A program made the translations under genes and the position numbers. Below, piece by piece: positions 1 through 64,000 of a DNA stretch of 64,000 bases. Under the pieces are notes generated by a model. The model made no database searches, was not told the DNA's origin, and saw only the letters and a list, made by a program, of their open reading frames with translations. Source of the stretch: Eubacterium sp. (GTDB lineage: Bacteria; Bacillota; Clostridia; Oscillospirales; Acutalibacteraceae); assembly GCA_017445905.1 (NCBI GenBank), contig JAFSRX010000052.1:1-64000 (forward strand). The letters run 5' to 3'. Numbering within the stretch: position 1 is the stretch's first letter; every line of letters starts with the position of its first letter.

Positions 1-41
1 AGCAGTTTTGACAAAGTAATTTTAGTTCATAAATGTATTAC

Positions 42-77
42 AAAATTCCCTGCATACTCGCGTATGCAGGGAATTTT
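42..77. terminator. Perfect 16-bp hairpin, likely terminator
   Basis: Arms 42-57 and 62-77 are perfectly complementary around a 4-nt loop (TCGC), flanked by A and T runs on both sides. It lies just beyond the last gene of the leftward exopolysaccharide operon and probably ends that operon, and perhaps also a rightward gene outside the window. The T-run is stronger on the plus strand. The 85 bases from 78 to 163 hold nothing I recognise. Confidence 0.75.
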
Positions 78-163
78 TAATGCTTTTAGGGACAAAAGGA
101 CAAAGTCAAAACCTATCCTTCGTTACCGCACCTCGCCTAAGCCATAATTCTTTTATTTTTTTA

Positions 164-823
164 TTAAAGATTCCAGTAGGTTTTTCCGATAACTTCTGCA
201 ATTTTTAAATCTTCTTCGGTATTTATATCAACTGCCTCGAATTTACTTACAATATGAATATAAGGATTTTTTCCTATACGGCAGCGATATTTATTAAGAG
301 CCTCATTTGTTATTCCGTAAAGACCTGTTGTTTCTTCATATACCGACGGAAGGTCCTGACTTCTTGGAAGAATATAAGGTGAATAATTAACGGGATTATT
401 GTTCATCCAGAAAAAGCCTTTATTTTCAGTTGCAACAAAGCAGGAGTCGTTTGAGCTGCTATTTGCGAGTATTTCAAAGCATTTTCTGATTGTTTTGGGC
501 TGTAAAAAAGGAGCAGTTGCAAAAAGCTGAAAATACAAATCAAAATCAGGGAAAAGCTCATAATGATGAACTAACAAATCATTTCCGTTTGCTGAATTTT
601 TTGCAAGCTCTTCTTTTCTTTCGATTATCTTAACATTGTTCTTTTTTGCAAACTCTTTTATTTCATCACTGTTTGTATCAACAAATATTTCATCAAAACA
701 ATCTGCCTTTACTGCGTTTTCGATAATATACTGATAAAGTTTTTTTCCGTTAAGAATTCTGAAATTCTTTCCTATAACTCTTTCGGATATGGATTTAATA
801 GGAATAAAGCAAGCTGAAGTCAT
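164..823 (-). CDS. CMP-sugar synthetase (acylneuraminate cytidylyltransferase-like)
   Basis: A cytoplasmic nucleotidyltransferase of the CMP-NeuAc synthetase fold, 219 aa, near the usual size of about 225. The N-terminus has the sugar-nucleotide loop (IPIKSISERVIGKNF, residues 7-21), a variant of the family's IPARxGSKGIPxKN. It is followed by an IFVDTNSDEI strand near 46-55 and a C-terminal VDINTEEDL segment typical of the family. It would activate a nonulosonic acid or related sugar with CTP. It is the last gene of the exopolysaccharide operon, 15 bp after the DUF115 gene, and an AAAGGA site precedes the ATG. No sialic-, pseudaminic- or legionaminic-acid synthesis genes (NeuB-like) are in the window, so the exact sugar cannot be given. 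Confidence 0.8.
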   Translation of the reverse strand: MTSACFIPIKSISERVIGKNFRILNGKKLYQYIIENAVKADCFDEIFVDTNSDEIKEFAKKNNVKIIERKEELAKNSANGNDLLVHHYELFPDFDLYFQLFATAPFLQPKTIRKCFEILANSSSNDSCFVATENKGFFWMNNNPVNYSPYILPRSQDLPSVYEETTGLYGITNEALNKYRCRIGKNPYIHIVSKFEAVDINTEEDLKIAEVIGKTYWNL

Positions 824-838
824 ATTTATTTCCTTTCG

Positions 839-1615
839 TTAACTTAAAACATCGTCAAGATTGATTCTTTCAAAATATTCAAGATACCCGCCGCGGGTTG
901 CATTATATATTTTGAATCCGTTTTCTTTTGAAAATTTATTCGCATATTCATATGCTATATCACATTCCCAGGTTGCAACGGGAGTTGCTTTTCTTTTTTG
1001 GTCTGCAGCAAAATGCGAGGTTACATTTTTGTTTTCAACAACAGTTCCGTCTCTAAGTAAGGAAAAAGCATATCTGTTATCCATACCTATTAAATATATT
1101 TCCTTAAATCCCATATGAAATGCAAGCTGAATCATTGCATATGTAACAGAACCGATTGTATAAACACCTTTAGATGCATCAACGGAAAATTTTGGATTAT
1201 CGAGGTACTTTCTCGAATAATATGATTTAACGTAACAAACAGGGGCTTTGATTCCTTTATATGATTTAAAATAACCCTGACGGCGAACAAATCTCATTTC
1301 GCAGTCAATTGAATTAATCCCATCAACAACGCCCTCAGCCTCTGCAACGCTACCGTCAAAAATTGCGTAATAGGTTGGTCGCCATGAGGTATTATCAAAG
1401 ATACTATATATTCTGTTTGATGCAAAGGTTGTTTCATTTTTTAACATTTCAAGGTCATCAGCAGTAAGGCTTGGACCGTTTCCGACAATAAAACACCTTT
1501 CGCCTTTATGTTTATTCTTTATTAACTTAAGATATTTTTTACTGCTGTGATATGAGCCGTTTAATAGTGTTACAGCATTTGAAATACAATACTTAATATA
1601 ATTTTTATAATTCAA
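839..1615 (-). CDS. DUF115 / MptE-like protein of the polysaccharide cluster
   Basis: A 258-aa protein with the DUF115 signature GERCFIVGNGPSL near residues 38-50 (Rossmann-like, seen in MptE-like and flagellin-glycosylation Maf proteins), followed by FASNRIYSIF and a WRPTYYAIFD segment. Such proteins beside a CMP-sugar synthetase often act as nonulosonic-acid or related glycosyltransferases; that role is inferred here. No ATG fits: the frame begins with TTG at 1615, and the only ribosome site (AAGGAA) lies inside the end of the flippase gene about 13 nt upstream. Translation may therefore depend on coupling with the flippase, whose stop is 7 nt away. Confidence 0.7.
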   Translation of the reverse strand: MNYKNYIKYCISNAVTLLNGSYHSSKKYLKLIKNKHKGERCFIVGNGPSLTADDLEMLKNETTFASNRIYSIFDNTSWRPTYYAIFDGSVAEAEGVVDGINSIDCEMRFVRRQGYFKSYKGIKAPVCYVKSYYSRKYLDNPKFSVDASKGVYTIGSVTYAMIQLAFHMGFKEIYLIGMDNRYAFSLLRDGTVVENKNVTSHFAADQKRKATPVATWECDIAYEYANKFSKENGFKIYNATRGGYLEYFERINLDDVLS

Positions 1616-1622
1616 TTTTTAA

Positions 1623-3062
1623 TCAGCTTTCCTTTCTGATTTTTTTAATAACAGCATCTTTTGCGCTTAAAAGTAATTCGTTTTTCATAATAAAGTTTAA
1701 TGCAATATAAACCAGCAATCCTGATAATACGCTGATAAGAGTTGTTACTATAAGCGGAAGGGCGATTTTTGTAACGAGAAAAATGACAACGCCCATTACC
1801 GAGCTGCTGATTAAAGATTGAATAAGCGCGGATTTTGAAATGGGAATAATAATGATTTTTCTCATTTTTATAAATTGATAAACATTAACTATAATTTCGC
1901 TTACAACGGACGCAATAGCAGCACCGTCGTTTGCAAGTGAAGGTATTAACAAAGCGTTTAGGATAATGTTAGCAACATTGGCAAGAGCATACGCGGGAAG
2001 TCTTTTCTTTTCATTTCCCGTGCAGATAACAAGCTGATAGCAAAGAAGATTTCCAAAGCTTTTAACAATAATTAAAACTGAAAGAATTCGAACTGTTGAA
2101 GCGCTGGGAATAAATTCCTTGCCGTATAAAAGCTCAATTGCCTGAGGTGCGAGAACAAATAAATCGACTGCAGCAGGAATTGAGATAAAGGAAAGAATTT
2201 TTATGCCTGAATCAATCAGCTGAGTGAATTTTTCACGATCGTGTTTATAGTAATAGCTCAGCCGTGGAAGAAAAACAGCTGAAATAGATGTGCATGCGGT
2301 TATAATCATTTCAATGATTTTGTGAGCGTTGGTATAAAGCCCTGCTGCGGTTTTTGTTGACATTGAACCGAGCATTGTTATATCAAGTTTGCTATATACA
2401 GATGAAAGGAAAAGGCTCAGCGCTAAAACGATGAGGGGAGTCAGGTGCTTTTTAAATTCAAGATTCTTAAAAGTGAATCTTGCAAGTTTAAACACATGAA
2501 TAATGTTGAAAACATAGTTTCCGCCAAGCGCAATAACTATTATAACGGCGTATTTAATATAATCTTCCTTGGTTTTAACAAATAATAAAACAAGAACAAG
2601 AGAAATTATTTTTATAACAACGCTTCGGATTGTTATATATGCGTATTCTTCTTTTCCCTTGTAAAACCAGTCGATGTTTATATAGTTAAACAAAACGGAA
2701 ACACCGAAGCAAAGCATAAGTCTTTTATCAAAATTATTTCCGAGCGGACTTATTACTAAAACGATATATCCAATTAGAGCAATAGTTGTTGTTGCTGCGT
2801 TTATTAAGAATAATTCGGTGAATGTTTTGTTTAAGCTTGATTTTTCATTCTGAACCTTTGCAATTTCCCTGATTCCGTATGTGGGCAAGCCCAAAGCCGA
2901 AAAGGTTACAAAATAAGAAGAAATATTCTGTGCATATGAAACTGCTCCAACACCTTCGGGCAAGATAACTCTTGCAACATACATTGATGTTATCAGAGGA
3001 AATATGAAATTAAAAGCATCATAAATTACATTGAATATTGCATTTTTTTTGAGTGATTTCAT
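1623..3062 (-). CDS. Wzx-type polysaccharide flippase
   Basis: A 479-aa polytopic membrane protein with roughly 12-14 hydrophobic segments and the N-terminal pattern of the polysaccharide-transporter/MATE-like MOP superfamily (KNAIFNVIYDAFNFIFPLI, then VARVILPEGVGAVSYAQN). It would flip undecaprenyl-linked repeat units across the membrane. It sits in the same operon as a Wzy-like polymerase, a Wzz-like regulator and an initiating sugar transferase, which fits a Wzx/Wzy-dependent route. The sulfatase-fold gene ends 10 bp upstream. Confidence 0.9.
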   Translation of the reverse strand: MKSLKKNAIFNVIYDAFNFIFPLITSMYVARVILPEGVGAVSYAQNISSYFVTFSALGLPTYGIREIAKVQNEKSSLNKTFTELFLINAATTTIALIGYIVLVISPLGNNFDKRLMLCFGVSVLFNYINIDWFYKGKEEYAYITIRSVVIKIISLVLVLLFVKTKEDYIKYAVIIVIALGGNYVFNIIHVFKLARFTFKNLEFKKHLTPLIVLALSLFLSSVYSKLDITMLGSMSTKTAAGLYTNAHKIIEMIITACTSISAVFLPRLSYYYKHDREKFTQLIDSGIKILSFISIPAAVDLFVLAPQAIELLYGKEFIPSASTVRILSVLIIVKSFGNLLCYQLVICTGNEKKRLPAYALANVANIILNALLIPSLANDGAAIASVVSEIIVNVYQFIKMRKIIIIPISKSALIQSLISSSVMGVVIFLVTKIALPLIVTTLISVLSGLLVYIALNFIMKNELLLSAKDAVIKKIRKES

Positions 3063-3072
3063 TTATTGCGTC

Positions 3073-4248
3073 CTATTTGAGTTGAAGTTTCTTTAAAAAT
3101 AGTGAAGTCTTTCTTCTCAGCTTAATTAGCAAGCCTTCGATAAATTCAGGCTCTCTCCAGATATCGTTTTTTATCTTTCTGAGCTTTTCAGCCTCTTCAA
3201 AAGCCTGTTCATTATAGGGATAAAAGTATAATTCATTAATTGTTACCCAGCTGCCTCTTTCTTTATCAAACATATATTTCTCAAGAATATTGAAATTCTC
3301 ATCAGGATCCCATTCAAGGTCATAAAGCGCTTCCTGATGGTTCTCCTTTGTAAAAACATATTTATATTTATTGGTTATAACAGCAAGCTTTCTCTGTGGT
3401 TGAGCATAATATGCCGTGTCACACAGAACATAATCATTCTCAGGTATTTTTTTATCGAAAACAATATCCCAAAGATTGATTTCACTGAGTAGAGCATCGC
3501 AGGTCTGAAGATTATTTATTCTCGGAGTGATAAGCGGAATATTGATGATTGGCTCATAAAGATCAAAGCCGTATCCTGTTATGCCCTTATGCAGATTCAT
3601 ATGTCCGTGGTCGGAGGTGACATAAATACTATCGTCACCAACGAGTTTTCTTACATGACCAACTATTTCGTCATGAACATCAATATCGTCCATATAGCAT
3701 CGTCTTCCGAGAATAACATGCGGAAGATGCATAAAAACGAATTGCTTTTTTGTGTAGTCAATAGAGTCAATTTCACTATAGATTTTTTCGAGAGAATCCT
3801 TTAAAAGCTCATCGTTTCTCTGAATCTCTTCGCGATAATTTTTTCGGTGGCTTCCGCAGGGCTGAGCAACATCCAGATCGTGGAAAATCGTTTTTCCGTT
3901 TGATGCAAATTCTCCCGAAAACATATCTGCATCCCTATGCCAGTCCCAGTTCCAGATAACATGGCATTCGAAGCCTTCGCTGTGAAGACGGTCAAATATG
4001 CTTGGATATTCTCCCTGAGGAACCAGAGTATATGTTTTTCGGTTTTCAAACTGATATGTATAACGCTGAGCCATCATTGCGCTCATTGCCATCCAGGTTG
4101 AACCTGCAGCAGCATAGTATTTCGTGAAAACAGTACCTTTTTTTGCGAGCTCATCAATGTTCGGCGTTTTCCAGTATTTATTCTTGTATGTTGGAAGAGC
4201 TTCTTTTGACAGAGCGTCTTTAGATATTATAAATATAACATTATCCAT
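3073..4248 (-). CDS. Sulfatase/alkaline-phosphatase-superfamily enzyme without FGly motif
   Basis: 391 aa with the sulfatase fold. It has an N-terminal metal Asp in IFIISKDAL, then TPNIDELAKKGTVF, and a C-terminal metal site YVTSDHGHMNLHKG. Where an arylsulfatase carries the formylglycine motif C/S-x-P-x-R, this protein reads GSTWMAMSAMMAQRY, so no Cys/Ser-Pro motif is present. A Ser or Thr nucleophile, as in phosphotransferases of the same superfamily (EptA, LtaS), is more likely. There is no signal peptide or membrane segment, so it should act in the cytoplasm. Its position between GT32-like and flippase genes suggests it decorates the glycan before export; the donor and group are unknown. 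Confidence 0.75.
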   Translation of the reverse strand: MDNVIFIISKDALSKEALPTYKNKYWKTPNIDELAKKGTVFTKYYAAAGSTWMAMSAMMAQRYTYQFENRKTYTLVPQGEYPSIFDRLHSEGFECHVIWNWDWHRDADMFSGEFASNGKTIFHDLDVAQPCGSHRKNYREEIQRNDELLKDSLEKIYSEIDSIDYTKKQFVFMHLPHVILGRRCYMDDIDVHDEIVGHVRKLVGDDSIYVTSDHGHMNLHKGITGYGFDLYEPIINIPLITPRINNLQTCDALLSEINLWDIVFDKKIPENDYVLCDTAYYAQPQRKLAVITNKYKYVFTKENHQEALYDLEWDPDENFNILEKYMFDKERGSWVTINELYFYPYNEQAFEEAEKLRKIKNDIWREPEFIEGLLIKLRRKTSLFLKKLQLK

Positions 4249-4258
4249 CTGACAAACC

Positions 4259-5071
4259 TTACTTTAAGATAAACTTTTTTCTGATTTTGAAAGCAAGCAT
4301 TTTTATCATGTTAAGAGGATTACTGTTACCGTATTTGGCCTTGCTTTCAAGTTGGTTTTTATATATCTTTGTTTTAATAACGGAATGCGATTTTTCGTAT
4401 TCTTTTATTTTTTTGGTTATCTCTTTTTCTTCTTCTGAAATCCAGCTTGAATCATAATGATGAATTGAAAAAGTGTTTTCGGTTATTTTAAGCTCGTTGA
4501 TTTTTCTTTCAAACGGACAGAAGTATTCAGGCGGATAAACCATTGCTCCGCCAAGATTAACGGGCTTATCAATTTCAAGATTAAAGCCGTATTTATAAAA
4601 CGGGGCTGTGTTTCTTGTCGGGCAGGGAATAGTTGTATCGTAAATGCCCTCGGCAAGTTTAAAATGAGCGCCATTGTATTCATCGAGCATTTCTTTTATA
4701 CATGGATTTCCTTTTTCAGCGCCGAAGCCGAGTCCCGTTGCAATAAGATGCGAGGGCTGTTCTATGGCGAGAAAACATTTTTTATCAAGAAGCTCATCAA
4801 GGCTTTTTAAAAGTTCAACATCGGTATCGAGATATATCCCGCCATTGTTATAAATTATATCGAGCCTTGCGAAGTCACTTACAAACGCCCATTTTTTTGC
4901 TTCATATGCCTCAAGGGTGAAAGCGTTCTTTTTATAATCGTAGTTTTCTTCATTCCACTGCTTGATTTCATAACCGGGACAGTGTTTTTTCCAGGATTCA
5001 ATACATTTTAAAACCGAATCGGGAAGAGGATTGCCGCCAAACCAGCAGTAGTGAATAATCTTTGGTATCAT
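4259..5071 (-). CDS. GT32-like glycosyltransferase (DXD sugar-binding family)
   Basis: 270 aa, starting with IPKIIHYCWFGGNPLP, the typical opening of capsular GT32/OCH1-like enzymes. It has the AFVSDFARLDIIYNNGGIYLDTDVELL block, in which D82-x-D84 is the metal/nucleotide-sugar DxD motif. It is soluble and would add one sugar to the lipid-linked repeat on the cytoplasmic face. The gene is packed tightly between the polymerase (1 bp gap) and the sulfatase-fold gene (10 bp), consistent with one operon. Donor specificity cannot be read from sequence. Confidence 0.85.
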   Translation of the reverse strand: MIPKIIHYCWFGGNPLPDSVLKCIESWKKHCPGYEIKQWNEENYDYKKNAFTLEAYEAKKWAFVSDFARLDIIYNNGGIYLDTDVELLKSLDELLDKKCFLAIEQPSHLIATGLGFGAEKGNPCIKEMLDEYNGAHFKLAEGIYDTTIPCPTRNTAPFYKYGFNLEIDKPVNLGGAMVYPPEYFCPFERKINELKITENTFSIHHYDSSWISEEEKEITKKIKEYEKSHSVIKTKIYKNQLESKAKYGNSNPLNMIKMLAFKIRKKFILK

Positions 5072-5072
5072 A

Positions 5073-6407
5073 TTAACTCCAGACTCTTTTGTTTTTGTTC
5101 TTAAAGTAGCTTTTTTTAGGAGTTTCAGGAGGCTTTTCCTGATTTTCTATTTCAAGGCGTTCTTGCTGCTGCTTTTCCCTTGATAAAACTATAACGGTTG
5201 AAAGACAGAAGAAAATGAAAAATCCGATAGGTCTTCTGATAGATGCGTTATACCAGATATTAAGAATTGTAAGAGCAGCTGCTGTTTGATTGAAAGCAAG
5301 CATATGCCTGTGCTCAGGCATTTTCTGCTTTTGCTTTTGCGTAATCTGGAACAGAATAACGAATATTGCAACAAATGCAATCAACCCGATTGCGCCCGTT
5401 TCAAGGAAGTTCATTGAGGTTGAGAGATTTCTGTATTTCAAATGACCGTAAACAGTTGCAAAATCGCTGTTTGCCCATTTGAATGTAACGGAATCCTCAC
5501 ATGCGCCGAAGCCGTAGCCGAATAGAATATAGAATATATTTCCTTTAAAGAAATAATCGTTTACCTGTGAAAACGGCGTTGCTCTTGAAATAAGCTTGTC
5601 ACCGTATGAGGTTGAAGCATATGAGTTCAACTCGTCAACATCCATAAGAAGCGACGCAGATTCGGGGAATAAGGTTGTTAAAACCTGGAAACCGATATAG
5701 ACAGCAATAATTCCCGCAACAATTAGCAATCCGTTTTTTGCACTCAGTCGTGAAAGGGTTATCGACAGAATAAGAATAACAATTAACTCAAAGAAATAGA
5801 ATTTAAGCTCGGCAGAAACAGCAATAACCATTGAACTTAGCGAAATCCAGAGAACATTCAAAATAGAAGTTTTCTTGTTTGAATATTTTGTAAAAACATA
5901 TGCGGTAATAAATGCAATATAAATATTCAGATATCCGTTACATCCTGACGCTGTTCCAAACATACCTCCAACGTTGTCGCCATATTTATGTAGGATGAAA
6001 TATTCATATATAACGCAGATAACATTCAGTATCTGCAGCTTTTCAACGTTATCAAGAATTCTGTAAATATCCTTTTGCTTTAACGTATAGGCGCAGACAA
6101 AAAGAAAGATTATATTTAAGTAGTTGTTTCTTGCAGCCCAGACTATTTGCCCTGCAGGAGTTCGCCTGATAAAAGAAAAAGCTATAATAATGAACATAAA
6201 TGCAAAAACATAAGTGTTATATTTTTTGAAAACCTTATCGTTAACGATATTCTTGATTTTCGGAAGCCCCATAAGTATGAGGGCGATAGCGTTAACATCA
6301 AGAATATATCGAATGATATCGGGGAAATGCAAAAGGTCTATCAGCATTTCAACAACCATAAGATAGTATATCTGAAATTCAACTAAGTTTTTTTGTTTAA
6401 TAACCAT
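5073..6407 (-). CDS. Wzy-like polysaccharide polymerase / O-antigen ligase-type membrane protein
   Basis: 444 aa with about ten hydrophobic helices and a large extracytoplasmic loop around residues 250-330 (LNSYASTSYGDKLISRATPFSQVND...). This is the layout of Wzy polymerases and O-antigen ligase-like proteins, which conserve topology rather than sequence. The last 40 residues form a charged cytoplasmic tail (QQQERLEIENQEKPPETPKK). It is the only polymerase candidate in the cluster, and its partners Wzx and Wzz are present, so Wzy is the best assignment. Confidence 0.8.
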   Translation of the reverse strand: MVIKQKNLVEFQIYYLMVVEMLIDLLHFPDIIRYILDVNAIALILMGLPKIKNIVNDKVFKKYNTYVFAFMFIIIAFSFIRRTPAGQIVWAARNNYLNIIFLFVCAYTLKQKDIYRILDNVEKLQILNVICVIYEYFILHKYGDNVGGMFGTASGCNGYLNIYIAFITAYVFTKYSNKKTSILNVLWISLSSMVIAVSAELKFYFFELIVILILSITLSRLSAKNGLLIVAGIIAVYIGFQVLTTLFPESASLLMDVDELNSYASTSYGDKLISRATPFSQVNDYFFKGNIFYILFGYGFGACEDSVTFKWANSDFATVYGHLKYRNLSTSMNFLETGAIGLIAFVAIFVILFQITQKQKQKMPEHRHMLAFNQTAAALTILNIWYNASIRRPIGFFIFFCLSTVIVLSREKQQQERLEIENQEKPPETPKKSYFKNKNKRVWS

Positions 6408-6416
6408 AGTAGTTCC

Positions 6417-7454
6417 TTATGATATTGTATTTTTATTGGTCAGAAGGCTACCCTTAACCAACAAATATACAAAAAATGCATTTTTTGATTTTAATCCTTT
6501 AAAAAACAATCTGTATGAAGGAATCATTTTTGAAATCGGATACTGTTTCAATGCGCTGCAGAGTATTTCGTTTTTGCAGATTTTTTTAATAGTCGGTATT
6601 GAGGAAAGTCCGAAGGCTTCAACCTCTTTCTTAACCGAAACCATTGTGTTAAGCATAAAATAACGTATGTTTCTTTTGCTTAACTCTTCGCAGTTCCAAG
6701 GGGCAATCATTTCATTAACCTTGTTGAAAATTTTGCAAGACTCCTCAAATCTATTTTTCTTATAGCTTGTTGTCAACGTTCCCGAATTGTGGAAATAGTA
6801 ATATAGATTATCGGGAATAACAACAGCTTTATTGATATATTTGCAAAGTTCAATTCTGAAAATCAAATCCTCGTTAACAAATTCTCTTTCTGAAACAAAA
6901 CGAAGGGATTTGTTGTTAAAAAGAGATGCTTTATATAATGCCATGCAAGCGGATATTCCAAACTCAATGTCATTTTCAGTTTCATCTGAAGCAAGGCATT
7001 TTGATAAAAAGCTGCTTATAATATCTGAATTTTCGTAAACAATTCCTATTTCTATGCAGTTCTTTTTAATTTGCAAATCTTTATATACGTCAACATTAAA
7101 AAAACAACATATATCAGCTCCGCTTTCTTCAAGTTTTGCTTTTGTAATTTCACAGGTGTTTAAATCAAAGTAATCATCCGAATCGATAAAAAGAATATAA
7201 TCTCCGCTTGCGTTTTCAATTCCTGTGTTTCTTGCGAAGCCAAGCCCTTCATTTTTTTCTTTATGAATAACCTTAATTCGATTATCAGTTTGGGCAAGTC
7301 TGTCGCAGATTTCGGGCGAAGAGTCTGTTGAGCAATCGTCAACAAGTATTATTTCAATATTCTGATATGTTTGGTTAACAAGGCTTTGGGTGCATCTCTC
7401 AAGATATTTTTCAACATTGTAAACCGGAACGATAATTGTTATTATTTCATCCAT
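6417..7454 (-). CDS. GT2 family glycosyltransferase
   Basis: 345 aa. The N-terminal GT-A domain is clear: IITIIVPVYNVEKYLERC, the VDD of the nucleotide-binding strand at 38-40, GLGFARNTGIENASGDYILFIDSDD with the metal DSDD at 91-94. The C-terminal third is variable, as usual for acceptor recognition in this family. It transfers a sugar from a nucleotide donor to the growing repeat unit. It is in the exopolysaccharide operon between a GT4 gene and the polymerase. Confidence 0.9.
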   Translation of the reverse strand: MDEIITIIVPVYNVEKYLERCTQSLVNQTYQNIEIILVDDCSTDSSPEICDRLAQTDNRIKVIHKEKNEGLGFARNTGIENASGDYILFIDSDDYFDLNTCEITKAKLEESGADICCFFNVDVYKDLQIKKNCIEIGIVYENSDIISSFLSKCLASDETENDIEFGISACMALYKASLFNNKSLRFVSEREFVNEDLIFRIELCKYINKAVVIPDNLYYYFHNSGTLTTSYKKNRFEESCKIFNKVNEMIAPWNCEELSKRNIRYFMLNTMVSVKKEVEAFGLSSIPTIKKICKNEILCSALKQYPISKMIPSYRLFFKGLKSKNAFFVYLLVKGSLLTNKNTIS

Positions 7455-7507
7455 CGTTTATTTACATTCCTTTTAATCTTTGCTTGAAGAGAAAAACAAA
7501 ATCTATT

Positions 7508-8713
7508 TTACAATTCCTCATATATTTTTGTATATGTTTTTATTCTTTCTTCAAAAGTAAATTTTTCAGCTATCTTTCTTGCCGTTTCGCCTTTTTTTCT
7601 AACCTCATCTTGATTATTGACGCATTGAAGCATTACAGAAGAAAGATTATCTATATATTCATCTTTGGTATTTGCACTGTTATAAAGATAGGCACATTCA
7701 TCCGAACATATAACAGCTCCTCCGCAGCGGTTTTCCGTAATAACGGGAATGCCGTTTGCCATTGCTTCAAGGATAACCGAACCGCTTGCCTCTCTGAAAG
7801 ACGGAAAAACAAAAGCATCCGCCCTCTGATATTGACTGTTCATTTCAGAAAAAGGAAGTTTGCCAAGAAACTGAGTATGCTTTATAACCTTATCATCGCT
7901 TGCAAAAAGCGACTTGATTTCATTTTCAAGGGGTCCTTCGCCAACAATTCTCAGCTTGTAGCCCGGCGATTCCGGAAGCTGTTTCATTGAATCAAACAAA
8001 AGCCCCAGTCCTTTTGTTGCCGTTAGTCTTGAAGCGGTAAGAAATATAAATTCATCTTTTTTAATCGGGCTTTCAGTAGCGGGGGAGAGCTCGTTGCTTT
8101 TCAGAGCTGTGTCGGGGATAACAATTCGATTTGAAGATGGCTCAAGAAAATCTTTTGTTTCGTTGTTTGCATATAAAACGCAATCACATTTATTTAAAAT
8201 GCCCGAAAGCCTGAGTTTAAATCTGTAGAAACGATTTATTATCATTCTGATTCTTTCAATCGGCTTTTCTTTTCCCAAATAGTTAAACAGAGCTTTAGGA
8301 ACATCCTGAGAACCTGCAATCGGTCCGCAAATAAATTTTGTGTTTGGAATTTTATAGTATTTTCCTATGCTTCGAAATTCAATAGGAGCAATCTGATGGA
8401 TAATGCTTATATTGTTATCCAAACAGATTTTTTTGGCAGTTGAAAAAGCCTTTTTGTGCCAGATATTGAGTCTGCCTGAATAAAACGGAGGTTTGAAAAC
8501 TTTTTTGTATAAGCCGTTTATATCAATAAAGAAGAACGAAAGGTTTTCGATTTTGTTTTCAGAACAGTATTTTGTTATGTTCTGCCTGTGTTCTTCCTTG
8601 GTTAAAACAAAAACCTGATGCGTTTTTGATGCTTCAAGAGGAATATTCCAACCGATTTTATCTTCGCTTCCGCAATAAGGGTCGCACGAATATGCGATAT
8701 AAAGAATGTTCAT
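7508..8713 (-). CDS. GT4 family glycosyltransferase
   Basis: 401 aa with a GT-B fold: N-terminal NILYIAYSCDPYCGSE, a central FLTASRLTATKGLGLLFDSM hinge region and the C-terminal nucleotide-sugar block FVFPSFREASGSVILEAMANGIPVI with the E-x7-E motif. These retaining enzymes use nucleotide sugars on the cytoplasmic side. The start ATG lies 2 bp after the radical SAM stop, indicating coupling in the operon. Confidence 0.9.
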   Translation of the reverse strand: MNILYIAYSCDPYCGSEDKIGWNIPLEASKTHQVFVLTKEEHRQNITKYCSENKIENLSFFFIDINGLYKKVFKPPFYSGRLNIWHKKAFSTAKKICLDNNISIIHQIAPIEFRSIGKYYKIPNTKFICGPIAGSQDVPKALFNYLGKEKPIERIRMIINRFYRFKLRLSGILNKCDCVLYANNETKDFLEPSSNRIVIPDTALKSNELSPATESPIKKDEFIFLTASRLTATKGLGLLFDSMKQLPESPGYKLRIVGEGPLENEIKSLFASDDKVIKHTQFLGKLPFSEMNSQYQRADAFVFPSFREASGSVILEAMANGIPVITENRCGGAVICSDECAYLYNSANTKDEYIDNLSSVMLQCVNNQDEVRKKGETARKIAEKFTFEERIKTYTKIYEEL

Positions 8714-8715
8714 AA

Positions 8716-9846
8716 TTAATACTCTTCGGAATTTGTTTTTGCTGCTCTTGATGTTTTGGAAAGTCCGTCGTTTGTTACTGCGTTTAAATCGCAGGTTGAG
8801 AGTTTGTCGAGCTCTTCTTTAGTAACCTTGCCGTCTCTTAAATCGCGGCAGATTTTGTTTTCAAACATTGAATACTTCTTATCCTTGAAGTATCTTAAAA
8901 ACTTATGTTTAATAACCCAAGCACCGGGAATCCAGATATATTTGTGCATAGCAGGGGAAACTGAACCTATCATCCAGCACTGACGGTCGCAGCTGCGAAC
9001 TTTCTCTCTGACTTTATCAGCCTGCTCACTGTTCCATAGCTCGTCCCAGCTTTGATTATTGAGGTTGCCCATAACCTCTTTTTCCTTTGTTCCGTTGCAG
9101 GGCATAACATCGCCGTATGGGTCAATGAAAAAGGTGTCAAAAGCCATGTCGCAGGGAAGAAGACGTGGCTGGGAATATATATAGTTAATAAGTCCGTGGT
9201 TGAAATATGCTCTGAACCATTTTTTTGGAGAATTTGATTTAAGAAGCTCGTTGATAAGCTCCTCAAAGTTTTTTGCAACCATCTCTCTGTCGTGGATGAT
9301 ATTTTTTGATTCAACGAAATAGAAGGAATTATGAAGAGATGCTGTTGCAAATTCCATATCCATTTCATCACTGAGCTTATAAAGAGGAACAAGATCTTTT
9401 GCATTTGCATCCTGAACGGTCATACCGAAACCAACATCGGGATGCTTCATTTCAACAAGCTTTTTAAGAGTGTTATATCCCTTATTAAAGCCATCCTCAA
9501 GACCTCTTATTGAATTGTTTGTTTCCTCAAGACCTTCAATTGAAATGCGTATTCCAACATTAGGAAATTCTTTGCACAAATCAATTATTTTGTCTGTGAA
9601 GAAGCCGTTTGTTGAAATAACAATTCTGTCGCTCTTTTTGTTGAGCTCGCGAACAATATCCTTAATATCTTCTCTGATAAAAGGCTCACCGCCCGTTATG
9701 TTTGTGAAATACATTTCGGGCAGCTTTTTTATTGTTTCAATTGAGATTTCTTCTTCGGGGGTTGACGGGGCTTTGTACCTGTTACACATTGTGCATCTTG
9801 CGTTGCATCGATATGTAACAATAACTGTTCCGTTAAGCTTTTTCAT
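8716..9846 (-). CDS. Radical SAM protein with SPASM-like C-terminus
   Basis: 376 aa. The first strand carries C14-x3-C18-x2-C21 (TYRCNARCTMC), the 4Fe-4S site that cleaves S-adenosylmethionine, followed by GGEP at 52-55 and STNG, ISIEGL motifs. A second Cys group (PCDMAFD, MPCNG, SCDRQCW) at about 230-295 forms a SPASM/twitch-type auxiliary cluster region. Such enzymes modify peptides or sugars; in a glycan operon it could alter a sugar or a carrier, but no precursor peptide gene is evident. It overlaps the acyltransferase gene by 14 bp, so it belongs to the operon. The substrate is unknown. Confidence 0.85.
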   Translation of the reverse strand: MKKLNGTVIVTYRCNARCTMCNRYKAPSTPEEEISIETIKKLPEMYFTNITGGEPFIREDIKDIVRELNKKSDRIVISTNGFFTDKIIDLCKEFPNVGIRISIEGLEETNNSIRGLEDGFNKGYNTLKKLVEMKHPDVGFGMTVQDANAKDLVPLYKLSDEMDMEFATASLHNSFYFVESKNIIHDREMVAKNFEELINELLKSNSPKKWFRAYFNHGLINYIYSQPRLLPCDMAFDTFFIDPYGDVMPCNGTKEKEVMGNLNNQSWDELWNSEQADKVREKVRSCDRQCWMIGSVSPAMHKYIWIPGAWVIKHKFLRYFKDKKYSMFENKICRDLRDGKVTKEELDKLSTCDLNAVTNDGLSKTSRAAKTNSEEY

Positions 9847-10888
9847 AAATTGTTTTCCCTTCTTTTATCCTTTTAATTGTTTTTCGAGGATAAATAAAGA
9901 ATTCAAGATATTTTGTTTTATTCATAATTAAAGCAGCAATAATCGGACCTGCAAAACTGATTATTAATCCCGAGATTATATGTATTGCAGGATTTGTTAC
10001 AGAGAGCTTCAACAATAACGCTCTCAGCGAAGCTGCAAAAATTGTATGCATAAGATAAATCGGCAAAGTATATTTTGTCAAAAAACCGAATATTTTTCCC
10101 TGATTTTTTTTGGAATAAATGCCGCCGATAAAACCAATAACAGCTGTGCAGGCAATTATTCCGAGCAAGAAAGCAGCGAAATTATAAACAATGTTGTTCA
10201 TATCTGTTTTGAAAACCAATAGGCTACCGAGTATAAACACGACAAATATGGCAACGCATACGAATGGCGTGCTTTGTTTTCTGAACACCTTGTTTAAATC
10301 AAGTTCTGAAATGAGCATTCCGAGTATGAGCCATATATAGTTGGTAAATAATTGATTGATGTTATACGGTATAGAAGTCTGCAAGCAGATAATTATAGCT
10401 TTAAATACAAGAGCAAGGATAAGAAAAACTGTTTTTGTTGTTCTTTTTGAAAAAGTAGGAGTAAAAAGAAGCATAAAAAACAGGCAGAATAAATACCAAT
10501 ACGGTGCAATCGGATTAATAAACAGGGAATAAAACAGTCCGTCTGCTTCATTGTTTACAAAAGATGAGAAGGCAAATTTCAAAACCCATGTTGCTGTTGC
10601 AAAGGTGAAATAAGGAATGCCTAAATCAATTAGTTTCTTCAGGATATTATTTTTCCATTCGGAAAAGTTTTGAACCTTTGAATAGCGCTGATAAAGATAT
10701 CCGCTGCATATGAAAAACAGACGAACATGAAAGAAATAAACTGTTTCAATAAAAAAGTGGAAAGCATTTCCTTCGGGCAATATTTTTGCTTGAATCAAAC
10801 CTTGAAACATATGACCCAAAACAACTAAAGCGCATGCAACAACTTTAACATTGTCAATCCAGATCAGTCTTTCTCTTGCTTTGCTCAT
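9833..10888 (-). CDS. Acyltransferase family 3 membrane protein
   Basis: 351 aa with about ten hydrophobic helices. The N-terminus RERLIWIDNVKVVACALVVLGHMFQ carries the catalytic-type His (H26) found in acyltransferase-3 (OafA/WecH-like) enzymes, and IAPYWYLFCLFFMLL matches their mid-region. It would O-acetylate or otherwise acylate the polysaccharide using acyl-CoA across the membrane. Its 3' end overlaps the radical SAM gene by 14 bp. Confidence 0.85.
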   Translation of the reverse strand: MSKARERLIWIDNVKVVACALVVLGHMFQGLIQAKILPEGNAFHFFIETVYFFHVRLFFICSGYLYQRYSKVQNFSEWKNNILKKLIDLGIPYFTFATATWVLKFAFSSFVNNEADGLFYSLFINPIAPYWYLFCLFFMLLFTPTFSKRTTKTVFLILALVFKAIIICLQTSIPYNINQLFTNYIWLILGMLISELDLNKVFRKQSTPFVCVAIFVVFILGSLLVFKTDMNNIVYNFAAFLLGIIACTAVIGFIGGIYSKKNQGKIFGFLTKYTLPIYLMHTIFAASLRALLLKLSVTNPAIHIISGLIISFAGPIIAALIMNKTKYLEFFIYPRKTIKRIKEGKTIYEKA

Positions 10889-10912
10889 TTTTACCTCTTT
10901 ATCTGTTTTTAT

Positions 10913-12100
10913 TTATTCGACGTATATCTTCATAAGCTCATCGCAGTATTCTTCAACTGTTGCGAATTTTTTATTCAGGCAGTTTTTATGCATGTCCTGA
11001 GCGAACTTTGGATTTTCTGTTATCTCTTTGATTTTTTCAACGAAATCCTTACTGTCTGAAGGCTTAAAGAGCAAACCTGTTTTTCCGTTTTCAATAAGCT
11101 CAGGGATACCGCCTATGTCGGCGCCGATAACGGGTGTGCCGAGCATAATGCTCTCCATAACCGAAAACGGGCAATTTTCATACCATATGCTCGGATAAAC
11201 AGAGCATTTTGCCTTAGCAATAAGTTCGTTAAGCTCCTTACCTGATTTAAAACCGATTGTTTTAATATTATCTGCCGAGTCAAGCTCTTCTTCAAGCTCA
11301 CCGACTCCTGCGCAGATGAAATTGATATCCATTGCTTCTAAAAGAATATCAACTCCCTTTTCCTTGCTTAAACGCCCAAAATAAATAACATAGTCCTCTT
11401 TTTCGCATTCGGGTATTTCTATCGGGCTCATAAAATTATGCATTGCAACGGTTTTATCTCTGAAAAGGGGATTTGTATCCATCTTTTCTTTTAAAAACTC
11501 GCTGCAGCAGATTATTTTATCAATGTATTTATAAGTGCCGAGCTTTTTATAAAGCGTTGCTTCGGCAGTTCCGATAACGCTCTTTGCCTTTGATGAATGA
11601 ATGCAGGAATTCTTAGTGCATTCTATAAAGTTTCCGCCAAGGCATTTTTCACATACATTGCTATCTTTGTCAAAAAACATATGATTGGGACAAAGAAGCT
11701 GATAATCATGTGCCGTGAAAATAATTTTCAACTTGGGATTATGTTTTTTTCTGTAGTTATTTGCGGCATATATAATGCTGGGAGTGAGCTGATAGTTAAA
11801 ATTATTTATGTGAACAATGTCGGGCTGAAAGTCATTGAGAACAGCTGTCATTTTTCTTTTTGCTTCAGTTGAATATATAGTCTTAACAGGATAGGCCAGC
11901 TGTTTGAGCTTGCTTGAGCCGTGAAAATCCATATTACTTGTGTATAACTCTAAATTATTCGAAACGCACCTGCCTTCGTGTTCCATACCAAAGTACTGAA
12001 CCTCGTGACCGATGGATTTCAAATAATCTCCAAGACCGAATATATATGTTTCCGAACCTCCGTTTGGATGGAGGAACTTATTAACGATAAGGATTTTCAT
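10913..12100 (-). CDS. GT4 family glycosyltransferase
   Basis: 395 aa, GT-B fold. N-terminal KILIVNKFLHPNGGSETYIFGLG is the typical glycine-rich acceptor loop. IYFGRLSKEKGVDILLEAM and SVYPSIWYENCPFSVMESIMLGTPVIGADIGGIPELI form the C-terminal nucleotide-sugar domain. A Cys-rich insert near 145-170 (CPNHMFFDKDSNVCEKCLGGNFIECTKNSC) is common in this GT4 subgroup. It is the third glycosyltransferase gene in transcription order. Confidence 0.9.
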   Translation of the reverse strand: MKILIVNKFLHPNGGSETYIFGLGDYLKSIGHEVQYFGMEHEGRCVSNNLELYTSNMDFHGSSKLKQLAYPVKTIYSTEAKRKMTAVLNDFQPDIVHINNFNYQLTPSIIYAANNYRKKHNPKLKIIFTAHDYQLLCPNHMFFDKDSNVCEKCLGGNFIECTKNSCIHSSKAKSVIGTAEATLYKKLGTYKYIDKIICCSEFLKEKMDTNPLFRDKTVAMHNFMSPIEIPECEKEDYVIYFGRLSKEKGVDILLEAMDINFICAGVGELEEELDSADNIKTIGFKSGKELNELIAKAKCSVYPSIWYENCPFSVMESIMLGTPVIGADIGGIPELIENGKTGLLFKPSDSKDFVEKIKEITENPKFAQDMHKNCLNKKFATVEEYCDELMKIYVE

Positions 12101-12110
12101 TTACTATCTC

Positions 12111-13220
12111 TCACTTCTGATAAAGGGCAAGGGTTCTGTCGCAAACCTCTTCCCAGTTATATTTTTCTAAAATGTAGTTCTGCGCTGAGTCTTTATATTT
12201 TTGAACCAGGTTGCTATCAGAGGATAATTCCTCAAGCCTTGATTTCAGGTCTTCTTTATCCGATTTTTTAAAACTCACTCCAAATTCGTCTAAAACCTCT
12301 GTGCATTCAGGGATGTCGCTTGTTAAACAGCAGTTGCAGTAGCTCATCGCTTCAAGCAGACTTATCGGCATACCCTCAAGGTCGCTGGGCAGACAATAAA
12401 CATAAGCGTTTGAAAACAGCTCATCGAGTTCATCGCCTTCAACAAATCCTGTGAATATGATGCTGTCATTCCCTTTTGCAAGCTCGTGAAGCTCGGTTTC
12501 ATAATCATTTGTATGGCTTGCGCCTCCTGCAATTACAAGCTTTTTATCGGTTTTTATTTCCTTAAAGGCTTCAATTAACATATCAACCTTTTTTTCGGGA
12601 ACAAGTCTTCCGAGAAAAAGGAAGTAATCGTCTTTATCAAGATTGAATTTTTCTTTTATGATATTCGGAGCTTTGATTTCCGGCTTTGAAATTCCGTTGG
12701 GAATAAACACTGTTTCTCTGCCGTATGTATCAAGAAAATATTGCTGAACATTTTTTGATAAAACTATAACTTCATCAGCGTGTTTTGCAGCAGTTTTCTC
12801 ACCGAACTTCAGATACTTTGTTGCAAAGCCGCCCCATTTCGAGCGCTGCCAGTCAAGCCCGTGGATTGTTACAATACATCTTTTTCTGAAAAGCTTTGCG
12901 AGAAGTACCATTGATGAAGGACCTTCTGCGTGAAAATGAATAACGTCAAATTTTCTGAATAAGGCGTTAAAGGTTGCAAAAAAACTATAAACTATTGCAT
13001 TCAGTTTAGAGGAGTTCGGCGTCGGAACCCATTTGATTTCAACGCCCTCCCAGCTATTTAGCTTTTCGAATTCTTTCCCTGCTATGTGTTTGCTTTTTCT
13101 GTTATATGCCACAACGGTGTTGCCGAGATTAACCATCCTTGACGAGAGCTCGCCGACAACGATTTCTATTCCGCCCTCGCGGGAAGGTATTCTTTTGTGG
13201 CCTATCATTGCTATTTTCAT
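12111..13220 (-). CDS. GT4 family glycosyltransferase (likely second sugar)
   Basis: 369 aa, GT-B fold. N-terminal KIAMIGHKRIPSREGGIEIVVGELS resembles rhamnosyl- and galactosyl-transferases that act directly after the initiating transferase. The C-terminal domain has FLFLGRLVPEKKVDMLIEAF and VYCLPSDLEGMPISLLEAMSYCNCCL. It lies only 3 bp downstream of the initiating transferase gene, which supports a role in the second transfer step; that step is inferred from order. Confidence 0.88.
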   Translation of the reverse strand: MKIAMIGHKRIPSREGGIEIVVGELSSRMVNLGNTVVAYNRKSKHIAGKEFEKLNSWEGVEIKWVPTPNSSKLNAIVYSFFATFNALFRKFDVIHFHAEGPSSMVLLAKLFRKRCIVTIHGLDWQRSKWGGFATKYLKFGEKTAAKHADEVIVLSKNVQQYFLDTYGRETVFIPNGISKPEIKAPNIIKEKFNLDKDDYFLFLGRLVPEKKVDMLIEAFKEIKTDKKLVIAGGASHTNDYETELHELAKGNDSIIFTGFVEGDELDELFSNAYVYCLPSDLEGMPISLLEAMSYCNCCLTSDIPECTEVLDEFGVSFKKSDKEDLKSRLEELSSDSNLVQKYKDSAQNYILEKYNWEEVCDRTLALYQK

Positions 13221-13223
13221 TCT

Positions 13224-14741
13224 TTACTCCGCGCCTTTATGCGTTAAAACAACAACTATAGTTTTAAAGAAAATTTTAATATCAAGCATTGGCGACCATT
13301 CGTCAATGTATTTGCAGTCTAGCTCAACAACCTCTTCAAAGTTCTGAATATCAGATCTTCCGCTGACCTGCCACATGCCTGATATTCCAGGGCGCATTGA
13401 AAGCCTTCTTTTATGTCGGCTTTCGTAATGCTCAAATTCTTCAACGGTCGGAGGTCTTGTCCCGATTATGCTCATATCGCCTTTGAGAACGTTGAAAAAC
13501 TGAGGAAGTTCATCAATGCTGTATTTTCTTATAAATCTGCCAACCTTTGTAACTCTCGGGTCATCGTCCATTTTGAACATTAGACCGTCCATTTTGTTTT
13601 CTTCCATCAGCTCCGCCTTGCGCTCCTCAGCGTCTTCATACATTGAGCGAAGCTTATAGATATAAAACAGTCTTCCGTTTTTTCCAACTCTGAGCTGCTT
13701 AAAGAAAAGAGGTCCTTTTGATTCCCTTAAAAGAGGAATTGCAGTTATGGCAATAATCGGCGCTGAAAGAATGCAACCGATTACCGAAAGAACGATGTCA
13801 AACATTCTTTTGACTATGAGCCATTTGCTGTCATACGTTGATGCAGCAGAAAAGGTAGCCATTGGATAACCTGCATAGGTTTTACAGTTGATATTGTTAA
13901 ATTTGCTCTCATCAAGCATTTCTTCAAGTGAAGGAATATTGAGATGAACGGTTATTCCCATATCCTCAAGCTCTTCAACTATTGGATGAACCTCCATGGC
14001 ATTCTGATAGTTAACATTGATAAAAACTTCATCAAGCGGAGCGGAGCGAAACCAATCCATAAAGTTTTCATCAGTTGAAATAACGGGGATATCGCAGATT
14101 TCTCTTTTAAGGGATGCTGCTGTTTTTACAGATGAAGATGAGCTGGGCGAAGATGAGTTTTCTTCAGTGAGCTTGCTGTGAAAACTGAATACTCCGTTTT
14201 CACAGAAGTCATCAAGAAGAACTATTCCCGAAACTCTCATAGACCAGTCATCATCAATACCTTTTACAAAATCCTCTGCAATATCGCTTGTTGTTATAAC
14301 TCCGACGAGGGAAGCAATCCTGCTTTTTGTAAACTGTCTTGTCAGGTATCTTTTAAGAATGTATCTTGCGACTGTTGAGAAGCCAATAAAAAGAATCAGC
14401 GAGGAAAAAAGCATATAGCGCGACTCGATTATCGGACTTTTGATTAAAAGAATGAAGGCTGAAAAAACAAGATATGTAAGAATGCCGTTTTTGATGACCG
14501 AAGTCAGCTCAGTCCATCTGTTTCTTTTGTGGATATCAATTTTGCTGTAAAAGCCTCCTGCTGTTACTGCAAATGCAGCAAACAGAGCGGCAAAATATCT
14601 TGTCCATTCCGAGACAGGATAATAAAATATTTTAACAACAACATTTCTGAAGAACAGATATGAAATTAAACTGGCAAAAACAAGGCATATTAAATCAGTT
14701 GAGAATTCAAACCAAAACTGAATTTTAGCGCGTTTGTTCAT
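13224..14741 (-). CDS. Undecaprenyl-phosphate sugar phosphotransferase (initiating transferase)
   Basis: 505 aa, the full-length WbaP/CpsE type. It has four N-terminal membrane helices (about 10-125), a central CoA-binding-like domain, a further helix (IVLSVIGCILSAPIIAIT) and the catalytic bacterial sugar transferase domain with GPLFFKQLRVGKNGRLFYIYKLRSM, FFNVLKGDMSIIGTRPP and RPGISGMWQVSGRSDI. It moves a sugar-1-phosphate onto undecaprenyl phosphate and so starts repeat-unit assembly. A Ser-rich stretch (SSSPSSSSS) near 195-205 is a probable flexible linker. Confidence 0.93.
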   Translation of the reverse strand: MNKRAKIQFWFEFSTDLICLVFASLISYLFFRNVVVKIFYYPVSEWTRYFAALFAAFAVTAGGFYSKIDIHKRNRWTELTSVIKNGILTYLVFSAFILLIKSPIIESRYMLFSSLILFIGFSTVARYILKRYLTRQFTKSRIASLVGVITTSDIAEDFVKGIDDDWSMRVSGIVLLDDFCENGVFSFHSKLTEENSSSPSSSSSVKTAASLKREICDIPVISTDENFMDWFRSAPLDEVFINVNYQNAMEVHPIVEELEDMGITVHLNIPSLEEMLDESKFNNINCKTYAGYPMATFSAASTYDSKWLIVKRMFDIVLSVIGCILSAPIIAITAIPLLRESKGPLFFKQLRVGKNGRLFYIYKLRSMYEDAEERKAELMEENKMDGLMFKMDDDPRVTKVGRFIRKYSIDELPQFFNVLKGDMSIIGTRPPTVEEFEHYESRHKRRLSMRPGISGMWQVSGRSDIQNFEEVVELDCKYIDEWSPMLDIKIFFKTIVVVLTHKGAE

Positions 14742-14788
14742 TAAATCACCTATGAAGGCTGAAAACTGCTTTGCATTTCTCAGCCTGA

Positions 14789-15550
14789 TTATTTTTTGTA
14801 GCCGTAACTGTATTTGTAATTATAGTTATATTTTCTGTAATAAGAATAATACTTTTTCTTATCAGAATTGATATCATTAAGAACGAAACCGAGAATGTTA
14901 GCCTCAATTTGCTCAAGATTTGAAACGGTTGTTTTAACATCGGTGATATTGGTTGTATCAGCCTTAACTATTAAAATGTAGCCCGTAACCTTTTGAGCAA
15001 AAAGGGTTGAGTCGGTTACGATATTAATCGGAGGAGTATCAATGAATACACAGTCATAATGCTCTCTTACGAAATCAAGGAGCTTGTCCATTCTGTTTGA
15101 AGAGAGAAGTTCTGCAGGGTTCGGAGGAATCTTTCCCGCAGTCAATACTGAAAGATTTTCTATTCCTGTTTTTGAAACGGAGATATTATCAGTCATTCCT
15201 GCAAGAATTTCAGAGAGACCGTTTTTTACGGGGATAGAAAACATTCTGTGCATAGTCGGATTTCTCATATCCGAGTCAATGAGAAGGGTTTTCTTTCCCA
15301 TCTGTGCAAAGCTGACTGCTAAATTTATTGTATTAATTGTTTTTCCGTTATTGGCAGTCGGGCTTGTTACAACGAAAACAGGACATTTTTCTCCCTGCTG
15401 AATAAACAGAAGATTTGTTCTGATTGAGTTATATGCTTCTTTAACGTTGAAAGAAGATGATGAACAAAGAATCTTTTTCGGGTCTGATTTACTGAAGACG
15501 TTTTTTTCCTGCAATCTTTTTTTCTTACTTAACGGTTTCATTCTTTGCAT
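14789..15550 (-). CDS. CpsD/CapB-type BY-kinase
   Basis: 253 aa. Walker A-like VVTSPTANNGKT, Walker A' LLIDSDMRNP and Walker B DCVFIDTPP identify a bacterial tyrosine kinase of the CpsD type. The last 20 residues carry a dense Tyr cluster (YYSYYRKYNYNYKYSYGY), the usual autophosphorylation tail. It works with the membrane partner encoded just upstream, whose gene it overlaps by 26 bp. A second Met at 15541 is an alternative start. No CpsB-type phosphatase is found in the window. Confidence 0.92.
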   Translation of the reverse strand: MQRMKPLSKKKRLQEKNVFSKSDPKKILCSSSSFNVKEAYNSIRTNLLFIQQGEKCPVFVVTSPTANNGKTINTINLAVSFAQMGKKTLLIDSDMRNPTMHRMFSIPVKNGLSEILAGMTDNISVSKTGIENLSVLTAGKIPPNPAELLSSNRMDKLLDFVREHYDCVFIDTPPINIVTDSTLFAQKVTGYILIVKADTTNITDVKTTVSNLEQIEANILGFVLNDINSDKKKYYSYYRKYNYNYKYSYGYKK

Positions 15551-16352
15551 CTCCTTTCATAGATTGTATGTTTTCAAGCACTGTGCTGCTTGGCTTTACA
15601 GTTGTATCCGATATATTAAGAGCTTTGTTATCGTCTGTCGGGAGGTTTTGCGCACTCTCATCAGCACCGACAAGCTGAGGAACAGTTCCGAGAATCGGAA
15701 TATCAAATACTCTTTCAAGGTCTTTGGTATTTGTAACAGTTGTATCGAATACTTCAATTAGGAAGAATGCTGCAAATGAAACAATAAAACCTGCAAGCGC
15801 TCCAATAAGAGTGTTTTTCTTAAGATTTGGCGCAGAGGGTGATTTTGGAACCTTTGCATAATCAATAACCGAAACGCCACCGCCGTTAACTATTCTCACT
15901 ATCTCTTCGGGAGCAATTTTCGCTATGGCATTTGCAACCTTCGCAGAAAGATTTCTATCGTTGCTTTTAACCGTTACCTGAAAAGCCATAGTGTTTTCAA
16001 CAGGGGTTGCTGAAATCATCTCTCTGAGATTATTTGATGAGTTTTCACCGATTTCTTTTGCAACCTTGTCCATAACTGTATCGGCTTTAATAACATAGAT
16101 ACAGAAATTAACGAGCTTTTCCGCTGCATCAAGCTCTGAAGGATTGATAGAAGAGCTTGTTGAAACAGTATCCGCTGAGTTCTGAACATAGAATTTTGCT
16201 GTTGCCGAATATGTTGGCGGAATAAAAAAGTGAGTTATCGCACCTGCTGCGATACCGCCGAAAATAGTTATAAGCAGAATAAAAATTATTTTGCTTCGCA
16301 TCATATAAATGATTCTGCCTAAATCAATGTCGAGTTCTTTATTTTCTTCCAT
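15525..16352 (-). CDS. Wzz/CpsC-type chain-length determinant, kinase adaptor
   Basis: 275 aa with two membrane helices, IIFILLITIFGGIAAGAITHF (about 20-40) and LIGALAGFIVSFAAFFLIEVF (about 185-205), framing an extracytoplasmic domain that starts PPTYSATAKFYV, plus a cytoplasmic C-terminus. This is the CpsC/YveK layout: it controls chain length and activates the CpsD kinase. It is the first gene of the exopolysaccharide operon, with a strong GGAGG site and a consensus promoter immediately upstream. Confidence 0.92.
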   Translation of the reverse strand: MEENKELDIDLGRIIYMMRSKIIFILLITIFGGIAAGAITHFFIPPTYSATAKFYVQNSADTVSTSSSINPSELDAAEKLVNFCIYVIKADTVMDKVAKEIGENSSNNLREMISATPVENTMAFQVTVKSNDRNLSAKVANAIAKIAPEEIVRIVNGGGVSVIDYAKVPKSPSAPNLKKNTLIGALAGFIVSFAAFFLIEVFDTTVTNTKDLERVFDIPILGTVPQLVGADESAQNLPTDDNKALNISDTTVKPSSTVLENIQSMKGDAKNETVK

Positions 16353-16388
16353 TGTTGACCTCCATTATCACATTATGATATAGAATAC

Positions 16389-16417
16389 ATTATATCAACA
16401 ACAGTTTATATTGTCAA
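16389..16417 (-). promoter_or_regulatory. Sigma-A promoter of the exopolysaccharide operon
   Basis: On the minus strand TTGACA (16412-16417) and TATAAT (16389-16394) are separated by exactly 17 nt, a perfect consensus pair, about 37 nt before the ATG of the chain-length gene. No other strong promoter was found inside the 16-kb gene string, so it probably drives all 15 genes. Confidence 0.85.
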
Positions 16418-16480
16418 TTAAATATAAATTAATTATATATAAAAAATATGGAAAATATACTAGTGTAGTATTACATAAAC

Positions 16481-16530
16481 AAAAGGATGTAACACACAAG
16501 ACACAAGTCTTTGGGTGAAACATCCTCTTT
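16481..16530 (-). terminator. Terminator after rny
   Basis: Outer arms GGATGT/ACATCC (16485-16490, 16520-16525) and inner arms AAGAC/GTCTT (16498-16502, 16507-16511) form a stepped hairpin. On the minus strand it is followed by TTTTGTTT. It would separate rny from the exopolysaccharide promoter. Confidence 0.6.
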
Positions 16531-16544
16531 TTATCATTATTCAG

Positions 16545-18092
16545 TTATTTTGCAATTTCGGAAGTACGGCTTTCGCGGATGATGTTAACCATAATCTGTC
16601 CGGGATATTCCATCTCTTCCTCAATCTTTTTAACGATTTCTCTTGCAATGAGAGGCATCTTCTGGTCGCTGATAACCTCGGGCTTAACCATAACACGAAC
16701 TTCACGTCCTGCCTGGATTGCATAAGCCTTTTCAACGCCCTTGAAGCTTGTTGAAATCTCTTCAAGCTGCTGAAGTCGCTTGATATAGTTTTCAACATTT
16801 TCTCTTCTTGCACCGGGTCTTGCAGCGGAAACTGCATCGGCAGCCTGAACAAGAGCGGCAACAATTGTTTTACATTCAACATCACCGTGGTGAGCCTGAA
16901 TTGCGTGAACAATGTTTTCGTTTTCTTTATACTTTCTTGCGTATTCAACGCCGAGAGAGATATGGCTTCCCTCCATCTCGTGGTCGAGAGCCTTACCGAT
17001 ATCGTGAAGAAGTCCTGCACGTCTTGCGGTCTTTTCATCTACGCCGAGCTCGGCAGCCATAAGACCTGCAATATATGAAACCTCAAGAGAGTGTTTAAGA
17101 ACACTCTGACCGTATGAGGTTCTGTATTTAAGTTTACCGAGAAGTTTAACAAGCTCAGGATGAATTGAGCCGCAGTTTGCACTGATAACGGCTTTTTCAC
17201 CCTCTGATTTAATGATTGCCTCAACCTCACGCTTTGATTTTTCATACATCTCTTCAATTCTGGTCGGATGAATTCTTCCGTCCTGAATGAGCTTTTCAAG
17301 TGTGAGTCTTGCAATTTCTCTTCTTACCGGGTCGAATGAGCTTACAGTGATAGCTTCGGGAGTATCGTCGATAATGAGTTCAACGCCCGTAATTTGTTCG
17401 ATAGAGCGGATATTTCTTCCTTCTCTTCCGATAATTCTTCCCTTCATATCGTCGTTGGGAAGGGGAACAACGGAAACGGTTGTTTCTGCTGTATGGTCTG
17501 CAGCACAGCGCTGAATAGCAGTGCTGATAACCTCTCTTGCTAAAAGATCGCTCTGGTCTCTAATCATTTGCTCATATTCAAGAATGCGTTTGCTCTTTTC
17601 AATATCAAGCTCGGATTCCAGTGACTGCATAAGCTGTTTTTTAGCATCTTCCTGAGAGAGTCCTGAGATTCTTTCAAGAATGTCAAACTGGCTTTTCTTG
17701 ATGCCATCGATTTCAAGTAATTTTTCGTCAACTTCTTTAAGTCTTTCGCTTAAATGCTCGCTTTTTGATTCAAGCGAATCAGCTCTTTTATCGAGGTATT
17801 CCTCGCGCTGATTAAGTCTTTTTTCCTGTCTTTGAACTTCGTTTCTTCTTTCGCGGATTTCTTTATCTGCGTCAGTACGAAGTTTATGAATTTCATCTTT
17901 TGCTTCAATTAACTGGGCTTTTTTTGTTGCCTCAGCCTCAGATAATGCATTATTTATGATTCTGGTTGCTTCCTGTGCCGCCGAATTCTTATCATTAAGA
18001 GCTTTTTTATCCTTAATAACGGCTGAAATTACCGCGCCGAGAAAGCCGAAAACCACTGCACAAACAATGCCGACTATAAAATAACCTGTCAT
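16545..18092 (-). CDS. rny: Ribonuclease Y
   Basis: 515 aa, the normal RNase Y length. It has an N-terminal membrane anchor (about 3-25), a long charged coiled coil (about 30-190), a KH domain with [28 protein letters not shown], and an HD domain ([37 protein letters not shown]) that holds the catalytic metals. It is the membrane-bound endonuclease that starts mRNA decay in many Firmicutes. An AGGAGGTG ribosome site precedes the ATG. It is transcribed alone from a 17-nt-spaced promoter at 18204-18232. Confidence 0.97.
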
Positions 18093-18203
18093 ATCAATAG
18101 CACCTCCTTCTGTTTAGATTTTTTTACAATTAAATTCAAATTTCATCAGAAAAGGTACAGTTTAATGCAATTTTATTAATTCCTTATTTAGAAATTCGGT
18201 TAT

Positions 18204-18232
18204 ATATTACACCTATATCTTGTATTTGTCAA
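18204..18232 (-). promoter_or_regulatory. Promoter of rny
   Basis: On the minus strand TTGACA (18227-18232), a 17-nt spacer and TAATAT (18204-18209). The transcript would have a leader of about 105 nt before the ATG, with no structure I can name. Confidence 0.7.
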
Positions 18233-18295
18233 GCAAAAATGACAGCAGGATAAAACCTATCGTATGGCATAAAAAACAATAAAAAATATTTTTTG

Positions 18296-18324
18296 TTGAC
18301 TTTAGCGCTTTTATGTGCTAAACT
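18296..18324 (+). promoter_or_regulatory. Promoter of the ABC importer
   Basis: TTGACT (18296-18301), a 17-nt spacer and TAAACT (18319-18324), about 38 nt before the ATG. It lies about 60 bp from the divergent rny promoter, so both regulatory regions share a 270-bp gap. Confidence 0.65.
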
Positions 18325-18361
18325 GTTCATTGCAATAAAAAAACAAAAAAGGAGATTAGCT

Positions 18362-19372
18362 ATGAACAAAATAGTTAAAAGAATTCTGGCAACCTCACTT
18401 GCAATTGTTATGGTAGGCGGCGCATTTGCAGGATGCTCAGCAAAAACAAACGACAACACAACAACTGCGGCAAACGCAGAGGCAAAAACCTATACAGTAG
18501 GTATTGCACAGCTCGTACAGCACGAAGCTCTTGATGCGGCAACAGCGGGTTTCAAAAGAGCGCTCACAGAAAAACTCGGCGACAAAGTTAAATTTGTTGA
18601 AAAAGATGCAGCAGGCGATATTCCAACCTGCGCAACAATAACAAACGGATTTGTAGCAGACGGCGTTGATCTTATTCTCGCTAACCCGACTCCTGTTCTT
18701 CAGGCGGCTTCTCAGTCAACTGCTGATATTCCGATTGTTGCAACTGCTGTAACAGATTTTGCAACAGCTCTCGACATTCCTGCTGACAAATGGACAGGCG
18801 CAACAGGAATCAATGTAACAGGTACTTCAGACCTTGCTCCTCTTTCAGAGCAGGCAGCAATGTTTAAGGAATTAACACCTAACGCAAAGAAAATCGGTAT
18901 TGTTTATTGTTCAGCAGAGGCTAATTCAGTTTATCAGGCTGAAGTTATTAAAGAAGAACTTAAAAAGCTTGGATTTGAAGCAAAAGAATTTACAGCATCT
19001 GAAACAAATGATATCGCAGCAGTAGTTCAGACAGCTTGCGACGACAGCGATGCTCTTTATATTCCTACTGATAACACAATGGCGCAGGCAACAGGAACAA
19101 TTGAGCCAATCGTAACAAAGGCTAATATTCCGGTAATCGCAGGGGAAGAAGGCATTTGTAAGGGCTGCGGATTTGCAACACTTTCAATCAGCTATGATTC
19201 AATCGGCTACAACGCAGGTCTTATGGCTTACGAAATTCTTGAAGAGGGCAAGAATCCTGCTGAAATGGATATTAAGATTCCTACTAAGGAAGACGTTATC
19301 TTTAAGTTTGTTCCCGAGAGAGCAAAGGCACTCGGAATCACTATACCTGACAATTACGAGGAAATTAAGTAA
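18362..19372 (+). CDS. ABC transporter substrate-binding lipoprotein (TrpX-like)
   Basis: 336 aa from the ATG at 18362, chosen because AAGGAGATTAGCT precedes it and it starts a proper lipoprotein signal (MNKIVKRILATSLAIVMVGG, lipobox AFAGC, lipid Cys 25). The mature part matches the ABC_sub_bind family (YTVGIAQLVQHEALDAATAGF, IPTDNTMAQA, GCGFATLSISYDSIGYNAGLMAYEIL). In Firmicutes this family binds tryptophan or other aromatic compounds; the ligand here is not determined. It is followed by permease and ATPase genes, so the importer is complete. Confidence 0.9.
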   Translation: MNKIVKRILATSLAIVMVGGAFAGCSAKTNDNTTTAANAEAKTYTVGIAQLVQHEALDAATAGFKRALTEKLGDKVKFVEKDAAGDIPTCATITNGFVADGVDLILANPTPVLQAASQSTADIPIVATAVTDFATALDIPADKWTGATGINVTGTSDLAPLSEQAAMFKELTPNAKKIGIVYCSAEANSVYQAEVIKEELKKLGFEAKEFTASETNDIAAVVQTACDDSDALYIPTDNTMAQATGTIEPIVTKANIPVIAGEEGICKGCGFATLSISYDSIGYNAGLMAYEILEEGKNPAEMDIKIPTKEDVIFKFVPERAKALGITIPDNYEEIK

Positions 19373-19390
19373 TTTTTCATTAATTATCGG

Positions 19391-19416
19391 AGCCGCCTGA
19401 AAGGGCGGCTTTATAT
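19391..19416 (+). terminator. Intercistronic terminator in the importer operon
   Basis: AGCCGCC (19391-19397) and GGCGGCT (19404-19410) form a GC-rich stem followed by TTATATTTTG. It sits between the binding-protein and permease genes, and would favour excess binding protein over membrane components by partial termination. Confidence 0.65.
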
Positions 19417-19435
19417 TTTGTGTTTTAAAAAATTC

Positions 19436-19464
19436 TTGACCTTAAGGTTTATTTTTGCTATTCT
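19436..19464 (+). promoter_or_regulatory. Second promoter, before the permease gene
   Basis: TTGACC (19436-19441), a 17-nt spacer and TATTCT (19459-19464), about 60 nt before the permease ATG and directly after the intercistronic hairpin. Permease and ATPase could therefore be expressed apart from the binding protein. Confidence 0.55.
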
Positions 19465-19524
19465 ATATATTATTGAATTTAGCAATTTAACAATTTTGGA
19501 TAATTTTTCATAAGGAGAATATTT

Positions 19525-20430
19525 ATGAGCGGATTTTTAGCTGCACTGCCGGGTGCCGTTGCCCAGGGTATTATCTACGGTATAATGGCAATCGGTGTGT
19601 ACATTACTTTCAGAGTGCTTGACGTTGCCGATCTTACTGTTGATGGATCGATGGGAACAGGCGGCGCAATGCTTGTTTTCTGTATGACACACGGAATGAA
19701 TGTTTATCTGAGTATGGCTTTAGCCTTTGCTGTTGGCTGCCTTACAGGACTTGCAACAGGAATTTTTCACACAAAATTCGGAATACCCGCAATTCTCGCA
19801 GGTATTTTAACCCAGCTTTCACTGTATTCAGTTAACCTGAGAATTCTTGGAGGAAAGGCAAATCAGCCAATCAGCTCAAGAAACTATAAACTTCTGTTTT
19901 CTCTTGGAGAAATACCGAAAACACTTATTTTAGGAAGTATCTTTGTTGTTGCAATTATTGCAATTCTTTATTGGTTCTTCGGAACTGAAATCGGTTTTGG
20001 AATCCGCGCAACAGGAAATAACGAGGCAATGGCAAGAGCAAACGGAATCAATACCGACAGAAATAAGGTTATAGGTCTTGTTCTTTCAAACGGTATCGTT
20101 GCTCTTTCAGGTGCAATGCTCACCCAGTTCCAGGGTTATGCAGACGTTTCAATGGGACGAGGTGCAATTGTTATCGGACTTGCAGCTGTTATTATAGGAG
20201 AGGTTCTCTTCGGAAAAATCTTTAAGAATTTTGCGTTTAAACTTCTTGCAGTTGCAATCGGCGGCGTTATCTATTATATCGTTATTACTCTTGTTCTTCG
20301 TCTAGGAGTTAACCCGAACGACCTCAAACTGTTTATTGCACTCGTTGTTGCTTTCTTCCTCGGAATTCAGTTCTGGAAAGGCAAACTCGCTTTAAAAACA
20401 GTTAAAATCAAGAAGGAGGTAAACGCATAA
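19525..20430 (+). CDS. ABC transporter permease (TrpY-like)
   Basis: 301 aa with about eight to nine hydrophobic helices and the branched-chain-type permease pattern (FRVLDVADLTVDGSMGTGGAM, GFGIRATGNNEAMARANGIN). The latter segment is the cytoplasmic coupling loop. It forms the membrane channel of the importer with the ATPase, whose ATG overlaps this gene's stop by one base; the AAGGAGG site lies inside this reading frame. An AAGGAGAAT ribosome site precedes the ATG. Confidence 0.92.
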   Translation: MSGFLAALPGAVAQGIIYGIMAIGVYITFRVLDVADLTVDGSMGTGGAMLVFCMTHGMNVYLSMALAFAVGCLTGLATGIFHTKFGIPAILAGILTQLSLYSVNLRILGGKANQPISSRNYKLLFSLGEIPKTLILGSIFVVAIIAILYWFFGTEIGFGIRATGNNEAMARANGINTDRNKVIGLVLSNGIVALSGAMLTQFQGYADVSMGRGAIVIGLAAVIIGEVLFGKIFKNFAFKLLAVAIGGVIYYIVITLVLRLGVNPNDLKLFIALVVAFFLGIQFWKGKLALKTVKIKKEVNA

Positions 20431-21251
20431 TGGCTGATATCAATAATACTCCTATGCTTGAAATAAAAGATGTTCACAAAACCTTTAACCCCGGAACAAT
20501 AAATGAAAAGAAAGCATTGAACGGTGTTGACCTTGTTCTCAATGAGGGCGATTTCGTAACCGTTATCGGCGGTAACGGAGCAGGAAAGTCAACAATGCTT
20601 AATATGGTTGCAGGTGTTTATCCTGTTGACTGCGGAAATATCATTATCGACGGTGATGATGTAACAAAGCTCTCAGAGCATAACAGAGCAAAATATATCG
20701 GAAGAGTATTCCAGGACCCGATGACGGGTACTGCTGCCGATATGCAGATTATTGAAAACCTTGCGCTTGCAGCAAGAAGGGGACAGCACAGAGGACTTGG
20801 CCCCGGTGTTCATCGCAAGGAAAAAGAAGAATTCCGTCAGATGCTCGCTCATCTTGACCTCGGTCTTGAGGATAGATTAACTTCAAAAGTAGGACTTCTT
20901 TCAGGCGGTCAGCGCCAGGCTATAACACTTCTTATGGCAACTCTTAAAAAGCCGAAGCTCCTTCTGCTTGATGAGCATACTGCGGCGCTCGATCCGAAAA
21001 CCGCAAAAAAGGTTCTTGATATAACCCAGCAGATTGTTAGTGAAAACAACTTGACAACTATTATGATAACCCATAATATGAGGGATGCAATCAATATCGG
21101 AAACCGACTCATTATGATGAACGACGGCAAAATCATCTATGATGTTTCGGGTGAAGAGAAAAAAGCTCTTCATAAATCCGAATTGCTTGAAAAATTCAAA
21201 ACAAATTCAGGCGAAGAGCTTGATAATGATAGAATGCTTTTATCTGAATAA
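20430..21251 (+). CDS. ABC transporter ATP-binding protein (TrpZ-like)
   Basis: 273 aa. Walker A GGNGAGKS at 47-54, Q-loop FQDPMTGTAADM, signature LLSGGQRQA, Walker B LLLLDEHTAALDP and switch His in MITHNMRD are all present. It powers uptake through the permease. Its start overlaps the permease stop codon, and a strong terminator follows within 3 bp of its stop, so the operon is three genes. Confidence 0.95.
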   Translation: MADINNTPMLEIKDVHKTFNPGTINEKKALNGVDLVLNEGDFVTVIGGNGAGKSTMLNMVAGVYPVDCGNIIIDGDDVTKLSEHNRAKYIGRVFQDPMTGTAADMQIIENLALAARRGQHRGLGPGVHRKEKEEFRQMLAHLDLGLEDRLTSKVGLLSGGQRQAITLLMATLKKPKLLLLDEHTAALDPKTAKKVLDITQQIVSENNLTTIMITHNMRDAINIGNRLIMMNDGKIIYDVSGEEKKALHKSELLEKFKTNSGEELDNDRMLLSE

Positions 21252-21253
21252 CA

Positions 21254-21278
21254 AAAACCGAGGCATTGCCTCGGTTTT
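21254..21278 (+). terminator. Terminator of the ABC importer operon
   Basis: Arms 21254-21264 and 21268-21278 form an 11-bp stem with a 3-nt loop, ending in TTTTGTTTGTT. The A-rich 5' arm could also serve leftward transcription. Confidence 0.85.
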
Positions 21279-21304
21279 GTTTGTTAATTGATAATTATTG
21301 TTTT

Positions 21305-21517
21305 CTCACACCTTCCCCTTGAGGTACTCCCCGCTTAACGGGGAGATGTCAGCGCTCGCGCTGACAGAGGGGAGCGTCTGCGCTAGCAAAAGGGGGACCG
21401 CTTGCGGTGGATGAGGTGTGTTGTCTTTTTATACTCAGTTGTCGAAAGCAATCATAACATATAGACACCTCATCAGTCACCTTCGGTGACAGCTTCCCCT
21501 CAAGGGGAAGCCGTGAG
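21305..21517. repeat. Composite palindromic repeat (MITE-like)
   Basis: The outer arms 21305-21324 and 21498-21517 match as an inverted repeat at 18 of 20 positions. A second pair, 21410-21419 and 21465-21474, is perfect (GATGAGGTGT). Inside are three perfect small hairpins: 21327-21333/21339-21345, 21348-21354/21359-21365 and 21476-21481/21485-21490. The bases are GC-richer than the surrounding genes. It fills the gap between two convergent operons and encodes no credible protein. It resembles short non-autonomous repeats of clostridial genomes; copy number cannot be judged here. Confidence 0.75.
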
Positions 21518-21539
21518 GCTTTAAACGCCACAACTTAAT

Positions 21540-22034
21540 TCACCATTTTAATTCGTGAAGCTGCCCTTTAGAGCTTAGCTCCGGGTAATTCCACTGCCTT
21601 AAAACCTCATATGTTCCGATTGCAACAGCGTTTGAGAGATTAAGACTTCTTATTATTCCTCTCATTGGAAGGCGAACGCAGAAATCGTGGTTTTCTTTTA
21701 AAAGCGGTTCGGGCAGTCCCTTGGTTTCTTTTCCGAAAACGAGGAAGCAACCGTCGGGATATGAAATGTCGGAGTGCGCCTGTTCAGCCTTTGTTGTGAA
21801 ATAATAGAACGCTCCTCCTTTATTCTTTTCAAAGAATTCAGCACTTGAATCATAATATGTTATATCGAGTTTGTCCCAATAGTCAAGACCAGCTCTTTTA
21901 ACCTGTTTATCCGTTATATGAAAGCCCATAGGACCAACAAGGTGGAGTCTTGTGCCCGTTGCTGCGCAGGTTCTTGCAATATTTCCTGTGTTCTGAGGTA
22001 TTTCGGGCTCAATTAAAACAATATTTAACTGCAT
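21540..22034 (-). CDS. trmL: tRNA (cytidine(34)-2'-O)-methyltransferase TrmL
   Basis: 164 aa, close to the usual 155-160. A SPOUT fold is shown by NIVLIEPEIPQNTGNIARTCAATGTRLHLVGPMGF at the start, LVFGKETKGLP in the middle and the knot motif IRSLNLSNAVAIGTYEVLRQ near the end. It methylates the wobble base ribose of leucine tRNAs using SAM. Its ATG overlaps the dusB stop by one base, so the two tRNA-modification genes are coupled. Confidence 0.93.
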   Translation of the reverse strand: MQLNIVLIEPEIPQNTGNIARTCAATGTRLHLVGPMGFHITDKQVKRAGLDYWDKLDITYYDSSAEFFEKNKGGAFYYFTTKAEQAHSDISYPDGCFLVFGKETKGLPEPLLKENHDFCVRLPMRGIIRSLNLSNAVAIGTYEVLRQWNYPELSSKGQLHELKW

Positions 22035-22996
22035 TATTCGTATTCCTTTACTATTCTTACAGCCATTTCTTCAAGCTGTTCAAAATGTTCAAACGAACAT
22101 ATTTCTTTTCTGAGCGCAGCGCCGCCCCTCATCCCCTTTGTGTAGTATGCTGCGTGGTGGCGGGCTTCTCTCATAGCGGTGTATTCGCCCTTGTAGGCAA
22201 TGGTTTTTTCAATATGTCTTAGCATAACCGCCATTTTCTGAGTAACACTCGGCTCGGGTATCAGTCGGCAGTCGCTAAGATATGCGTTTATTCTCTGAAA
22301 AATCCAGGGATTGCCGAGCGCACCTCTTCCTATCATAATTGCGTCGCAGTTTGTTTTTTCAAGCATAATTGCTGCGCTTTGTTCATCGGTTATATCTCCG
22401 TTGCCGATAACCGGAATTGAAACAGCTTTTTTAACATTATAAATCAGGTCAAGGTCAACTTTTCCGCTGTACATCTGTTGCCTCGTTCTCCCGTGAACAG
22501 AAATTGCTGAAGCTCCCGCCTTTTCGATGAGTTCAGCCATATGAACTGCGTTTATGCTGTTTTCATCCCATCCCGAGCGGATTTTTACGGTGACGGGAAT
22601 ATCTACCGCCTGTGCAACCGCTTTTGTTATTTCATATGCAAGCTCAGGCTTTTTCATAAGGCTTGCGCCACCGCCGTTCATTGCAATTTTCGGGGCGGGG
22701 CATCCCATATTTATATCAATTATTTCAGGAGAGTAATCAAGGCATTTAACCGCTGCCTGAGCCATTATTTCGGGGTCATCTCCAAAAATCTGAGCGCCTG
22801 TCGGATGTTCGTTTCCGAGGGTTAAAAGCTCTTTGCTTTTTCTATCTCCCATTGTAAGCCCTTTTGATGATACCATTTCCGTTACGGTATAAGCAGCGCC
22901 GTAATTATGACAGAGTTCGCGAAACGCTCTGTCCGCAATTCCTGCCATCGGTGCCAGAAAGGCGATATTATTAAATTCAACATTACCTATATTCAT
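22034..22996 (-). CDS. dusB: tRNA-dihydrouridine synthase
   Basis: 320 aa. FMN-dependent TIM-barrel enzyme with LAPMAGIADRAFRELCHNYGA, the active-site MGCPAPKIAMNGGGASLMKKPE (catalytic Cys), VKIRSGWDE, HGRTRQQMYSG and IGNGDI, then IGRGALGNPWIF. It reduces uridines in the tRNA D-loop with NADPH. It is followed by the overlapping trmL gene and preceded by a TTGATT-17-TATATT promoter. Confidence 0.95.
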   Translation of the reverse strand: MNIGNVEFNNIAFLAPMAGIADRAFRELCHNYGAAYTVTEMVSSKGLTMGDRKSKELLTLGNEHPTGAQIFGDDPEIMAQAAVKCLDYSPEIIDINMGCPAPKIAMNGGGASLMKKPELAYEITKAVAQAVDIPVTVKIRSGWDENSINAVHMAELIEKAGASAISVHGRTRQQMYSGKVDLDLIYNVKKAVSIPVIGNGDITDEQSAAIMLEKTNCDAIMIGRGALGNPWIFQRINAYLSDCRLIPEPSVTQKMAVMLRHIEKTIAYKGEYTAMREARHHAAYYTKGMRGGAALRKEICSFEHFEQLEEMAVRIVKEYE

Positions 22997-23022
22997 AAAT
23001 ATACCTCGTTAATTCAGCACCT

Positions 23023-23051
23023 AATATAGCATATAACGACAAATAAATCAA
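23023..23051 (-). promoter_or_regulatory. Promoter of dusB-trmL
   Basis: Minus-strand TTGATT (23046-23051), a 17-nt spacer and TATATT (23023-23028), about 27 nt before the dusB ATG. Confidence 0.6.
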
Positions 23052-23107
23052 ACACCTTTGTTAAATATATACAAAAACCGATTGAGTTTTTTCTATAGGA
23101 AAGATAG

Positions 23108-23136
23108 TTGCAATACATTATTATATGTAGTAAAAT
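23108..23136 (+). promoter_or_regulatory. Possible promoter of the PRTase-like gene
   Basis: TTGCAA (23108-23113), a 17-nt spacer and TAAAAT (23131-23136), about 26 nt before the ATG at 23162. A weaker match than the other promoters in the window. Confidence 0.45.
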
Positions 23137-23161
23137 TATTTTATATAAAGGAGCTGATTTC

Positions 23162-23803
23162 ATGAATAATGTATATAAACTTATAAGCCCCAGATATGAA
23201 AATGTTTTTATACATGTTGTTCAGGGACATTTTGTTTCTGCCAACAACCATATAAATTATTATATCGGAACGAGCGACGTTAAGCATAACCACGACGTTG
23301 CCGTTGACACAGCTATGCTGCTTTCAGAATACTATAATACAAACGGCATTCAGGTTGATACGGTTTTATGCCTCTATGAAACCCAGGCGCTCGGAGCATA
23401 TCTCGCCCATGAGCTTTCGCGTCCGAATATGTTCAGAATGGATACAAAGCAGGAGATTTTCGTTGTAGGAAGTGAATATGATGCAAACGGAAATCTTATT
23501 TTTCGCGATAACCTTGTTCGAATGATAAAGGAAAAGAATGTAATTATTCTCATATCAGCGATAACAAGCGGAAAAACGGTTGAACGCGCTATGGAGAGCG
23601 TTCAGTATTACGGCGGAAATGTTGTTGGAATATCAAGCGTTTTCAGTGCTCAGGACGAGATTAACTCAGTTCACGTTAATACTATTTTTTCAAGCAGGGA
23701 TATTCCTGAATACAGAGCATATCAGGCTCACGACTGTCCGATGTGTCGCCAGGGAATGCCGGTTATGGCTATTGCTAACAGCTATGGATACTCGGTTCTT
23801 TAG
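23162..23803 (+). CDS. Phosphoribosyltransferase-fold protein (orotate PRTase-like)
   Basis: 213 aa from the ATG at 23162, which follows AAAGGAG at good spacing; the frame is open further upstream but lacks a ribosome site. It has the type I PRTase pattern: a hydrophobic strand VDTVLCLYETQALGAYLAHEL, then VIILISAITSGKTVERAMESVQYYGGNVVGISSVF where the PRPP loop normally reads DDxxTTG. Here the acidic pair is replaced (LISAITSGKT), so PRPP chemistry may be altered. The C-terminus has a CPMC pair. It stands alone, so a defined role in pyrimidine synthesis is not supported. Confidence 0.65.
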   Translation: MNNVYKLISPRYENVFIHVVQGHFVSANNHINYYIGTSDVKHNHDVAVDTAMLLSEYYNTNGIQVDTVLCLYETQALGAYLAHELSRPNMFRMDTKQEIFVVGSEYDANGNLIFRDNLVRMIKEKNVIILISAITSGKTVERAMESVQYYGGNVVGISSVFSAQDEINSVHVNTIFSSRDIPEYRAYQAHDCPMCRQGMPVMAIANSYGYSVL

Positions 23804-23869
23804 TTCCGAGTTGCGAGTGCCGAGCTCCGAGGTGTTGGGTCGCTTTGCTCCGATTTTAATTATTTATCC
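23804..23869. other. CCGAG-rich intergenic stretch
   Basis: Bases 23808-23835 hold repeated CGAG/CCGAG units (GAGTTGCGAGTGCCGAG and CTCCGAGG), followed by TTGGGTCGCTTTGCTCC. A GAGTTGCGAG...CCGAG sequence recurs inverted at about 59357-59376, at the edge of another repeat-rich gap. It may be the remnant end of an interspersed repeat. Confidence 0.4.
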
Positions 23870-23897
23870 TTGACAAAAGAATTTTATTTGATATAAT
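23870..23897 (+). promoter_or_regulatory. Promoter of the leuAB T-box transcript
   Basis: TTGACA (23870-23875), a 16-nt spacer and TATAAT (23892-23897). It precedes a leader of about 315 nt. Confidence 0.8.
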
Positions 23898-23939
23898 ACT
23901 AATTACTGTAAATTAAATATTGACCTATTTAAAGACTTT

Positions 23940-24190
23940 GAAGCAGAAAAAGATTTTTCACTTTAGTTTAAGAGAGTCAGCGGTTGGTGTAAGCTGATAC
24001 AGGGTGTTTAATGTATAGCTCTCTGCGGAGTTGATGCGCTGAACAGAGATTAATAGGCGCACCCGCTTAACTGCGTTATCGGTTGAGGCATTGTTTGATG
24101 CTAAAGGGCGGCTGACCTTTGCCGCTGAAATAGGGTGGTACCGCGTTTTTAACGCCCCTATACTTTTATAGTGTAGGGGCTTTGTTTTAT
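23940..24190 (+). promoter_or_regulatory. T-box riboswitch (leucine, inferred) upstream of leuA
   Basis: The T-box core AGGGTGGTACCGCG lies at 24132-24145. It is directly followed by a terminator hairpin (24154-24160 pairing with 24174-24180, plus partial extension) and TTTGTTTT. Upstream, GAGAG...CTCTC encloses a small hairpin with GGTTGGTG, as expected of Stem I and its distal loop. Uncharged tRNA binding should favour the antiterminator and so switch on leuAB. The specifier codon could not be fixed by eye; leucine is inferred from the downstream genes. Confidence 0.88.
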
Positions 24191-24220
24191 TAATAACCCC
24201 ACACGGAAGGGAGAAAAATT

Positions 24221-25957
24221 ATGAAAAAAGGTTATGAAAAGTACACACCGTTTAAACCAATCAATATTCCCGACAGACAGTGGCCAAATAATGTTATAAC
24301 AAAGGCTCCTGTTTGGTGCTCGGTTGATATGAGGGATGGAAATCAGTCCCTTGTTGACCCGATGAATCTTCAGGAAAAACTTGAGTTTTTCCAAACACTT
24401 ATTGATGTTGGCTTCAAAGAGATTGAGGTTGGCTTCCCATCAGCGAGTGAAACTGAATATGAGATTTTAAGAACTCTTATTGACGGACATTATATCCCCG
24501 ATGATGTAACAATTCAGGTTCTTGTTCAGGCAAGACCCCATCTTATAAAGAAAACCTTTGAGGCTATTCAGGGCGCAAAGAATGTTATCGTTCATTTTTA
24601 TAATTCAACCTCAACTCTTCAGAGAAAGGTTGTTTTCAAAACCGATATGCAGGGCGTTATTGATATTGCCGTCAAGGGCGCAAAACTCATTTATGAGCTG
24701 ACCGAAGAGGAAAAGAAGAATAATCCCGATATGAATATCCGTTTTGAATATTCACCCGAATCCTTTACAGGAACGGAAATGGATAATGCGGTTGAAATCT
24801 GCCGCCGGGTTATGGAAGCGCTTCATATAACAAAGGAAAATCCGATTATTCTCAATCTTCCCTCAACAGTTGAATGTTCAACTCCTAACGGATATGCTGA
24901 CCAGATTGAATATTTCTGCCGTCATCTTCCGAACAGGGAGGCTGCGATTATTTCGCTTCATCCTCATAACGACAGAGGCGAGGGTGTTGCTGCAACCGAG
25001 CTTGCGCTTATGGCAGGCGCTGACAGAGTTGAAGGAACGCTTTTCGGAAACGGCGAGAGAACGGGTAATGTTGACGTTGTAACGCTTGCGCTTAATATGT
25101 GGACTCAGGGCGTTGATCCCGAACTCGATTTCCACGATATTAATAAGATCAGAGAAGTTTATGAGCGCTGCACAAAGATGGAGGTTCCACCCCGTCATCC
25201 ATATGCAGGTGAGCTTGTATTTACTGCATTTTCAGGCTCTCACCAGGATGCTATCAACAAGGGCAAGATTTATATGGAAGAGAGCAAAACCGATATGTGG
25301 GAGGTTCCATATCTTCCTATTGACCCTGCCGATGTTGGAAGAGAATATGAGCCGATTATCCGTATTAATTCCCAGTCAGGTAAGGGCGGAACAGCGTATA
25401 TTCTTGCCAATAACTACGGAATTAAAATGCCAAAAGCAATGCACCCTGAATTTGGTGCAGTTGTTCAAAAAGCCTGTGATGAAAAAGGAAAAGAGCTTTC
25501 GGCAACAGAAGTTTTCGATTTATTCCAGAAGGAATACAGAAATGTTGCAGGACCTTACAGACTCCGTAACTATAAAGTTTATGAAGAAAAGATTGAGGAA
25601 GAAGAGCTTTCAAAGGTTAAGTTTGAAGGAACTATAACATATAAGGACGGCGAGCCTTTGAACATCAGCGGAGAGGGCAGCGGTCCTATCGGAGCATTCT
25701 TCACAGCAATAAGAGAGATTGGAATAACGGGCTATGAATTTATAGACTACAGCGAACATGCTATTGCAGTAGGCTCTGACTCAAAGGCTATCAGCTATAT
25801 TCACCTTAAAAATCCCGAGGGAAAGGATGTTTTCGGAATCGGAGTCAGCCATAATATCAGCTATGCTTCAATGAAGGGAATTATCTGCGCTATCAACCGT
25901 GATCAGCCCGATACCTACCGTGACGACACAATGCCGGGCATTTTCGACATCTGCTAA
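24221..25957 (+). CDS. leuA: 2-isopropylmalate synthase
   Basis: 578 aa, the long form of the enzyme. VDMRDGNQSLVDPM opens the TIM barrel, followed by HPHNDRGEGVAATELALMAGADRVEGTLFGNGERTGN with the metal-binding His pair. The C-terminal third (about 440-578) is the leucine-binding regulatory domain. It condenses acetyl-CoA with 2-oxoisovalerate in the first committed step of leucine synthesis. It is the first gene after the T-box; leuB starts 12 bp downstream. Feedback inhibition by leucine is expected from the domain. Confidence 0.96.
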   Translation: MKKGYEKYTPFKPINIPDRQWPNNVITKAPVWCSVDMRDGNQSLVDPMNLQEKLEFFQTLIDVGFKEIEVGFPSASETEYEILRTLIDGHYIPDDVTIQVLVQARPHLIKKTFEAIQGAKNVIVHFYNSTSTLQRKVVFKTDMQGVIDIAVKGAKLIYELTEEEKKNNPDMNIRFEYSPESFTGTEMDNAVEICRRVMEALHITKENPIILNLPSTVECSTPNGYADQIEYFCRHLPNREAAIISLHPHNDRGEGVAATELALMAGADRVEGTLFGNGERTGNVDVVTLALNMWTQGVDPELDFHDINKIREVYERCTKMEVPPRHPYAGELVFTAFSGSHQDAINKGKIYMEESKTDMWEVPYLPIDPADVGREYEPIIRINSQSGKGGTAYILANNYGIKMPKAMHPEFGAVVQKACDEKGKELSATEVFDLFQKEYRNVAGPYRLRNYKVYEEKIEEEELSKVKFEGTITYKDGEPLNISGEGSGPIGAFFTAIREIGITGYEFIDYSEHAIAVGSDSKAISYIHLKNPEGKDVFGIGVSHNISYASMKGIICAINRDQPDTYRDDTMPGIFDIC

Positions 25958-25969
25958 AGGAGAAAAATT

Positions 25970-27040
25970 ATGAAAGAGTTTAATATAACAGTTTTAAAAG
26001 GTGACGGAATCGGACCTGAAATTGTTGATGAGGCAATAAAGGTTCTTAATAAAGCCGGTGAAAAGTTCGATTTTAAGTTTAATTATAACTATCAGCTCCT
26101 CGGCGGTTGCGCGATTGATGAAACAGGAGTTCCTTATCCTGATAAAACAGCCAATGCGTGCAAGGAAAGCGACGCAGTTCTTCTCGGAGCTGTCGGCGGT
26201 CCCAAGTGGGATAGTCAGCCCGGAAGCAACCGTCCTGAGAAAGGTCTTCTTGCTATAAGAGAGGATTTAGGACTTTTTGCAAATCTTCGCCCCGCAAAGA
26301 TTTTCGCTCCGCTCAAGAGCGCTTCTCCGATTAAAGAAGAAATTATCGGCGACGGACTTGATATTCTCATTGTTCGTGAGCTTACAGGCGGAATTTATTT
26401 CGGCGACAGGGGAACATATGAAGAAAACGGCGTTGTTGGCGCATATGATACTGAGCGCTACACCTATCCCGAAATCAAGAGAATTGTTGTTGCAGGGTTT
26501 GAATATGCAATGAAACGCGATAAGAGATTAACCTGCGTTGATAAGGCAAATGTTCTCGATTCATCAAGACTCTGGCGAAAAGTTATGGAGGAAACGGCTA
26601 AGGATTATCCCGAGGTTGCGGTTTCATATATGTATGTTGATAACTGCGCTATGCAGCTTGTTCGCAATCCCAACCAGTTTGATACAATCGTAACCTCAAA
26701 CATTTTCGGCGACATTCTTTCCGACGAGGCTTCAATGATAAGCGGCTCAATCGGAATGCTCGCTTCTGCTTCCCTTGCAGAGGGAACCTTCGGACTCTAC
26801 GAGCCTATTCACGGCTCTGCTCCCGATATTGCAGGTCAGGGAAAAGCAAATCCGCTTGCAACAATTCTTTCGGTTGCAATGATGCTTCGCTATACCTTCG
26901 GTGAAGCTGATGCAGCTAACGCTATTGAAAAAGCTGTTGACGAGGCTTTAACAAAGGCAAGAACACCTGATATCTTTGAGGAAGGCTTCAAGGCAGTTAC
27001 AACCTCTGAGATGGGCGACCTTGTTGCTTCACTTCTATAA
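25970..27040 (+). CDS. leuB: 3-isopropylmalate dehydrogenase
   Basis: 356 aa, usual length. [21 protein letters not shown] at the N-terminus, [11 protein letters not shown], the substrate loop [11 protein letters not shown] and the metal site [27 protein letters not shown], then [22 protein letters not shown]. It oxidises and decarboxylates 3-isopropylmalate with NAD. An AAGGAG site precedes the ATG. leuC and leuD, which encode the isomerase between the LeuA and LeuB steps, are not in this operon or window. Confidence 0.97.
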
Positions 27041-27054
27041 AAAGACATAAAAAT

Positions 27055-27086
27055 ACCGATGCTGTTTGAATAGCATCGGTTATTTT
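27055..27086. terminator. Bidirectional terminator between leuB and tadA
   Basis: Arms 27055-27063 and 27072-27080 pair perfectly (9 bp) with an 8-nt loop. Rightward it is followed by TATTTTTTAT; leftward its other side reads TATTTTTATG. The right arm touches the tadA stop codon, so one hairpin serves two convergent operons. Confidence 0.85.
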
Positions 27087-27529
27087 TTATCTCTTAATTT
27101 TTTAAAAAAGTCTGTTAACAGCTTTGAGCATTCCTCTTCCATAACTCCTGCAATTATTTCAGGCTTATGATTATAGGGCAGACGGTTAAAATCCGCAACC
27201 GAGCCAAACGAACCCGCCTTATTATCATATGCGCCAAAATAAACGGTTTTAATTCTTGAATTAATAATGGCGCCCGCACACATCGGACAGGGCTCAAGGG
27301 TTACATATAAATCGCAGCCGAAAAGCCTCCAGCCCCCAAGCTTTTTACAGGCGTTATTTATCGCTTCGATTTCTGCGTGGTGAAGCGCATTTTTTTCAGT
27401 TTCTCTTTTATTTCTTCCGCAGGCGATTATTTCACCGTTTTTAACAATAACTGCGCCAACGGGAACCTCGCCCTCTTTTTCGCTCTCCATAGCAAGCGCT
27501 ATGGCTTTTTTCATATATTCGTTTTCCAT
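27080..27529 (-). CDS. tadA: tRNA adenosine(34) deaminase
   Basis: 149 aa, typical size. Zinc site residues are visible: HAE at 51-53 and PCPMCAGAI. VPVGAVIV near 22-29 and INSRIKTVYFGAYDNKAGS complete the family pattern. It makes inosine at the wobble position of tRNA-Arg(ACG). It is the last of a four-gene minus-strand operon and starts 1 bp after the CPBP gene. Confidence 0.95.
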   Translation of the reverse strand: MENEYMKKAIALAMESEKEGEVPVGAVIVKNGEIIACGRNKRETEKNALHHAEIEAINNACKKLGGWRLFGCDLYVTLEPCPMCAGAIINSRIKTVYFGAYDNKAGSFGSVADFNRLPYNHKPEIIAGVMEEECSKLLTDFFKKLRDKK

Positions 27530-27530
27530 A

Positions 27531-28571
27531 TCAGGTTATCGGAACAATGGTTTTTGTTGTGAAGTATATCATAATGAGAAACGGAAGCAAAAAACCGGGA
27601 AGAAGGCAGAGGAGTTTTGCGCCGAAGGAGAGTGCATAAGGCTCTCTGAGTTTGCTTTGGCGTTTTGGAATAATCTGTTTTTTAACAATGAGATATATTG
27701 CTCCCCAGATAGCAAGGATAATCCACATAATATAAAGGGAAGAAGAAACATACTCGGATAAATCTGTTTTTGCAAAATATTTAATAATATCATTAAGAAC
27801 CGAAATGAAATTATTAAAGCCGTGTATGAGAATTGCAGGAACAATGCTGTCGGTAACAACGGTTATATAGCCAAGTATCATACCTACGCAAAAGGCAAAC
27901 ACAAACTGAATAACATTCTGATGAATAAGTCCGAAAACGATGCTGACAGCAACAACTGCAAAGCCCTTTCCGTATTTTCTAAGTGCACCGAGAGTGCAAC
28001 AGCGCATTGCAAATTCTTCAAAAATAGCAGGTGCAACTGCAGTTGAAAAAACAACAACAATACATTCAATGATGCTTGAAGGGTCGTTGTATTCAGGCTG
28101 AGTTAGCTTGTATCCGAATTGCTTGAACAACGAGATAACAAACGCCGCTATGAAGTTTGCACCAACGCAGCCTCCCATACCTAAACTCACCCAGGCAAAA
28201 GCAGTAACCTTGCCAAGGCTTTTTTTAGGTATCAAATCGCCCTGATATCTTTTTTTTAATATGCGCGACATAATAAAAAATGGAATAAGCAAGGAGCAGA
28301 TATCAACAGCAATAATATTAAATGCGTTCTGAAAAAGCGATGACTCTGTATAAACAGAATAATAGGGACTCATCTGAAGCCCGAGAACAACTAAAATCTG
28401 AACAAATAAACTCATTATCAGAGTTGTTCCGATAATTATTCCCGTTTTGATTAATTCATTTCTCTCGTAGCGCCTTTTATTCCTGAAATAGTTCATCTGC
28501 GCGAGATATTGTTGCTCACTTGAATTAACATTATTCATATTTGGCGGTTGATAAAAAACTGGTTTTTGCAT
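27531..28571 (-). CDS. CPBP-family intramembrane metalloprotease
   Basis: 346 aa with about eight membrane helices. The family motifs are present: EEFAMR (EExxxR) in APAIFEEFAMRCCTLGALRKYG, the second motif HQNVIQFVFAFCVGMILGYI and the His in IPAILIHGFNNF. The CAAX-protease/bacteriocin-processing family contains Rce1-like proteases; the substrate is not known. The first 40 residues are a polar, Asn/Gln-rich cytoplasmic tail. It lies between galU (19 bp) and tadA. Confidence 0.88.
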   Translation of the reverse strand: MQKPVFYQPPNMNNVNSSEQQYLAQMNYFRNKRRYERNELIKTGIIIGTTLIMSLFVQILVVLGLQMSPYYSVYTESSLFQNAFNIIAVDICSLLIPFFIMSRILKKRYQGDLIPKKSLGKVTAFAWVSLGMGGCVGANFIAAFVISLFKQFGYKLTQPEYNDPSSIIECIVVVFSTAVAPAIFEEFAMRCCTLGALRKYGKGFAVVAVSIVFGLIHQNVIQFVFAFCVGMILGYITVVTDSIVPAILIHGFNNFISVLNDIIKYFAKTDLSEYVSSSLYIMWIILAIWGAIYLIVKKQIIPKRQSKLREPYALSFGAKLLCLLPGFLLPFLIMIYFTTKTIVPIT

Positions 28572-28590
28572 TAAATAATATCATCCTTAG

Positions 28591-29466
28591 TTATAATTCT
28601 TTTGCAAGAGCATTAATATATTCTTTTAGCTGCTCTTTTGTTTCGGGGTGTTTCAGACCTACTTCAATATTCGCCTGAAGAATTCCGAATTTATTTCCCA
28701 TATCATAGCGCTTTCCCTCATAGTCAACAGCAATAACGCCGTCAGTTTGCGCCAGAATCTTCATAGCGTCGGTAAGCTGGAGCTCGCCGCCGGCACCCTT
28801 AGGAGTATTTTCAAGTATCTCGAAAATTTTTGACGGAAGAACAACTCTTCCGAGAATTGAGAAATTGCTCATTATCTCTTCTTTTCTCGGCTTTTCAATC
28901 ATATCTGTGCACATATAATCTCTGCCGCCGATATTTGAAACCTTTAATGAGCAGTATTTCAGAATGCTTTCACTGTCAACCTCTTTAACTCCGACAACGC
29001 CTCTTTCATATTTTTCAAAGGCGTCAATGAGCTGTTTTGTCACAGGGTTTTCGGAAATAATAACATCATCGCCGTATAAAACTGCGAAGGGCTCGTTTCC
29101 GACAAAGTTTTTGGCGCAGAGAACCGCATGACCAAGTCCGCCCGTTTCCTTCTGGCGAAGAAAATAGATATTTCCGAAAGAAGAGCATTCCTTAACAGAG
29201 GCGAGAATATCTTCTTTATCGCTGTTTCCCTCAAGCTTTGTTTCAAGCTCAAAGGCGTGGTCAAAATGGTCTTCAATAGCGCCCTTGCCCCTGTTTGTTA
29301 TTATCAAAACCTCTTCAATTCCGCTTTTGAAAGCCTCTTCAACGATATACTGAATTGCGGGTTTATCAACTATATTAAGCATTTCCTTTGGTATTGCCTT
29401 TGATACGGGCAAAACTCTTGTTCCGAGTCCTGCTGCGGGTATTATTGCTTTTCTAACTTTTTTCAC
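28591..29466 (-). CDS. galU: UTP-glucose-1-phosphate uridylyltransferase
   Basis: 291 aa. IIPAAGLGTRVLPVSKAIPKEMLNIVDKPAIQYIVEEA is the nucleotidyltransferase signature. PFAVLYGDDVI and GAGGELQLTDAM follow in the expected order. It makes UDP-glucose, a precursor for glycans including those assembled by the exopolysaccharide cluster at the left of the window. It lies 12 bp after the RING/DUF2628 gene in the same operon. Confidence 0.96.
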   Translation of the reverse strand: MKKVRKAIIPAAGLGTRVLPVSKAIPKEMLNIVDKPAIQYIVEEAFKSGIEEVLIITNRGKGAIEDHFDHAFELETKLEGNSDKEDILASVKECSSFGNIYFLRQKETGGLGHAVLCAKNFVGNEPFAVLYGDDVIISENPVTKQLIDAFEKYERGVVGVKEVDSESILKYCSLKVSNIGGRDYMCTDMIEKPRKEEIMSNFSILGRVVLPSKIFEILENTPKGAGGELQLTDAMKILAQTDGVIAVDYEGKRYDMGNKFGILQANIEVGLKHPETKEQLKEYINALAKEL

Positions 29467-29478
29467 GGCTTTATCTCC

Positions 29479-30474
29479 TTAGAAAAATAGTGTTGAATAC
29501 GCGAGTGATATCAAGAAATAAATTGCAAATGCCGCCATAATTGGCATAAACAAGCTTGTTCCTCCGCGCCTTGAAAGATAATAGCGCTTCATCTGCTGCT
29601 GAGTCATTTCGGTGTTCTGAGAAGGAAACATCGGAGCCTGAATGAATGAGGCGCCGTCTTTGAGCTGTTCGTTAACGCTTTTAATAAATTCGCTAATGGT
29701 CGATTTATAGAATTTATCGGCAAACAGTGCTAAAACTATTCTTATAACAAGAATAACAACAAAGGTTATGTCGATTATCAGACTGGCTTTTGACATATCA
29801 GAGATTTTTGTCAGCGCTTCAATATCCTGCTGAGTTATTTTGTTCTGAGAATACAGCTCTGCAAAGCTCTTCATTGATTCAACATAATTCGGAGCCAGCT
29901 TCGTCATGGCAAAACAGCTCGCCCAGACAACTCCGACGAATGCACACATAAACGCAAAGGCGTGTTTATACATTTTTCTGAAAAACAGATAGAGCGATCC
30001 AAAGAAAAATGCGCCCCAGTTCCAGCTCGTTTTTCTTCCTGCGTATTCAAATTCCTTAAATATTTTGATAAATCTCGGAATATTGTTCCTGATGGTTACT
30101 GCAAAATCCGCAACGCTTTCGCCGTCGATTTTCTGTTCATCCTTTTCATAGGCTGACTCATACTGAGGAACACTGGGAAGAATAATCGGATTTGAAAACT
30201 CGCTCTCTTCATTATTATCTTTTTTCAAATTCTGAAAAATTGAAGAAAAATCATCGGGCGTTTCTTTTTTATCCTCTTCTTTATTCTCAACCTTTTTCAT
30301 ATCATCATTATAGCTGTAGCCCGATTCGTGGAGTCCTCTGTTAACGCAGTGACCAACAGCATTATAACATTCCCTGTGGTGAGGTGTTCCGCATTCGGGA
30401 CAGAAAACGATATCGTCGCCAGGCTCAAATTCCTTGTTGCAAACAGGGCAGAAGGCATTTTTCGGTAAAAGCAT
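29479..30474 (-). CDS. Zinc-finger (prokaryotic RING) and DUF2628 membrane protein
   Basis: 331 aa. The N-terminus is a Cys/His metal site (CPVCNKEF...FCPECGTPHHRECYNAVGHC, about 9-48) of the prokaryotic RING finger type. A charged linker (about 55-140) follows, then KTSWNWGAFFFGSLYLFFRKMYKHAFAFM, the DUF2628 signature, and three or four membrane helices. Function is unknown; the layout suggests a cytoplasmic metal-binding head on a membrane anchor. It is the first gene of the operon with galU. Confidence 0.75.
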   Translation of the reverse strand: MLLPKNAFCPVCNKEFEPGDDIVFCPECGTPHHRECYNAVGHCVNRGLHESGYSYNDDMKKVENKEEDKKETPDDFSSIFQNLKKDNNEESEFSNPIILPSVPQYESAYEKDEQKIDGESVADFAVTIRNNIPRFIKIFKEFEYAGRKTSWNWGAFFFGSLYLFFRKMYKHAFAFMCAFVGVVWASCFAMTKLAPNYVESMKSFAELYSQNKITQQDIEALTKISDMSKASLIIDITFVVILVIRIVLALFADKFYKSTISEFIKSVNEQLKDGASFIQAPMFPSQNTEMTQQQMKRYYLSRRGGTSLFMPIMAAFAIYFLISLAYSTLFF

Positions 30475-30513
30475 ATCTATCTCCTTTATTCAGTAAATAT
30501 CTATACAATCTAT

Positions 30514-30542
30514 ATTATACTTATTATATAACAAAAAATCAA
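30514..30542 (-). promoter_or_regulatory. Promoter of the RING/galU/CPBP/tadA operon
   Basis: Minus-strand TTGATT (30537-30542), a 17-nt spacer and TATAAT (30514-30519), about 40 nt before the ATG. Confidence 0.7.
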
Positions 30543-30566
30543 TTATTTGTTTAATTGTTTTTAAAC

Positions 30567-30595
30567 TTGAAATAATGTTTATAATATTATATAAT
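30567..30595 (+). promoter_or_regulatory. Promoter of prfB
   Basis: TTGAAA (30567-30572), a 17-nt spacer and TATAAT (30590-30595), about 31 nt before the ATG. It lies 25 bp from the divergent promoter of the galU operon. Confidence 0.7.
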
Positions 30596-30625
30596 TGGGA
30601 AAAAGTTTATTAACGGAGCATATTT

Positions 30626-31741
30626 ATGATTGAATATGAAGAATTAAAACAGAGGCTTCTTCAAAGCGAAAAGCCGATTGAAAACCTGAAAGAGGCACTC
30701 AGCATTGACCGTCTTAAAGAAGAGATTGCCACTCTTGAAAAAGAAAGCGCAGCCCCCGATTTCTGGGACGATATGGAAAAAAGCCAGAAAACAATGCAGA
30801 AAATCGGCTCTTTAAAGGCAAAGGTTCAGACCTATGAGGAGCTGAACAGGGATTTTGAAGACGCTCTTGTTATGATTGAGCTTGCCGATGAAGAGGGCGA
30901 TGCAGACCTGCTTGAGGATAATACAGCGTCTGTAGATGATATTGAAAAACGAATAGAAAGCTTAACTCTTTCAACTCTTTTAAGCGGAGAGTTCGACGAG
31001 AAAAACGCAATTCTAACCTTCCATGCGGGCGCCGGCGGAACAGAGGCTCAGGACTGGGCTGAAATGCTTTTCAGAATGTATAACCGTTGGGGCGAGCGCC
31101 ACGGATATAAGGTTTCAACCCTTGATTATCTCGATGGAGATGTTGCAGGTGTTAAAAGCGCAACAATTCTTATTGAGGGCGAAAATGCCTACGGCTATCT
31201 CAAGGGCGAAATGGGAATTCACCGCCTTGTTCGTGTTTCTCCGTTTGACTCATCGGGACGCCGTCATACCTCATTTGCCTCCCTTGAGGTTATGCCTGAA
31301 ATCGACGATGATGTTGATGTTGAAATCAGGGAAGAGGATATCAAAATGGATGTCTATAGAGCATCGGGCGCAGGCGGACAAAAGGTTAATAAAACCTCGT
31401 CAGCCGTTCGTTTAACCCATATTCCTACGGGAATTGTTGTTTCCTGTCAGATTGAGCGTTCTCAGCACCAGAACCGTGAGGTTGCAATGCGTATGCTCAA
31501 ATCAAAATTAGTTGAAATCAAAGAGCGCGAAAACCTTGAAAGAATCGAGGATATTAAGGGCGATCAAAAGGAAATTGCCTGGGGCTCGCAGATTCGTTCC
31601 TACGTCTTTATGCCATATACAATGGTTAAGGACCACAGAACAAATTTTGAAATGGGAAATATTGCCGCTGTTATGGACGGCGACCTCGACGGCTTTATTA
31701 ATGCTTATCTGAAAATGAAAAGTATTGAAAATAACCAATAA
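30626..31741 (+). CDS. prfB: Peptide chain release factor 2, continuous frame
   Basis: 371 aa, full length. HAGAGGTEAQDWAEMLFRMYNRW, the stop-recognition tripeptide region SPFDSSGRRHTSF (SPF, RF2 type) and the catalytic GGQ in ASGAGGQKVNKTSSAVRLTHIPTG are all present. It releases peptides at UGA and UAA. Most bacterial prfB genes need a +1 frameshift near codon 25, but here the frame is open throughout and no CTTTGA slip site is seen. A GGAG site precedes the ATG. Confidence 0.97.
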   Translation: MIEYEELKQRLLQSEKPIENLKEALSIDRLKEEIATLEKESAAPDFWDDMEKSQKTMQKIGSLKAKVQTYEELNRDFEDALVMIELADEEGDADLLEDNTASVDDIEKRIESLTLSTLLSGEFDEKNAILTFHAGAGGTEAQDWAEMLFRMYNRWGERHGYKVSTLDYLDGDVAGVKSATILIEGENAYGYLKGEMGIHRLVRVSPFDSSGRRHTSFASLEVMPEIDDDVDVEIREEDIKMDVYRASGAGGQKVNKTSSAVRLTHIPTGIVVSCQIERSQHQNREVAMRMLKSKLVEIKERENLERIEDIKGDQKEIAWGSQIRSYVFMPYTMVKDHRTNFEMGNIAAVMDGDLDGFINAYLKMKSIENNQ

Positions 31742-31756
31742 TTTAACATTAATATT

Positions 31757-31796
31757 AAACCTCCTTTTTCGGAAAATAAGAAAAGGGAGGTTTTTT
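31757..31796 (+). terminator. Hairpin between prfB and the deacetylase gene
   Basis: AAACCTCC (31757-31764) pairs with GGAGGTTT (31786-31793), with further C/T to A/G pairing inside, followed by TTTT. It can end prfB transcripts. The 3' arm also contains the GGGAGG ribosome site (31785-31790) of the next gene. Confidence 0.65.
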
Positions 31797-31799
31797 AGT

Positions 31800-32663
31800 A
31801 TGAAAAAAATAATAATTCCCATTCTTTGCCTTGCCTTGCTCAGCGGTTGCGCAGCAAAGGGAATGGCTCAGAATGATAAGGAAAATAATACAAATAGTAA
31901 TATAAATTCAACATCTGCGCTTGAAACAACTATTGTAACAAGCACAACCGAGCCGACTGCTCAGGCAGTTGTCGGGATTGATTCCCTTTCAACAAATAAG
32001 GTTGTCTGGGGTTTCGGAAATATTGAAAACCACACTCAGCCTCAGGAGCCTAAGGGACTCCAGAATACCTTTGGAAAATACGATGCAAAATGGCTTCTTG
32101 ATGATGAAAAAAAGATTGCATTAACCTTTGATGAGGGCTATGAAAACGGCTTCACACCTGACATTTTGGATACTCTTAAAGAGAAAAATGTTAAGGCAAT
32201 TTTCTTTGTTACCTATGATTTTGCAAAGGATAATCCAAAGCTCATAAAGCGAATGATTGATGAGGGCCACACCGTCGGTAATCATAGCTGGCACCACTAC
32301 TCGTTGGATGAGCTTGACATCTCAACTGCAAAAGCGGAAATAACCCATCTCCATGATTATATTAAGGATGAATATAATTATACTATGAGTTATTTTCGCT
32401 TTCCGAAAGGCGAGTTTTCTGAGCAGACCTTAAAAGTTACTCAGGACTTGAATTATAAAAGCGTTTTCTGGTCATACGCTTATGCCGATTGGGATGTTCA
32501 GAGTCAGCCCGATAAAACGCAGGCTTTTACGGGAATATGTGAGGCAACTCATCCGGGTGAAATTCTTTTGCTCCATGCGGTGAGCAAAACGAATGCTGAT
32601 ATTCTCGGCAAGGTTATTGATGATATTATTCAGCAGGGCTACAGTTTTACAACGGAAATATAA
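31800..32663 (+). CDS. PdaA-like polysaccharide deacetylase, lipoprotein
   Basis: 287 aa from the ATG at 31800, chosen because GGGAGG lies 9 nt upstream and the protein then begins with a lipoprotein signal (MKKIIIPILCLALLSGCAAK, lipid Cys 17). A low-complexity Asn/Thr linker (about 22-55) leads to the NodB fold: LTFDEGYENGF where most NodB enzymes have TFDDG, then GHTVGNHSWHHYSLD with the metal His pair, YFRFPKGEFS and ILLLHAVS. The TFD(N/E)GYENG form is that of PdaA, which makes muramic delta-lactam in spore cortex. Acting outside the membrane on peptidoglycan is likely. Confidence 0.85.
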   Translation: MKKIIIPILCLALLSGCAAKGMAQNDKENNTNSNINSTSALETTIVTSTTEPTAQAVVGIDSLSTNKVVWGFGNIENHTQPQEPKGLQNTFGKYDAKWLLDDEKKIALTFDEGYENGFTPDILDTLKEKNVKAIFFVTYDFAKDNPKLIKRMIDEGHTVGNHSWHHYSLDELDISTAKAEITHLHDYIKDEYNYTMSYFRFPKGEFSEQTLKVTQDLNYKSVFWSYAYADWDVQSQPDKTQAFTGICEATHPGEILLLHAVSKTNADILGKVIDDIIQQGYSFTTEI

Positions 32664-32687
32664 CGTTATGCGTGGTACGTGGAAAAG

Positions 32688-32730
32688 CGGGAATAGGGGA
32701 CGGACCCCTATTCCCGTTATAATTTTTTTA
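32688..32730 (+). terminator. Strong hairpin after the deacetylase gene
   Basis: CGGGAATAGGGG (32688-32699) pairs perfectly with 32705-32716 over 12 bp with a 5-nt loop, followed by TTATAATTTTTTT. It is probably a terminator. The GGGGACGGACCCC core resembles palindromes at 48001-48023 and 58796-58866. Confidence 0.8.
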
Positions 32731-32749
32731 AAAAATTTATATTTTAGTG

Positions 32750-32778
32750 TTGAGATTAAGAAAATGTTATTATATAAT
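32750..32778 (+). promoter_or_regulatory. Promoter of the mreBCD-mrdA operon
   Basis: TTGAGA (32750-32755), a 17-nt spacer and TATAAT (32773-32778), about 44 nt before the mreB ATG. Confidence 0.7.
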
Positions 32779-32821
32779 ATATATTCAAGTTATTAATTCT
32801 GACACGAAAGTGAGATATAAT

Positions 32822-33802
32822 ATGATATTTTCAAGAGAGATAGGAATTGACCTCGGAACTTCATCAACAATCTTAACAGATAAAAAGGGACACACCGTTA
32901 TCAACGAGCCCAGTGTTGTTGCAGTTGATGTTAAATCAAAACGAGTTCTTGCAACAGGAAACGAAGCAAAGGATATGATAGGAAGAACTCCCGGCTCAAT
33001 CGTTGCCGTAAGACCGATAAGAGACGGCGTTATTGCCGATTTCGATATGACAGCCGATATGCTCCATGATTTTATATACCGTTCGAGCAAGCGAAGCGTT
33101 TTTACTAAAACAAAGGTTGTTATCTGCGTTCCTTCGGATGTAACCGAGGTTGAGAGAAGAGCTGTTGAAGATGCTGTTCGCTCTGCGGGCGCTCAGGAGG
33201 TTGAGCTTATTGAATCTCCGATGGCTGCTGCCCTCGGCGCAGGACTTCCCGTTTTTGAAGCAACAGGCTCAATGATTATTGATATCGGCGGCGGTACCTG
33301 TGATATTGCAGTTTTGTCGCTTGGAGGAATTGCTTCCAGCAAGAGCATAAAAATCGGCGGAGACGCTTTTGATGAAGCGATTGTTAACTATATGAAAAAA
33401 GAGCATTCCCTTCTCATCGGCGAAAGAACTGCTGAGGATATAAAAATTAAAATCGGATCGGCTGCACCGTATGACGGTGAGGCTGCAATGGAAATCAGAG
33501 GTAGAAATATAACCGACGGTCTTCCTGCAAGAGTTGAAATCAGTTCAGCTGATATTAGAAACGTACTTAAAGAAAATGTTGATATGATAGTTGCGGCGAT
33601 TAAAGAAACTCTTGAAGTAACTCTTCCCGAGCTTTCAGCGGATATCATTGAACGCGGAATATATTTAACAGGCGGCGCAAGTAAGCTAAGAGGTCTTAAA
33701 GAGGTTATTGAAAACGAGATTAATATTCCCGTTATCGTTCCTGAAAACCCCGAAGACTGCGTTGCAAAGGGAACATCAATAAAACTCAGAAGGTCTAAAT
33801 AA
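32822..33802 (+). CDS. mreB: Rod-shape-determining protein MreB
   Basis: 326 aa from the ATG at 32822, which gives the normal N-terminus (MIFSREIGIDLGTSSTILTDKKG, phosphate-1 motif). Later come IGRTPGSIVAVRPIRDGVIADFDMT, IIDIGGGTCDIAVLSLGG (phosphate-2) and the adenosine motif YLTGGASKLRGL. It is the bacterial actin that guides cell-wall elongation at the membrane. No strong ribosome site is visible (only GTGAG). Its stop overlaps the mreC ATG by one base. Confidence 0.96.
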   Translation: MIFSREIGIDLGTSSTILTDKKGHTVINEPSVVAVDVKSKRVLATGNEAKDMIGRTPGSIVAVRPIRDGVIADFDMTADMLHDFIYRSSKRSVFTKTKVVICVPSDVTEVERRAVEDAVRSAGAQEVELIESPMAAALGAGLPVFEATGSMIIDIGGGTCDIAVLSLGGIASSKSIKIGGDAFDEAIVNYMKKEHSLLIGERTAEDIKIKIGSAAPYDGEAAMEIRGRNITDGLPARVEISSADIRNVLKENVDMIVAAIKETLEVTLPELSADIIERGIYLTGGASKLRGLKEVIENEINIPVIVPENPEDCVAKGTSIKLRRSK

Positions 33803-34635
33803 TGAAAGATATTTTTAAAAGCAGCAGATTTAAGCTGATAACATCAATAATTGCTCTTCTGCTTGTCGGTGCGCTTATTTCGGCGGCAAACGGCCATGGC
33901 GAGACTGCTCAGTCCGCTGTTATAGGAACTGTTTTCGCGCCCTGCCACTATGTTGCTCAGAAAATCAGCAATACTTTTGACAGGATTTCAAAAAATGCAA
34001 GCGGTAATGCGGCATATGAAAAGGAAATAGCTCAGCTTAACGATGAAATTGGGGAGCTGAGAAGTCAGCTTGCCGATTATCAGAACCTTAAAAATCAGAA
34101 TGAGCTTTATAAAGAATTTCTTGAACTGAAAGAGGAAAACAAGGATTTCAAATTTGAAGAGGTTTCCGTAACAGGAAGGGACAGCGCCGATATCTATAAA
34201 TCTTTTACGATAAGCAAAGGTTTTCTCAGCGGAATTAAAGACGGCGATGCTGTTCTTTATGGAAAATACATAGTCGGAGTTATAGATAAGGCATATCCTG
34301 ATTACAGCGTTGTTAAAACTGTTCTCGACCCCGACTTCAATGTTTCTGCATATGAAATTCTTTCAAATGAAATATCATATGTAACAGGCAATGCAAGGCT
34401 TGCGAAAGAGGGCAAGTGCAAAATGGCAAATCTTAATTCATCAACCGATATTTCCTATGGCTCAATAATCTGCACTGCGGGTATAAGCACAAGTGTTCCT
34501 AAGGGACTTATTATCGGAACTGTTGATGAAATTGCGGATGAAACAACCGATATTTCGTCATATGCGGTTATTTCTCCCGGAACTGATATAGACGATATAA
34601 CAACTTGTTTTGTTTTAACTGATTTCGGAGATTAA
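33802..34635 (+). CDS. mreC: Rod-shape-determining protein MreC
   Basis: 277 aa. One N-terminal membrane helix (about 11-28) is followed by a coiled coil (about 72-115, EKEIAQLNDEIGELRSQLADYQNLKNQ) and a C-terminal beta domain (SFTISKGFLSGIKDGDAVLYGKYIVGVIDKAYPDYSVVKTVLDPDFNVSAYE). This is the canonical MreC layout, extracytoplasmic and binding PBP2 and MreD. It is coupled to mreB and mreD without gaps. Confidence 0.94.
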   Translation: MKDIFKSSRFKLITSIIALLLVGALISAANGHGETAQSAVIGTVFAPCHYVAQKISNTFDRISKNASGNAAYEKEIAQLNDEIGELRSQLADYQNLKNQNELYKEFLELKEENKDFKFEEVSVTGRDSADIYKSFTISKGFLSGIKDGDAVLYGKYIVGVIDKAYPDYSVVKTVLDPDFNVSAYEILSNEISYVTGNARLAKEGKCKMANLNSSTDISYGSIICTAGISTSVPKGLIIGTVDEIADETTDISSYAVISPGTDIDDITTCFVLTDFGD

Positions 34636-35163
34636 ATGGAGCTTTCAAAAAGAGATAAAACAATTAAATACATCGCGTTTTGTTTTATAATCGCTTTTTC
34701 TGCCCTTCTCCAGAATGTTGGAGGACTGTGGTTTGAAATCGGTACGGCAAGATGCTTTTTCATCATACCCGTCTGCGTTATAACGGGACTTGGCGAGGAT
34801 GAAAGAACGTCTGCGCTTTTAGGCTTTTTTGCGGGCTTGCTGTGGGATATCGTAAGCGCTCAGCATATGGGTTTTAACTGCATTTTCCTTATGGTTGTCT
34901 GCTATGTTGTTTCTGCGTTTGAAACCTTCATTTTCAGGGATACTTTCAAATTTGAATTTGTTTCAACAGTTATAATTTCTTTTTTGTACGTTCTTTGCTA
35001 CTGGCTGTTTTTCGTTCTCAGAAGGGGAGTTGACGGCAGCGCAATAAGCTTTCTTACCTTCTATTTTCCGTGTTTTGTTTATACATCGGCAATGATGCCC
35101 CTTTTATATCTGCTCATTAATCCGCTTAAAAAGAAACTCAACAAGGAAACGGAAGTTTTTTGA
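34636..35163 (+). CDS. mreD: Rod-shape-determining protein MreD
   Basis: 175 aa with about five hydrophobic helices and the family pattern GLGEDERTSALLGFFAGLLWDIVSAQHMGFNCIFLM. It is the integral membrane member of the elongasome. It starts directly after the mreC stop and is followed 26 bp later by the PBP2 gene. Confidence 0.93.
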   Translation: MELSKRDKTIKYIAFCFIIAFSALLQNVGGLWFEIGTARCFFIIPVCVITGLGEDERTSALLGFFAGLLWDIVSAQHMGFNCIFLMVVCYVVSAFETFIFRDTFKFEFVSTVIISFLYVLCYWLFFVLRRGVDGSAISFLTFYFPCFVYTSAMMPLLYLLINPLKKKLNKETEVF

Positions 35164-35189
35164 TAACTGATAAAAATTGAGAGAAAGGA

Positions 35190-37238
35190 GTGATTACCGC
35201 GGGCAAGATTTATAAAAGCGCAAGAACAAGTTTTGCAATTTTTCTTGTTGCCTTAACTGTTTTCGGCTTTGCGTTTGAGCTTTATGATATTCAGATAAAG
35301 AATAATGAATACTATTCGGCGCAGAATAATACCGTTAAAACATATAAAGTTCCGATTGAAGCGGCAAGGGGCGAAATAGTAGATAGAAACGGTAATCCCC
35401 TTGTAACTAACAGACAGGGCAACAGCATTGTTCTCGATGCTGCATATTTTCCCTCAAACAAGGAAAATGCCCAGAGAAACAGAATAGTTTATAACCTTTT
35501 CAGGCTTTTCAGAAAGAATAAAGAGGAATATGTTCATAATCTTCCTTTAAAACTGAATAAAAGCAAGAAAATCGTTTTCTTCACTGAGGATGACGATGAA
35601 AATTATGAAAGCGCCATTGCAACAATGAAGAGCAAGGATATGTTTGACCTTCAAAACTATGCAACTGCTCAGAACTGCTTTGACGCAATGATTGAAAAAT
35701 ACGAGCTTGAAGATTATCTTGAAAAGTATGGCATTGAAACCGTTCTTGAAATAGGAAATATCAGATATGAGCTTACAAGGCTTTTGTTTTCGGTGTCAAA
35801 TCCTGTAACAATCGCCGAGGATGTTAAGGATAAAACAGTTGCGCTTATCAAAGAGGATAATTCAAAATACAAGGGCGCAAATGTTAAGGTTGTTGCCTAC
35901 AGGGAATATGCCGATTCAACCCTTGCGCCCCATATTCTCGGAACAGTCAGAAAGATTAACGCTGAGGAATACGAAAGGCTTAAAAACGAGGGCTACGGAA
36001 TCAATGATGAAATAGGCGAATCCGGAATAGAAGGCTCAATGGAGCAGTACCTCAGAGGCACTTCCGGTGAAAAAACCGTTACTATTGACGATAAGGGCGA
36101 GGTGACCGAGGAGGTTACAAAGGAGCCTGTTCAGGGAGATACAATCGTTTTATCCATTGATAAGGATTTACAGAAACTCGCTCAGAAAAAACTGAAAAAA
36201 ATCTGTCGCAGTGTTGATGTTTATAATTCAACAGGTGCAGTTGTTGTTGAGGATTGCAACAGCGGTGAGATTCTTGCAGCGGCAAGCTATCCCGCATTTG
36301 ATTTAAATGATTATTATGAACACTATAACGAACTGACGAAAGACAGACTGACTCCGCTTTATAACCGATTTGCACTCGGAACATATGCTCCCGGCTCAAC
36401 CTTTAAACCAATGATGGCTATTGCTTCTCTTGAAGAGGGCGCAATAACCGAGGGAACGGTTTTTAACTGCTCAAATCACCTTGAGGTTGCAGGTCACGTT
36501 TTCAAATGTCTTGCCGCTCATGGAGGTGAAAATGTAAGAGGTGCGCTGAGAGATTCTTGTAATGTTTTCTTCTACAACTGCGCAAGAAGACTCGGAATTG
36601 AAAAAATGAATTCCTATGGCTCGATGTTTGGTCTCGGAGAAAAAACAGGGGTTGAAATTCCCGAAGCTAAGGGAATTTTAGCAGGTCCTGAGTACAGAAA
36701 GAGATTTGATATGCTCTGGGCGCCGGGTGATACCGTTCAGGCGGCAATCGGTCAGTCGGATAACCTTTTTTCACCGCTTCAGCTTTGCAACTACTGTGCA
36801 ACGATTGCAAACGGCGGAACAAGATATCAGATGCATTTCGTTAAATCGAGAATTTCAAACGCAACCGATGTTGTCAACGAAACGGGAATAAATATTATTC
36901 AGACCATTGATGTAAGCGAAAAGAATCTTAAAATTGTTCAAAGCGGTATGCGAATGGTTGCAACGGGCGGCGGTCCTGCAAGTGTTTTCAGTCAGATAGA
37001 TACAAAGGTCGCCTGTAAAACCGGAACATCAACGGTTGTTGTTAAGGGCGTTAAGCATAACAACGGTTTCCTTATAACCTATGCGCCGTATGACAACCCT
37101 GAAATCAGTGTTGCAACTGCGATTGAGATGGCTGGATCGGGTTCATCAACAGCCGAGATAACCTCGTCAATCATTGATTATTACTATTCTCATAACACAA
37201 ATGAAAAGAAGGCTCAGAGGGATGGAGTACTTCTTTAA
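35190..37238 (+). CDS. mrdA: Penicillin-binding protein 2 (elongasome transpeptidase)
   Basis: 682 aa. One N-terminal membrane helix (about 13-30), a dimerisation domain (EAARGEIVDRNGNPLVTNRQGNSIVLD) and the transpeptidase domain with S403-T-F-K406, S456-C-N458 and K610-T-G612. It cross-links peptidoglycan during elongation and lies at the end of mreBCD. The start is uncertain: the frame opens at 35181, the only standard start is GTG at 35190, and the AAAGGAG element (35184-35190) overlaps that codon instead of preceding it by 5-9 nt. Confidence 0.95.
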   Translation: MITAGKIYKSARTSFAIFLVALTVFGFAFELYDIQIKNNEYYSAQNNTVKTYKVPIEAARGEIVDRNGNPLVTNRQGNSIVLDAAYFPSNKENAQRNRIVYNLFRLFRKNKEEYVHNLPLKLNKSKKIVFFTEDDDENYESAIATMKSKDMFDLQNYATAQNCFDAMIEKYELEDYLEKYGIETVLEIGNIRYELTRLLFSVSNPVTIAEDVKDKTVALIKEDNSKYKGANVKVVAYREYADSTLAPHILGTVRKINAEEYERLKNEGYGINDEIGESGIEGSMEQYLRGTSGEKTVTIDDKGEVTEEVTKEPVQGDTIVLSIDKDLQKLAQKKLKKICRSVDVYNSTGAVVVEDCNSGEILAAASYPAFDLNDYYEHYNELTKDRLTPLYNRFALGTYAPGSTFKPMMAIASLEEGAITEGTVFNCSNHLEVAGHVFKCLAAHGGENVRGALRDSCNVFFYNCARRLGIEKMNSYGSMFGLGEKTGVEIPEAKGILAGPEYRKRFDMLWAPGDTVQAAIGQSDNLFSPLQLCNYCATIANGGTRYQMHFVKSRISNATDVVNETGINIIQTIDVSEKNLKIVQSGMRMVATGGGPASVFSQIDTKVACKTGTSTVVVKGVKHNNGFLITYAPYDNPEISVATAIEMAGSGSSTAEITSSIIDYYYSHNTNEKKAQRDGVLL

Positions 37239-37259
37239 AAAATAAAACTTGATTAATAA

Positions 37260-37287
37260 TAGACAAATGTGTTATTATTTATATAAG
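37260..37287 (+). promoter_or_regulatory. Possible promoter of mgsA
   Basis: TAGACA (37260-37265), a 16-nt spacer and TATAAG (37282-37287), about 46 nt before the mgsA ATG at 37334. Confidence 0.5.
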
Positions 37288-37333
37288 CAAATATAATGGC
37301 AAGCAACTCAAGATTTATGTATTGGAGGGAAGT

Positions 37334-37744
37334 ATGAATATTGCTCTTATAGCTCACGATGCAAAAAAAGAATTATTAGTTCAGTTTTGTATAGCATATT
37401 GCGGTATTATCAGCCGTCACGATATCTGTGCAACGGGAACAACGGGAAAGCTCGTCAAAGAGGCAACAGGCCTTGAGATTAATTGCTTTTTAAGTGGTTC
37501 ACAGGGCGGCGGACAACAGGTGGCAAGCCGTATTGCGTGCAATGAAATTGACCTTCTTATATTCTTCCGTGATCCGCTCACCGCAAAGCCCCACGAGCCT
37601 AACGATAATGATTTGCTGAGACTTTGCGATGTTCATAACATTCCTTATGCAACAAATATTGCAACAGCGGAAGCGCTGATAAGAGGAATTGAACGTGGAG
37701 ATTTTGAATGGCGTGAAATTGTTAATCCGCGCTACAACAGATAA
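37334..37744 (+). CDS. mgsA: Methylglyoxal synthase
   Basis: 136 aa from the ATG at 37334, which follows GGAGGG at normal spacing; an in-frame TTG at 37322 is rejected. [17 protein letters not shown] opens the fold. [35 protein letters not shown] holds the phosphate-binding segment, and [18 protein letters not shown] the catalytic-loop region. It converts dihydroxyacetone phosphate to methylglyoxal, a bypass that frees phosphate. The end matches family length. Confidence 0.94.
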
Positions 37745-37757
37745 CATGAAAAACTAA

Positions 37758-37782
37758 GGGTGATAGGCTTTGCCTGTCACCC
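37758..37782 (+). terminator. Hairpin between mgsA and hisS
   Basis: 37758-37768 pairs with 37772-37782 over 11 bp including one G-U pair, with a 3-nt loop. No T-run follows (ATAAAACAA), so it may be a processing or stability hairpin rather than a full terminator. Confidence 0.45.
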
Positions 37783-37807
37783 ATAAAACAATTTATAGGA
37801 GAACTTT

Positions 37808-39151
37808 ATGGCATTAATAACTAAGGCGATAAAAGGAACAAAGGATGTTCTGCCGAGCGAAGTTTATAAAAATCAATACATAGAAGCAACCTGTCTTACG
37901 GCTGCTCAAAACTGCGGCTTTAAAGAAATAAGAACACCGGTTTTTGAACATACCGAGCTTTTTCAGCGCGGAGTCGGGGATACAACCGATGTTGTTCAGA
38001 AAGAGATGTACACCTTTGACGACAAGGGCGGAAGATCAATAACTCTTCGCCCCGAGGGAACTGCAGGCGCTGCCCGTTCATTTCTTGAAAACGGACTAAG
38101 CAACGAAACTCTTCCTCAGAAGGTTTGTTATTTAACCTCTTGCTATCGCTATGAAAAGCCACAGGCAGGAAGACTTCGTGAGTTCCACCAGTTCGGCGTT
38201 GAATGCTTCGGCGCAAGCCAGCCGATTGCCGATGCAGAGATTATTTCTCTTGCAAAGCAGATTTTTGATGAACTCGGAGTAAAAGAACTCCACCTTGAAA
38301 TTAATTCAATAGGCTGTCCCGAATGCAGAAAGGCGTACCACGAAGCGCTCAAAGATTATTTTGCTTCGAAACAGGACGACCTTTGCTCCAACTGCAAAGA
38401 AAGACTTGAAAGAAATCCGATGCGACTTCTCGACTGCAAGGTTCCTTCCTGTAAAGAGATTGCTAAGGACGCTCCCGTTGTTCTTGATTATCTATGTGAC
38501 GACTGCAAAGAGCATTTTGAAAAGGTTAAAAAATACCTTGATGCAATGAATATTGAATATCGTGTAAATCCGAAAATTGTTCGCGGACTTGATTATTATA
38601 CGAAAACCGTTTTTGAATTTGTTGCAGATTCAATCGGCGCCCAGGGAACAGTTTGCGGCGGCGGAAGATACGACGGCCTTATTGAAGAGTTCGGCGGCGC
38701 GCCCACTCCGTCACTCGGTTTCGGAATGGGACTTGAAAGGCTTCAGCTTGTTATGGAAGCTCAGGGCTGTGAATTCCCGGAATCTGAAAAGCCAGATTTA
38801 TTCATTGCTGCTCTCGGCGAAAAGGCTGAGCTAAAAGCGGTTGAAATTGCAAAGGATATGCGCGAGGAAGGCTTTTCAGTTATCTATGATTTAAACGGAA
38901 GATCACTCAGAGCTCAGATGAAATATGCCGACAAGCTCGGTGCAAAATTCAATGTTGTTCTCGGTGAGAGCGAGGTTGAAGAGGGCAGGGCAAAGCTCAA
39001 GAATATGAACAGCGGCGAGAGCACTGATATTGATTTAACAACCTTTGTTTCAGGCTTTTATTCAATCAGTATGGATGAACAGCTCAAAGACCTTGAAATA
39101 AACGGCGAAGCATTTGATTTTAATTCTCTCTTCGGTTTGGAGGCAAAATAA
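37808..39151 (+). CDS. hisS: Histidyl-tRNA synthetase
   Basis: 447 aa. Class II core motifs are present: AIKGTKDVLPSE, FEHTELFQRGVGDTTDVVQKEMYTF, TLRPEGTAGAARSFLE (motif 2 region), YRYEKPQAGRLREFHQFGVE, VRGLDYYTKTVFEF (histidine A box) and GGGRYDGLIEEFGG with GLERL. The C-terminal anticodon-binding domain covers about 330-420. Two CxxC pairs (CSNCKERL, CDDCKE) lie in the insertion domain. Its stop overlaps the aspS ATG by one base. Confidence 0.97.
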   Translation: MALITKAIKGTKDVLPSEVYKNQYIEATCLTAAQNCGFKEIRTPVFEHTELFQRGVGDTTDVVQKEMYTFDDKGGRSITLRPEGTAGAARSFLENGLSNETLPQKVCYLTSCYRYEKPQAGRLREFHQFGVECFGASQPIADAEIISLAKQIFDELGVKELHLEINSIGCPECRKAYHEALKDYFASKQDDLCSNCKERLERNPMRLLDCKVPSCKEIAKDAPVVLDYLCDDCKEHFEKVKKYLDAMNIEYRVNPKIVRGLDYYTKTVFEFVADSIGAQGTVCGGGRYDGLIEEFGGAPTPSLGFGMGLERLQLVMEAQGCEFPESEKPDLFIAALGEKAELKAVEIAKDMREEGFSVIYDLNGRSLRAQMKYADKLGAKFNVVLGESEVEEGRAKLKNMNSGESTDIDLTTFVSGFYSISMDEQLKDLEINGEAFDFNSLFGLEAK

Positions 39152-40932
39152 TGGATACTTTAAAAGGACTTAAAAGAACTGCATACTGCGCAGAATTTGA
39201 CATAAATAATGTAGGACAGGAGATAACTGTTTTCGGCTGGGTACAGAGACAGAGAGACCTCGGAAATCTTATTTTCGTTGATGTTCGCGACAGAAGCGGA
39301 ATTATTCAGCTTTCCTTCAACAGTGAAACGGATGAAGAGATTTTTGAAAAGGCGCACAGCGTAAGACCTGAATATGTTGTTGCGGCAGTCGGAAAAGTTG
39401 CAGAAAGAGAAAGCAAAAATCCCGATATTCCAACGGGCGATATCGAGGTTATGGTAACTGATTTTCGTATTATCTCAAAGGCTGAAACGCCGCCGTTTGT
39501 TATTGAAAACAGTGATAGCGTAGGCGATGAAACAACTCTTAAATACAGATATCTCAACCTGAGAAATGAAAAGCTCACTAAAAATATTCTTATGCGCCAT
39601 AAGATTGCAAAAATCGCAAGAGAATATTTCTATGATAATGATTTCATCGAGATTGAAACGCCGATGATGATTAAATCAACTCCCGAGGGAGCAAGGGACT
39701 ATGTTGTTCCATCAAGAATACATAGGGGCAAATTCTATGCTCTTCCTCAGTCACCCCAGATATATAAACAGCTCACTATGATTGCAGGCTTCGACAGATA
39801 TATTCAGCTTGCGCGCTGTTTCAGAGATGAGGATTTAAGAGCGGACCGTCAGCCTGAGTTCACCCAGATTGACCTTGAAATGAGCTTTGTTGAGCTTGAT
39901 GACATTATGGATATGGCTGAGGGCTTTATCAAAACCCTTATGAAGCAGACTCTCGATGTTGAACTGCCCGAAAAATTCCCTCGAATGAGCTTTGAAGAGG
40001 CAATGAATAAATACGGCTCCGATAAGCCCGACACAAGATTTGATATGCTCATTGAGGATATTTCCGAGTGGGCTGATAAAACCGATTTTGTTGTTTTTAA
40101 AAATGCGATTGCCGACGGCGGAAGTGTTAAAGCCGTTGTTGCAAAGAACGCAGCCGCTCACTATACAAGAAAGAAGATTGATAAATTAACCGAGCACGCA
40201 AAGGGTATCGGCGCAAAAGGACTTGCATATATTCGCTGGGCTGATGAAGAGCCTAACTGCTCGTTTAACAAATTCCTCAAAGAAGGCGAGCTTTCAGCAC
40301 TTATTGATGAGCTCGGCGCAGAAAAGGGCGACGTTGTTTTCATCGTTTCGGATAAAACAAGAAAAGCGCTGACAATTATGGGCGCACTCCGTCTTATTGT
40401 TGCAAAGGAACTTGAAATCATTCCCGAGGGCAAATGGAATTATCTCTGGATTACCGAGATGCCGTTCTTTGAACTCGATGAAGAAAGCGGAGAATGGGTT
40501 GCAGCTCACCATCCGTTTACAATGCCGATGGAAGAGAGTATTCAGTTCCTTGATACAGATAAATCAAAGGTTAACGCTCAGGCGTTTGACCTTGTTCTCA
40601 ACGGAACAGAGCTTTCTTCGGGCTCAATGAGAATAACCGATTGCGCTTTGCAGACAAAGATGTTTGAGCTTCTCGGAATGGAGCAGGAGGAAATTGATGC
40701 AAAATTCGGCTTCCTTGTTGATGCATACCACTATGCTTCTCCCCCTCACGGAGGAATGGGAATCGGACTCGACAGACTTGCAATGCTTATCTGCGGCGCT
40801 GATTCGCTGAGAGATGTTGTTGCCTTCCCGAAGGTTCAAAACGCAAGCGAGCTTATGAGCGGCGCTCCGTCATTTATCGACGATGTTCAGCTTGAAGAAC
40901 TCGCACTTGATATAATAGAGGAAAAAGAATAA
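39151..40932 (+). CDS. aspS: Aspartyl-tRNA synthetase
   Basis: 593 aa, the bacterial-type length. An OB-fold anticodon domain (about 15-110, VFGWVQRQRDLGNLIFVDVRDRSGIIQL) is followed by the class II core: IETPMMIKSTPEGARDYVVPSR, SPQIYKQLTMIAGFDRYIQLARCFRDEDLRADRQPEFTQIDLEMSF, the GAD insertion and GMGIGLDRLAMLICGADSLRDVVAFPK. Whether it also charges tRNA-Asn cannot be told by eye. It is coupled on both sides by one-base overlaps. Confidence 0.97.
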   Translation: MDTLKGLKRTAYCAEFDINNVGQEITVFGWVQRQRDLGNLIFVDVRDRSGIIQLSFNSETDEEIFEKAHSVRPEYVVAAVGKVAERESKNPDIPTGDIEVMVTDFRIISKAETPPFVIENSDSVGDETTLKYRYLNLRNEKLTKNILMRHKIAKIAREYFYDNDFIEIETPMMIKSTPEGARDYVVPSRIHRGKFYALPQSPQIYKQLTMIAGFDRYIQLARCFRDEDLRADRQPEFTQIDLEMSFVELDDIMDMAEGFIKTLMKQTLDVELPEKFPRMSFEEAMNKYGSDKPDTRFDMLIEDISEWADKTDFVVFKNAIADGGSVKAVVAKNAAAHYTRKKIDKLTEHAKGIGAKGLAYIRWADEEPNCSFNKFLKEGELSALIDELGAEKGDVVFIVSDKTRKALTIMGALRLIVAKELEIIPEGKWNYLWITEMPFFELDEESGEWVAAHHPFTMPMEESIQFLDTDKSKVNAQAFDLVLNGTELSSGSMRITDCALQTKMFELLGMEQEEIDAKFGFLVDAYHYASPPHGGMGIGLDRLAMLICGADSLRDVVAFPKVQNASELMSGAPSFIDDVQLEELALDIIEEKE

Positions 40933-41525
40933 TGGGAAAAAAGCATTATAATTTTTTTGCAATGGTTAACAGAATGAAGCTGATTAACCGTTGGGCGTTA
41001 ATGCAGAATACTCAGAGCGAAAATATTGCCGAGCACAGCCACTCAGTGGCTGTGCTTGCTCATGCATTGGCGCTTATCGGCAATAAGGAATTTAATAAAG
41101 ACTATAACGCCGAGAGAGCCGCCGTTCTTGCTCTATACCACGATACAACCGAGGTTATAACGGGCGATATGCCAACCCCTGTTAAATACTATAACGATGA
41201 GATAAAAAGTGTTTATAAAGAGGTTGAAGCCGTTGCAGGAAAACGGCTTCTAAAAATGCTTCCCGATGATTACAAAGCCGATTATGCTCCGTTTTTTGAA
41301 AAGAGGGAAGAGGATGAAAAGCTATGGAAGCTCGTTAAAGCGGCGGACAAAATCAGCGCGCTGATAAAATGTATTGAAGAGAGCAGAATGGGCAACCGCG
41401 AATTTGAAATTGCCCTTAAAGCGCAGGAAAAGAAGATTGAAGAAATAAATCTTCCCGAGGTTAAGTTTTTCAAAGAACACTATCTTCCCGCATACTATTT
41501 AACCCTTGATGAACATACTAAGTAG
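40932..41525 (+). CDS. yfbR: HD-domain 5'-deoxynucleotidase, YfbR-like
   Basis: 197 aa. The HD metal site is clear: NIAEHSHSVAVLAHALALIG, LYHDTTEVITGDMPTPVKYY and KLVKAADKISALIKCIEE. YfbR removes phosphate from dNMPs. The ATG overlaps the aspS stop by one base, so it is translated with the two synthetase genes, an arrangement not obviously linked by function. Confidence 0.9.
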   Translation: MGKKHYNFFAMVNRMKLINRWALMQNTQSENIAEHSHSVAVLAHALALIGNKEFNKDYNAERAAVLALYHDTTEVITGDMPTPVKYYNDEIKSVYKEVEAVAGKRLLKMLPDDYKADYAPFFEKREEDEKLWKLVKAADKISALIKCIEESRMGNREFEIALKAQEKKIEEINLPEVKFFKEHYLPAYYLTLDEHTK

Positions 41526-41660
41526 CACTTCGTGCAATTGAGAGTTGAGAATTGAAAATTGAGAATTTTGGGTGGGCTCCCCTTGGAGAGGGCGACAGAC
41601 CCTTTTGTCTCGCAAGCTCGACATTTCCCCTAGCAGGGGAATAACCCACACCCGATTTAA
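41526..41660. repeat. Intergenic repeat remnant, related in style to 21305-21517
   Basis: The gap begins with the iterated AGAGTTGAGAATTGAAAATTGAGAATT type stretch (41540-41566). It continues with CTCCCCTTGGAGAGGG, a GACAGAC...GTCT hairpin and CCCCTAGCAGGGG. The CTCCCC/GGGGA and GACAGA/GTCTC vocabulary matches the element at 21305. It is probably a decayed copy of the same interspersed repeat class. Confidence 0.5.
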
Positions 41661-41672
41661 ATAGGTGCTTTT

Positions 41673-43727
41673 ATGAAAAAGGTTTATGTTGTTTCAAAAA
41701 CCCATCTTGATTTAGGCTTTACCGATTATGCCGAGGTTATAAGAAAAAAATATATTGACTCCTTTATTCCCGACGCTATTTCACTTTCTGAAAAAGCCAA
41801 AAAAGCGGGCGGAAGTTTTATATGGACAACGGGCTCATGGATATTGAAGGAAGCCCTTGAAAACGGCACAGAGGAAAATAAAATAAAACTGCGACAAGCG
41901 CTTGAAAACGGCAGAATTGCGCCCCACGCAATGCCTTTTACAACCCATACCGAGCTTCTTGATGAGGATACTCTTGAATACGGTCTTTCAATAGTTGACG
42001 AAATAGATAAAATAACGGGCATTAAAACTATCGCTGCAAAGATGACAGATGTTCCAGGACATACGCAGGCGCTGATTCCACATCTTTGCCGCCACGGAAT
42101 AAAGCTTCTTCATATAGGCGTTAACGGCGCTTCGGCAATGCCCGATGTTCCGAAATGCTTTGTCTGGAAGTATAAAAACGACAATATAATTGTTATTTAT
42201 TCGGGGGATTACGGCGGAGAATATAAAAACGAGTTTATCGACGAGGTTTTGTATTTCGACCATACCCTTGATAACCACGGTGCAGCAGGCGCTGAGCAGG
42301 TTATGGAGAACCTCGCATCAATTAAAGAAAAATACCCCGATTACGAGGTTGAAGCGGGCAGGCTTGACGACTATGCAAAAGCACTTCTGAAAGTCAAGGA
42401 TAAGCTCCCCGTTATTGATGCAGAAATCGGCGACAGCTGGATTCACGGCGCAGCAACCGACCCGTATAAAGCGGGCGCACTCAGAACGCTTATCAGCCTG
42501 AAAAACAAATGGCTGGGCGAAAAAACTCTTGAAAGAAAGAGCGAGGAATATATAACTCTTTGCGATAATATCCTCTGTCTTGCCGAGCATACCTGTGGAA
42601 TGGATGTTAAAATTGCGCTTGGCGATTTTGAGCATTATCTCAGACCTGATTTCGATAGGGCGAGAGAAAATGACGTCGTTTCAATGGTTGAGGTTGAAAG
42701 AATTTTTAAAGGTGAAAAGGATTTTGAGGAAATACCCCACCACAGCGAAAACGATAATCAAGGCTCATATAAAAGAATAGAGGGTAGCTGGGCGGAACAG
42801 AGAAAGTATATAACTTCTGCAATTTCAAAACTCAGCGCAGAGCATAAAAAAGAAGCTGAAAATGCACTAAAAGAACTGAAACCGAGCGAGCCTATCAGCC
42901 TTGATGAAAACCCTCTTGAAGTTAACAGGGAATATGAATCAAACGAAGATATTATTTCGATTAATAAGTTTGCGGGAATAAACAGACTTGTTCTTTCGGG
43001 CAGGGAAATTATCAGTAGTAATAACAATCCTGCTTTAACATATAAGCTCTACGGTGCAGAGGATTATAATTTCTGGATTCATAATTACAGCCGAAATGTC
43101 AAGGAAACAGCCGTCTGGTCGATTTCAGACTTCTGTCGTCCACTTCTCTGGAAAGTAGATAAAGAGTATAAAAAAGGACTATTCCCATATGAGCTTGAAA
43201 AGGGCAGCGTTAAAGAAGAAAACGGAAAGCTAAAAATAATTGCCAATCTTAAAATTGATGATTATTTTTATAATAATGCAGGCGCACCGAAAAAAGCTCA
43301 GATAGTTTATACCATTAATAATTCAAAGCTAATATGCGAACTCAGGTGGCTTGATAAATGCGCAAACAGGCTGAGTGAAAGCCTTATGCTCCATTTTTAT
43401 CCCAATGCTGAAAATGAGGATATTAGCTATTATAAGCTTGGCAATGAGATTAATCCATTTTCTGTTGTAAGAAACGGAAACAGAAATCTCAGCGCAGTTC
43501 AGTATGTTGATTTCAGGAATTTCAAAATAAAAAATTGCCTCTCCCCGCTTGTCAGCATAGGTAAAGGTAAAATTCTTGAATTTGATAATGAATTTGAAAA
43601 TGTTAAAAAAGACGGAATATCCTTCGTTCTCCACGATAATATCTGGGGAACAAACTTCCCCCTCTGGTATGAGGATAACGCATATTTCAAGTTTATAATA
43701 GAACAAAAAGAGGAATTTAATGGGTAG
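41673..43727 (+). CDS. GH38-like / DUF5054 glycoside hydrolase
   Basis: 684 aa without a signal peptide, so cytoplasmic. VYVVSKTHLDLGFTDYAE has the metal-binding H11 and D13 of GH38 alpha-mannosidase-like enzymes. GGSFIWTTGSWILKEAL, AKMTDVPGHTQALIPHLCRHGIKLLHIGVN (likely nucleophile Asp) and WIHGAATDPYKAGALRTL follow as in the DUF5054 family. The C-terminal 260 residues are beta-rich. It probably trims an intracellular oligosaccharide; the linkage is not known. Its end overlaps the next gene by 8 bp. Confidence 0.82.
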   Translation: MKKVYVVSKTHLDLGFTDYAEVIRKKYIDSFIPDAISLSEKAKKAGGSFIWTTGSWILKEALENGTEENKIKLRQALENGRIAPHAMPFTTHTELLDEDTLEYGLSIVDEIDKITGIKTIAAKMTDVPGHTQALIPHLCRHGIKLLHIGVNGASAMPDVPKCFVWKYKNDNIIVIYSGDYGGEYKNEFIDEVLYFDHTLDNHGAAGAEQVMENLASIKEKYPDYEVEAGRLDDYAKALLKVKDKLPVIDAEIGDSWIHGAATDPYKAGALRTLISLKNKWLGEKTLERKSEEYITLCDNILCLAEHTCGMDVKIALGDFEHYLRPDFDRARENDVVSMVEVERIFKGEKDFEEIPHHSENDNQGSYKRIEGSWAEQRKYITSAISKLSAEHKKEAENALKELKPSEPISLDENPLEVNREYESNEDIISINKFAGINRLVLSGREIISSNNNPALTYKLYGAEDYNFWIHNYSRNVKETAVWSISDFCRPLLWKVDKEYKKGLFPYELEKGSVKEENGKLKIIANLKIDDYFYNNAGAPKKAQIVYTINNSKLICELRWLDKCANRLSESLMLHFYPNAENEDISYYKLGNEINPFSVVRNGNRNLSAVQYVDFRNFKIKNCLSPLVSIGKGKILEFDNEFENVKKDGISFVLHDNIWGTNFPLWYEDNAYFKFIIEQKEEFNG

Positions 43728-44502
43728 TTCATTTGAAAATGTTTCAGTTGACGGAAACACAATTTGTATATATAGAATGAAGAATCAGTATTGTGTATCT
43801 GATTTTATTCGTGCTATGCAAAAAGCTATAAGATATACAAACAGAAAGACTGTTGAGGATAAAAGAATTTTTGTTGATTGCACAACTGTTATTGGACGAG
43901 TTTTTCCTGATGCCTGCGTTCCTATTGCAGCATTAATTCAAGAATATAGAAATCTATATTCACTCGAAATATATGTTACTGTTAAGAAGCGTTCATATCT
44001 TGAAAAAATCTGCTTTGAATCTCCGCTGAATCTTAATGAGGACGAAATCATTTCTGCTTGTGATCCCTTTGACAGAATATATATATATGAATCTAAAGAT
44101 GGGGGAAGTCCGCAAGCTGCAGCAATTAATCAGGCAATAGTTAATAAACTTAGTTCAACAGCACTATGTGAAGAGGGTGTTCTCAAAGGATTAAACTGGT
44201 GTGTTTATGAAGTTATGGATAACGTACTAATTCATAGCACAAGTAAGCACGGTTACATAATGGCTCAGTATCATAACAAAACAAATCGCATAGCGATTCG
44301 TATATATGATTATGGGATTGGTATTCACGATTCATTAATAACTGGCGGAGTTTATGAGGATGATGAAATCAAATCGATTGAATTGGCTTTGCAGGAGGGT
44401 ATCGGAGACGGTCAGGGACAAGGTAATGGGCTGTTTGGATTATCTCAAATTGTAAGTGAAAACGGTGGAAGATTAGCTATTTCAACTGGAAATCAACGCT
44501 GA
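43720..44502 (+). CDS. HATPase-type ATP-binding protein, probably 5' half of a split gene
   Basis: 260 aa. Residues about 1-110 look like a STAS-like fold (RIFVDCTTVIGRVFPDACVPIAALIQEYRNL). Residues about 160-255 are a GHKL ATPase: N box EVMDNVLIHS, G1 DYGIGIHDSL and G2 GQGNGLFGL. The protein ends abruptly at GGRLAISTGNQR, before the last strand of the fold. That strand seems to be encoded at the start of the next ORF (TTVDFQLDLN), which begins one base before this ORF's last base ends. GAGG precedes the ATG, which lies inside the GH38-like gene. Confidence 0.8.
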   Translation: MGSSFENVSVDGNTICIYRMKNQYCVSDFIRAMQKAIRYTNRKTVEDKRIFVDCTTVIGRVFPDACVPIAALIQEYRNLYSLEIYVTVKKRSYLEKICFESPLNLNEDEIISACDPFDRIYIYESKDGGSPQAAAINQAIVNKLSSTALCEEGVLKGLNWCVYEVMDNVLIHSTSKHGYIMAQYHNKTNRIAIRIYDYGIGIHDSLITGGVYEDDEIKSIELALQEGIGDGQGQGNGLFGLSQIVSENGGRLAISTGNQR

Positions 44503-44987
44503 TGTTTAATAATAAAGAAAAAACATCTTGGTCAAATAACCCTGTAATTGACGAACAACATAAAAGCACAACTGTTGATTTCCAACTTGATTTAAATAAA
44601 AAAACTGATATTAAGAAAGCCTTGAAAAGTATTGGGGATTTTTATGACTTTGATATTCGTATTGAAGATATGAAGCGGAAAAATAGCGATGCTTTGGTGT
44701 ACAGGGTTATTCAAAACGCTAAGGACTTGGGAACACGACCTGCGGGAAAAGCTGTAAGGATTGATGTTTTAAACACCATAATACGTACAAAACAACCTAT
44801 AACACTTGATTTTTCAGAAATTGAAATTGTAGGTTCTTCGTTTATTGACGAATTTATTGGAATAATGTATGTTGAGCTCGGCTCAGTAAAATTTAATCAG
44901 TTAATTAATATAGTAAATATGAACGAAGAAGTTGTTCATTTATGCAACAGAGCTATAGCAATGAGAATTAAGCAGGCATTGGACTAA
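44502..44987 (+). CDS. DUF4325 (STAS-like) protein, probably 3' half of the split gene
   Basis: 161 aa. The C-terminal part (about 75-155) matches the STAS-like DUF4325 family: ITLDFSEIEIVGSSFIDEFIGIMYVELG. Residues 1-45 look like the missing tail of the upstream GHKL ATPase. The TGATG overlap and the -1 frame relation mean that one added A in the run at 44490-44492 would fuse both frames into a protein of about 420 aa. Alternatively the two are made as separate partners by coupled translation. The family role is not established. Confidence 0.78.
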   Translation: MFNNKEKTSWSNNPVIDEQHKSTTVDFQLDLNKKTDIKKALKSIGDFYDFDIRIEDMKRKNSDALVYRVIQNAKDLGTRPAGKAVRIDVLNTIIRTKQPITLDFSEIEIVGSSFIDEFIGIMYVELGSVKFNQLINIVNMNEEVVHLCNRAIAMRIKQALD

Positions 44988-45065
44988 GATAAATTGCGCT
45001 TAACATGAAAAATTTTTCTATATGTTGAGTTGAATTTGAAAAAATATAAATTTTTTTAAAAAGCC

Positions 45066-45093
45066 TTTACTTTTTGCTAAAAAAACGTATAAT
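45066..45093 (+). promoter_or_regulatory. Promoter of an orphan RNA
   Basis: TTTACT (45066-45071), a 16-nt spacer and TATAAT (45088-45093). No credible coding frame follows before a terminator at 45233-45264. Confidence 0.65.
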
Positions 45094-45099
45094 ATAAGT

Positions 45100-45263
45100 G
45101 TGTGAAGTTTATTTATTCACACTATAAGCACAAATATTGGTTAAGAAATATTTGACGGAGGATGCAAGCGGTTGTGTATGAACCGGTCTTAACTATGTCT
45201 TAAAGGCAAAAAAATACACATTAACCAAAAAGAAAAAGCTTAGCTGAAAGGCTAGGCTTTTTT
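45100..45263 (+). ncRNA. Candidate structured small RNA, family not recognised
   Basis: A transcript of about 160 nt would begin near 45100 and stop at a T-run terminator (45233-45244 pairing with 45251-45262, with one wobble). Visible pairing includes GTGTGAA/TTCACAC near the 5' end, GGTTAA/TTAACC joining about 45139 to 45226, and CGGTT/AACCG around a 7-nt loop (about 45170-45186). The following gene is on the other strand, so it is not a leader. It does not show the conserved motifs of SRP RNA, tmRNA or RNase P RNA. 6S RNA is a possible identity I could not confirm. Confidence 0.5.
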
Positions 45264-45270
45264 CTTTTGT

Positions 45271-45738
45271 TTAAAACCATTCCCATATAACTTTTTTTGC
45301 GTCTAAAGTGATATTGAACATATCATATTTTTTGTATTTTCTGGCTTTTCCTTTGGCGTTATGATAACTCACGCTCAGTTCGATTTTAAATTCAGAATAT
45401 GTTGATGAGCATTCAATGAAGGTTGCTTTTGTAGCGGAGTTCACTGCATATAAAAAATCTTCTCTGTTAAGGCTAAGACCTTTAAATTTTCCGCGATTAT
45501 TAATGCAGGTTAAAAGGCTGAAATAATTAAAGGGCTCTTCAGCCATTTCAACTATCATATTGCATTTTTTGAATTTTTCGTATTGCTTATAAAAATCATC
45601 GGTGTAGTCTTGCGGGAAAATCTCTATATCAAACGAAAATATCATTTTATTGTTTTCGCATTTAACACTTGTTAAGCTTGAATCATGTAAAACGCCATAG
45701 GGGATATTCACAGCCGACATATCAAATTCGCTTATCAT
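45271..45738 (-). CDS. Hypothetical protein, 155 aa
   Basis: No family was recognised. It is soluble, without signal peptide or membrane helix, and alternates beta-like strands with charged residues (MIFSFDIEIFPQDY, FKIELSVSYHNAKGKARKYKKYDMFNITLDAKKVIWEWF). AAGGAGATAAGAT precedes the ATG, so it is likely translated. It lies 43 bp downstream of the D-hydroxyacid dehydrogenase gene on the same strand and may share its transcript. Its stop lies just beyond the orphan RNA terminator. Confidence 0.6.
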   Translation of the reverse strand: MISEFDMSAVNIPYGVLHDSSLTSVKCENNKMIFSFDIEIFPQDYTDDFYKQYEKFKKCNMIVEMAEEPFNYFSLLTCINNRGKFKGLSLNREDFLYAVNSATKATFIECSSTYSEFKIELSVSYHNAKGKARKYKKYDMFNITLDAKKVIWEWF

Positions 45739-45781
45739 ATCTTATCTCCTTTGAAATACTAAGACTTAAACAATAATTGTT

Positions 45782-46717
45782 TTATACAAGATATTTTTTA
45801 TCTATTGTTTCATCAAAAAAGTTAATGATATTTTCTGCTGCAAGGGTGTTCATATCAATGAAATTCTTTTTTGTAAAAGGTGCAGTATGGGGAGTTAAAA
45901 TAATATTTTCAACATTTCTCAGAGGTGAGTTAACGCAGGGCTCATTTTCAAAAACATCAACCGCAGCGCCCTTGATAATTCCGTTTTCAACAGCATTTTT
46001 CAGAGCTAATGTATCAACTATTCCAGCTCTTGCAACGTTTATTAAAACAGCGTTTTTCTTCATTAATGAAAGCGCATTTTCATCAATAAGATTTTTCGTT
46101 TTAATGCTTAGAGGAAGCGCAAGAACAACATAGTCGCTCATTTTGAGAAGTGTTTTAATATCAACAAAATCATAGGGAACGTTCTTCTTATTTTTGCAGT
46201 TATAAATAATCTTCATTCCAAGCGCATCAGCCTTTTTTGCAATGGAGCTTCCGATTTCGCCAAAACCGATTATTCCGATTGTTTTGCCATATGCGCCCTC
46301 GGTCATAATCCTGTTCCACTCGCCCGATTGCATAAATGAATTGAGTCTTTCAATCTCCCTTGAAAAATGCAAAATATATGCAATAACCTGTTCGGATACC
46401 GCCTCGCCAACAGTTCCAACGGTTCTTGTTATAGAAATTCCGAGCTTTTCGCAGGAAGAAGAATCGATATAGTCATACCCAACGCCACGAACGGAAATAA
46501 CTTTGAGTTTTTTGCATTTTTCAAGCAGCTTTGCGCTCATCAGCTCAAATGCATTAATAATCGCATCGGCATCCTTGATTGCTTCAAAATACTCCGCTTC
46601 GCTTTTGAAATTCTTATTGCTTAAATCAACAACCTCAAAGCCGTTATTTTTCAGCAATTCAACAGCCTTGCACCCGTCAAAAACAAAATTCCTTGCAGAA
46701 ATTGCAACCTTCATCAC
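45782..46717 (-). CDS. D-2-hydroxyacid dehydrogenase (SerA-like family)
   Basis: 311 aa. The NAD-binding motif GIIGFGEIGSSIAKKADALGMKI (GxGxxG), INVARAGIVDTLAL with the catalytic Arg, the Glu in AAVDVFENEP and the catalytic His in LTPHTAPFTK are all present. It reduces a 2-keto acid or oxidises a D-2-hydroxyacid; phosphoglycerate, lactate or other substrates cannot be told apart here. No C-terminal ACT domain is present, so it is not the long regulated SerA. Confidence 0.88.
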   Translation of the reverse strand: MMKVAISARNFVFDGCKAVELLKNNGFEVVDLSNKNFKSEAEYFEAIKDADAIINAFELMSAKLLEKCKKLKVISVRGVGYDYIDSSSCEKLGISITRTVGTVGEAVSEQVIAYILHFSREIERLNSFMQSGEWNRIMTEGAYGKTIGIIGFGEIGSSIAKKADALGMKIIYNCKNKKNVPYDFVDIKTLLKMSDYVVLALPLSIKTKNLIDENALSLMKKNAVLINVARAGIVDTLALKNAVENGIIKGAAVDVFENEPCVNSPLRNVENIILTPHTAPFTKKNFIDMNTLAAENIINFFDETIDKKYLV

Positions 46718-46734
46718 ATCACCTCTATTAATGT

Positions 46735-46763
46735 ATTATATCAAATTGAAAATTTATGTTCAA
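46735..46763 (-). promoter_or_regulatory. Promoter of the D-hydroxyacid dehydrogenase gene
   Basis: Minus-strand TTGAAC (46758-46763), a 17-nt spacer and TATAAT (46735-46740). Confidence 0.65.
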
Positions 46764-46820
46764 TATTGTTTTAATGTGATAATTCTCACAGCAAGCGAAA
46801 TTACTTCTCATACAAAGCTA

Positions 46821-46849
46821 TTGAATTACAGCTTGTATTCGAGTATCAT
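46821..46849 (+). promoter_or_regulatory. Promoter of the XRE regulator gene
   Basis: TTGAAT (46821-46826), a 17-nt spacer and TATCAT (46844-46849), only 16 nt before the ATG at 46866. The leader would be very short and lacks a ribosome site, so translation may be nearly leaderless. Confidence 0.5.
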
Positions 46850-46865
46850 AAAATCGGTGATAAAA

Positions 46866-47945
46866 ATGAAGATTTATTTTGGCGAAAACTTAAAACGTTT
46901 ACGAAAAGATAAGGGATTAACTCAAGAAGCGCTTGCATACAGTATAGGGGTTTCGTTCCAAACAATTAGCAAATGGGAGAGGGACGAAACTTATCCCGAT
47001 ATTACAGTGCTTCCTGTAATTGCAGCAATTTTTGAGGTTACAGTTGATAATTTACTTGGTGCAGATAAACCACAAAAGGAGAAAGAAGCCGAAGACTATA
47101 TTGAGTTATACAATAAAATGCACCTGAAAAATGTCTCTGAGGTTTTGAAGGAATACAAAAATGCAATTAAGAGATTCCCCGACGACTATGCAATTCTTGT
47201 TAGGTATATGGAACTTTTGCGTTTGGAAAATTTTCATCAATTATCTGATTATGAATCAATCACACACGAATTAACATCTGCATATTTCAAAATCCAGGGT
47301 CGCTGCAACGATGAATCAATAAGGATTTGGTCAAAAAGAATAATGGTTGAGCATCTTATGTTTCAGTATTGTTGTCTTGGATATGATGAAGAATATCGAA
47401 AGCAAGCAAAACTAATTGTTGATACTCTTCCCTCACTTTCTGATTCAAAAGAAATCGTATCAATTCAAACCTCTGCTTCAGAAGATTGGAATGTTATTCT
47501 TGAAAATACAATTGAGGAGTTGTCCTTCCAGCTTCAAAGGGCAATTATAAGCTATTGCCATTATGATGACAGCTTTTCAAATGAGTATAAGATAAAAACG
47601 ATTGAAAGCATAAACGATATACTTAAACTGATTGATACAAACAACAATATCACAAAAAACAGAATACATATTATATATAACTATGGGCATTTAGGAAGTA
47701 TTTATGCTACAACTAATGATATCGAAAATGCATTGAAAAATCTCCGCCTTGCTGCAGAGCTTGCGAAAGAAACCGACAACAATCCTCAAACCGAAAAAAT
47801 AAAAGTATTTTATGAACAGGAACATCGCTTTCGCAATATGAATATGAAAGAGCGAATGTATGAACTAATGACAAAGCACTATAATTTATCCGAAAAATTT
47901 AAAGCAACGCCTGAATTTCAGGAGATAATCAGCATATTAAAATAA
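46866..47945 (+). CDS. XRE-family transcriptional regulator with TPR-like C-terminus
   Basis: 359 aa from the ATG at 46866; the upstream extension of the frame runs through the dehydrogenase promoter and is rejected. Residues 1-65 are a helix-turn-helix (FGENLKRLRKDKGLTQEALAYSIGVSFQTISKWERDETYPDITVLPVIAAIFEVTVDNLLG). The rest is all-helical with repeat-like segments (NYGHLGSIYATTNDIENALKNLRLAAELAKETDN), as in TPR-bearing regulators. Targets are unknown; it diverges from the dehydrogenase gene. Confidence 0.85.
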   Translation: MKIYFGENLKRLRKDKGLTQEALAYSIGVSFQTISKWERDETYPDITVLPVIAAIFEVTVDNLLGADKPQKEKEAEDYIELYNKMHLKNVSEVLKEYKNAIKRFPDDYAILVRYMELLRLENFHQLSDYESITHELTSAYFKIQGRCNDESIRIWSKRIMVEHLMFQYCCLGYDEEYRKQAKLIVDTLPSLSDSKEIVSIQTSASEDWNVILENTIEELSFQLQRAIISYCHYDDSFSNEYKIKTIESINDILKLIDTNNNITKNRIHIIYNYGHLGSIYATTNDIENALKNLRLAAELAKETDNNPQTEKIKVFYEQEHRFRNMNMKERMYELMTKHYNLSEKFKATPEFQEIISILK

Positions 47946-48000
47946 AACAGGCGAGCTAAAAGCAAGCCGAAGTAAATGCGCAGATTTGATTTCTTAGGGA

Positions 48001-48023
48001 CAACTGGGGACAGTCCCCAGTTG
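48001..48023. repeat. Perfect 11-bp palindrome with GGGGAC core
   Basis: 48001-48011 and 48013-48023 are exact reverse complements around a single A. It lies between the XRE gene and a short ORF that has no clear start, and resembles the palindromes at 32688-32716 and 58796-58866. Confidence 0.7.
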
Positions 48024-48049
48024 ATTCCGATAAAACTGCCGATGTAAGA

Positions 48050-48445
48050 GTGGCACAATATGAAACGAATATATACGGACCAAAGGATAAGGTTGTTACC
48101 CTGCTTTCCTTAGCGTTAAATGTTGATGAATCTGACCTCAAAGTGCCCGATATCCTTCACTATGATATCTTAATACATACCTTGTTCCGACTTGAAGATG
48201 AATTCGGGATTACAATTAATCCGGATTCCGATGATATTTCTTTTAAGTTCGTTGATAACACAATCAATAATCCTCTTTACAACGATTTACAGGAATGGAA
48301 GAAAAAAGCACTTCAACTCAAGAATGGCGATATAACTTTTGATGAGTATATGGAATGGAAGCTCCGCTTCCCGATGTCCGCAGCAGTGGAAACACACGAA
48401 GAACTCAAAAAGCTTCGTGAGAAAAGAAAAACTGAAAAAGAATAA
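48050..48445 (+). CDS. Hypothetical protein, 131 aa, no clear start
   Basis: The frame is open from 47990 and has no ATG; GTG at 48050 is the first usable start, with only TAAGAG before it. It may thus be a 5'-truncated remnant. Residues about 12-75 (VVTLLSLALNVDESDLKVPDILHYDILIHTLFRLEDEFGITINPDSDDISF) recall an acyl-carrier-protein helix pattern, but the phosphopantetheine Ser is absent. Function is unknown. A strong terminator follows 6 bp after the stop. Confidence 0.45.
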   Translation: MAQYETNIYGPKDKVVTLLSLALNVDESDLKVPDILHYDILIHTLFRLEDEFGITINPDSDDISFKFVDNTINNPLYNDLQEWKKKALQLKNGDITFDEYMEWKLRFPMSAAVETHEELKKLREKRKTEKE

Positions 48446-48450
48446 CAAAA

Positions 48451-48500
48451 ATCCCCAATCATCTAACTTTCGTTAAATGATTGGGGATTATCCTTTTTTT
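48451..48500. terminator. Bidirectional terminator between the 131-aa ORF and guaA
   Basis: 48451-48462 pairs perfectly with 48477-48488 (12 bp), followed by TATCCTTTTTTT rightward and flanked by AACAAAAA on the left, which gives TTTTTGTT leftward. It can serve guaA from the right as well. Confidence 0.85.
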
Positions 48501-48583
48501 GAAAAATAGCGTCATTTTAGCGTCACGGAACGAATTATAACCTCACAAACCGCCTGTTTAAGCCATTTTTTAAAATTTGGATA

Positions 48584-50110
48584 TTATTCCCATTCCACGG
48601 TGCCGGGAGGTTTGCTTGTTATGTCATAGACAACCCGGTTAACGCCTTTAACCTCGTTTGTTATGCGGTTTGAAATCTTTGCGAGAATATCATAGGGGAT
48701 TCTTGCCCAGTCGGCAGTCATAAAGTCATCGGTTGTGACAGCTCTGATTGCGATAAGATTTTCATATGTTCTGTGGTCGCCCATAACTCCGACGGTTTTA
48801 ACACCTGTTAAAACGCAGAAGAACTGAGCGAGATTATTCTCATAGCCGCATTTTGCCATTTCATCCCTTAAAACTGCATCCGCTTCCTGAAGGATTTTAA
48901 CCTTTTCTTCGTTGACTTCGCCGATTATACGTACACCGAGACCAGGTCCCGGGAAGGGCTGGCGCCAGACAAGCTCTTTAGGTATTCCGAGCCTTTCGCC
49001 AACACGTCTTACCTCGTCTTTGAATAAATCGGCAAGAGGCTCGATTATTCCGAGAAACTGAACATCCTCGGGAGTTTTAACTCTATTGTGATGGGTTTTT
49101 ATAACATCCGCATCGCCCTTGCCCGATTCAATGCAGTCGGGATAGATTGTTCCCTGCGCGAAATAGCCTTTGTCGCTCTGATTTCTGATTTCGTTCCAGA
49201 AAACATTGAAAAACTCTTCGCCGATTATTTTTCTTTTCTGTTCAGGCTCGGTTACGCCTCTGAGCTTTTGCATAAAATGCTCTTTGCAGTTAACACGAAC
49301 AAAATTCATATCGAAAAGACTTGTAAATGTTTTTTCAACAAAGTCGCCCTCGTCTTTTCTCATAAGTCCCTGGTCAACAAAAACGCAGGTGAGCTGTTTT
49401 CCGACTGCTCGGGAAAGCAAGCCCGCTGCAACAGATGAGTCAACTCCGCCCGAAAGACCAAGAATAACATTTTTATCGCCGATTTCTTCCCTGAGTTTTG
49501 CAACGGTATCTTCAATGAAGCTATCCATAACCCATTCGCCCTTGCAGCTGCAGACTTCATAAAGGAAGTTATAAAGAAGCTGGCTTCCGTATTCGCTGTG
49601 GGTTACCTCGGGGTGAAACTGAACAGCATAGATATTTTTATCTGTATTCTGCATTGCTGCGCAGGGGCAATCATCGGTTGTTGCAACAACTTCATATCCT
49701 TCGGGTGCCTTTGAAATATAATCCGTATGGCTCATCCAGACAATTGATTTTTCGGGAATATTTCTAAAAAGTGGGGATTCCTTTGCACTCAACTCAATCT
49801 TTCCGTATTCAGATACGGGAGCTGTTTTAACCTCGCCCCCAGCCATCCATGAAATGAGCTGACAGCCGTAGCATATTCCCAAAATCGGAACGCCGATACC
49901 CAGAATTTCTTTATCATAATGAGGCGAGTTCATATCAAAAACTGAGTTTGGTCCGCCTGTGAAAATTATTCCCTTATACTTTCTTTTTCTGATTTCTTCG
50001 AGGGGCGTTGTATAGGGCAGGATTTCCGCATAAACCCTGTGGTCACGAACACGCCTTGCAATAAGTTGGTTATACTGACCTCCGAAATCAAGAACTAAAA
50101 TCTTTTCCAT
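48584..50110 (-). CDS. guaA: GMP synthase (glutamine-hydrolysing)
   Basis: 508 aa. The glutamine amidotransferase domain (1-195) has GICYGCQLISWMAGG with the nucleophilic Cys and FHPEVTHSEYG with the catalytic His. The ATP-pyrophosphatase domain has ILGLSGGVDSSVAAGLL. The end GVNRVVYDITSKPPGTVEWE is the conserved dimerisation domain terminus. It converts XMP to GMP. It is transcribed alone from a TTGAGA-17-TATAAT promoter. Confidence 0.97.
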   Translation of the reverse strand: MEKILVLDFGGQYNQLIARRVRDHRVYAEILPYTTPLEEIRKRKYKGIIFTGGPNSVFDMNSPHYDKEILGIGVPILGICYGCQLISWMAGGEVKTAPVSEYGKIELSAKESPLFRNIPEKSIVWMSHTDYISKAPEGYEVVATTDDCPCAAMQNTDKNIYAVQFHPEVTHSEYGSQLLYNFLYEVCSCKGEWVMDSFIEDTVAKLREEIGDKNVILGLSGGVDSSVAAGLLSRAVGKQLTCVFVDQGLMRKDEGDFVEKTFTSLFDMNFVRVNCKEHFMQKLRGVTEPEQKRKIIGEEFFNVFWNEIRNQSDKGYFAQGTIYPDCIESGKGDADVIKTHHNRVKTPEDVQFLGIIEPLADLFKDEVRRVGERLGIPKELVWRQPFPGPGLGVRIIGEVNEEKVKILQEADAVLRDEMAKCGYENNLAQFFCVLTGVKTVGVMGDHRTYENLIAIRAVTTDDFMTADWARIPYDILAKISNRITNEVKGVNRVVYDITSKPPGTVEWE

Positions 50111-50137
50111 AGCATTCTCCTATAAGTTGATATTCCT

Positions 50138-50166
50138 ATTATAGCAGGAGTTTGTTATAATCTCAA
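50138..50166 (-). promoter_or_regulatory. Promoter of guaA
   Basis: Minus-strand TTGAGA (50161-50166), a 17-nt spacer and TATAAT (50138-50143), about 28 nt before the ATG. Confidence 0.7.
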
Positions 50167-50184
50167 TCAAAATTTATTTTGATT

Positions 50185-50285
50185 ATATCGCATTTTGCAA
50201 AGCAAAATATATCGCATTAAACCAAGTTTAAAATATCGCACCGAAGGTATATCGCAAGAGCCACGGAAAAAATTCCGTGGCTCTT
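50185..50285. repeat. Array of hairpins separated by ATATCGC heptamers
   Basis: ATATCGC occurs exactly at 50185-50191, 50209-50215, 50233-50239 and 50249-50255. Each interval is a hairpin with a 3-nt loop: ATTTTGC/GCAAAAT, TTAAAC/GTTTAA and ACC/GGT. The last heptamer is followed by a 13-bp perfect stem (50256-50268 with 50273-50285). Stem sequences differ while heptamers are identical. The final stem may terminate the BspA operon, though no T-run follows on the minus strand. Confidence 0.8.
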
Positions 50286-50292
50286 ATAATAA

Positions 50293-53200
50293 TTACTTCT
50301 TAGTTGTAACAGTTTTTGTAGCACTCCAAGCTGAATAATACTTTGTTCCCGAAACAGTTTTATATGTTCTGATTCTTACATAGTATTTTTTCTTTGCCGT
50401 TAATTTCTTAACGGTTGTTTTAACCGTGCTGTTCTTTGAAACGGTTACTGATTTCTTATTCTTTGTGAATTTTGAATCAGTTGCATACTGGATTTCATAA
50501 CCCGTTGTCTGAGTTGCCTGCTTCTTCCAGGTTGCAGTGAAGGATTTGCTTCCTGCTGTTACCTTTGAAAGGGTTGTTGCCTTCGGATTAATCTTAAAGG
50601 TTTTTGAAATTGTGCCTGAGTATGCGTTAATTCCCGTGATAGTAACGGTTGCCTTGCCTACGTTCTTGTTATTTGTGTAGGTTACTTTGTAATCTGTATC
50701 CTTTTTGAGCGTTTTGCTGCCGAGCTTAACTGTTATGCTCTGAGTTAAGGCTTTTCCTGTATATACCTTGTCCTTTATACCAGAAACAGTTGCTTTTGCA
50801 AGGCTTGTTTTCTTAAGCTTTGCGATTGCTTTTGTTTCTCTTGAAAGTTCTTCACCGCAAACTGAGCAATATACAACCTCGTCATATGAGCCTGCTTTGT
50901 CATAGGTTGCAGGAAACTCGTTTTCTTTAATTGCATCTGCAGGAGTGTGGTCGGTTTTTGGAATTGTTTGAGTTTCTCTTGAAAGCTCTTCGCCGCATTC
51001 TGAGCAGTAAACAACCTCGTCATATGAACCTTCATTTTTACAGCTTGCTGCAACTATATTTTCATATGTTAAAGCACTGGGGGTATGCACCTTAGGGTCA
51101 AGGTCTAATGAACGCTGTGTTCTTTCAACCTCTTCTCCGCAAACAGAACAATAAACAACCTCATCATATGTTCCATTTGTTGTGCAGGTTGAAGCAACTT
51201 CGTTTTCTTTAACTGCTGCTGCAGGAGTATGATCTGCAAGAGTTTCAAGTTCAAAGGCTTCATATTCATGAATTATTTCTCCGCATTCCGTGCAGTAATC
51301 AAAAAGTATAGATAAGCCATATTCTTTACAGGTTGGTTCTGTAATTTTCTCACCATACCCAACCAAGTGCTCCACGCCATATTCTTTAAATGTTTCGTCG
51401 CACCACTTACAGGTATATGTTATTTCTCCTGTTCCTCCTTGGCATATTGGTTTGCCGTCTTTAAATATATAATAATGAATATGGTCGCAATGTCGTTTAT
51501 AGCCGCATAAATTGCAGATTTCATATACTTCACTAACTTCACTATCGGATACTTCAACTTCAAAATTATGTTGAGACCCGTTGACACAATGATCTTCATC
51601 AAATTTGAAGTGAATATTTGCGTTTATTAAACATTCATTATACTCATTAATTGTTACCCTTTGTACATCATTACCATCTTTCCAATAGCAACCATTTTCC
51701 CAGCCATTTTCTGATCCGTTATAAAATACATCTGAAATACTATAACAATTTTTAAAAGCACTTTCACAAACTTCAACATAGTTTGGCAGCATAACGTTTT
51801 TTAGTTTTACACAGTTATTAAACGCATTTTCATAAACCCATACTTTTGATGGCGTTTCAGAAATAGACACTGTTTTAAGATTGGTGCAATCATAAAAAGC
51901 ATAACCACCGATATTATAAGAATTAATAGTAACGCTCTCAAGATCAGTGCAGCCTGCGAATGCGCTGTCTGTAATTTTTTCTACCGATAATTCTATTTCT
52001 TTAACAAGCTTGTTGTTTAAATAAAGATGATGTGCTGAAAGGAGAGGGTTTCTCAAATGAGGCGTTTGAAAATTGTCTTGCGAACTATAATATATAGGAA
52101 AATAACACTTGCACCATTGCTCTAAATCCTTAATATATATTCCGTTAAGAGCTGAACAATTAACAAATTCATCCCAAATTTCCTTCATGCTTTTTGGAAT
52201 GTATAATTTTTGTAGATTTGTGCAATTTTTAAAAGCCCCGCTATCAATTCTTTCCACGCCCTCATTAAAAGTCACACTTTCAAAATCCGTACAGCCAATA
52301 AACGCACAAGATGAAACAGATTCGCATTCCCCCGGAACAACAAGATCCTTAACAAGTTGATTGTTTATATAAAGATGATGTGCATAAGAAAGAGGGTTGC
52401 TTGAATGAATCGTTTGAAAATTATCTATAGAACTGGTGTATGAAGTGAATTTACAGCTGCACCATTGCTTAATATCATTAATATAAACGCCACTTATGGA
52501 TGAACAGCTTCTAAAATCGCCTGTAATGCTTTCAAGTGTTGCAGGCAAATACAAATTCTCTAAAGAAATGCAGTTATCGATTAAATCACCGTTAAAGCTT
52601 GTTATTCCTTCCGGGATAGCAAGCTCTTTTAAACTTGTGCAGTTTGAAAAAACATATGTCCCAAGCTCGGTTAATTGCTCGGGCATATCAATATTAACTA
52701 AATTTGTACAGCCACTAAAGGCTTCATCACCTATCCTTGTTACATTGTTGCTTAAGGTTATACTCTTAAGACTTTCACAGTTTATAAATGCTCGATAAGG
52801 AATCTCGCTAACTTCATCAGGTATATTAATGCTTGATAAAGCTGAACAGTTGGAAAAAGCCCATCCTCCAATCGTGTTAAGATTATCAGGCAGTTTAACG
52901 TTTGTTAGTCCTGAACAATTTGAAAAAGCACCTTCACAAATTTTTATTAAAGTGCTTGGAATGGTTACGCTCGTTATATTTCTGCAATTAAGAAACGCAG
53001 CTCTTCCAATACTTGTAACGCCTTCATCAATAATAACATTTTTTATACAATCATTGTCTCCCCAACTAAAAGGTGAAGGACGAGTCGCATATAGATATTC
53101 CCCATTATAGTCATTTCCCGTTCCATAGTAGGGCTCTTCAAATGTATAAAGGAAGTCCTCCATATTGCCAACCCCGCGAATATAAAGGGTTTCTGTTGAA

Positions 53201-53343
53201 TAATCCAATTCGTAATAAACATTTCCTCCCGGTGCTCTTATTTCACCATATGTTGAAATATACGCAAAAGCTGTCATTGGCGCTGCACAGAATATTGAGA
53301 GGAGGAGCAAAACGGTTAAAATAATTGATATTACTTTTTTCAT
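50293..53343 (-). CDS. BspA-like leucine-rich repeat surface protein, Cys-repeat and Fn3-like tail
   Basis: 1016 aa, secreted (signal about 1-27, ending MTAFA). Residues about 85-570 are LRR_5/BspA repeats of about 22-23 residues (VTIPSTLIKICEGAFSNCSGL type). Residues about 600-840 carry several CxxC units (CNLCGY, CKWCDETF, CTECGEI and three YCSVCGEE/YCSECGEE repeats), which may bind metal. The last 170 residues hold an Ig/MBG-like segment (KVYTGKALTQSITVKLGSKTL) and an Fn3-like module (GYEIQYATDSKFTK...YYVRIRTYKT). It lacks LPXTG, so attachment must be by other means. Host or glycan binding is inferred from the family. Confidence 0.88.
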   Translation of the reverse strand: MKKVISIILTVLLLLSIFCAAPMTAFAYISTYGEIRAPGGNVYYELDYSTETLYIRGVGNMEDFLYTFEEPYYGTGNDYNGEYLYATRPSPFSWGDNDCIKNVIIDEGVTSIGRAAFLNCRNITSVTIPSTLIKICEGAFSNCSGLTNVKLPDNLNTIGGWAFSNCSALSSINIPDEVSEIPYRAFINCESLKSITLSNNVTRIGDEAFSGCTNLVNIDMPEQLTELGTYVFSNCTSLKELAIPEGITSFNGDLIDNCISLENLYLPATLESITGDFRSCSSISGVYINDIKQWCSCKFTSYTSSIDNFQTIHSSNPLSYAHHLYINNQLVKDLVVPGECESVSSCAFIGCTDFESVTFNEGVERIDSGAFKNCTNLQKLYIPKSMKEIWDEFVNCSALNGIYIKDLEQWCKCYFPIYYSSQDNFQTPHLRNPLLSAHHLYLNNKLVKEIELSVEKITDSAFAGCTDLESVTINSYNIGGYAFYDCTNLKTVSISETPSKVWVYENAFNNCVKLKNVMLPNYVEVCESAFKNCYSISDVFYNGSENGWENGCYWKDGNDVQRVTINEYNECLINANIHFKFDEDHCVNGSQHNFEVEVSDSEVSEVYEICNLCGYKRHCDHIHYYIFKDGKPICQGGTGEITYTCKWCDETFKEYGVEHLVGYGEKITEPTCKEYGLSILFDYCTECGEIIHEYEAFELETLADHTPAAAVKENEVASTCTTNGTYDEVVYCSVCGEEVERTQRSLDLDPKVHTPSALTYENIVAASCKNEGSYDEVVYCSECGEELSRETQTIPKTDHTPADAIKENEFPATYDKAGSYDEVVYCSVCGEELSRETKAIAKLKKTSLAKATVSGIKDKVYTGKALTQSITVKLGSKTLKKDTDYKVTYTNNKNVGKATVTITGINAYSGTISKTFKINPKATTLSKVTAGSKSFTATWKKQATQTTGYEIQYATDSKFTKNKKSVTVSKNSTVKTTVKKLTAKKKYYVRIRTYKTVSGTKYYSAWSATKTVTTKK

Positions 53344-53355
53344 AGCTTTTCTCCT

Positions 53356-54044
53356 TGTTTACTTCTTAGTTGTAACCGTTTTGCTTGCTGACCAAGCTGA
53401 ATAATACTTAGTTCCCGAAATAGTCTTATATGTTCTGATTCTTACATAGTATTTTTTCTTTGCCGTTAATTTCTTAACAGTTGTTTTAACTGTGCTGTTC
53501 TTTGAAACGGTTACTGATTTCTTATTCTTTGTGAATTTTGAATCAGTTGCATACTGGATTTCATAACCCGTTGTCTTAGTTGCCTGCTTCTTCCAGGTTG
53601 CAGTGAAGGATTTGCTTCCTGCTGTTACCTTTGAAAGAGTTGTTCCCTTCGGGTTAATTTTAAAGGTTTTTGAAATTGTACCTGAGTATGCATTAATACC
53701 CGTTATCTTAAGGGTTGCCTTGCCAACGCTCTTATTATTTGTGTAGGTTACTTTGTAATCTGTATCCTTTTTGAGCGTTTTGCTGCCGAGCTTAACTGTT
53801 ATGCTCTGAGTTAAGGCTTTGCCGGTGTAAGTTTTATCCTTAATGCCTGAAACAGTTGCTTTTGCAAGGCTTGTTTTCTTGAGCTTTGCAATTGCTTTTG
53901 TTTCTCTTGAAAGTTCTTCACCACATACTGAGCAATATACAACCTCATCATATGAACCTGCTTTGTCATAGGTTGCCTTTACTTCGTTTTCTTTAACCGC
54001 TGCAGCAGGAGTGTGGTCGGTTTTTGGAATTGTTTGAGTTTCAG
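53356..54044 (-). repeat. Long direct repeat, copy 2 (copy 1 at 50290-50976)
   Basis: About 680 bp at the 3' end of the 1413-aa gene is nearly identical in bases to 50290-50976 at the 3' end of the 1016-aa gene. The starts of the copies are about 3.07 kb apart. Long runs are identical even at third codon positions, which points to recent duplication or gene conversion. Confidence 0.85.
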
Positions 54045-57000
54045 TTGTTCCGCAAACCGTGCATACCACTGTTTTTTTACCTTCTTTAGTGCAGGTTGCA
54101 TTTTCTGTTATTTCTTTATCCTGCCAGATATGTTTACATCCTTCTATCTTGCCGTCGGTGCAATTTATTGTCACGCTTTTTTTTATGCTTGTTGCATATT
54201 GGGCAATGTTTTTCCACTCTTCTATTGTTCCGTTATACGTTATTGTTTTCAAAGCATTACAGTTTTCAAAAGCATAAGAATTGAAAGCATTATCTATTGA
54301 ATGAGGGATTGTGACGCTTTCTAATGAAGAATAATTGCGTATCGCATAAAACTCTTTTACACCCTCTGATACAACCATGTTTTTAACTGTGCTGTTACTA
54401 TATCTAAAATCTAAACAATATACATCTATATCAGCGATTTTTGCAGGAACAACAATATCAGTTTTATTTGAGTTACAGTCTTCAATTATGATACCCCCGT
54501 AATATGTGTTGTATCTGTAATCGAATTCATTATCAGGGGAATAAAGATCAGCATTAGAGCAATGAATTACTGCTTCATCAACTTTATCGGTGTACATATT
54601 AAACCAATCCATTGCGCTACCTGCAAAGTAAATATCAGTAAGCCCTTGGCAACCGCTGAACGAATAATTGTCAATGCTGATAACGCTCGAGGGAATTGTT
54701 AGTTCTGTTAATATATTTCCGGCACTATCAAATGCGCCTGAACAAATAGATTTTGTTCCTTCTTTAACAGTGTATTTTTCTCCTGCTTCTTCTTTTACTT
54801 CAACTAAATAATTGCTTACATAAAGAGCTCCGTTTTCCCAGTTACTTTCGTTCTTATAAAATTCTGTGTTGGAAAGAAGACTTGAATATATTCCCTTAAT
54901 ACCGTCCGCAATTGAAATTGAGGTTGTATTTTTATTAAATGCAAAACCGTAAACAATTTCGCTAACTGGTCTTCCGTCAATTTCCGATGGAATGTTAACC
55001 TCGGTTATGCCTTTTTTACATTCAAGAATAAAAACATTATTATTATAAACATAGTATATAAAATCGCCCTTGTTTAAATCTCCGTCTGAGCAATGTATTA
55101 CCTTTTCTGTCATACTGGGCAGGTAAACATTAGTGTAATATGTCCTAATTGCGGCAGCCTCATTTAAGGTTCCGTTATAATATACCTCTGATAAGTTGGG
55201 ACAGTTATCAATAAATCCTACATAATAAGAATACCAGTAGCCATTATCCCAGTCGTAATCTTCTTCCCTTGCATAATCAATATAATTCAAGCTTTTTGGA
55301 AGAGTAATTGTTTTCAGGTTTTCGCAATTAGAGAAAACGTATGAACCTAAGCGTTCAACACCCTCAGGAATAACAACATTTTCAATAGTGTTATTGTCTT
55401 TAAAAGTGTTTTTTAAAATTTCAGTAACCTGAACTTCGCCAATTGTTGCAGGAACGGTTACGTTTGAAGCATTGCCTGTGTATTCATAAATATATAGTTT
55501 TCCGCTATTGTTTACTGCATATTTAAACTCGTCTTCATTAAGATTGATATCCGAACAATGAATGGTTGCGAAGAAAACTGCGTTATCTTCGTTTTCATCA
55601 CTATAGTCGCCACCGTAGGAATATGACGCTGTTTCAAACCATTGTTTAGCTGTACCCCAAAAATAAATATCTTTTAAATCTGTGCAGTATAAAAATGCCC
55701 CTGGTTCTATCTTGGTAACGGAAGAAGGAATATTTATACTTTCTAAAACAGAGCCTATGAACGCATATTTTCCAATCGTTGTTACGCTGTTAGGAATAAC
55801 AGTTGATTTTCCTCCCAAAATAAGTTTATTTGTTTCAGTTTCAATAATTGCGTTACAGTTATCCCGGCTGTCGTACTTGAGGTTTGCACTGTCAACAGAA
55901 ATGCTTTCAAGATTTGAACAATTTCTAAATGAATATTCGTCTATCTCTTGAACGGAACTGCTGATAGTTATATTTGTTAACGATAAACAAGAATTAAATG
56001 CGCCTTCGATTCTTGAAACGGTTGAAGGAATTGTCGTGCTGCCACAGCCAAATATCATAGTATTTGTTTTAGTTTCTATAATTGCGTTACAATTATCTCT
56101 GCTGTCATAAACCGGATTGTTTTCTGAAACACTTATAGCAGTGATATACTTTGAATCATCAAAAGTCCAACGGTCAAAATCAGTAATACCGGCGCCAATT
56201 TTAATAGAATGAATATTTTCGCATTCGCGAAATGCCCAATCTGAAACGAAGGTTACGCTATCGGGAAATTCAATTGAAGTGAGGGTTTTGTTGTTTTTGA
56301 AAGATTCATCACTTATGCCTGTAACAGGAACTCCGCCAAGAGTATCTGGAATAACAACATTTGCGCTTTTTCCTTTGTATTTTTTTACATACGCTTCGGT
56401 TTTATCACTATTCAGAGAATATTGATAATCGCCTTCGTAATAGATTCCTTTATCGTTAATAATTCCGTCTGAGCAAAAAACTGTTGCACTTCTCAAATTT
56501 CTGTTATCGGAAGAATATTCTGAACATATACTAATCTGCTGCCACTGATCTTTTGTTCCTGAATAATTAACATAACTGAGATTTGAACAATTATTAAAGG
56601 AACTCTTAATCTCTTTTAATTCAGTTGTTGCGATGATATTTTCAAGGCTTTCGCAATTGTAAAAAGCGTTATTCTCAATAAGAGATACATTTGTTGCGAT
56701 GATATTTTCAAGGCTTTTGCAATTGTAAAAAGCGTCATTCTCAATAAGAGATACATTATTAAGATCAACGGATATAATTTTAGCTGAGCCGTAATCATCA
56801 TCATAAACGCCTTCAAAAGCAGACCATCCGATGGTTTTAGTTTCGTCTGGCACTTTATAGGTTGGACCTTCTTTTCCCATCGGATACTGAATAAGTATGC
56901 TTAAATCCTTGCTGAAAAGAACTCCGTCAACATCGGTATAATTGGGATTATCATCATCAACGGTTATTTGTTCTAAAGAAGGGCATCCATAACAAGGACT

Positions 57001-57600
57001 TGAAAGTTCTGTTAAAGTGGCAGGGAAACGCATGGAGATGAAGCCCGAACACGCTAATGCGTGGTCGCCGAGTTTTTCAAGATTTTTCAAATCAATTGAA
57101 GTGAGTTTAGGACATTTATAAAATGCTTCGCTTCCAATTTCCTTTATTGTTGATGGGAGAGTTACCTCCTCAAGAGATGAACAACTGCAGAAAGCTCCCT
57201 GATCAAGTGTATCAACGCCCTCAGGAATAACAACACTTTTTATATCTTCATTTTCGTAAAATGCGTAGTAACCTATCGCCTTGACAGGATAGCCATCTAT
57301 TTGAGACGGAATAACGATATCTGTTTTGTCGCCATTATAATCTGTTATAACTGCTCCGCCGTCTTCTCGGCTATATGTGTTGTATTCATAATTGAATTCT
57401 TCCCCACCCGCAGCTTCTTCAGCGGTGAATGCTTCATAATAGGTTGCACCCGGAGTGTCTATACTGATTTCATGCACTCCAACTTCAGCCGAAGGCACAT
57501 CACCCGAAGGTAATTCATCTGCAAACGCCTCAAACGGTAGCGCAGAAATTGCTGATATTATCATTAATAATGATAAAATAATTGATAAAGCTTTTTTCAT
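53359..57600 (-). CDS. Large BspA-like leucine-rich repeat surface protein
   Basis: 1413 aa from the ATG at 57600, preferred because AAGGAG lies 7 nt upstream and the signal peptide (MKKALSIILSLLMIISAISALPFEAFA) then starts normally. An in-frame ATG at 57621 overlaps the previous stop but lacks a ribosome site. Most of the protein (about 70-1190) is BspA/LRR_5 repeats grouped in several blocks, each starting with a YNxYxRxDGGAVITDYNGDKTDIV-like strand. One CxxC repeat and the same Ig/Fn3-like 170-residue tail as the neighbour close it. No sortase motif is seen. Confidence 0.88.
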   Translation of the reverse strand: MKKALSIILSLLMIISAISALPFEAFADELPSGDVPSAEVGVHEISIDTPGATYYEAFTAEEAAGGEEFNYEYNTYSREDGGAVITDYNGDKTDIVIPSQIDGYPVKAIGYYAFYENEDIKSVVIPEGVDTLDQGAFCSCSSLEEVTLPSTIKEIGSEAFYKCPKLTSIDLKNLEKLGDHALACSGFISMRFPATLTELSSPCYGCPSLEQITVDDDNPNYTDVDGVLFSKDLSILIQYPMGKEGPTYKVPDETKTIGWSAFEGVYDDDYGSAKIISVDLNNVSLIENDAFYNCKSLENIIATNVSLIENNAFYNCESLENIIATTELKEIKSSFNNCSNLSYVNYSGTKDQWQQISICSEYSSDNRNLRSATVFCSDGIINDKGIYYEGDYQYSLNSDKTEAYVKKYKGKSANVVIPDTLGGVPVTGISDESFKNNKTLTSIEFPDSVTFVSDWAFRECENIHSIKIGAGITDFDRWTFDDSKYITAISVSENNPVYDSRDNCNAIIETKTNTMIFGCGSTTIPSTVSRIEGAFNSCLSLTNITISSSVQEIDEYSFRNCSNLESISVDSANLKYDSRDNCNAIIETETNKLILGGKSTVIPNSVTTIGKYAFIGSVLESINIPSSVTKIEPGAFLYCTDLKDIYFWGTAKQWFETASYSYGGDYSDENEDNAVFFATIHCSDINLNEDEFKYAVNNSGKLYIYEYTGNASNVTVPATIGEVQVTEILKNTFKDNNTIENVVIPEGVERLGSYVFSNCENLKTITLPKSLNYIDYAREEDYDWDNGYWYSYYVGFIDNCPNLSEVYYNGTLNEAAAIRTYYTNVYLPSMTEKVIHCSDGDLNKGDFIYYVYNNNVFILECKKGITEVNIPSEIDGRPVSEIVYGFAFNKNTTSISIADGIKGIYSSLLSNTEFYKNESNWENGALYVSNYLVEVKEEAGEKYTVKEGTKSICSGAFDSAGNILTELTIPSSVISIDNYSFSGCQGLTDIYFAGSAMDWFNMYTDKVDEAVIHCSNADLYSPDNEFDYRYNTYYGGIIIEDCNSNKTDIVVPAKIADIDVYCLDFRYSNSTVKNMVVSEGVKEFYAIRNYSSLESVTIPHSIDNAFNSYAFENCNALKTITYNGTIEEWKNIAQYATSIKKSVTINCTDGKIEGCKHIWQDKEITENATCTKEGKKTVVCTVCGTTETQTIPKTDHTPAAAVKENEVKATYDKAGSYDEVVYCSVCGEELSRETKAIAKLKKTSLAKATVSGIKDKTYTGKALTQSITVKLGSKTLKKDTDYKVTYTNNKSVGKATLKITGINAYSGTISKTFKINPKGTTLSKVTAGSKSFTATWKKQATKTTGYEIQYATDSKFTKNKKSVTVSKNSTVKTTVKKLTAKKKYYVRIRTYKTISGTKYYSAWSASKTVTTKK
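56625..56756 (-). repeat. 66-bp tandem duplication of one LRR unit
   Basis: Bases 56625-56690 and 56691-56756 are nearly identical (two differences noticed). The protein reads VSLIENDAFYNCKSLENIIATN and then VSLIENNAFYNCESLENIIATT. The unit is exactly 22 codons, one leucine-rich repeat. Confidence 0.85.
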
Positions 57601-57617
57601 CGTTTTTCTCCTTTTTA

Positions 57618-58415
57618 TCATTTCTTAGTAGTAACAGTCTTTGAAGTGCTCCAAGCTGAATAATACTTTGTTCCGCTCACAGTTTTATATGTTCTGATTC
57701 TAACATAGTACTTTTTATTGCCCTTAAGCTTCTTAACGGTTACACTTGTTTTCTTAGCTCCCTTAACTGTCTTTTTCTTAGAAGTTTTTTTGGTAAAGCT
57801 TTTTGATGTTGAATACTGAATCTGATAGCCTGCAACGCTACTTTTTTTGTTCCATGTAGCTTTAAAGCTCTTTTTGCCTTTTGTAACCTTTTTTAGTGAA
57901 GTGAAGGTTGGAGCGTTGTAATGCGCCTTAACCTTTGTCAGCGGGTCATTGTTTCCCAAAGCATAAACCGCAAAATCAACAACGCCCTTCCACTGAGCTT
58001 TTGTTCCGCCGTAGTAAACATCTTTTAATGCAGTGCATCCAGCAAAAGCGCAGGCATTAATCGGACAATCCTGTTTATCATTTACGCTTTTCGGAATAGA
58101 TATCGTTTTCAGCTTACTGCAGTTTCCAAAAGTCCAATGTCCTATGTAATTAACGCCGTTTGGTATAACAACATTCACTATTTTTTTGTTATTTTGAAAA
58201 GCAAAATCGCCAATTGAGTTGACTTTATAATCTCCTATTTTTTCCGGAATAACAACAAAGGTATCGCTGCCTGTATATCCCGTTATTGAGGCACTTTTTC
58301 CTTTGGTTTCATACTTAAAACCATTGCTGCTTTTTGCACTTGCAGTGATAGATATCCCTGCTGCCATTGTTAATACAAGTGCGATTGATAATAAAACTGA
58401 TAGAACTTTTTTCAT
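57618..58415 (-). CDS. Small BspA-like secreted protein with Fn3-like tail
   Basis: 265 aa. The signal peptide is clear (MKKVLSVLLSIALVLTMAAGISITASA). Two to three LRR_5 units follow (VVIPNGVNYIGHWTFGNCSKLKTISIPKSV, CAFAGCTALKDVYYGG), then a Lys-rich Fn3-like module ending in YYVRIRTYKTVSGTKYYSAW and VTTKK, matching the tails of the two larger neighbours. It is the first gene of the three-gene operon; the next ATG lies 17 bp after its stop. It may represent the minimal unit from which the larger paralogues grew. Confidence 0.85.
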   Translation of the reverse strand: MKKVLSVLLSIALVLTMAAGISITASAKSSNGFKYETKGKSASITGYTGSDTFVVIPEKIGDYKVNSIGDFAFQNNKKIVNVVIPNGVNYIGHWTFGNCSKLKTISIPKSVNDKQDCPINACAFAGCTALKDVYYGGTKAQWKGVVDFAVYALGNNDPLTKVKAHYNAPTFTSLKKVTKGKKSFKATWNKKSSVAGYQIQYSTSKSFTKKTSKKKTVKGAKKTSVTVKKLKGNKKYYVRIRTYKTVSGTKYYSAWSTSKTVTTKK

Positions 58416-58448
58416 AGCTTTTACTCCTTATGTTATAATTATGTTATT

Positions 58449-58486
58449 AGTATAATATATTATTATAACAAAAGTCAAGTTATACT
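58449..58486. promoter_or_regulatory. Divergent control region of the BspA operon and RHH gene
   Basis: Minus-strand TTGACT (58473-58478), an 18-nt spacer and TATACT (58449-58454) drive the BspA operon. An inverted repeat AGTATAA (58449-58455) and TTATACT (58480-58486) brackets this promoter, and TATACT at 58481-58486 could be the -10 of the rightward gene. A ribbon-helix-helix dimer bound here would block both. Confidence 0.5.
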
Positions 58487-58503
58487 ATTGTTAGGGTGAT
58501 ACT

Positions 58504-58692
58504 GTGAAAGAAAAACTGATTATTCAAAAAAAGCCACTCAGAGGCGACGACGGATATAAAACCTTTTCAATAAGAATAAAAGATTCAACGGTTGAAAAAC
58601 TTGATGATTTAACCTTGAAAACAAACAGGTCGAGAAACGAGCTTATAAACATTTTACTTGACTGGGCAATAGATAACTGCGAAATTCAGTAA
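58504..58692 (+). CDS. Small ribbon-helix-helix-like protein
   Basis: 62 aa with a GTG start. After a basic N-terminus (KEKLIIQKKPLRGDDG) it has YKTFSIRIKDSTVEKLDDLTLKTNRSRNELINILLDWAI, the strand-helix-helix pattern of CopG/Arc-type DNA-binding proteins. It is divergent from the BspA operon, 89 bp between starts, and followed at once by its own terminator. It is probably a local repressor; no toxin partner gene lies beside it. Confidence 0.7.
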   Translation: MKEKLIIQKKPLRGDDGYKTFSIRIKDSTVEKLDDLTLKTNRSRNELINILLDWAIDNCEIQ

Positions 58693-58728
58693 AAAAGACT
58701 GCTTCACGCAAATGAAGCAGTCTTTTTT
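58691..58728. terminator. Strong terminator after the RHH gene
   Basis: 58691-58706 pairs with 58713-58728 over 16 bp with a 6-nt loop (CGCAAA). The arms start in A6 and end in T6, so it works in both directions. Confidence 0.9.
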
Positions 58729-58795
58729 AAGTTTCGAGTTGTCGGGTGACACATTCACATTTGATTATTTTTTCGACGAACAACACATACCGTCA

Positions 58796-58866
58796 AATCA
58801 ATGGGGACACACCTCTGAGCGTTGTCGTTGCAAAACGCATTCTGTGGAGGAATGTCCCCATTGATT
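58796..58866. repeat. Inverted repeat with GGGGACA arms
   Basis: The 14-bp arms 58796-58809 and 58853-58866 are perfect reverse complements spaced by 43 bp. The arms share the GGGGAC core with palindromes at 32688 and 48001. The spacer has CACCTC near one arm and GAGG near the other, which could extend pairing. Confidence 0.75.
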
Positions 58867-58993
58867 CGAGGGAATGCACCACGCATAACGCCCCACGCGT
58901 CACTTATTGTCTGAGCGCTTGCGCGAGTAACCAACAACTCCGACCAACGGTTCCCAAAATTTGTTTTCGGCTTGGAGCTCGTCAATTCAAACT

Positions 58994-59118
58994 CCGTGAT
59001 TGAAACATTTTGAAAGCAAAATGCTATTAATCACTCCGATTGTATTTCCTCTTCAAATCAAAATTCGGCAATGCCTGCTTTTTGATTTGGTTGTTGACCA
59101 TTCGGCAGTTCTTCGTCC
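58994..59118. repeat. Structured tandem element, copy A
   Basis: It starts with CCGTGATT. The first hairpin is CATTTTG/CAAAATG (59006-59012, 59017-59023) closed outside by GTGATT/AATCAC (58996-59001, 59029-59034). The second is CAAATCAAAA/TTTTGATTTG (59054-59063, 59080-59089). A third small one is GGT/ACC. It aligns with copy B at an offset of 134 bp. Confidence 0.7.
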
Positions 59119-59127
59119 AAAGATAAT

Positions 59128-59249
59128 CCGCGATTGGAGCATATCGTGTTTAACGATATGCTAATAATCGCTCCATACCTTTCTCCTCTCAAATCAAAAT
59201 GTTTTGCATTTTGATTTGTTTACCGATGCGGATACTTGTACCGCATCGG
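59128..59249. repeat. Structured tandem element, copy B
   Basis: Same order as copy A with changed but still paired stems: GCATATCGT/ACGATATGC (59139-59147, 59153-59161), GCGATT/AATCGC outside, a 12-bp perfect stem 59190-59201 with 59207-59218, and CCGATGCGG/CCGCATCGG (59223-59231, 59241-59249). CTAWTAATCRCTCC and CCTCTnCAAATCAAAAT are shared with copy A. Confidence 0.7.
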
Positions 59250-59255
59250 AGAGGA

Positions 59256-59334
59256 AAAACATCCGCAGTTATTATTATATGTTGCTCAAATTAAATAACT
59301 AAGAGCAATATATTTCAATCACGCAGGATGTTTT
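59256..59334. repeat. Nested long hairpin
   Basis: AAAACATCC (59256-59264) pairs with GGATGTTTT (59326-59334), and inside it TTGCTC (59282-59287) pairs with GAGCAA (59303-59308), with ATAT on both flanks of the inner stem. With the elements at 58796-59249 it makes the gap from 58729 to 59380 almost wholly palindromic, and no gene was seen in it. Confidence 0.65.
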
Positions 59335-59380
59335 GACGAGGGAGCGGTCGCAAACGAACCAGCGCTCGGGGCTCGCAACT

Positions 59381-60325
59381 CTACTTAGTATATATCGCCG
59401 AGGTAACTGCAAGAGGCATCTCCTCGCCGTCAAGCTTTCCCCAAAGTTCTGCCCTGTACCAACTATTCGGTTTAAGGTTTAGCTTTATTTCTTTTTCGTT
59501 AATTTGTGCTTTATAAATACACTCGCTTCTATTGGTTACAATCTGTATATCAGAATACGAAATATTGCTTTTTTCATTTCTTCTTGCGTAAACATCGCAG
59601 AAGATATTTATTTTAGCTTCGCCCAATTTTGCTGTTTCGCCGAGAGTGAATTTTTTGCCTTTCTGCTCAATTTCAAAAAAGAGCTTTGCGCCTGATGATG
59701 CAACGGTTTTTCCGCTTTTTATCGCATTTAAAGCTTTTTCGGCTGTCGGTTTTCCTTCTATATCAACATATGTGCAGCCGAAAATGCCTTCGGGCTTGTG
59801 AGAGTGCCAGTCGCGTCCGTAGGCTGCCGCAATATGATACCCTTCATCAAGCAGGCTGCTCCAAAATTTCAACGCCTTTTCATTTTCTCCGTTATCACTT
59901 GAAAAGCCCTCGTGAAAAACCTCGATGTAATCAACATTTTCATAGTTTTTTATATCAAATTCATATCTTCCGCCTGTGCAAAACGGTGAGCCAAGCTGAA
60001 AAGGATGCGCAATTCCGATAACGCCCTCGCTTTTCCTCACCTCGCTGAGCTTTTCATCAATATTTTTAGGCGTTGCATCGCGCCAGTCAACAAAGCTCTT
60101 TGCACCGAGAACAAGAATATGACCGTAGTATGCGGTCCATTCAATTCCCGAAATCGCAGGGATAATGCTCTCATCAAGCTCACTGCATCCGCTGAAAGTG
60201 TTGTGGTCGGTCAGGGCGATGAGTGAAAGTCCGTTTTCTTTTGCGGCATTTTGAAGCTCATTTACCGAAAAACCGCCGTCGCTGTGGTTGGTGTGGCAAT
60301 GAAGCTCGCAGGGTAAATAGCTCAT
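59381..60325 (-). CDS. PHP-domain metallohydrolase (CehA/McbA-like)
   Basis: 314 aa. The PHP metal motifs are in order: ELHCHTNHSDGGFSVNEL, ALTDHNTFSG, GIEWTA, GIAHPFQLGSP, YIEVFHEG and YGRDWHSHK. The C-terminal 100 residues form a beta domain. PHP enzymes hydrolyse phosphoesters with two or three metals; the CehA/McbA group has diverse substrates, so none is assigned. It has no signal peptide. Its ATG overlaps the stop of the upstream 145-aa gene by 4 bp. Confidence 0.85.
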   Translation of the reverse strand: MSYLPCELHCHTNHSDGGFSVNELQNAAKENGLSLIALTDHNTFSGCSELDESIIPAISGIEWTAYYGHILVLGAKSFVDWRDATPKNIDEKLSEVRKSEGVIGIAHPFQLGSPFCTGGRYEFDIKNYENVDYIEVFHEGFSSDNGENEKALKFWSSLLDEGYHIAAAYGRDWHSHKPEGIFGCTYVDIEGKPTAEKALNAIKSGKTVASSGAKLFFEIEQKGKKFTLGETAKLGEAKINIFCDVYARRNEKSNISYSDIQIVTNRSECIYKAQINEKEIKLNLKPNSWYRAELWGKLDGEEMPLAVTSAIYTK

Positions 60326-60759
60326 ATCTGTTCCTCCTCGATTTCAATGCTGTATTCAACCTCGCAGCCCGCAAAATGAACATTCAAAACGGCGTTCCAC
60401 TCTCCGCTTTCAATTTCTTTGTTGATAATTCCGGGTGTGCTGTTTTCGTTTGAAATAGTTATTTTCTGTTCATTCGGATGACGGTGGCAAGCGCCACGGT
60501 ATTTTTTATTTTCATCAAATGAAAGAGTTAAAAGATTTCTTATCGGAAGAAAATCAGAGGGGTTTTCGCTTTCGGTTTTATATTTTTTCAACCCTTTTTC
60601 AATCAGTTCAAGGCTGTTGCTTTCGTTTTCAACATTTTTCGGACTATATGAAAATTCAACAACAAGCCTTTTTGCGCTTTTTGAAACATTGAATTTATGG
60701 TCAATATTGGTTTTGCTGTCTTTTTCAGTTACTTTTCCTGCTGCGGATAAAACTTTCAT
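60322..60759 (-). CDS. Hypothetical partner of the PHP protein, 145 aa
   Basis: No family recognised. The ATG at 60759 is preferred because GGTGA lies 5 nt upstream; ATG at 60762 and TTG at 60771 are in frame. The protein is soluble with several beta-like strands (RLVVEFSYSPKNVEN, LLTLSFDENKKYRGACHRHPNEQKITISNE, NAVLNVHFAGCEVEYSIEIEEEQI). It overlaps the PHP gene by 4 bp (ATGA), indicating coupled synthesis and possibly a joint function. Confidence 0.65.
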   Translation of the reverse strand: MKVLSAAGKVTEKDSKTNIDHKFNVSKSAKRLVVEFSYSPKNVENESNSLELIEKGLKKYKTESENPSDFLPIRNLLTLSFDENKKYRGACHRHPNEQKITISNENSTPGIINKEIESGEWNAVLNVHFAGCEVEYSIEIEEEQI

Positions 60760-60791
60760 CATATTCACCAAATTTTTTATTTATTGATATA

Positions 60792-60820
60792 ATAATGCGC
60801 TTTATCTTGAATAATGTCAA
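60792..60820 (-). promoter_or_regulatory. Promoter of the PHP operon
   Basis: Minus-strand TTGACA (60815-60820), a 17-nt spacer and CATTAT (60792-60797). It overlaps the divergent promoter at 60807-60835, so the two compete for polymerase. Confidence 0.6.
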
Positions 60821-60835
60821 TAAAAATGCTATAAT
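60807..60835 (+). promoter_or_regulatory. Promoter of the PI-PLC/PFK/CorA genes
   Basis: TTGAAT (60807-60812), a 17-nt spacer and TATAAT (60830-60835), about 28 nt before the ATG at 60863. Confidence 0.65.
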
Positions 60836-60862
60836 TTTGTAAGCAAATACAAGGTGATACAT

Positions 60863-61756
60863 ATGAGCATTAATTTAACAAACTGGATGAAGGATATTGA
60901 TTCCGATAAAAAACTGTTTTCTCTTAACATTCCCGGAACGCATGATGCCGCTGCGCGCTATGTTCAATATGCGCATATTGCAAAATGCCAGGATTTGAGC
61001 ATATACGATCAGCTTTGCATCGGCGTTCGTGCTCTTGATATAAGAGTTATGGCAGAGGAAAACAGGCTTTTGATGATTCACTCTATTGCAAAGGTTTTCT
61101 GCACGGCGCGCCAGCCCAAGCTCCATATGGATTTAGAATATGTTTTAACTCAAATATATGCTTTTCTTGATGAAAACCCGAGCGAAGCAGTAATTTTTCA
61201 GTTTAAAAACGATTCGGGCAAGGATTTTGAAAAGAGCTTCGATAATCTTTTCAACACATATATCAAGCCCAACCAAAAAAGATGGTATCTGAAAAACGAA
61301 TGCCCGACACTTGGCGAGGCAAGAGGTAAAATTGTTTTAATCCGCCGCTGTCTTATGGATGAAAACAACGAGGAATACACCGACGAAACCAGCGGAATTG
61401 ATTTTTCCTCCTGGGTTGAGCAAACTGAAATGATTCCCGATCCTCTGATCCTGAAAACAGGTGGTAAGGACAGCGCTGAGTTTATTATTCAGGATAGATT
61501 CAAATATAAAGCTGAGGATAAGTGGGCTGCCTGCATAAAACCTTTTATTCAGAATCTCAAACCTTTTGAAAAGCAATATGTTATCTGCTATTTTTCAACC
61601 TCGGGCGGACTTGCAGGACCTAAGAAGAATGCTCAGCTTCTTAATAATGCTTTTATCAATTTCCCTATTCAAAGGGGAATTAATCTCGGAACAGTTTATC
61701 TTGATTTTCCAAGTAAAAGAATAACAACAAAGATTATAGAGAGTAATAGATTATGA
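60863..61756 (+). CDS. PI-PLC-like phosphodiesterase
   Basis: 297 aa from the ATG at 60863, with AAGGTGAT just before it. NIPGTHDAA carries the first catalytic His (H27), followed by LCIGVRALDIRV and the second His in LLMIHSI, as in phosphatidylinositol-specific phospholipase C X domains. SEAVIFQFKND and a C-terminal LGTVYLDFPS complete the barrel. Known bacterial PI-PLCs are secreted, but this one has no signal peptide, so an intracellular substrate is likely. Its stop overlaps the PFK start by 4 bp. Confidence 0.8.
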   Translation: MSINLTNWMKDIDSDKKLFSLNIPGTHDAAARYVQYAHIAKCQDLSIYDQLCIGVRALDIRVMAEENRLLMIHSIAKVFCTARQPKLHMDLEYVLTQIYAFLDENPSEAVIFQFKNDSGKDFEKSFDNLFNTYIKPNQKRWYLKNECPTLGEARGKIVLIRRCLMDENNEEYTDETSGIDFSSWVEQTEMIPDPLILKTGGKDSAEFIIQDRFKYKAEDKWAACIKPFIQNLKPFEKQYVICYFSTSGGLAGPKKNAQLLNNAFINFPIQRGINLGTVYLDFPSKRITTKIIESNRL

Positions 61757-63000
61757 AAATGAATATGATTATCGGTCAATCCGGCGGACCGACCTCGGTT
61801 ATCAATTCAAGCCTTGCGGGTGCGATCGAATACGCAATAAACAGCGAGATTATCGGAAATGTTTATGGAATGATAAACGGTATTGAGGGACTTTTGGAGG
61901 ATAATGTTATTTGCTTATCCGATATGTTTTCCCAGATGCCCCAGGAAATTCACCGCCTTAAGCATTCTCCTGCGATGTTCCTTGGCTCGTGCAGATATAA
62001 ACTCAGCCATACCGAAGAGGAATACGACAGACTTTTTGAAATACTCAATAAATACCATATCGGATATTTTGTTTATATCGGCGGAAACGATTCAATGGAT
62101 ACTGTTGAAAAGCTTTCGCGCTACACAGAGGAAAACGGTATTGATATAAAAATTGTCGGTATTCCGAAAACCATTGATAACGATTTAGTCGGAATAGACC
62201 ACTCACCGGGCTTTGGCTCAGCTGCAAAATATATTGCAACCTGCGTTCGTGAGGTTGCGTATGATACGAGCATCTATTCAATCAAGAGCGTTCATATTAT
62301 TGAGGCAATGGGAAGGAATGCCGGCTGGCTCACCGCTGCATCGGTTCTTGCGAGAGCTGAATATATGCCTGCGCCCCACCTCATCTATCTTCCCGAAGTT
62401 CCATTTTCAGTTGAGCAGTTTATCTCTGATGTTAAAAAGAAGCTCGAGGAATATAACTCGGTTATCGTTGTTGTCAGCGAAGGTATCAGGGATAAAAACG
62501 GAGAATATATCTCTGCCAACAGCGCAACTGATGCCGATCAGTTCGGACATGCAAGATTAAGCGGTGCTGCTGCATATCTTAAAACTGTTGTTGAAGAGGA
62601 AATCGGATGTAAGGTGCGCGCGCTTGAGCCGAGCGTTCTTCAGAGAAGCGCAGGGCATATTATTTCTCAGACGGATGTCAACGAAGCATTCAACCTCGGA
62701 ACAGTTGCCGCAAGAGCTGCTGAAGAAGGAAAAACAGGCGTTTTTGCAACGCTCAAAAGAACTTCAAATAAGCCTTATACCGTTCAGTATGGGGTTGAGG
62801 ATGTTAAGGTTATTGCCAATCAGGAAAATAAGGTTCCAAGAGATTTTATCAGCAAAGAAGGTAACGATGTTACTCAAAAAATGATAACCTATCTCAGACC
62901 GCTTATTCGAGGAGTTGCCCAAACTCCTTTCAGAAACGGACTTCCCGATTACATAGATATCCGCCATCTTGATGTCAGAGAACAGAAGTACAGAAACTAA
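61753..63000 (+). CDS. pfp: 6-phosphofructokinase, probably pyrophosphate-dependent
   Basis: 415 aa, longer than the 320-aa ATP enzyme. The N-terminus GQSGGPTSVINSSLAGAI is typical. Two diagnostic positions point to PPi: G110-G-N-D-S114 has Asp where ATP enzymes have Gly, and P138-K-T-I-D142 has Lys where they have Gly (PGTIDND). MGRNAGWLTA is the substrate loop. It would phosphorylate fructose 6-phosphate reversibly with PPi. The ATGA overlap with the phospholipase-like gene couples their translation. Confidence 0.9.
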   Translation: MKMNMIIGQSGGPTSVINSSLAGAIEYAINSEIIGNVYGMINGIEGLLEDNVICLSDMFSQMPQEIHRLKHSPAMFLGSCRYKLSHTEEEYDRLFEILNKYHIGYFVYIGGNDSMDTVEKLSRYTEENGIDIKIVGIPKTIDNDLVGIDHSPGFGSAAKYIATCVREVAYDTSIYSIKSVHIIEAMGRNAGWLTAASVLARAEYMPAPHLIYLPEVPFSVEQFISDVKKKLEEYNSVIVVVSEGIRDKNGEYISANSATDADQFGHARLSGAAAYLKTVVEEEIGCKVRALEPSVLQRSAGHIISQTDVNEAFNLGTVAARAAEEGKTGVFATLKRTSNKPYTVQYGVEDVKVIANQENKVPRDFISKEGNDVTQKMITYLRPLIRGVAQTPFRNGLPDYIDIRHLDVREQKYRN

Positions 63001-63009
63001 GGTGAATTT

Positions 63010-63942
63010 ATGTTTTACAGAATTGATGAAAAAATCACTCCTGTTAAATTTGAAGATATTGATGAAAGCTTCATAACGGCGGGCTTTGTCAGTCCGCAGG
63101 AGCTAATGGATATCGGAGAGAGCCTCGGATTTTCCAAAGCAACAATTGATTCCTGCCAGAAGGCTAACAAGTATTTCAGAAGTGAGGTTCAGATTCACGA
63201 TAGCTATCTTTTCACGGAGCTGAGAATCGCAAACCCAAACAGGATCAATGAGTATGATTTCTTTGCATTATATGTCAAAAAGAATCTTGTTATCGTTGTT
63301 GATGTTGAAGACTATGATTCTTCAACAAAAAACAAATTCCTCGACGCGCTTAAAAAGTATCCGATAACCGGTCTTTCATCCGAAAAACTGATTTCATCAT
63401 TTATTGACACGCTTGTTGCAAATGATTTCAGATATATTGAGAAAAAAGGAATAGAAATAACTCAGCTTGAAGAAGAGGTTATTAAGGATAATGTTGAGGA
63501 TGATTTCTCATTGGAGCTTCTGCAGCTTAAAAAGGAGCTTCAGACAATGCACAACTATTATGAACAGCTTCTTGATATAACCGATGCAATTGAGGAAAAC
63601 GAAAACGAGCTTTTCAACGAAGATAATCTGATTTATATAACAAATGTTGTAAACAAGATTTCGCGTTTGAGAGAGGATATTGATTCGCTGAGAGATTCAA
63701 TTAATCATCTTCAGGATGCGTATTCCTCATCGCTTGATATCAAACTCAATAATGTTATGAAGCGCTTCACTGTTATAACAAGCATTTTCTTCCCGCTGAC
63801 TCTTATTGTCGGATGGTATGGAATGAATTTTCAGTCGATGCCTGAATTTGCATGGAAATACGGATATGTGTTTGTTATTACACTATCGGTTATAATCGTT
63901 TTATTGCTTATGATAATCGGCAAAAAGAAAAAATGGTATTGA
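63010..63942 (+). CDS. corA: CorA-family divalent cation transporter
   Basis: 310 aa. A soluble N-terminal domain and a long helix with coiled-coil character (about 165-245) lead to two C-terminal membrane helices. The signature YGMNFQSMPEF lies between them and forms the pore entry. It probably moves Mg2+ or a related ion; ion choice cannot be read here. It follows the PFK gene by 9 bp, and Mg2+ is a PFK cofactor, which may or may not be relevant. Confidence 0.9.
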   Translation: MFYRIDEKITPVKFEDIDESFITAGFVSPQELMDIGESLGFSKATIDSCQKANKYFRSEVQIHDSYLFTELRIANPNRINEYDFFALYVKKNLVIVVDVEDYDSSTKNKFLDALKKYPITGLSSEKLISSFIDTLVANDFRYIEKKGIEITQLEEEVIKDNVEDDFSLELLQLKKELQTMHNYYEQLLDITDAIEENENELFNEDNLIYITNVVNKISRLREDIDSLRDSINHLQDAYSSSLDIKLNNVMKRFTVITSIFFPLTLIVGWYGMNFQSMPEFAWKYGYVFVITLSVIIVLLLMIIGKKKKWY

Positions 63943-63944
63943 TA

Positions 63945-64000
63945 ATGACTAAAGAAAACTACCGGCTTATTGAGGGCTATATGCTCTCGTGTATGGATAA
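63945..64000 (+). CDS. Start of a further gene, cut by the window edge
   Basis: The frame begins ATG at 63945, 2 bp after the corA stop, and reads MTKENYRLIEGYMLSCMD before the window ends. The N-terminus resembles those of small HD-domain phosphohydrolases, but 18 residues are too few to assign a family. It probably belongs to the same operon. Confidence 0.45.
   Translation, partial: MTKENYRLIEGYMLSCMD

Follow-up and report, generated by a model that had tools for sequence, protein, structure and literature searches.

A dispersed family of structured hairpin repeats in Clostridia, likely mobile, that can carry a complement to its insertion site

Within the window (the whole 64,000-nucleotide stretch of Eubacterium DNA that was analyzed), two neighboring stretches keep the same base pairing with different sequences. 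What kind of element is maintained in this way? The original prediction described a tandem pair of structured copies and suggested selection on a folded RNA or a DNA hairpin. The stems that it named are present: in copy A, GTGATT (58996-59001) faces AATCAC (59029-59034) and CATTTTG (59006-59012) faces CAAAATG (59017-59023), while in copy B the corresponding arms are GCGATT (59130-59135) with AATCGC (59166-59171) and CATATCGT (59140-59147) with ACGATATG (59153-59160). The conserved unpaired blocks CTAWTAATCRCTCC and CCTCT..CAAATCAAAAT are there as well. The bounds of the copies, given as 58994-59118 and 59128-59249, had to be moved: the units start earlier, at TCGTC, and A runs from 58979 to 59089 and B from 59113 to 59218. 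A and B do point in the same direction, but they are not simply a tandem pair. They belong to a dispersed family, they lie inside another repeat (repeat H, discussed below), and a third, inverted unit beside them had been overlooked (Table 1). With A or B, the inverted unit makes an inverted doublet ending in GACGAG. The loop ATACTTGTA of the adjoining hairpin is found again, on different stems, at L035, L039, L041, and L100. We conclude that the units are a real dispersed family of structured repeats, and likely a mobile one.

Table 1. Features around the paired copies, in window coordinates. R1 is the family model; A and B are 2 of its 22 training rows, so their scores of 79.6 and 79.7 bits are not independent evidence.
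Feature	Position	Strand	Evidence
Repeat H, left piece, GACCAACGGTTCCCAAAATTTGTTTTCGGCTTGGAG	58942..58977	+	near-identical unit-free sequence in L032; shorter match in L039
Unit A, structured core, TCGTC..TCCTCTT on + strand	58979..59053	-	R1 match 1-75, 79.6 bits; alignment A1
Unit A, second hairpin (P4), CAAATCAAAA..TTTTGATTTG	59054..59089		sequence; direct repeats D1 and D2 with B
Repeat H, middle piece between A and B, TTGACCATTCGGCAGTTC	59094..59111	+	59094-59113 equals L032 exactly over 20 nt
Unit B, structured core, left arm	59113..59190	-	R1 match 1-75, 79.7 bits
Unit B, second hairpin (P4), CAAATCAAAATG..CATTTTGATTTG, arms fully complementary	59190..59218		inverted repeat I5
Other second-hairpin type, CCGATGCGG-ATACTTGTA-CCGCATCGG, part of inverted unit	59223..59249		sequence
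Third unit, inverted	59249..59339	+	R1 match 1-75, 65.9 bits; inverted repeat I1 with 58978-59012
Repeat H, right piece, GAGCGGTCGCAAACGAACC	59342..59360	+	comparison with L032, L099, L102

The common fold was derived from 22 units of the same genome (alignment A1), all of which start with TCGTC. The core is about 75 nt long and has an outer helix adjoining TCGTC and TCCTCTC, a middle helix that is GYGATT/AATCRC in most of the rows, and an inner helix of variable sequence; outside the core is a second hairpin, of which there are at least three sequence types. RNAalifold found the fold unaided, with a two-sided change in at least one row at 16 of 23 pairs. When the structure was assigned by hand, 92.9% of the cells in the 22-row alignment were paired and, among these related copies, 17 of 25 pairs showed two-sided changes. 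The prediction that stem changes compensate each other is borne out: in 71 cells both partners changed, and in none did a single partner change, counted over the 22 related rows with kinship ignored. None of 500 shuffles reached the observed values for pairing or for two-sided change (the number of further pair types was reached in 11 of 500), and shifting the partner columns by 1-3 lowered pairing to 35-44%. Across 101 distinct units (132, less 5 duplicates and 26 rows that were partial or on the opposite strand), 2,250 of 2,499 cells were Watson-Crick pairs. The family is thus a clear example of repeats with covarying stems.

The mismatches also say something about which strand folds. On the plus strand, the 101 units have 102 A.C or C.A cells and 25 G.T cells, where 235 and 142 would be expected under independence; the 22 rows from the same genome have 15 and 1. 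An A.C cell becomes G.T when the opposite strand is read, which makes 5'-hairpin-GAGAGGA-core-GACGA-3' the more probable folding strand. By column, 12 lean toward this strand and 5 toward the other, in copies that are related and, for the larger alignment, fitted to the model. For unit A, the mismatches are accordingly easier to accommodate in a fold of the minus strand, as G.T pairs.

The original prediction could not name an RNA family, and neither can we. Using both gathering and relaxed thresholds, no Rfam family rose above its cut-off in this region, and the units at 20 other loci had no family match either. We also considered a tRNA or tmRNA identity, and there was none in the window. 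Elsewhere, the window does contain a T-box leader (23929-24162, 119.3 bits).

How large is the family? R1 has 66 matches in the same genome. Of these, 42 are full length, with 41 at 65 bits or more and one at 26.7 bits; the remaining 24 are partial and lie on the opposite strand of a full match. Five close inverted doublets account for 10 of the 42 units and the rest are single or tandem. Related genomes also contain homologues with paired stems: at E = 0.01, 20 of 36 genomes of the same genus have matches, and the counts among these relatives range from 0 to 29. Copies were found beyond A and B, both genome-wide and in other genomes. Beyond the genus, 1 of 23 genomes had a weak match (E = 0.01), and an order-wide search at E = 1e-5 found matches in 5 of 295 genomes, our own included, using stricter filters that lose weak matches. 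The three that come from other genera span the model from end to end at 41-48 bits. On several contigs of the same genome (G000 C6, C8, C22, C23, C35, C49, C50, C51, C66, C67, and C68), a unit is no more than about 200 bases from the contig end, so the repeat probably breaks assemblies and some copies may have escaped the count.

Scanning named genomes with a pattern, which may omit near relatives of our genome, returned 77 contig stretches. Their titles were Eubacterium, Oscillospiraceae, Ruminococcaceae, Clostridiales, and Clostridia, with one Melainabacteria, and many were rumen or gut samples. By blastn, a distant relative from G135 matched two plasmid records (Subdoligranulum variabile and Pusillibacter faecalis) and four unannotated fecal phage records. 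R1 found nothing at E = 0.01 on either whole plasmid record despite these blastn matches, so the model misses distant members. On a Subdoligranulum record (L246, OY725877.1), a distant relative of the unit is about 1.8 kb from a predicted aadE gene. A search of phage records with the window sequence gave no match. Two patterns found no viral contig, and a looser pattern found one, of which only the surroundings of the unit were read. We found no description of the family in the literature that we searched, which did not extend to supplementary candidate lists (e.g., PMC8040213).

We collected 132 distinct units, of which 115 had enough flanking sequence to be scored for duplication. The left flank recurs beyond the unit (score of at least 11) for 45 of the 115, as compared to 12 of 345 mispaired controls, and for 36 of these the unit boundary is precisely where the match stops. 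The TCGTC/GACGA boundary is found at many sites that are otherwise unrelated. As judged by eye, the recurring sites lie at both ends of tRNA genes (those at the 3' end mostly fall within the T loop or close to the T stem), in 5S rRNA, and at the 3' ends of rpsI, rpsU, and rubrerythrin. Another recurring site is the parS-like GTTTCACGTGAAAC, in the vicinity of soj/spo0J-like genes. Of 20 loci submitted to Rfam, 15 had a tRNA or 5S rRNA match and L030, L035, L096, L152, and L182 did not; Pfam confirmed S9, S21, and rubrerythrin as targets. The ORFs that recur beside units are these target genes or their neighbors, as far as we recognized them by eye. At L096 (2816-3247), three near-identical tandem units, 178 bp apart and each with a terminator and a tRNA end, lie downstream of a gene that looks by eye like tRNA-Ser, without an Rfam match.

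At rpsI, 6 of 21 loci had surroundings that were readable with the motif we used. In G010, a segment of 73 bp that starts at the insertion point and reaches the T run of the terminator is exactly repeated around 130 bp, and in G009 there is neither a unit nor a duplication. Elsewhere, the repeated terminators often differ between the duplicated pieces, so many duplications are old or not simple. At the window's own units we found no flank duplication: A stays under 11, and the 11 that B reaches arises in the second hairpins. Other elements use some of the same sites. A second structured repeat family (family X, with a ACAGTCCRCCGGACTGT hairpin; L041, L039, L211, and L220) occupies the sites in tRNA-Tyr, tRNA-Ser, and rpsI that the units use, and there too a copy of the 3' end of the gene comes after the insertion. 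Also, at L239 in G008, an element of about 16 kb with integrase-like and relaxase-like ORFs (by eye) sits at rpsI and the rpsI end is repeated, so larger elements make use of this gene end too.

Could the unit instead be a transcribed structured RNA, such as a processing or stability element of pre-tRNAs and mRNA 3' regions, whose spread is incidental? The covariation is strong, the wobble signal favors one strand, and many copies at gene 3' ends are in the gene's sense. However, the copies at tRNA 5' ends are antisense to the tRNA, inverted doublets would expose both strands, the flank duplications are marks of insertion, and relatives from the same genus differ greatly in their number of matches. 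We think that this explanation is fairly unlikely. As for the original choice between a folded RNA and a DNA hairpin, the pairing is indeed kept, but the insertion marks at other copies favor a mobile element over a stand-alone RNA.

The choice of sites could also point to a site-specific recombinase of the tyrosine type, for which the unit would be a minimal integrative element and the duplicated gene 3' end and terminator the attachment site. tRNA and rpsI 3' ends are classical attachment sites, and one relative, G008, has the large rpsI element with its repeated GTTCTCAAAGAGATAA. On the other hand, that repeat begins about 10 nt from the unit boundary, and the unit is also found at tRNA 5' ends, at parS-like sites, and in repeat H, which is a varied list for one recombinase. 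A tyrosine recombinase seems quite improbable to us.

The surprising part of the family is its long natural complement to the target. At many gene 3' ends, read in the direction of GACGA, there is an inverted copy of the target, reaching across the insertion point, between the terminator and the second hairpin. For scoring, we used 40 units with a boundary-anchored duplication, of which 34 had a long enough spacer, and we required a score of at least 9, spanning the insertion point, with mismatches counted against. A complement of 11-21 nt was found at 13 of 34 sites and in 4 of 384 mispaired controls. The 13 sites all belong to the 25 other than tRNA 5' ends and parS (the remaining 12 of the 25 have none), while 0 of 9 scored tRNA-5'-end and parS sites had one. 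Higher scores at L121, L152, L120, and L170 miss the insertion point and come from the terminator. The complements at five rpsI sites scored 11, 13, 13, 15, and 14 with the variant of their own host, whereas with other hosts' variants they scored 4-8 and, in one case, 11; three of the five sites share one variant, so there are at most three independent variants. This fit to the host may mean that the complement was copied at insertion or that it adapted later, and the data are compatible with either.

Given these observations, we give about an even chance to the following explanation: the hairpin element of ~75 bases is a non-autonomous piece of mobile DNA, and an enzyme that is encoded elsewhere is predicted to move it in the form of a folded single strand. 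We infer the single-strand step from the fold, the strand signal, the fixed end, and the complement. One strand (the minus strand of the window for A and B), 5'-second hairpin-GAGAGGA-core-GACGA-3', would be recognized by its fold, the end after GACGA would be joined to the target at a fixed point, and the complementary stretch would pair with the target before or during joining. There is also a small chance, no better than unlikely, of something more elaborate: that the element carries its own address of 11-21 nt across the insertion point, renewed or adapted for each host variant, and that a protein that recognizes nothing but the fold homes into conserved genes and restores them by duplicating the gene end.

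The inverted target copies can be read in other ways. Beside terminators, they resemble the products of fold-back synthesis, and the units form a patchwork with other repeats, so the family might have spread passively by template switching and hairpin recombination, with no dedicated enzyme. It is difficult to reconcile this with a constant TCGTC/GACGA boundary at so many unrelated sites, and we rate passive spread as quite unlikely as well. Copying through RNA by target-primed reverse transcription, as in a bacterial analogue of SINEs, would explain the precise 3' end, the variable 5' end, the variable target duplications, and the inverted target copies at the 5' junction, but it is very unlikely, as our genome has no match to RVT_1 and only 3 of 13 unit-bearing genomes searched have one (several of these genomes are incomplete).

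If the units are mobile DNA moved by an enzyme encoded elsewhere, which enzyme might it be? Our first candidate is an HUH/Y1 transposase of the REP-associated kind. The genome that contains the window encodes two Y1 proteins, which score 81.2 and 79.6 bits against the model for REP-associated transposases (cut-off 80). Their loci (L205 and L206) are adjoined by other palindromes, not by units; on C42 the closest unit is some 12 kb from the RAYT gene, and C65 had no unit match. Across genomes, REP-type Y1 proteins track the units only as a weak link: at 1e-3, they are found in 11 of 15 unit-bearing genomes and in 5 of 11 unit-free genomes, and G034 has 23 unit matches and no REP-type Y1 match. 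Among the Y1 genes of relatives, the ORF was found in 8 of 10 stretches, with no unit within about 250 bp; at L261 (G007 C40), a unit is about 1.5 kb from a Y1 gene. We saw no pair of units bracketing a transposase among the stretches that we annotated. At L174, two units 4 kb apart point the same way and enclose ORFs that look unrelated, and L173 has two doublets 4 kb apart around an ORF that resembles a surface protein. Nor did we see a replication-strand bias: relative to the leading strand, which was assigned solely by gene direction and local GC skew, orientations split 12 to 10 (22 usable of 36 sites).

Some other types of elements can be set aside. A TnpB/OMEGA guide RNA does not fit, as there is no TnpB match in the window's genome and the only one among 37 genomes is in G027, which itself has no unit match. 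A group II intron or another element borne by a reverse transcriptase was rejected because of the missing RVT_1 and because the units have no Rfam match. For a classical MITE, we would not expect units that are mostly single arms, or matching flanks of very different lengths, with an exact 73 bp just once. Excerpts of PMC2229807 describe Rickettsia palindromic elements (RPE), which are also found in RNA genes, Correia/NEMIS, and other MITEs; like our units, these are small structured insertions, but we saw neither TA ends nor a fixed short duplication.

Three known systems invite closer comparison. First, REPs and REPINs with their RAYTs are, in excerpts of PMC3116915 and PMC8266576, short and present in many copies, as singlets and inverted doublets, and are predicted to form single-strand hairpins. 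Our family shares these features, and RAYT-type genes are present in its genome. It differs in that the core has three helices plus the second hairpin, no unit lies beside the RAYT genes, targets are duplicated, and insertions are in conserved genes. Also, the GTAG motif at the foot of the REP palindrome (excerpt of PMC8266576) has no counterpart in the 22 rows of A1. Second, YPAL/RU-2 of Yersinia is a miniature palindromic element with target duplications that vary from 3 to 26 bp and with targets at or adjoining dyad symmetry (excerpt of PMC2229807). Our family resembles it in form, in the varying size of its duplications, and in its kind of target, but, comparing by description, it has a 73-bp duplication, and the excerpt does not mention a target complement for YPAL. 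Third, in IS608 (IS200/IS605), the DNA is a folded single strand and the joining site is set by pairing with element DNA; the natural pairing is 4 nt, and pairing that was artificially lengthened to 12 or 17 nt works in vitro (excerpt of PMC5934647). Our family may likewise use a folded single strand and pairing of the target with element DNA, although a complement was found at only some of the scored sites; it differs in its natural complement of 11-21 nt, its duplication, and its lack of a visible strand bias. By analogy, the copy pattern would work like REPINs and YPAL and the target pairing like IS608. We do not claim membership in any of these groups, since a neighboring RAYT, the foot motif, a short fixed duplication, and a strand preference were not found.

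If the complement does steer insertion, then nature already uses the long base-pair targeting that was engineered into IS608. Even without targeting, the family shows that genes for tRNA, rRNA, and ribosomal proteins serve as insertion sites in many Clostridia that are uncultured. And predictors of structured RNAs could take the element for an RNA gene.

Finally, what explains the layout in the window? Repeat H has the form GACCAACGGTTCCCAAAATTTGTT..GCCGACAAATTTTGACC..CAAACGAACC. It is found without units at L032, L034, and L039 and with units at the identical spot at L099 and L102, which are from two relatives. At L102, the middle piece is bracketed by one left unit and one inverted unit. The window shows this arrangement with B in addition and, going by this comparison, B would seem to have arrived later. 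The units may have entered repeat H or may have travelled with it, and either would give a tandem-plus-inverted layout; the order is our reading of these loci. Just to the left is a separate REP-like hairpin (ATCAATGGGGACA..TGTCCCCATTGAT, 58786-58876). Pieces of it are found again at L036, L038, L040, and L043, and similar palindromes with GGGGAC flank the RAYT gene at L206. Among the genes nearby, 53359-58415 holds two adjacent long ORFs that look secreted, the second with BspA-type leucine-rich repeats (LRR_5), and a PI-PLC-X domain protein (60854-61756) lies between a PHP-domain protein and phosphofructokinase.
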